Source: Syntrophothermus sp. UBA1445
GTDB taxonomy: Bacteria; Bacillota; Syntrophomonadia; Syntrophomonadales; DTU052
NCBI GenBank assembly: GCA_002329495.1
Contig: DCTH01000013.1
Location: 10,345-24,205, forward strand
DNA length: 13,861 nucleotides
Reading direction: 5' to 3'
Made by a program: the position numbers and the translations under genes. Below the pieces are notes generated by a model. That model made no database searches. It had not been told where the DNA came from and saw only the letters and a program-made list of their open reading frames with translations. Shown here piece by piece: positions 1 through 13,861 of this stretch. Within the stretch, counting starts at the first letter, position 1. Every line of letters starts with the position of its first letter.

Positions 1-38
1 CTGGTGTTTCGATACTTGTAGCCTTCAGCTAACGTGAA

Positions 39-46
39 GAGGAAGG
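39..46 (+). promoter_or_regulatory. Ribosome binding site fixing the first gene's start
   Basis: The sequence GAGGAAGG lies 8 bases before the ATG at 55. An in-frame GTG at 34 would add seven residues, but it precedes this site and has no Shine-Dalgarno sequence of its own. The ATG at 55 is therefore the better start for the phosphatase gene. Confidence 0.7.
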
Positions 47-54
47 TTAAGCGT

Positions 55-1419
55 ATGGACTCTTTGATAGACCTATTTATAAGCCTTATCAACAGTATGG
101 CGGTAATAATTGTAGTTGCTTATGTAATTACCCGCAGTCATTTCTACACGGAAATACTGGAAAAGAAACTCACTCCCGTCAACCAGCTTCTTCTGGTGAT
201 GATCTTTGGTGTCTTCTCCATCTACGGGACCCTCAGCGGGATCAAGGTCTTTGATGCCTACGCCAATATCCGCGACCTGGGTCCGGCTATCGCCGGACTT
301 ATTGGAGGGCCCTGGGTGGGGCTGGGTGCCGGATTGATTGGAGCAGCCCATCGGTTCCTGCAGGGGGGATTCACCGAACTGGCCTGCTCCACAGCAACCA
401 TTGTAGCGGGCCTGATGGCCGGTCTGGTGTACAAGTGGAAAAGAGGCGAGTTCATCGGGGTCAGCGGGGCAGTAATCTTCGCGATTGTGGTGGAACTCGT
501 TCACATGGGCTTGACCCTGCTGCTCAGCCGCCCCTTCGACCAGGCGGTGGTGGTGGTTAAAACCGTAATTGGACCCATGGTGGTTGCCAATGCTATGGGA
601 ATGGGAGTCTTCGCCTTCATAATCTCCAATCTGATGAAAGAGAGGGCTACCGAGGCCGAGAAGAGGCAGATTGAGGGAGAACTCCTGGTGGCCCGGGAGA
701 TTCAGATGAGTATTGTACCCCGTATCTTCCCGCCCTTCCCCGAACGATTCGAATTTGAGATCAATGCGGTTCTGGAACCAGCTAAAGAAGTTGGCGGCGA
801 CTTTTACGACTTTTTCTTTATTGATGACAATCATCTCTTTTTTGTAATTGGAGATGTTTCCGGTAAGGGTGTACCGGCTTCTCTGTTCATGGCCGTCACC
901 AAGACCTTATTCCGGGTTGAGGCCAATTTGGAGACTGGTCCCCAGGATGTGATGTCCCGGGTAAATAACGCCTTGTGCCGCGATAATGATACGGGGATGT
1001 TTGTAACTGTTTTCTGCGGAATACTGGATACCGGTACCGGGCGGGTCCAGTATGCTAACGGAGGCCATAACCCTCCTTATGTGGTGCGCCGTAATGGCCG
1101 TATCGAGAACCTGTCAGCAGGGGGAGTGGCTCTGGGGATAATTGAAGAGGTGAGCTACAAACCGGTTGAAATCGTATTAGACAAAAATGAGCTACTGGTG
1201 ATGTTTACTGATGGAGTGACGGAGGCCATGGACAGGAAAGGTAACCTGTTTACCGAGGACAGGTTGATTGAAACCTTAGCGAGCTATCAGGGGATCGGGG
1301 TCGAAGAGACTACCGAAAATATACTGTCTGCGGTTCGCAGTTATGCGGCTGGTGCGGCCCAATCCGATGATATTACCATTCTGGTTCTTAAATACCTGAT
1401 GAGCGGTATTAGTGATTAG
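55..1419 (+). CDS. Membrane SpoIIE/RsbU-type PP2C phosphatase with LytS-like 5TM sensor
   Basis: Predicted 454-residue membrane-bound serine phosphatase that would dephosphorylate STAS anti-sigma-factor antagonists. Residues about 1-195 form five to six hydrophobic segments. They carry the 5TMR-LYT signature seen in LytS and YpdA/BtsS sensors, including N-x-R-D-L-G, GGPWVGLGAGLIG, HRF-x-x-GGFT and a following ACSTATIVAGL stretch. A short helical linker (about 196-215) leads to a complete PP2C domain. It has the metal-binding motifs GGDFYD (D249), GDVSGKGVPA (D267), the GGHNPP loop, FTDGVTEA (D386) and QSDD (D438/D439), so it should be active. It is first in a run with a STAS protein and an RsbW-like kinase, its natural substrate and opponent. 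LytS-type sensors elsewhere respond to pyruvate or related overflow metabolites; the ligand here is unknown. Confidence 0.93.
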   Translation: MDSLIDLFISLINSMAVIIVVAYVITRSHFYTEILEKKLTPVNQLLLVMIFGVFSIYGTLSGIKVFDAYANIRDLGPAIAGLIGGPWVGLGAGLIGAAHRFLQGGFTELACSTATIVAGLMAGLVYKWKRGEFIGVSGAVIFAIVVELVHMGLTLLLSRPFDQAVVVVKTVIGPMVVANAMGMGVFAFIISNLMKERATEAEKRQIEGELLVAREIQMSIVPRIFPPFPERFEFEINAVLEPAKEVGGDFYDFFFIDDNHLFFVIGDVSGKGVPASLFMAVTKTLFRVEANLETGPQDVMSRVNNALCRDNDTGMFVTVFCGILDTGTGRVQYANGGHNPPYVVRRNGRIENLSAGGVALGIIEEVSYKPVEIVLDKNELLVMFTDGVTEAMDRKGNLFTEDRLIETLASYQGIGVEETTENILSAVRSYAAGAAQSDDITILVLKYLMSGISD

Positions 1420-1445
1420 GCAGGGCATCTAATCGGGTACGCGCC

Positions 1446-1465
1446 CTGATAATTAAAATTATCAG
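1446..1465. repeat. Perfect 9-bp palindrome upstream of the STAS gene
   Basis: CTGATAATT and AATTATCAG face each other across a 2-base centre, between the phosphatase stop (1419) and the STAS ribosome site (1476). It could be an operator or a weak AT-rich hairpin. There is no T-run, so it is not a convincing terminator. Confidence 0.5.
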
Positions 1466-1491
1466 ATCCAGAAAAAAAGGAGGCAGCGAAA

Positions 1492-1827
1492 TTGTTAAAA
1501 ATAAGTGAGAGGAAGCAGGGTGATATCCTGGTACTGGGACTTGAGGGGAGGCTGGATGCCAGTACGTCAAGCACCCTGGAAACGCGTCTGTCAGGTTCGA
1601 TTGCGAGTGGACAAATCAAAATAGTCTTGGACTTTTCATCCCTGGATTACATAAGCAGTGCTGGACTGAGAGTTCTCCTCATGGGTGCCAAAAGGACAAA
1701 AAATGCCAGTGGCAAACTCGCCCTTGCGGGCCTCAAGAGTCATGTCAGAGAAGTATTTGATATTGCCGGATTTAGCTCCATCCTGTCAATCTTTTCGTCA
1801 CCGGACGAAGCTACTAATTCCTTTTAA
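1492..1827 (+). CDS. STAS-domain anti-sigma-factor antagonist (RsbV/SpoIIAA-like)
   Basis: A 111-residue single-domain STAS protein. In partner switching such proteins bind and sequester an RsbW/SpoIIAB-type kinase when unphosphorylated, and are inactivated when the kinase phosphorylates a conserved serine. The fold-defining parts are visible: an N-terminal strand with L-E-G-R-L-D-A (about 17-23), the central LDFSSLDYISSAGLRVLL motif (46-63) holding the phosphorylatable serine (S55 or S56), and the C-terminal V-R-E-V-F-D-I-A-G-F helix. The start is TTG at 1492, fixed by a near-perfect AAAGGAGG at 1476-1483 with an 8-base spacer. It sits between its probable phosphatase and its probable kinase, so it is likely the core switch element of the cassette. 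Confidence 0.92.
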   Translation: MLKISERKQGDILVLGLEGRLDASTSSTLETRLSGSIASGQIKIVLDFSSLDYISSAGLRVLLMGAKRTKNASGKLALAGLKSHVREVFDIAGFSSILSIFSSPDEATNSF

Positions 1828-1906
1828 ATCGTAGCGTTCTTGGCCCAAGTATTCGACCCTGTCAGCGTCTCAGTAGACCCCCATATCTATTAACGGAGGG
1901 ATAGCA

Positions 1907-2338
1907 ATGAATCTTGATATGATCGAGCAGGTATTCCCTGCAAATGTTGAGGAGGTTCCCGTGGTCGTAGAACACGTGTCTGGTTTAGCCGAATTGGCGG
2001 GTGTTCATCCCAAGCGAATTATGCATCTCGAACTGGCAGTAGAGGAAGCGGTAATGAATATCTGCAGTTATGCCTATGAGAAGCCACCCGGCACGGTAAC
2101 CGTTCGGGTTTCAAGTGAGGACGACCGCCTTACGGTGCAGCTTATTGATGAAGGGGTTCCATTCGACCCCCTGTCCCTGGAAGAGCCCGACATCAAAGCT
2201 GCGCTGGAAGACAGGAAGATTGGAGGACTGGGGGTCTTACTGATTCGCCGGGTAATGGATGAGGTTCATTATCAACGGAAAGACGGTTTGAACATCCTGA
2301 CTATGGCCATGCTTATGAATCAACAACCGGAACAGTGA
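1907..2338 (+). CDS. RsbW/SpoIIAB-like anti-sigma serine kinase (HATPase_c_2)
   Basis: A 143-residue cytoplasmic GHKL-type ATPase. Its N-box helix reads ELAVEEAVMNICSYAY (about 42-57, with E46/E47 and N51), the G1 box is IDEGVPFDP (80-88) and the G2 box is KIGGLGVLLIRRVMDEV (104-120), followed by H-Y-Q-R and G-L-N-I-L. This is the standard RsbW-family layout, and the length is usual. These kinases phosphorylate STAS antagonists and, when free, hold a sigma factor or another target inactive. The start ATG has GGAGGG at 1895-1900 with a 6-base spacer. No sigma gene lies downstream, although classic cassettes place one there, so the bound target must be encoded elsewhere or be a different kind of protein. 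Confidence 0.9.
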   Translation: MNLDMIEQVFPANVEEVPVVVEHVSGLAELAGVHPKRIMHLELAVEEAVMNICSYAYEKPPGTVTVRVSSEDDRLTVQLIDEGVPFDPLSLEEPDIKAALEDRKIGGLGVLLIRRVMDEVHYQRKDGLNILTMAMLMNQQPEQ

Positions 2339-2452
2339 CCATCAGTGGTAGGCCGAAATCAGGGCCGATAGCCGATATTCAGGAAGGCGGAATTGTCGGC
2401 TGGATGGCTTTGGTGTTTAGGTTTTTCCGGCGTTAGTTAGGGGGAGGTACTA

Positions 2453-5400
2453 ATGTTATTTCCTAAAGGAATCCGGTTACTAATCGGTTTTCTGACAGTT
2501 GGCTTTATGATGTTTGGCATCCTGATTCCCGGTGCGGCATGGGCCGCTCCTTCCAGTCAGGGGGATCAGTTGCGGACCGTGATATCTCAAATGACCCTGG
2601 AGGAAAAGGTCGGGCAGATGTTTATGGTTGATTTCCGGCAGTGGGACGGTAAGAATGTGATGGAGATCAACCCGGACATTGAAAAGGTAATTAAGAAGTA
2701 CCGCCCAGGCGGGGTTATCCTCTTTAAAGAGAATGTAGTTAATACCGATCAGACGGTGCGGCTGGTGGATCAGTTGCAGAGAGCTTCCGGAAGCGTGCCG
2801 CTCCTGATGGCCATTGACCAGGAGGGGGGACTGGTGGCCCGGATCGAATATGGAACCATGATGCCCGGCAACATGGCTTTGGGAGCAATTGACTCCCCGA
2901 AGGACGCCATGCTGGCCGGTGAGATAACGGGACGTGAGCTCAAGGCCCTGGGGATCAACGTTAACCTGGCCCCGGTGGTGGATGTCAACATTAACCCGGA
3001 TAACCCGGTAATTGGGGTGCGATCATTCGGGTCTGATCCCGCCAGGGTTGGCGAACTGGCGGTTGCGTACATAAAGGGGCTTGATGCTGCGGGAGTAGCC
3101 TCTGCTGCCAAACATTTCCCCGGTCATGGAGATACCGCGGTAGATTCTCATTTGGCCCTGCCTACCTTGCCACATGACCTTAACCGCCTGCAACAGGTGG
3201 AACTGAAACCATTCCAGATGGCTATCGACCAGGGAGTGGACATGATACTTTCAGCTCATGTCACCTTCCCGGTTATTGATAACACCAAGGTGAAGTCGCT
3301 GAAGGACGGTCAGGAGATTTCGATTCCGGCCACCCTTTCTGCACGGGTAATGACCGACCTCCTGCGCAACCGGATGGGGTTTACGGGAATAATCATCACC
3401 GATGCCCTGAAAGGGATGAACGCAATCAATGATAATTTCGGCACCGAAGAGGCCGTAGTTGGTGCGATAAAGGCCGGGAGTGACATCATCCTCATGCCCG
3501 CCGATCTGGATAAGGCATATAACGCGGTGCTGGGAGCGATAGAGAAAGGAGAGATTCCAGAGAGCAGGATTGATCAGTCCGTCGAGCGGATCCTGGCCCT
3601 CAAGGTAAAACGGGGTATCATCCAAATCGGTGAAAATGGAATTAAACCGGGAGCGGGCATCACGACCGGACTGGACAGCAAACTCCAACAGGCTCGTGAG
3701 GTAGTGGGTCGCTCGTCCAATCTGCGCGTGGGACAGGAACTGGCGGAGCGAGCGGTCACCCTGCTGAAAAATGATAATAACCTCCTGCCGTTTGAATTAC
3801 GCGACCAGTCGCGGATCGTGATCCTGGCACCCTATGAGGAATACCTCGAACCCATGGTGCAAACCCTGCAGGAGATGGTTAAGGCGAGGGCCATCACCGG
3901 GGTGGATATAAAAGCATTCGCTTACACCGAGATAAAGACTCTGACAGCGGAACAGAGAGCCGCTATTGATGCTGCTGACTACGTGGTGTTGGGAAGCTAC
4001 AGCAGTAATACGGCCACCCGAAATCCCGGCCAGCACTGGATACCTGATTTTGTCTCGGAAGTGGTCGATTATACCAACCTGATTAACCGGCCTACCGCGG
4101 TTATGGCAATCCGTAATCCTTACGACATCATGTACCTACCGAAAGCCCAGGCTTATCTCTGCGTGTATGGACGGGCAGCGGGGCCCAATACCCCCGCCGG
4201 GATTAAAGCGATTTTTGGGGAGATCAACCCGCAGGGGAAACTGCCGGTAGCCATACCCACCGCAGACGGGAAAAGCATTCTTTATGCTCGGGGCCATGGA
4301 CTTACTTATAAGACCTCAGCTACGGTCCGGAGTTGGCAGTATGAATTGATAAAGAAGCTCCGGGATAAAAATTCGGGCTTTACCGACACCTTGAATCACT
4401 GGGCGGCAAAGAGCATCAACCGGTTGAAGCTGATCGGACTGGTGAAGGGTTACCCCGATGGCAGCTACCGCCCGGGCAACCTGGTCAGTCAGAAGGATGC
4501 GGCAACGGTGGCCATGAAACTGGCGGATCCGCCACTGAATCAGTCGCTGGTTAACATAACGTCACAGCAGCCGGCCACCCGTCTGCAAGCCGCCTTGTGG
4601 CTGGCGGATATGGCGGGATTACAGCCAGTTGATAGCATTGCTCCGCCATTTAAGGACCTGTCCGGGGTCCCTTCCCAGTACATTGGATACCTGCAGGCTC
4701 TCTATCAGCAGGGGGTTATATGCGGCACTCCGGCGGGGAAGTTTGAACCGCAGCAGCCCGTGACCCGGGCGGAGCTGGCGGTAATGACTGAGAGGATTCT
4801 GCAGATCGGCAAGGAACCCAACCTCTCACCGGATGTGTGTCCAGAGTTGCATGCCCTGCGGATTCATGTGCAGGAGCAGCTTGACTCCATGGACCGGGAT
4901 CTGGCCCTAGCTGCCTACAAGATCTCCCAGACCGGCCTGACCGGGCAACAGACGCGTTCGATTCTGAATCGACTGGCTGCCGACCATGAGGGAGTATTCG
5001 ACACCTGTACAGTTAACCGCCAGGGGATCATGACTACGGTTGAACCCGCTATTTATAAGGAATTTGAGGGGTCGGACATCAGTGACCAGGAACAGGTGGT
5101 AAGACTCCAACAAACGAAAGCCCCGGTACTCAGCAACGCTTTTATCGCCGTGGAGGGCTTTGCCGCAGCCGACCTGGAAAGACCGGTCTTTTCGTCTGAC
5201 CGGGAACTGGCAGGGTCCGTCAGCATGCTGCTCGAACCCGGGAAGTTGTTTACCCCCTTTACGAGATCCTTCCCGGAATTTGAGATGATGGTGGTGCAGA
5301 AGGATGGCTTCATTCTCTTTGACAGCGATCCGACCCAGATTGGTCGCAACGCCTTTACCGATCCGTTGTACCAGTCATTCCCCGATCTGCTGAATCTGTG

Positions 5401-6367
5401 CCGGCAGATAACCGCTAAGCGATACGGCAAGGGCACTTATTCGTTCTGGGACGAGAATCGGCTGCAGGTGGTAGAAAAGACAGCATATTGGAGTACCGTG
5501 GGGCTTCATGGCACCGATTGGCGGGTAGTGATGATTCCCAGAGTTGCGGTGAATACTGGTCAGGGTGATAAACCGCAGGTGATGGTGGAGGAGCCGCGGC
5601 AGGACCCGGTCAAACCTACTCCCGGCAACAGCAGTACGGCCCACGGACCAGTCGTCCCGGTCGGGCAAGATACTGCTTACCAGGTTTCATTGATCGATGC
5701 CCTTCTCATTGGGCTATATGATGGTACGGTATCTATCGGGGAACTGAAACAGCACGGAGATATGGGTATTGGAACCTTTAACCGTTTGGACGGCGAGATG
5801 CTGGCCCTGGATGGGATCTTTTACAAGATGAGATACAACGGGCAGGCCATTCCCGTGCCGGATAGCGAGACTACGCCCTTTGCGGCGGTGACCTTTTTCA
5901 ATACCGATCAAAGGTTATCACTGGCGGATATCGGGAGCTATAACCTGCTGCAGGATAAACTAAAGAGCTTGATAACCAATCCCAACATCTTTTATGCCAT
6001 TCGTATTGACGGGGAGTTTGACTATGTCAAGGCGCGTTCCGTGCCACCCCAGGAGAAACCATATCCGCCGCTCAGCCAGGTGACAGATAAACAACCTACC
6101 TTTGAATACCACCAGGTAAAGGGAACGATAGCTGGCTTCTGGTGTCCGGATTACGTGGAAGGTATTAATGTACCTGGTTTCCACCTGCACTTCATAACGG
6201 AAGACCGTACTTCGGGAGGGCATTTATTGGAGTGCCGGCTTACCAGGGGAACGGCCCTGCTGGATTTAACACCCGAACTGCACCTTAACCTCCCCACCAC
6301 CGCTGATTTTGCCGGTCTTGATTTGACACCGGACCGGGGAGGGGAACTGGAGAAGGTTGAGAAGTAG
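2453..6367 (+). CDS. Secreted fusion: GH3 beta-N-acetylhexosaminidase, SLH, Cache and acetolactate decarboxylase
   Basis: One open frame of 1304 residues, with ATG 5 bases after GGGGGAGG (2440-2447). Residues 1-32 are a signal peptide ending A-W-A-A. Residues about 40-395 are a NagZ-type GH3 domain with IDQEGG (121-126), KHFPGHGDTAVDSH (220-233; Asp231/His233 match the general-acid dyad) and ITDALKG (nucleophile Asp317). Residues about 430-620 are the GH3 C-terminal domain. SLH segments lie at about 643-691 and 733-783, with a partial copy between them. Residues about 800-1030 resemble an extracellular Cache sensor (DGFILFDSD, QIGRNAFTDPLY, TDWRVVMIP). A Pro-rich linker leads to a complete alpha-acetolactate decarboxylase (about 1076-1290) with zinc ligands His1244, His1246 and His1257, plus Thr1108, Glu1115 and Arg1195. 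Expected roles are release of GlcNAc from wall muropeptides and conversion of acetolactate to acetoin outside the membrane. It sits inside the partner-switching operon. Confidence 0.9.
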   Translation: MLFPKGIRLLIGFLTVGFMMFGILIPGAAWAAPSSQGDQLRTVISQMTLEEKVGQMFMVDFRQWDGKNVMEINPDIEKVIKKYRPGGVILFKENVVNTDQTVRLVDQLQRASGSVPLLMAIDQEGGLVARIEYGTMMPGNMALGAIDSPKDAMLAGEITGRELKALGINVNLAPVVDVNINPDNPVIGVRSFGSDPARVGELAVAYIKGLDAAGVASAAKHFPGHGDTAVDSHLALPTLPHDLNRLQQVELKPFQMAIDQGVDMILSAHVTFPVIDNTKVKSLKDGQEISIPATLSARVMTDLLRNRMGFTGIIITDALKGMNAINDNFGTEEAVVGAIKAGSDIILMPADLDKAYNAVLGAIEKGEIPESRIDQSVERILALKVKRGIIQIGENGIKPGAGITTGLDSKLQQAREVVGRSSNLRVGQELAERAVTLLKNDNNLLPFELRDQSRIVILAPYEEYLEPMVQTLQEMVKARAITGVDIKAFAYTEIKTLTAEQRAAIDAADYVVLGSYSSNTATRNPGQHWIPDFVSEVVDYTNLINRPTAVMAIRNPYDIMYLPKAQAYLCVYGRAAGPNTPAGIKAIFGEINPQGKLPVAIPTADGKSILYARGHGLTYKTSATVRSWQYELIKKLRDKNSGFTDTLNHWAAKSINRLKLIGLVKGYPDGSYRPGNLVSQKDAATVAMKLADPPLNQSLVNITSQQPATRLQAALWLADMAGLQPVDSIAPPFKDLSGVPSQYIGYLQALYQQGVICGTPAGKFEPQQPVTRAELAVMTERILQIGKEPNLSPDVCPELHALRIHVQEQLDSMDRDLALAAYKISQTGLTGQQTRSILNRLAADHEGVFDTCTVNRQGIMTTVEPAIYKEFEGSDISDQEQVVRLQQTKAPVLSNAFIAVEGFAAADLERPVFSSDRELAGSVSMLLEPGKLFTPFTRSFPEFEMMVVQKDGFILFDSDPTQIGRNAFTDPLYQSFPDLLNLCRQITAKRYGKGTYSFWDENRLQVVEKTAYWSTVGLHGTDWRVVMIPRVAVNTGQGDKPQVMVEEPRQDPVKPTPGNSSTAHGPVVPVGQDTAYQVSLIDALLIGLYDGTVSIGELKQHGDMGIGTFNRLDGEMLALDGIFYKMRYNGQAIPVPDSETTPFAAVTFFNTDQRLSLADIGSYNLLQDKLKSLITNPNIFYAIRIDGEFDYVKARSVPPQEKPYPPLSQVTDKQPTFEYHQVKGTIAGFWCPDYVEGINVPGFHLHFITEDRTSGGHLLECRLTRGTALLDLTPELHLNLPTTADFAGLDLTPDRGGELEKVEK

Positions 6368-6416
6368 TCGACCCTTTTTGGTTAGTTAACATAACATACG
6401 AGGGAAGGACAGTATT

Positions 6417-6764
6417 ATGGGCAGCAGTATCACAATACACAGGGAACAGATCCAGGATTTCAGGGAGCTCAAAGTAACCGGCCGACTGGATTCCGGTACT
6501 ACTCCTCAGTTGTCACAGGCATTGGAAGAAGAGGTTAAAGCAGGCCACAACCGGGTTATGCTGAACCTGCTGGAGGTTGAGTTTTTGAGTTCCGCTGCTA
6601 TCAGGGTATTGCTTCAATATTACAAGGAATGTCGCAAGCGTCAGGGATTCCTGGTGGTTCAGCCCTCTGCAGCGGTGCGTTCGACCCTGACCATGGTAGG
6701 TATGACTGATTTGTTTTCCAGCCCGGCGCGGATTAATAAAAAGGTGGTTGATATTGATATATAG
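6417..6764 (+). CDS. STAS-domain protein with atypical switch motif
   Basis: A 115-residue STAS protein following the secreted fusion gene by 49 bases. The ribosome site is AGGGAAGGA (6401-6409) with a 7-base spacer. The N-terminal T-G-R-L-D-S motif and the central V-E-F-L-S-S-A-A-I-R-V-L-L segment (about 54-66) identify the family. The phosphorylatable serine (S58 or S59) is kept. However, the usual glycine of S-S-A-G-L is alanine followed by isoleucine, and the usual D-x-S before it is L-N-L-L-E. It may bind the RsbW-like kinase with altered affinity or respond to a different kinase. It is probably cytoplasmic and cotranscribed with the genes on both sides. Confidence 0.86.
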   Translation: MGSSITIHREQIQDFRELKVTGRLDSGTTPQLSQALEEEVKAGHNRVMLNLLEVEFLSSAAIRVLLQYYKECRKRQGFLVVQPSAAVRSTLTMVGMTDLFSSPARINKKVVDIDI

Positions 6765-6865
6765 GCAAGAAACCACCACAGCTCAGCACTGGATAATGGT
6801 GAATGAGCTTTTATGGGGATCGTAAGAACACCAGTCAATTTCACAGCTTACTACAATCGGCCGAT

Positions 6866-6874
6866 AAGGAGAGG
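6866..6874 (+). promoter_or_regulatory. Ribosome binding site deciding the acetyltransferase start
   Basis: AAGGAGAGG lies 9 bases before ATG 6884. The longer frame opening at ATG 6803 lacks any Shine-Dalgarno match and would add a 27-residue N-terminal tail not expected for the family. Confidence 0.7.
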
Positions 6875-6883
6875 ATAACCAAT

Positions 6884-7744
6884 ATGAAACGGTTTCTTGA
6901 TGGGATGCTGAACGTGCGCGCCATGGACCGGAATGAAGTACAGCTCGCTATTGACTGGGCAGCCGCCGAAGGGTGGAATCCTGGTATTCATGATGCGGAG
7001 TGTTTTTATTTCGCTGATCCCCATGGTTTTTTCCTGGCCGATTATGAGGGACAACCAGTCGGATGCGTTTCCGCCGTCCGTTATGATAACACCTTCGCGT
7101 TTGTAGGACTCTACCTGGTTAAGCCGGAGCTTCGTGGTCAGGGGATTGGCTCGGCCCTGGCTGACCGGGTTTTTAAATACCTTGAAGGGGTGGAGTCGAT
7201 CGGCAATGATGCGGTGATTGAGCAGCAGGATAACTACACCCGTTACGGGTTCCGTATGGCCCACCGCAACATCCGTTACCGGGGGAATAGTATGAACTGT
7301 GAGCCGGAATCAACAGGCATCGTGGAGTTGGGAGAATTCTCATTCTATGAACTGCTGCGTTATGACCGGACGATGTTTCCGACTCCCCGTACCCAGTTTT
7401 TGCGGTGCTGGATCAGTCAGCCCGGCGGCACGGCATTGGGTTTTACCCGTGGTCAAGGACTACTGGGGTATGGAGTCATGAGGAAGTGCCGTCAGGGATA
7501 TAAGATCGGGCCGCTTTTTGCTGATAATGAAGAGGTGGCAGAGGCTTTATTCATTGCATTGACTGCCCGGGTCGGGAAAGAGGAGTTTTACCTGGATATC
7601 CCGGAGCCCAATCCAGGAGCGATGGCCCTGGTTAAAAGGCATAACCTGGAGCCGGTCTTTGAGACGGGACGCATGTTCATCGGGAAACCACCGGTCATTC
7701 CGATGTCCAAATTGTTCGGCATCAGCACCTTCGAACTGGGCTAA
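6884..7744 (+). CDS. GNAT acetyltransferase with C-terminal YitH-like domain
   Basis: A predicted 286-residue cytoplasmic N-acetyltransferase using acetyl-CoA (or another acyl-CoA). The N-terminal GNAT fold runs over residues about 10-130 and carries the acyl-CoA pyrophosphate loop R-G-Q-G-I-G-S-A-L (about 84-92), preceded by the usual strand V-G-L-Y-L-V-K-P-E-L. The C-terminal part, about 160-286, resembles the Acetyltransf_18/YitH-type extension, with K-I-G-P-L-F-A-D-N and E-P-V-F-E-T-G-R-M-F near the end. Its substrate cannot be read from the sequence. It sits between two STAS genes in the partner-switching operon, so it could modify a component of that system, or acetylate an amino sugar or wall-derived substrate; both are inference. 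An upstream ATG at 6803 is possible but lacks a ribosome site. Confidence 0.85.
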   Translation: MKRFLDGMLNVRAMDRNEVQLAIDWAAAEGWNPGIHDAECFYFADPHGFFLADYEGQPVGCVSAVRYDNTFAFVGLYLVKPELRGQGIGSALADRVFKYLEGVESIGNDAVIEQQDNYTRYGFRMAHRNIRYRGNSMNCEPESTGIVELGEFSFYELLRYDRTMFPTPRTQFLRCWISQPGGTALGFTRGQGLLGYGVMRKCRQGYKIGPLFADNEEVAEALFIALTARVGKEEFYLDIPEPNPGAMALVKRHNLEPVFETGRMFIGKPPVIPMSKLFGISTFELG

Positions 7745-7791
7745 GTGGTATGCTTCGAATGCAAACTGTTCCGGGAAAGGAGTAGATACAT

Positions 7792-9120
7792 ATGAAAATC
7801 ACCTCCAGACTTGAAGATCAGACTCTGGTGCTTAGTCTGCAGGGCAGGTTGGACGCGTTTCATGGTGGTGAACTGCAAAAGGTTATTGACCAGAACCTTC
7901 GCAACCAGCAGGTTATATACGTGGTTGTGGATATGTCGGGGGTCGATTACCTGAGCAGCGCCGGCCTTCGCGTTATCCTGGCCCTGTACAAGAACCTTCG
8001 TAAGCGGGATGGGGTTCTGACCCTGGCCGGACTGCAGGCTTACTGCCGGGACGTCATTGAAATGGCTGGATTTGCACCGACCCTTCCCCAATTTGCTTCA
8101 GTTGGCGAGGCTCTTCAGTTCTGTGACCAGGTCATAACCGAGAAGCGGCACCTGGAGACCTGGGATGAACTGGAGACTATTAATGCTGAGTGCGGTACCT
8201 TTCGGATTATCCCCGGCAGCCAAGAACCGGGAGCAGTCCTGGTGATGGGCGATGTAAAGGATGTTTTGTATTCTCGGGTTTCGGTGGACCATCTATGTTC
8301 CAAGAAATTCTCGGAGACCGAGTATTCTATCGGTTTAGGTGGGCTGGGCAATCAGCTTGAGGACTACTTCCCGATTATGGGGGAGATGATGACCATAGGC
8401 GGAACCATGGTCTGGCTGCCTACCGATGGCCACGATACCCCGGATTTTCTGATTCCCCAAAAGGATACCGGGCAGGTGACCCTGCGCACCGGTTTCAATG
8501 TCTCCATCAGCGGGGGTTTTAATGAACTGATGATGTTTGACAGCTGCGAAGAGGGAGGCACCACCATAACCACCCTCTACCGGACTCTGTTTCAGATAGC
8601 TCGCCGCCGGCGGCCTGATTTTCACGGGGTCATCGGGCTGGCGATTCGAGCCCAGATGTCATCCGTTTTCGGATCGGGTATCTTGAAATCACCTATTGTG
8701 GATTTTAAGCCCGCTAATGGAGAGATGGTAACTGCACCCTCGAATACGGCTGAGTGGTTTGAGTTTGACCATACTCCCCGTCATACTGATGTGACCGGAC
8801 TCATCTGCGGCGTAGGTGCGGATCTGACTGCTGACCTTTCCTACTACGACAAGGACCAGTTCGATGCCGTATTCTACATTAACCCGGCCAACGTTGGCGG
8901 TAACGACTTGCAGCTGCACAACCATGGAGTTGTCTTCAGTAAGCTGCAGATGGCACCAAAGGCGGTAAATATCGAGAAAGAGATACGCCAGGTAGTGGAC
9001 AACGGCGAGTTCATCGATATGCGGCATCTCCTGGACAGCTCGGCCATAAGCCGCGGATTTCTGGGGGTAAGCTATATTCAGGAATTCCGTCCTGATCCCA
9101 AAGGAAGGCGGGGTATCTGA
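7792..9120 (+). CDS. STAS domain fused to a large unrecognised C-terminal domain
   Basis: A 442-residue protein. Residues 1-112 are a canonical STAS domain with L-Q-G-R-L-D-A, VVDMSGVDYLSSAGLRVIL (45-63, switch serine S55 or S56) and R-D-V-I-E-M-A-G-F. After a linker (about 113-135) comes an unrecognised domain of about 290 residues. It is rich in Gly and Asp and has conserved-looking blocks such as GLGGLGNQLEDYFPIMGEMM (181-200), M-V-W-L-P-T-D-G-H-D-T-P-D-F-L (206-220), G-G-F-N-E-L-M-M-F-D and N-P-A-N-V-G-G-N-D-L-Q-L-H-N-H-G. No transmembrane segment or signal peptide is visible. A distant PP2C-like fold was considered, but its metal motifs are not evident. AAAGGAG (7776-7782) fixes the ATG. 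As last gene of the cassette it is a plausible output effector whose activity is gated by the STAS domain. Confidence 0.85.
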   Translation: MKITSRLEDQTLVLSLQGRLDAFHGGELQKVIDQNLRNQQVIYVVVDMSGVDYLSSAGLRVILALYKNLRKRDGVLTLAGLQAYCRDVIEMAGFAPTLPQFASVGEALQFCDQVITEKRHLETWDELETINAECGTFRIIPGSQEPGAVLVMGDVKDVLYSRVSVDHLCSKKFSETEYSIGLGGLGNQLEDYFPIMGEMMTIGGTMVWLPTDGHDTPDFLIPQKDTGQVTLRTGFNVSISGGFNELMMFDSCEEGGTTITTLYRTLFQIARRRRPDFHGVIGLAIRAQMSSVFGSGILKSPIVDFKPANGEMVTAPSNTAEWFEFDHTPRHTDVTGLICGVGADLTADLSYYDKDQFDAVFYINPANVGGNDLQLHNHGVVFSKLQMAPKAVNIEKEIRQVVDNGEFIDMRHLLDSSAISRGFLGVSYIQEFRPDPKGRRGI

Positions 9121-9263
9121 ACCGGGACCCCTGGCCAGGCTGTACAGATTCCGCACGCCATTTGGTCCGAGACCGCACTTGGCCAACGGCAGCCCACTCA
9201 CAAAACGTGCCCACGTAATGGGATATCGATTTCGGGGTGTAATAGATTATCAGTGTAAATGTA

Positions 9264-9288
9264 CGAGGGACAGCGTGGCCGTCCCTCG
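9264..9288. repeat. Hairpin repeat with GGGACAG core
   Basis: The arms CGAGGGAC and GTCCCTCG are perfect 8-bp inverses around a 9-base loop. The element lies on the 3' side of both the STAS-fusion gene and the acyl-CoA synthetase remnant, which point at each other. The GGGACAG core resembles the palindromes near 11490, 11865 and 13565. It may act as a bidirectional transcript-end hairpin, although no T-run follows. Confidence 0.6.
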
Positions 9289-9295
9289 ATTGCGC

Positions 9296-9478
9296 TTATT
9301 TACCGGCCGCAGCCCTTTCGGCGGCTTCTTCGGCGCGCAGATCCTTGCGCAGGATTTTGCCGGTGCCGGGCTTGGGGAGGGCTTCGCGATACTCGATGGC
9401 TCAGGGATACTTGTAGACCGACATTTGTTCGCGGGCCCAGGCCACCAGTTCTTCTTCGGTAACTTTTCCAACGTAATG
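9296..9478 (-). pseudogene. C-terminal remnant of an acyl-CoA synthetase (AMP-binding family)
   Basis: Reading the minus strand in one frame gives 60 codons plus a TAA stop. They match the C-terminal end of fatty-acid or aromatic acyl-CoA synthetases: GKVTEEELVAWAREQM, then V-Y-K-Y-P, an in-frame TGA where Arg is usual, then A-I-E-Y-R-E-A-L-P-K-P-G-T-G-K-I-L-R-K-D-L and a charged tail. The catalytic-lysine motif P-K-x-G-T-G-K is preserved. Upstream of His-Tyr-Val-Gly the match to the family stops and another TGA lies in frame four codons further up, so the adenylation domain (about 450 residues) is absent. The TGA probably arose by CGA to TGA. This is a decayed, non-functional fragment. The good conservation of what remains suggests recent loss. 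Confidence 0.85.
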
Positions 9479-9652
9479 TTTCTCCCATATTCACTCCATA
9501 GGTTTGAATCTCATGTTACACCCTTCTTAGCATTGATACTGCTCTGAAATCCAACAACTTGTACACATAACACCCACGACATATTGCGTATGGTGGCTGT
9601 TCCGGAAGCATCAGGCGTTTGTGGAATGGAAGTCTGCGGGCCTGTGACTCTG

Positions 9653-9682
9653 GATATTGATGGATACTAATCTGTCAATATC
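9653..9682. repeat. Inverted repeat upstream of the peptidase gene
   Basis: GATATTGA and TCAATATC form a perfect 8-bp inverted repeat with a 14-base centre, extendable by a G-T and a T-A pair. It lies about 100 bases before the peptidase start and overlaps the only promoter-like hexamer (TTGATG). It is a candidate operator, or a chance AT-rich palindrome. Confidence 0.35.
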
Positions 9683-9765
9683 TAGTGTAAGATGGTTTTA
9701 GTGGTATGGTTTTTTGGGTTAGGTGGGGGTGTGGTTAAGTGCAGATGCACACACAAATTGGCTAC

Positions 9766-9772
9766 GGGAGGG
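9766..9772 (+). promoter_or_regulatory. Ribosome binding site supporting a TTG start for the peptidase
   Basis: GGGAGGG is followed after 6 bases by TTG at 9779. The longer frame from ATG 9692 has no Shine-Dalgarno sequence and adds a Gly/Val-rich 29-residue stretch ahead of the hydrophobic anchor. Confidence 0.65.
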
Positions 9773-9778
9773 ACGATT

Positions 9779-11467
9779 TTGCAGAGCTACTGGAAATTTC
9801 TTTTGGGGTTGGTGTTACTGATAGTTTTGGGGGTGATTGCTTTTAATCAGGTTCCAACAATGAAAACAACCAGCGAATTTGAATCATTCCTGGCCCAGCA
9901 CGAGGCTCAGGTGAGCTCACTAACCAAAGAAGAGAGTCTGGCCTATGTAAAGGCCACGGTTAGCGGTAATGAGGCGGATTATCAAAAGGTATCCGAGTTG
10001 TCGCTCGCGGTAGATAAGATCTATGCCAATAAGGAGGATTTCCAAAAGTTAAAAGCATGGAAGGAATCCAACCGGATTAAGGATCCCCTGTTAAAGCGGC
10101 AGCTGGATCTCCTCTATCTCGACTACCTGGGTAACCAGATTGACGAAAAGAAATTGGAAGAGATGATCAACCTGCAGACCAGGATTGAACAAAAGTTCAA
10201 CACCTACCGGGTTGAGGTTGATGGGAAGAAACTGACTGATAATGAGGTTCTCGAAATCCTTAAAACCTCCACTGATAATCAAGAACTGGAGCGGGTGTGG
10301 AAGGCCAGTAAAATAATCGGGGAACTGGTAGCTCCGGATCTTTTGATCCTGGTTAAGTTGAGGAATGAGGCTGCGCGGGAACTCGGCTTTGACAACTTTC
10401 ACCAGATGCAGCTCAGTTTGAGCGAGCAGGACCCTGAGGAGATTGAAGCTTTGTTTGATGAGTTGGACGAATTGACCCGGGATGCGTTCGCACGTTATAA
10501 ACAGGAGATGGATATCTTACTTGCCCAGCGGTATAAGATTGCGCCGGAGGACTTGAGGCCCTGGCATTACCAGAACCCATTCTTCCAGCAGGCACCCCAA
10601 CTGTATGACGTGAATCTGGACCAATTCTATGCCGATCAGGATCCAGTCGAATTGATCAGGCAGTATTATGCTGGTCTGGGTATGCCGGTTGATGATTTAA
10701 TCAGCAGAAGCGATCTCTACGAGAAACCGGGCAAGTACCAACATGCATACTGTATCGATATCGACCGGGAGGGCGACACCCGGGTAGTGGCTAGTATCAA
10801 GCCTAATGCTCTGGGCCTCTACACTCTGCTGCACGAGTTTGGACATGCGGCCTACTTCAAATACAGCGACAGTGATATGCCCTGGCGGTTGCGATATCCG
10901 GCTCACACCTTCACTACCGAAGCGGTAGCCATATTGTTTCAGGATATGCAGTCCAACTCGGTGTGGATTCACGAGATGACTGGCACTTCCGAAGTAGCGG
11001 CCCAACGTATTAGGGAGGCGTGTCAACGCCAAACAGTTGTGAATGCCCTGGTATTAAGCCGCTGGATACAGGTGATGTATCGTTTCGAAAAAAGCCTGTA
11101 TGAAAACCCGGATCAGGACATTAACAAGCTGTGGTGGGATCTGGTGGAAAAGTATCAGATGCTGAAACGTCCCGAAGGGAGAGATCAGGCGGATTGGGCT
11201 TCCAAGATTCACATCACCTCTTACCCTGCATACTATCACAATTACCTGCTGGGGAACCTCCTGGCCTGTCAGTTAAAACACTATATCGACACGGAAGTTC
11301 TGAAAAGTGACAGCCCCGCCTATATTGGCCAAACCGAGGTAGGGGACTACCTGAGAGAAAAGGTATTTAAACCAGGTCTGCGATACCACTGGAATGAGAT
11401 GATTGAAAAGGCCACCGGCGAAAAACTGACCCCCAAATACCACGCCGAACAGTACGTCGGCTCGTAA
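9779..11467 (+). CDS. Membrane-anchored M2/M3-type zinc oligopeptidase
   Basis: A predicted 562-residue metallopeptidase of the gluzincin type (MEROPS clan MA). Counting from the TTG start, residues about 4-24 are a single hydrophobic segment (K-F-L-L-G-L-V-L-L-I-V-L-G-V-I-A), a signal anchor or uncleaved signal peptide with no lipobox cysteine, so the enzyme probably faces the outside. The catalytic motif is HEFGH (His352, Glu353, His356), with the third zinc ligand Glu381 in T-T-E-A-V-A-I, 25 residues after the second His. Family features upstream are R-N-E-A-A-R-E-L-G-F-D-N-F and L-R-P-W-H-Y-Q-N-P-F-F-Q. Spacing and text fit the bacterial M2/M3 oligopeptidase-like group; M2 versus M3 cannot be settled here. 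Expected role is cleavage of short peptides. It has no obvious functional link to its neighbours. Confidence 0.88.
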   Translation: MQSYWKFLLGLVLLIVLGVIAFNQVPTMKTTSEFESFLAQHEAQVSSLTKEESLAYVKATVSGNEADYQKVSELSLAVDKIYANKEDFQKLKAWKESNRIKDPLLKRQLDLLYLDYLGNQIDEKKLEEMINLQTRIEQKFNTYRVEVDGKKLTDNEVLEILKTSTDNQELERVWKASKIIGELVAPDLLILVKLRNEAARELGFDNFHQMQLSLSEQDPEEIEALFDELDELTRDAFARYKQEMDILLAQRYKIAPEDLRPWHYQNPFFQQAPQLYDVNLDQFYADQDPVELIRQYYAGLGMPVDDLISRSDLYEKPGKYQHAYCIDIDREGDTRVVASIKPNALGLYTLLHEFGHAAYFKYSDSDMPWRLRYPAHTFTTEAVAILFQDMQSNSVWIHEMTGTSEVAAQRIREACQRQTVVNALVLSRWIQVMYRFEKSLYENPDQDINKLWWDLVEKYQMLKRPEGRDQADWASKIHITSYPAYYHNYLLGNLLACQLKHYIDTEVLKSDSPAYIGQTEVGDYLREKVFKPGLRYHWNEMIEKATGEKLTPKYHAEQYVGS

Positions 11468-11477
11468 GATAGGAAAC

Positions 11478-11508
11478 ATGCATCACGGGGACAGTCCCCG
11501 TGATGCAT
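11478..11508. repeat. Perfect palindrome with GGGGACAGTCCCC core
   Basis: A 31-base element with 15-bp perfect arms around a single central A; its core reads ATCACGGGGACAGTCCCC (11482-11499). It begins 11 bases after the peptidase stop and ends 27 bases before the likely cupin start. The same 18-base core recurs exactly at 11854-11871. It may be a transcript-end hairpin, a REP-like repeat, or both. Confidence 0.85.
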
Positions 11509-11517
11509 TTCGACTGT

Positions 11518-11527
11518 AAGGAAAGGG
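11518..11527 (+). promoter_or_regulatory. Ribosome binding site for the cupin TTG start
   Basis: AAGGAAAGGG precedes TTG 11536. In-frame GTG 11500 and ATG 11503 lie inside the palindrome and have only the hairpin as a leader, so they are unlikely starts. Confidence 0.6.
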
Positions 11528-11535
11528 ATGATTTT

Positions 11536-11853
11536 TTGAATCTGTTTGCTATACCGGGAGAATTGGGGAAAGAGGAATTCGTGGAACCTTTGCTGCCTGA
11601 CCGGGGTATTCTGGTCGAGCGCATCATCTCCACCGGCCAGGTGTCACCACCGGGATTCTGGTATGACCAGGACCGGGATGAACTGGTGATGCTGCTGCAG
11701 GGTGAAGCCACCCTGGGATGGCCAGATGGAAGCACCCGGCAGATGAAAAAAGGGGATTGGCTTTTGATCCCGGCTCATGAACTCCACCGGGTGGAGCGTA
11801 CCTCAATCGATCCCCCCTGCATCTGGCTGGCAATTCACGGAAAACTCAAATGA
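11536..11853 (+). CDS. Small single-domain cupin protein
   Basis: A 105-residue cupin beta-barrel protein. Visible features are F-W-Y-D-Q-D-R-D-E-L-V-M-L-L-Q-G-E-A-T-L (first cupin motif region) and M-K-K-G-D-W-L-L-I-P-A-H-E-L-H-R-V-E-R-T (second motif, with the two histidines of P-A-H-x-x-H). The first motif lacks the usual H-x-H, so metal binding is uncertain. This matches small cupins annotated as phosphoribosylaminoimidazole-carboxylase-like or simply cupin; the substrate is unknown. The N-terminal text N-L-F-A-I-P from the TTG fits relatives that begin M-x-N-L-F. The TGA stop is the first three bases of the 11851-11911 repeat. The gene is closely bracketed by palindromes, and it may have arrived or may move with them. 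Confidence 0.8.
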   Translation: MNLFAIPGELGKEEFVEPLLPDRGILVERIISTGQVSPPGFWYDQDRDELVMLLQGEATLGWPDGSTRQMKKGDWLLIPAHELHRVERTSIDPPCIWLAIHGKLK

Positions 11854-11911
11854 ATCACGGGGACAGTCCCCAAGATGTAAAATGCAGCATGGGGACTGTC
11901 CCAGTGATTCA
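11851..11911. repeat. Long inverted repeat made of two GGGGACAGTCCCC palindromes
   Basis: Two 21-base arms (11851-11871 and 11891-11911) pair with a single mismatch around a 19-base loop. Each arm contains its own GGGGACAGTCCC-type palindrome, so it can form one long hairpin or two short ones. It includes the cupin stop codon and ends 60 bases before the thiolase start. It may end transcription of the cupin and insulate the next unit. No T-run follows. Confidence 0.85.
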
Positions 11912-11970
11912 CAGTGCGTTATAGTGTAGTTGTGTCAGCGGAGCGGTAAAACAGGGGTAGGAGAGGAATT

Positions 11971-13158
11971 ATGACAAGAGAAGTTGGAATCGTGGGGGTG
12001 GGTCATACCCGTTTTGGCAAATGGAACGGATCGTTCACCGATATGTGCTGCCGGGCGGCGGTCGAAGCCCTGGAGGATGCCAGAATCCGCAGGGGATCGG
12101 GACAAGTCGACCAGCTGCTGTTATCCACTATGGGTGCGCAGACCTTGAACCATCAGAGCGGGGTGGCGTCGGCGCTGGTAGATACGCTGAACCTCCGCCC
12201 GGCAATGGCGGAGACGGTGGAGAACGGGCCAGCGTCGGGGGCTTCTGCAGTAAAATTTGCCTATACAGCCATCGCGAGTGGGTTGTGTGATGTGGTACTG
12301 GTGATTGGTGCCGAGATGATGAGATCGGTCGACAGCAGAAGATGTACCGATCTGGTGGCTACACTGCTGCACCCGAAGGTGGAATACCCTTATGGTTTAA
12401 CCCTGCCGGCTATGGCCGGACTATTTACCCGGCTCTGTACGGACCGCTACGGGGTCACGGAGAAGGATCTGGCTCTGGTGGCAATAAAGAACCACCACCA
12501 CGCCATGTATAACCCACTGGCTCAGTTTCATGCCGAACTAACGGATGAAAAGCTATTCGGCGAGGGGGCGAGAAACCCTTATGTGGCGGAACCCCTTCGT
12601 TTATATGATGTATGTCCGGTCTCAGACGGTGCGGTGGCCCTGGTATTGTGTGCCATGGATGCTGCTGACCGTTTTTCCAGAAAACCGGTGCAGATCCGGG
12701 GTATCGGTCAGGCAACCGATACCCATGTCGTGGCTGAGCGGGAGGTGCCGACAGATCTGTTGGCGGTGCGCCTGGCATCTCAGCGGGCTTACGCCATGTC
12801 CGGGCTTACACCGCAGGACATTGATGTGGCTGAACTGCATGATGCTTTTGTCATTCTGGAAATCGTGGAATCAGAGGAGGCCGGGTTCTTTCCCAGAGGT
12901 CAGGGCCATCTCGCAATACGGCGAGGGGAGACCATGATCGGTGGCCGGATACCAATCAACACTTCCGGGGGATTGAAGGCCAAGGGGCACCCGCTGGGAG
13001 CTACTGGGGTTTCTCAGATCCACGAACTGGTAGTACAGCTCCGGGGTGAAGCCGGGGAACGGCAGGTCAAGGGCGCCAAAGCCGGTCTGGCCGTTAATTT
13101 TGGAGGCTTCGGCAACAACGTGGTCGCCACCGTGCTAACCAGGGGGGAATCAATATGA
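11971..13158 (+). CDS. Thiolase-fold protein (SCP-x/archaeal type) lacking the nucleophilic Cys
   Basis: A 395-residue thiolase-superfamily protein of the SCP-x/lipid-transfer-protein type rather than the classic FadA type. It shows V-G-I-V-G-V-G-H-T-R-F-G-K at the N-terminus, the nucleophile-loop region V-E-N-G-P-A-S-G (83-90), Y-D-V-C-P-V-S-D-G-A-V-A (212-223), H-D-A-F (290-293), T-S-G-G-L-K-A-K-G-H-P-L-G-A-T-G (331-346, His340) and V-N-F-G-G-F-G-N-N at the end. The cysteine expected in C-A-S-G is Pro87, so normal Claisen thiolysis through an acyl-enzyme is unlikely. It may be an aldolase or lyase on a CoA or carrier substrate, or a structural partner. AGGAGAGG (11959-11966) precedes the ATG. 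It overlaps the DUF35 gene by 4 bases, implying coupled translation and a complex. Confidence 0.9.
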   Translation: MTREVGIVGVGHTRFGKWNGSFTDMCCRAAVEALEDARIRRGSGQVDQLLLSTMGAQTLNHQSGVASALVDTLNLRPAMAETVENGPASGASAVKFAYTAIASGLCDVVLVIGAEMMRSVDSRRCTDLVATLLHPKVEYPYGLTLPAMAGLFTRLCTDRYGVTEKDLALVAIKNHHHAMYNPLAQFHAELTDEKLFGEGARNPYVAEPLRLYDVCPVSDGAVALVLCAMDAADRFSRKPVQIRGIGQATDTHVVAEREVPTDLLAVRLASQRAYAMSGLTPQDIDVAELHDAFVILEIVESEEAGFFPRGQGHLAIRRGETMIGGRIPINTSGGLKAKGHPLGATGVSQIHELVVQLRGEAGERQVKGAKAGLAVNFGGFGNNVVATVLTRGESI

Positions 13159-13502
13159 ATGACCGGTTTTACGCCTACCAGTGCCAGATCTGCGATGAGC
13201 TGCATTACCCGCGGCACTACCTGTGCCGCCGCTGTGGGGGAGAATCGTTTAATACCATATTGATAACGGGCGAGTGTGAACTGCTCACCTGGACCCGTTT
13301 GCACAACCTTCCGGAAGGATTCCATCAGCCTTATTTAACCTTCGGCATCGTTCGTTATCCCAATGGGCTCAGGGTATCAGGACACCTAAAGGTTAAGAAC
13401 CCTCAGATAGGGATGAAATTAAACACCACAGTTGGCCAAATAAGAACCCGGGATAATAACATCGAACTCGGATTCATCTTCACCGAGATAATCGAAGAAT
13501 AA
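13155..13502 (+). CDS. DUF35 zinc-ribbon and OB-fold protein, thiolase partner
   Basis: A 115-residue protein with an N-terminal rubredoxin-like zinc ribbon, C10-x2-C13-x10-C24-x2-C27, followed by an OB-fold of about 80 residues (E-C-E-L-L-T-W-T-R-L and G-L-R-V-S-G-H-L-K). This is the DUF35/ChsH2-type domain. Such proteins bind thiolase-fold partners and hold or channel acyl-CoA between enzymes, as in the archaeal thiolase/HMG-CoA synthase complex and in steroid side-chain aldolases. The start ATG overlaps the thiolase TGA (ATGA at 13155-13158), typical of subunits made together. Length is normal for single-domain members. No terminator with a T-run follows, but the hairpin at 13561 lies 58 bases after the stop. 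Confidence 0.9.
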   Translation: MNDRFYAYQCQICDELHYPRHYLCRRCGGESFNTILITGECELLTWTRLHNLPEGFHQPYLTFGIVRYPNGLRVSGHLKVKNPQIGMKLNTTVGQIRTRDNNIELGFIFTEIIEE

Positions 13503-13560
13503 TGTACCGGGTGTGAACTTGCAGAAGACCGGTTTTCAGACCAGCCAAAATACAGCAAAC

Positions 13561-13598
13561 CTGTCCCCGTGTCCCAAGGCATGAGACACGGGGATCAG
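13561..13598. repeat. Imperfect hairpin repeat related to the GGGGACAG family
   Basis: CCCCGTGTC (13565-13573) and GACACGGGG (13585-13593) are perfect 9-bp inverses, extended outward by T-A and CTG/CAG pairs around one bulged T. It shares the CACGGGGA core with the repeats near the cupin. It lies between the DUF35 stop and the 3' end of the minus-strand small gene, a convergent position that suits a bidirectional transcript-end hairpin. Confidence 0.75.
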
Positions 13599-13644
13599 AT
13601 TGGCCAGTCACTGAAATTTGGGAAACTTACAAAACCTGATAATG
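13599..13644. other. Short spacer between convergent genes
   Basis: Spacer after the hairpin and before the minus-strand small gene's stop. No feature was recognised in it. Confidence 0.4.
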
Positions 13645-13764
13645 TTATTTCTTGTTCTGCTGACGGTTATTATCCCGGCGGTTTTCTTGTCGGCGTTGTT
13701 GCTCTTCACGTTCCCGCTCAATGCGTTCTCTTTGTTCTCTGATATCCTGCTCTCTGCAGCCCAT
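13645..13764 (-). CDS. Small highly charged protein, function unknown
   Basis: A 39-residue minus-strand frame, read as M-G-C-R-E-Q-D-I-R-E-Q-R-E-R-I-E-R-E-R-E, then E-Q-Q-R-R-Q-E-N-R-R-D-N-N-R-Q-Q-N-K-K. Nearly every residue is Arg, Glu, Gln, Asn, Asp or Lys, with a single Cys at position 3. The first part has the pattern of a charged single alpha-helix; the tail looks disordered. Support for translation is a perfect AAGGAGGTGA at 13771-13780, 9 bases from this ATG. A second ATG at 13768 is 5 bases from the site, but in its frame it yields only 16 residues. I recognise no family. It could be a nucleic-acid-binding peptide, a small spore or stress protein, or a chance frame near an unseen gene's leader. 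Confidence 0.5.
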   Translation of the reverse strand: MGCREQDIREQRERIEREREEQQRRQENRRDNNRQQNKK

Positions 13765-13770
13765 TCATAT

Positions 13771-13780
13771 TCACCTCCTT
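13771..13780 (-). promoter_or_regulatory. Consensus ribosome binding site of the small charged gene
   Basis: On the minus strand it reads AAGGAGGTGA, the full anti-16S complement. It is the main evidence that the 39-residue frame at 13645-13764 is translated. No convincing promoter was found between it and the window edge. Confidence 0.65.
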
Positions 13781-13861
13781 TTTAAGACGTCCAATATATT
13801 TTGCGGTTTTGCGTCAGGTTTCATTCTGTGGCTGGTTGGCTATATATGGTGTCAGTGAAGA

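Follow-up and report, generated by a model that had tools for sequence, protein, structure and literature searches.

A single gene in the 13,861-nucleotide stretch of Syntrophothermus sp. UBA1445 DNA analyzed here (the window) probably encodes a wall-anchored, predicted exported protein that joins a GH3 glucosaminidase domain to a complete α-acetolactate decarboxylase (ALDC) domain. The list of open reading frames and a Pfam profile search identified the gene as one uninterrupted frame (protein P0001; Table 1), and all five parts that the original prediction had assigned to it were recovered: a signal-like N terminus, GH3, SLH, dCache, and ALDC. The N terminus was signal-like by hydropathy and charge, and the protein is predicted to be exported via this signal peptide; the SLH segment would bind a wall polymer. 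SLH proteins usually carry three repeats. Two were matched in the fusion, with a third, degenerate one seen by eye, and the relatives P0002 to P0004 also had two at an E value of 0.001. In the host, matches to PF04230 (pyruvyl-transferase, CsaB-type) exceeded the cut-off but lie in two pieces across assembly gaps. The fusion was not described in the mostly non-subscription literature covered on the architecture, exported ALDC, the Brevibacillus enzyme and its structure, or the Cache relative, including passages of PMC4836417, PMC8694187, PMC3543383, PMC12020853, and PMC10466699.

Table 1. Features of the fusion gene and its neighbors (positions within the window)
Feature	Position	Strand	Basis
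RsbU-like phosphatase with 5TM-5TMR_LYT membrane sensor	34..1419	+	profile match
STAS anti-anti-sigma protein, RsbV-like	1492..1827	+	profile match
RsbW-like anti-sigma kinase, 114 bp before fusion gene	1907..2338	+	below RsbW equivalog cut-offs
Ribosome-binding site AGGGGGAGG of fusion gene	2439..2447	+	read directly in sequence
Fusion gene, 1,304 aa: signal peptide, GH3, SLH, dCache, linker, ALDC	2453..6367	+	
Signal-peptide-like N terminus, residues about 1-33; hydrophobic 7-25, then AWA-A	2453..2551	+	hydropathy only
GH3, two-domain YbbD/NagZ type, residues 34-625; dyad D231/H233, nucleophile D317	2552..4327	+	Pfam; 3bmx alignment
SLH region, residues about 640-776; two matched repeats, degenerate one between (by eye)	4370..4780	+	
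dCache domain, residues about 796-1040, PF22309 part 809-929; no membrane anchor	4838..5572	+	
Pro-rich linker, residues 1041-1072, 7 Pro of 32	5573..5668	+	
Complete ALDC domain and free C-terminal tail, residues 1073-1304	5669..6364	+	PF03306, TIGR01252
Second STAS protein, 49 bp after fusion gene	6417..6764	+	profile match

Both active sites were complete, as originally claimed. The two GH3 domains aligned with Bacillus subtilis YbbD/NagZ (3bmx; E = 1.6e-152), with the catalytic dyad and nucleophile in register. The motif KH(F)PGHG-x4-D-x-H, a family mark of YbbD/NagZ-type GH3 enzymes, and the Asp nucleophile are present. The domain did not reach the single-domain NagZ equivalog NF003740/PRK05337 (187.2 bits versus a cut-off of 207), and its sequence places it as NagZ-like, outside that equivalog; it is predicted to trim GlcNAc. 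The ALDC domain scored 276.3 bits against PF03306 (cut-off, 25) and 268.7 bits against the TIGR01252 equivalog (cut-off, 180.65). Its alignment with the Brevibacillus brevis enzyme (4bt2) ran ungapped over 230 residues (E = 6.2e-64), confirming the predicted spacing from T1108 to H1257 and the position of Glu 1303: T1108, E1115, R1195, H1244, H1246, H1257, and E1303 correspond to T58, E65, R145, H194, H196, H207, and E253, the catalytic and metal-ligand residues of that enzyme. Across the 58 ALDC rows compared (57 distinct), the T, E, R, H, H, H set was invariant and the tail Glu was kept in 57, the exception being P0125, whose row is shortened by local alignment. The domain would likely turn acetolactate into acetoin. 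Among the 119 ALDC rows listed after P0128 (118 free-standing and one fused to CuAO_N1), a crude rule found a signal-like N terminus in 104, 55 of these with a lipobox-like motif.

The Cache-ALDC junction recurs in homologs, as the original prediction required if it were genuine: P0002 carries the whole architecture and is 77% identical end to end, and the join is also present, on other contigs, in P0005 (whose stored sequence begins within GH3, leaving its export end outside the record) and in the truncated fragment P0128. Identity between P0001 and P0002 was highest in ALDC (88%), followed by SLH (78%), GH3 (77%), and Cache (74%), and was lowest in the linker (52%). The close relatives P0003 and P0004 share the GH3-SLH-Cache backbone (88% and 80% GH3 identity to the fusion, respectively) and stop at the linker start, without ALDC; P0006 is likewise a backbone without ALDC. 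The GH3 tree was (P0005+,(P0002+,(P0004-,(P0001+,P0003-)))), where + denotes ALDC and each branch was starred, and a single origin of the four fused ALDCs was not rejected in an ALDC tree test (p-AU = 0.53). These results would fit one ALDC gain and two losses. In the free ALDC tree, P0005 stood apart from the other fused ALDCs, and its domain may come from a second, independent capture. Repeated gain across the GH3 tree is also possible, because the ALDC label showed no clustering beyond that of shuffled labels (3 changes, and none of 500 shuffles gave more). Among 63 genomes of the class, scoring at most 10 candidates in each, the fusion was found only in the host genome (G000); ALDC occurred in 3 and PF22309 in 1 of the 63. 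Among 398 genomes drawn from across the phylum, 87 gave matches of 1e-60 or better, G000 alone doing so in GH3 as well as ALDC; with no more than two candidates scored per genome, this result is a floor. Scanning named genomes with ALDC as the query led to two relatives: L001, whose ALDC is free-standing, and L002, for which no ALDC frame was listed at 150 aa or longer. A search for long ALDC proteins found 9 of 2,118 candidates and missed P0005; 9 is thus a lower bound.

ALDC was also found on other exported chassis: joined to CuAO_N1 in G033, G431, and P0225 (fusion rows L024/L066/P0225), to an M3 peptidase in P0121, and to LysM and SBP_bac_3 in P0122 to P0127. In the ALDC tree, the CuAO_N1 rows grouped on a branch distinct from that of the M3 and LysM rows. 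Because it is absent from P0003 and P0004 and present on unrelated exported chassis, ALDC appears to behave as a plug-in module. We therefore favor, as the probable reading, modular codisplay of GH3 and ALDC on the wall, with the two enzymes running independent reactions and leaked acetolactate becoming acetoin at the surface, over a shared pathway. The signal peptide would export the protein and the SLH repeats would anchor it to a wall polymer, with the dCache domain as a putative small-molecule-binding module; GH3 would trim GlcNAc at the wall, ALDC would convert acetolactate leaking from cells, and the two would have only the scaffold in common. Export would keep ALDC away from the acetolactate that the cytosol uses for valine and leucine, and would clear leaked acetolactate that could otherwise be oxidized to diacetyl, although this oxidation requires an oxidant and an anaerobe might have none. 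Leakage of acetolactate from the host is an assumed premise of this codisplay reading.

The functional link suggested earlier, from the release of peptidoglycan sugars to acetoin production, found no support: P0003 and P0004 lack ALDC, the linker ahead of it diverges faster, and ALDC occurs on unrelated exported chassis. A single catabolic route that combines the release of wall or chitin sugars with acetoin production is very unlikely: the presence of both active sites within one polypeptide speaks for it, but the two reactions share, to our knowledge, no intermediate, the backbone lacks ALDC in P0003, P0004, and P0006, and ALDC occurs without GH3 on three other chassis. It is unlikely, if less so, that the substrate of the ALDC domain is a different 2-hydroxy-3-oxo acid, or that the domain has a structural or binding role instead. 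The host genome (88% complete) yielded one ALDC, that of the fusion, and a single acetolactate synthase match (TIGR00118), which adjoins ilvN-, ilvC-, and ilvD-like frames; no dedicated fermentative synthase was seen, and at this completeness a further ALDC or synthase could have been missed. A PF00676 (dehydrogenase E1) row covered 64 of 300 positions and scored 21.3 bits by itself, or 22.1 when its neighbors were included (cut-off, 22), such that the host may yet encode an acetoin dehydrogenase E1. The apparent lack of such a synthase and the short PF00676 match speak for another substrate or role, whereas the wide margin over the TIGR01252 cut-off and the conservation of all seven catalytic and metal residues argue against it. 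There is a small chance that binding of a small ligand (nucleobase, amino acid, or carboxylate) to the Cache domain modulates GH3 or ALDC; acetoin would then be produced in a particular condition, as a signal or buffer at the surface, with the neighboring Rsb-like partner switch in control. Modeled alone, this domain was well predicted with a dCache fold, and its nearest solved kin by fold comparison is listed as a cytosine binder; the domain is kept in all six proteins P0001 to P0006, and RsbU/V/W-like genes, of which the RsbU-like phosphatase is a possible regulator, run into the fusion gene. However, no transmembrane-like segment beyond the signal peptide (hydropathy) and no output domain (Pfam) were detected in the protein, which thus does not appear to be a Cache-bearing transmembrane receptor, and P0003 and P0004 have Cache without ALDC. 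The faster-diverging linker, modeled with low confidence, lends allosteric contact no support; a 684-residue SLH-Cache-ALDC model (mean pLDDT, 64.7; pTM, 0.41) was too weak to give the domain arrangement.

Mis-assembly of the window, or a contig from another organism, is extremely unlikely, and we rejected it as the probable reading on composition, repeat content, flank synteny, a gene remnant, and the full-length homolog P0002. In favor of an artifact, N runs flank the window on the contig, the flanking DUF815 and VanW-like genes adjoin directly in G001 and have one frame between them in G003, PF22309 is rare in the class, and matches to the M2/M3-like peptidase in the remaining 62 class genomes were no stronger than E 8.7e-4. 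Against this, the window itself contains no N. It also retains (minus strand, 9353-9526) a remnant of the acyl-CoA-synthetase-like gene that separates DUF815 from VanW in G003 (78% DNA identity over 183 bp), which makes an artifact less likely. Its composition matched its own genome (r = 0.759, compared with 0.64 to 0.75 for four 13.8-kb own-genome chunks each set against the remainder, 0.672 for same-genus loci, and 0.24 to 0.53 for eight other-genome loci). Of the 23 copies of a repeat distributed across 17 contigs in the host genome, 2 fall within the window; the host's four nearest relatives have 0 or 1 copy each, and two others of 21 genomes have 15 and 16. Flanking genes at both contig ends matched G001 or G003 at 61 to 89%, antisense frames left out.

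Acetoin production is usually presented as a fermentation branch of the cytosol. If the codisplay reading is true, wall-borne ALDC together with the other chassis would point to recurring acetolactate chemistry at the surface, and the fusion offers a concrete protein for asking why some bacteria export ALDC, as well as a soluble, anchored use of the dCache sensor domain. A more speculative and unlikely extension is that, in some bacteria, acetoin formation has moved from cytosol to wall, with a dCache-gated ALDC, acetoin as an extracellular signal or as self-detoxification at wall-remodeling sites, and exported ALDC plugged into several unrelated surface proteins.

Several known systems come close to the fusion. 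YbbD/NagZ of B. subtilis (3bmx, 4gyj) has both GH3 domains, the dyad, and the nucleophile; named a lipoprotein, it has a solved chain of 642 aa without SLH, Cache, or ALDC, all of which the fusion carries. Paenibacillus-type GH3-SLH β-N-acetylhexosaminidases (P0029 and many listed rows) combine GH3 with SLH repeats as the fusion does, but are about 750 aa long, with neither Cache nor ALDC among their listed domains. In Dret_0059 of Desulfohalobium retbaense (5ere; 568 residues, matched over 333-563), the Cache part follows a solute-binding part, whereas that of the fusion lies between wall anchor and ALDC. The secreted B. brevis ALDC shares the seven catalytic and metal positions but is free-standing, whereas the fusion carries its ALDC as a C-terminal module within a wall protein of 1,304 residues. 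Finally, P0121, P0122 to P0127, and L024/L066/P0225 also tie ALDC to other modules, with a signal-like N terminus in P0121, P0122, P0125, and P0225 (by rule) and in L024 and L066 (by eye); their chassis differ from GH3-SLH-Cache, and the LysM-type fusions place ALDC first, whereas the GH3 fusion places it last.

The domains named in the original prediction all lie in one frame of the window protein (P0001), in which GH3 N, GH3 C, SLH, the Cache-like PF22309 sensor domain and a complete alpha-acetolactate decarboxylase (ALDC; PF03306, AAL_decarboxy) scored above their Pfam cut-offs. The sole membrane-like segment, residues 7 to 25 (mean hydropathy 2.27 versus 1.43 for the next), is followed by an AWA-A site and is read, by hydropathy, as a predicted signal peptide. 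Judged by comparison with homologues from other samples, the Cache-ALDC join is real, and the prediction that a homologue should carry the junction was borne out by three proteins. P0002 (1,298 aa; longest source contig, 390 kb) has the identical domain set and is 77% identical end to end, its GH3 C match falling slightly below the cut-off (28.5 versus 31 bits). P0005 is a GH3-Cache-ALDC protein without SLH, and P0128, on a 1.3-kb contig, begins within Cache and continues through a recognizable linker into ALDC. Among the 120 matches listed, ALDC was present in 3 (window protein included) and PF22309 in 6. Identity between P0001 and P0002 was 77% for GH3, 78% for SLH, 74% for Cache, 52% for the linker, and 88% for ALDC; for P0128, the values were 63% (Cache, 93 residues), 47% (linker), and 84% (ALDC). 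Judged from percent identities, a fast-drifting linker beside a stable ALDC looks like the pattern expected of constraint on a working module.

Features of the window and their coordinates
Feature	Position	Strand	Remarks
Group of RsbU/V/W-like genes	34-2338		
Fusion gene	2453-6367	+	1,304 residues; single open frame; ribosome-binding site judged good
Group of two STAS proteins, GNAT between	6417-9120		
442-aa protein	7792-9120		STAS at N terminus
Acyl-CoA-synthetase-like gene remnant	9353-9526	minus	Only its two ends are kept; a 183-bp DNA alignment is 78% identical
ACE/M3-like (M2/M3-like) peptidase	9692-11467		N-terminal membrane-like segment
Palindromic GGGGACNGTCCCC repeats	11478-11508; 11858-11872		

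The active-site residues of both enzymes are intact. The ALDC part aligned without gaps (E = 6.2e-64) to 4bt2, the Brevibacillus ALDC. Thr1108, Glu1115, Arg1195, His1244, His1246, and His1257 fell opposite residues 58, 65, 145, 194, 196, and 207, as in the original prediction; Glu1303 likewise corresponds to residue 253 when the same offset is extended a few residues beyond the end of the printed alignment. The six positions were kept in all 58 ALDC rows compared (57 distinct) and the tail Glu in 57, the exception being P0125, whose sequence was cut by the local alignment. The GH3 part matched Bacillus subtilis YbbD/NagZ across both domains (E = 1.6e-152), with D231, H233, and D317 opposite D232, H234, and D318, the last being the residue that differs in the 4gyj chain. 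In the two reference enzymes these positions serve in catalysis or metal binding, roles predicted for the window protein as well. The GH3 part scored 187.2 bits against the single-domain NagZ equivalog, missing its 207-bit cut-off.

The ALDC part is not a constant companion of this backbone. P0003 (18 member sequences) and P0004 have the backbone without ALDC, ending 24 and 22 residues, respectively, from the start of HGTEWR, the final conserved Cache motif, at the point where the linker would start. In the GH3 tree, both fell within the ALDC-bearing group with starred support: (P0005+,(P0002+,(P0004-,(P0001+,P0003-)))), where + and − mark presence and absence of ALDC. The ALDC label required three changes, and all 500 shuffled labelings required no more, so the tree is as compatible with ALDC having been gained several times as with a single gain and two losses. 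A free quick tree search placed the P0005 ALDC elsewhere, on an unresolved branch; forcing the four fused ALDCs into one group carried no likelihood cost (p-AU = 0.53). The simplest account of these sequences would be one ALDC gain followed by two losses, or by splits into separate genes.

ALDC was also found fused to other chassis predicted to be exported, in the orders CuAO_N1-ALDC (G033, G431, and P0225), M3 peptidase-ALDC (P0121), and ALDC-LysM-SBP_bac_3 (P0122 to P0127). Of the last set, the three read (P0122, P0124, and P0125) have long acidic Ala/Glu-rich spacers. The CuAO_N1-ALDC proteins at two loci in other genomes (L024 1039-2193 and L066 6232-7386) have signal-like N termini by eye, and SLH-like frames flank the gene in L024. 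By a crude sequence rule, 104 of the 119 ALDC rows listed after P0128 (118 free-standing plus P0225) have signal-like N termini, 55 of these with a lipobox-like motif, which indicates that export is a habit of this ALDC branch; so the fusion would be one of several ways to keep ALDC at the cell surface.

The DUF815 gene just upstream of the window is 69% and 66% identical to its counterparts in G001, of the same genus, and G003, and at most 49% identical outside the genus, short pieces counted. DUF815 and VanW-like genes adjoin in G001 and are separated by one acyl-CoA-synthetase-like frame in G003; on the host contig, about 15.6 kb, window included, lies between them. Because the window retains a remnant of that synthetase-like gene, of which G003 has a fuller copy in the same place (L063 5328-7085), it belongs in this interval. 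Runs of N (one of 55 bases, several of 2) occur on both sides of the window and none within. Its composition, in line with the host genome, and the GGGGACNGTCCCC repeat, with 23 sites on 17 host contigs (two in the window), tie it to this genome; among 21 genomes, the four nearest relatives have 0 to 1 copies and the more distant G021 and G030 have 15 and 16. Elsewhere in the class, PF22309 and the M2/M3-like peptidase are absent or poorly matched (for the peptidase, the only other match across 63 genomes had E = 8.7e-4), which suggests either horizontal gain of the stretch or its loss in other class members. An M3 peptidase is, as noted, also an ALDC partner in P0121.

The fusion is the only ALDC copy found in the host genome (88% complete, 259 contigs). 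The single acetolactate synthase match lies beside ilvN-, ilvC-, and ilvD-like frames (named by sequence reading) of the valine/leucine route; cytosolic acetolactate is thus expected to serve biosynthesis, with ALDC predicted outside the cytosol. A search of this genome for acetoin dehydrogenase E1 gave one weak PF00676 row, which lies in a frame of 636 aa and spans 64 of 300 positions. Alone it scored 21.3 bits, and it exceeds the 22-bit cut-off only if neighboring matches are included; by its size, this frame is likelier another thiamine enzyme. The fusion gene comes after RsbU-, RsbV-, and RsbW-like genes on its own strand, and another STAS gene starts 49 bp downstream of it, so it may be under partner-switch control. 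Two partner-switch groups enclose the fusion; for the approximately 330 residues behind STAS in the 442-aa protein, neither Pfam nor NCBIfam gave a match at E = 0.001.

We consider it moderately likely that the window protein is exported and then SLH anchored, that its GH3 part would trim terminal GlcNAc off wall or chitin fragments, and that its ALDC part would independently form acetoin by decarboxylating leaked acetolactate, which would then not turn into diacetyl. Diacetyl arises spontaneously under aerobic conditions, according to PMC10466699. Proton consumption is another possible benefit, though PMC4836417 proposes it for an ALDC in an acidophilic archaeon, and for the cytosol. PMC12020853 lists a Bacillus ALDC in the cell-free liquid phase, with its location given as unknown.

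The GH3-SLH-Cache-ALDC combination was not found in the literature, open-licence papers being those covered; every single part is already known. Exported ALDC is known from Brevibacillus, and the GH3 part has its counterpart in B. subtilis YbbD/NagZ, with which it shares the two-domain GH3 form and residues matching D232, H234, and D318.
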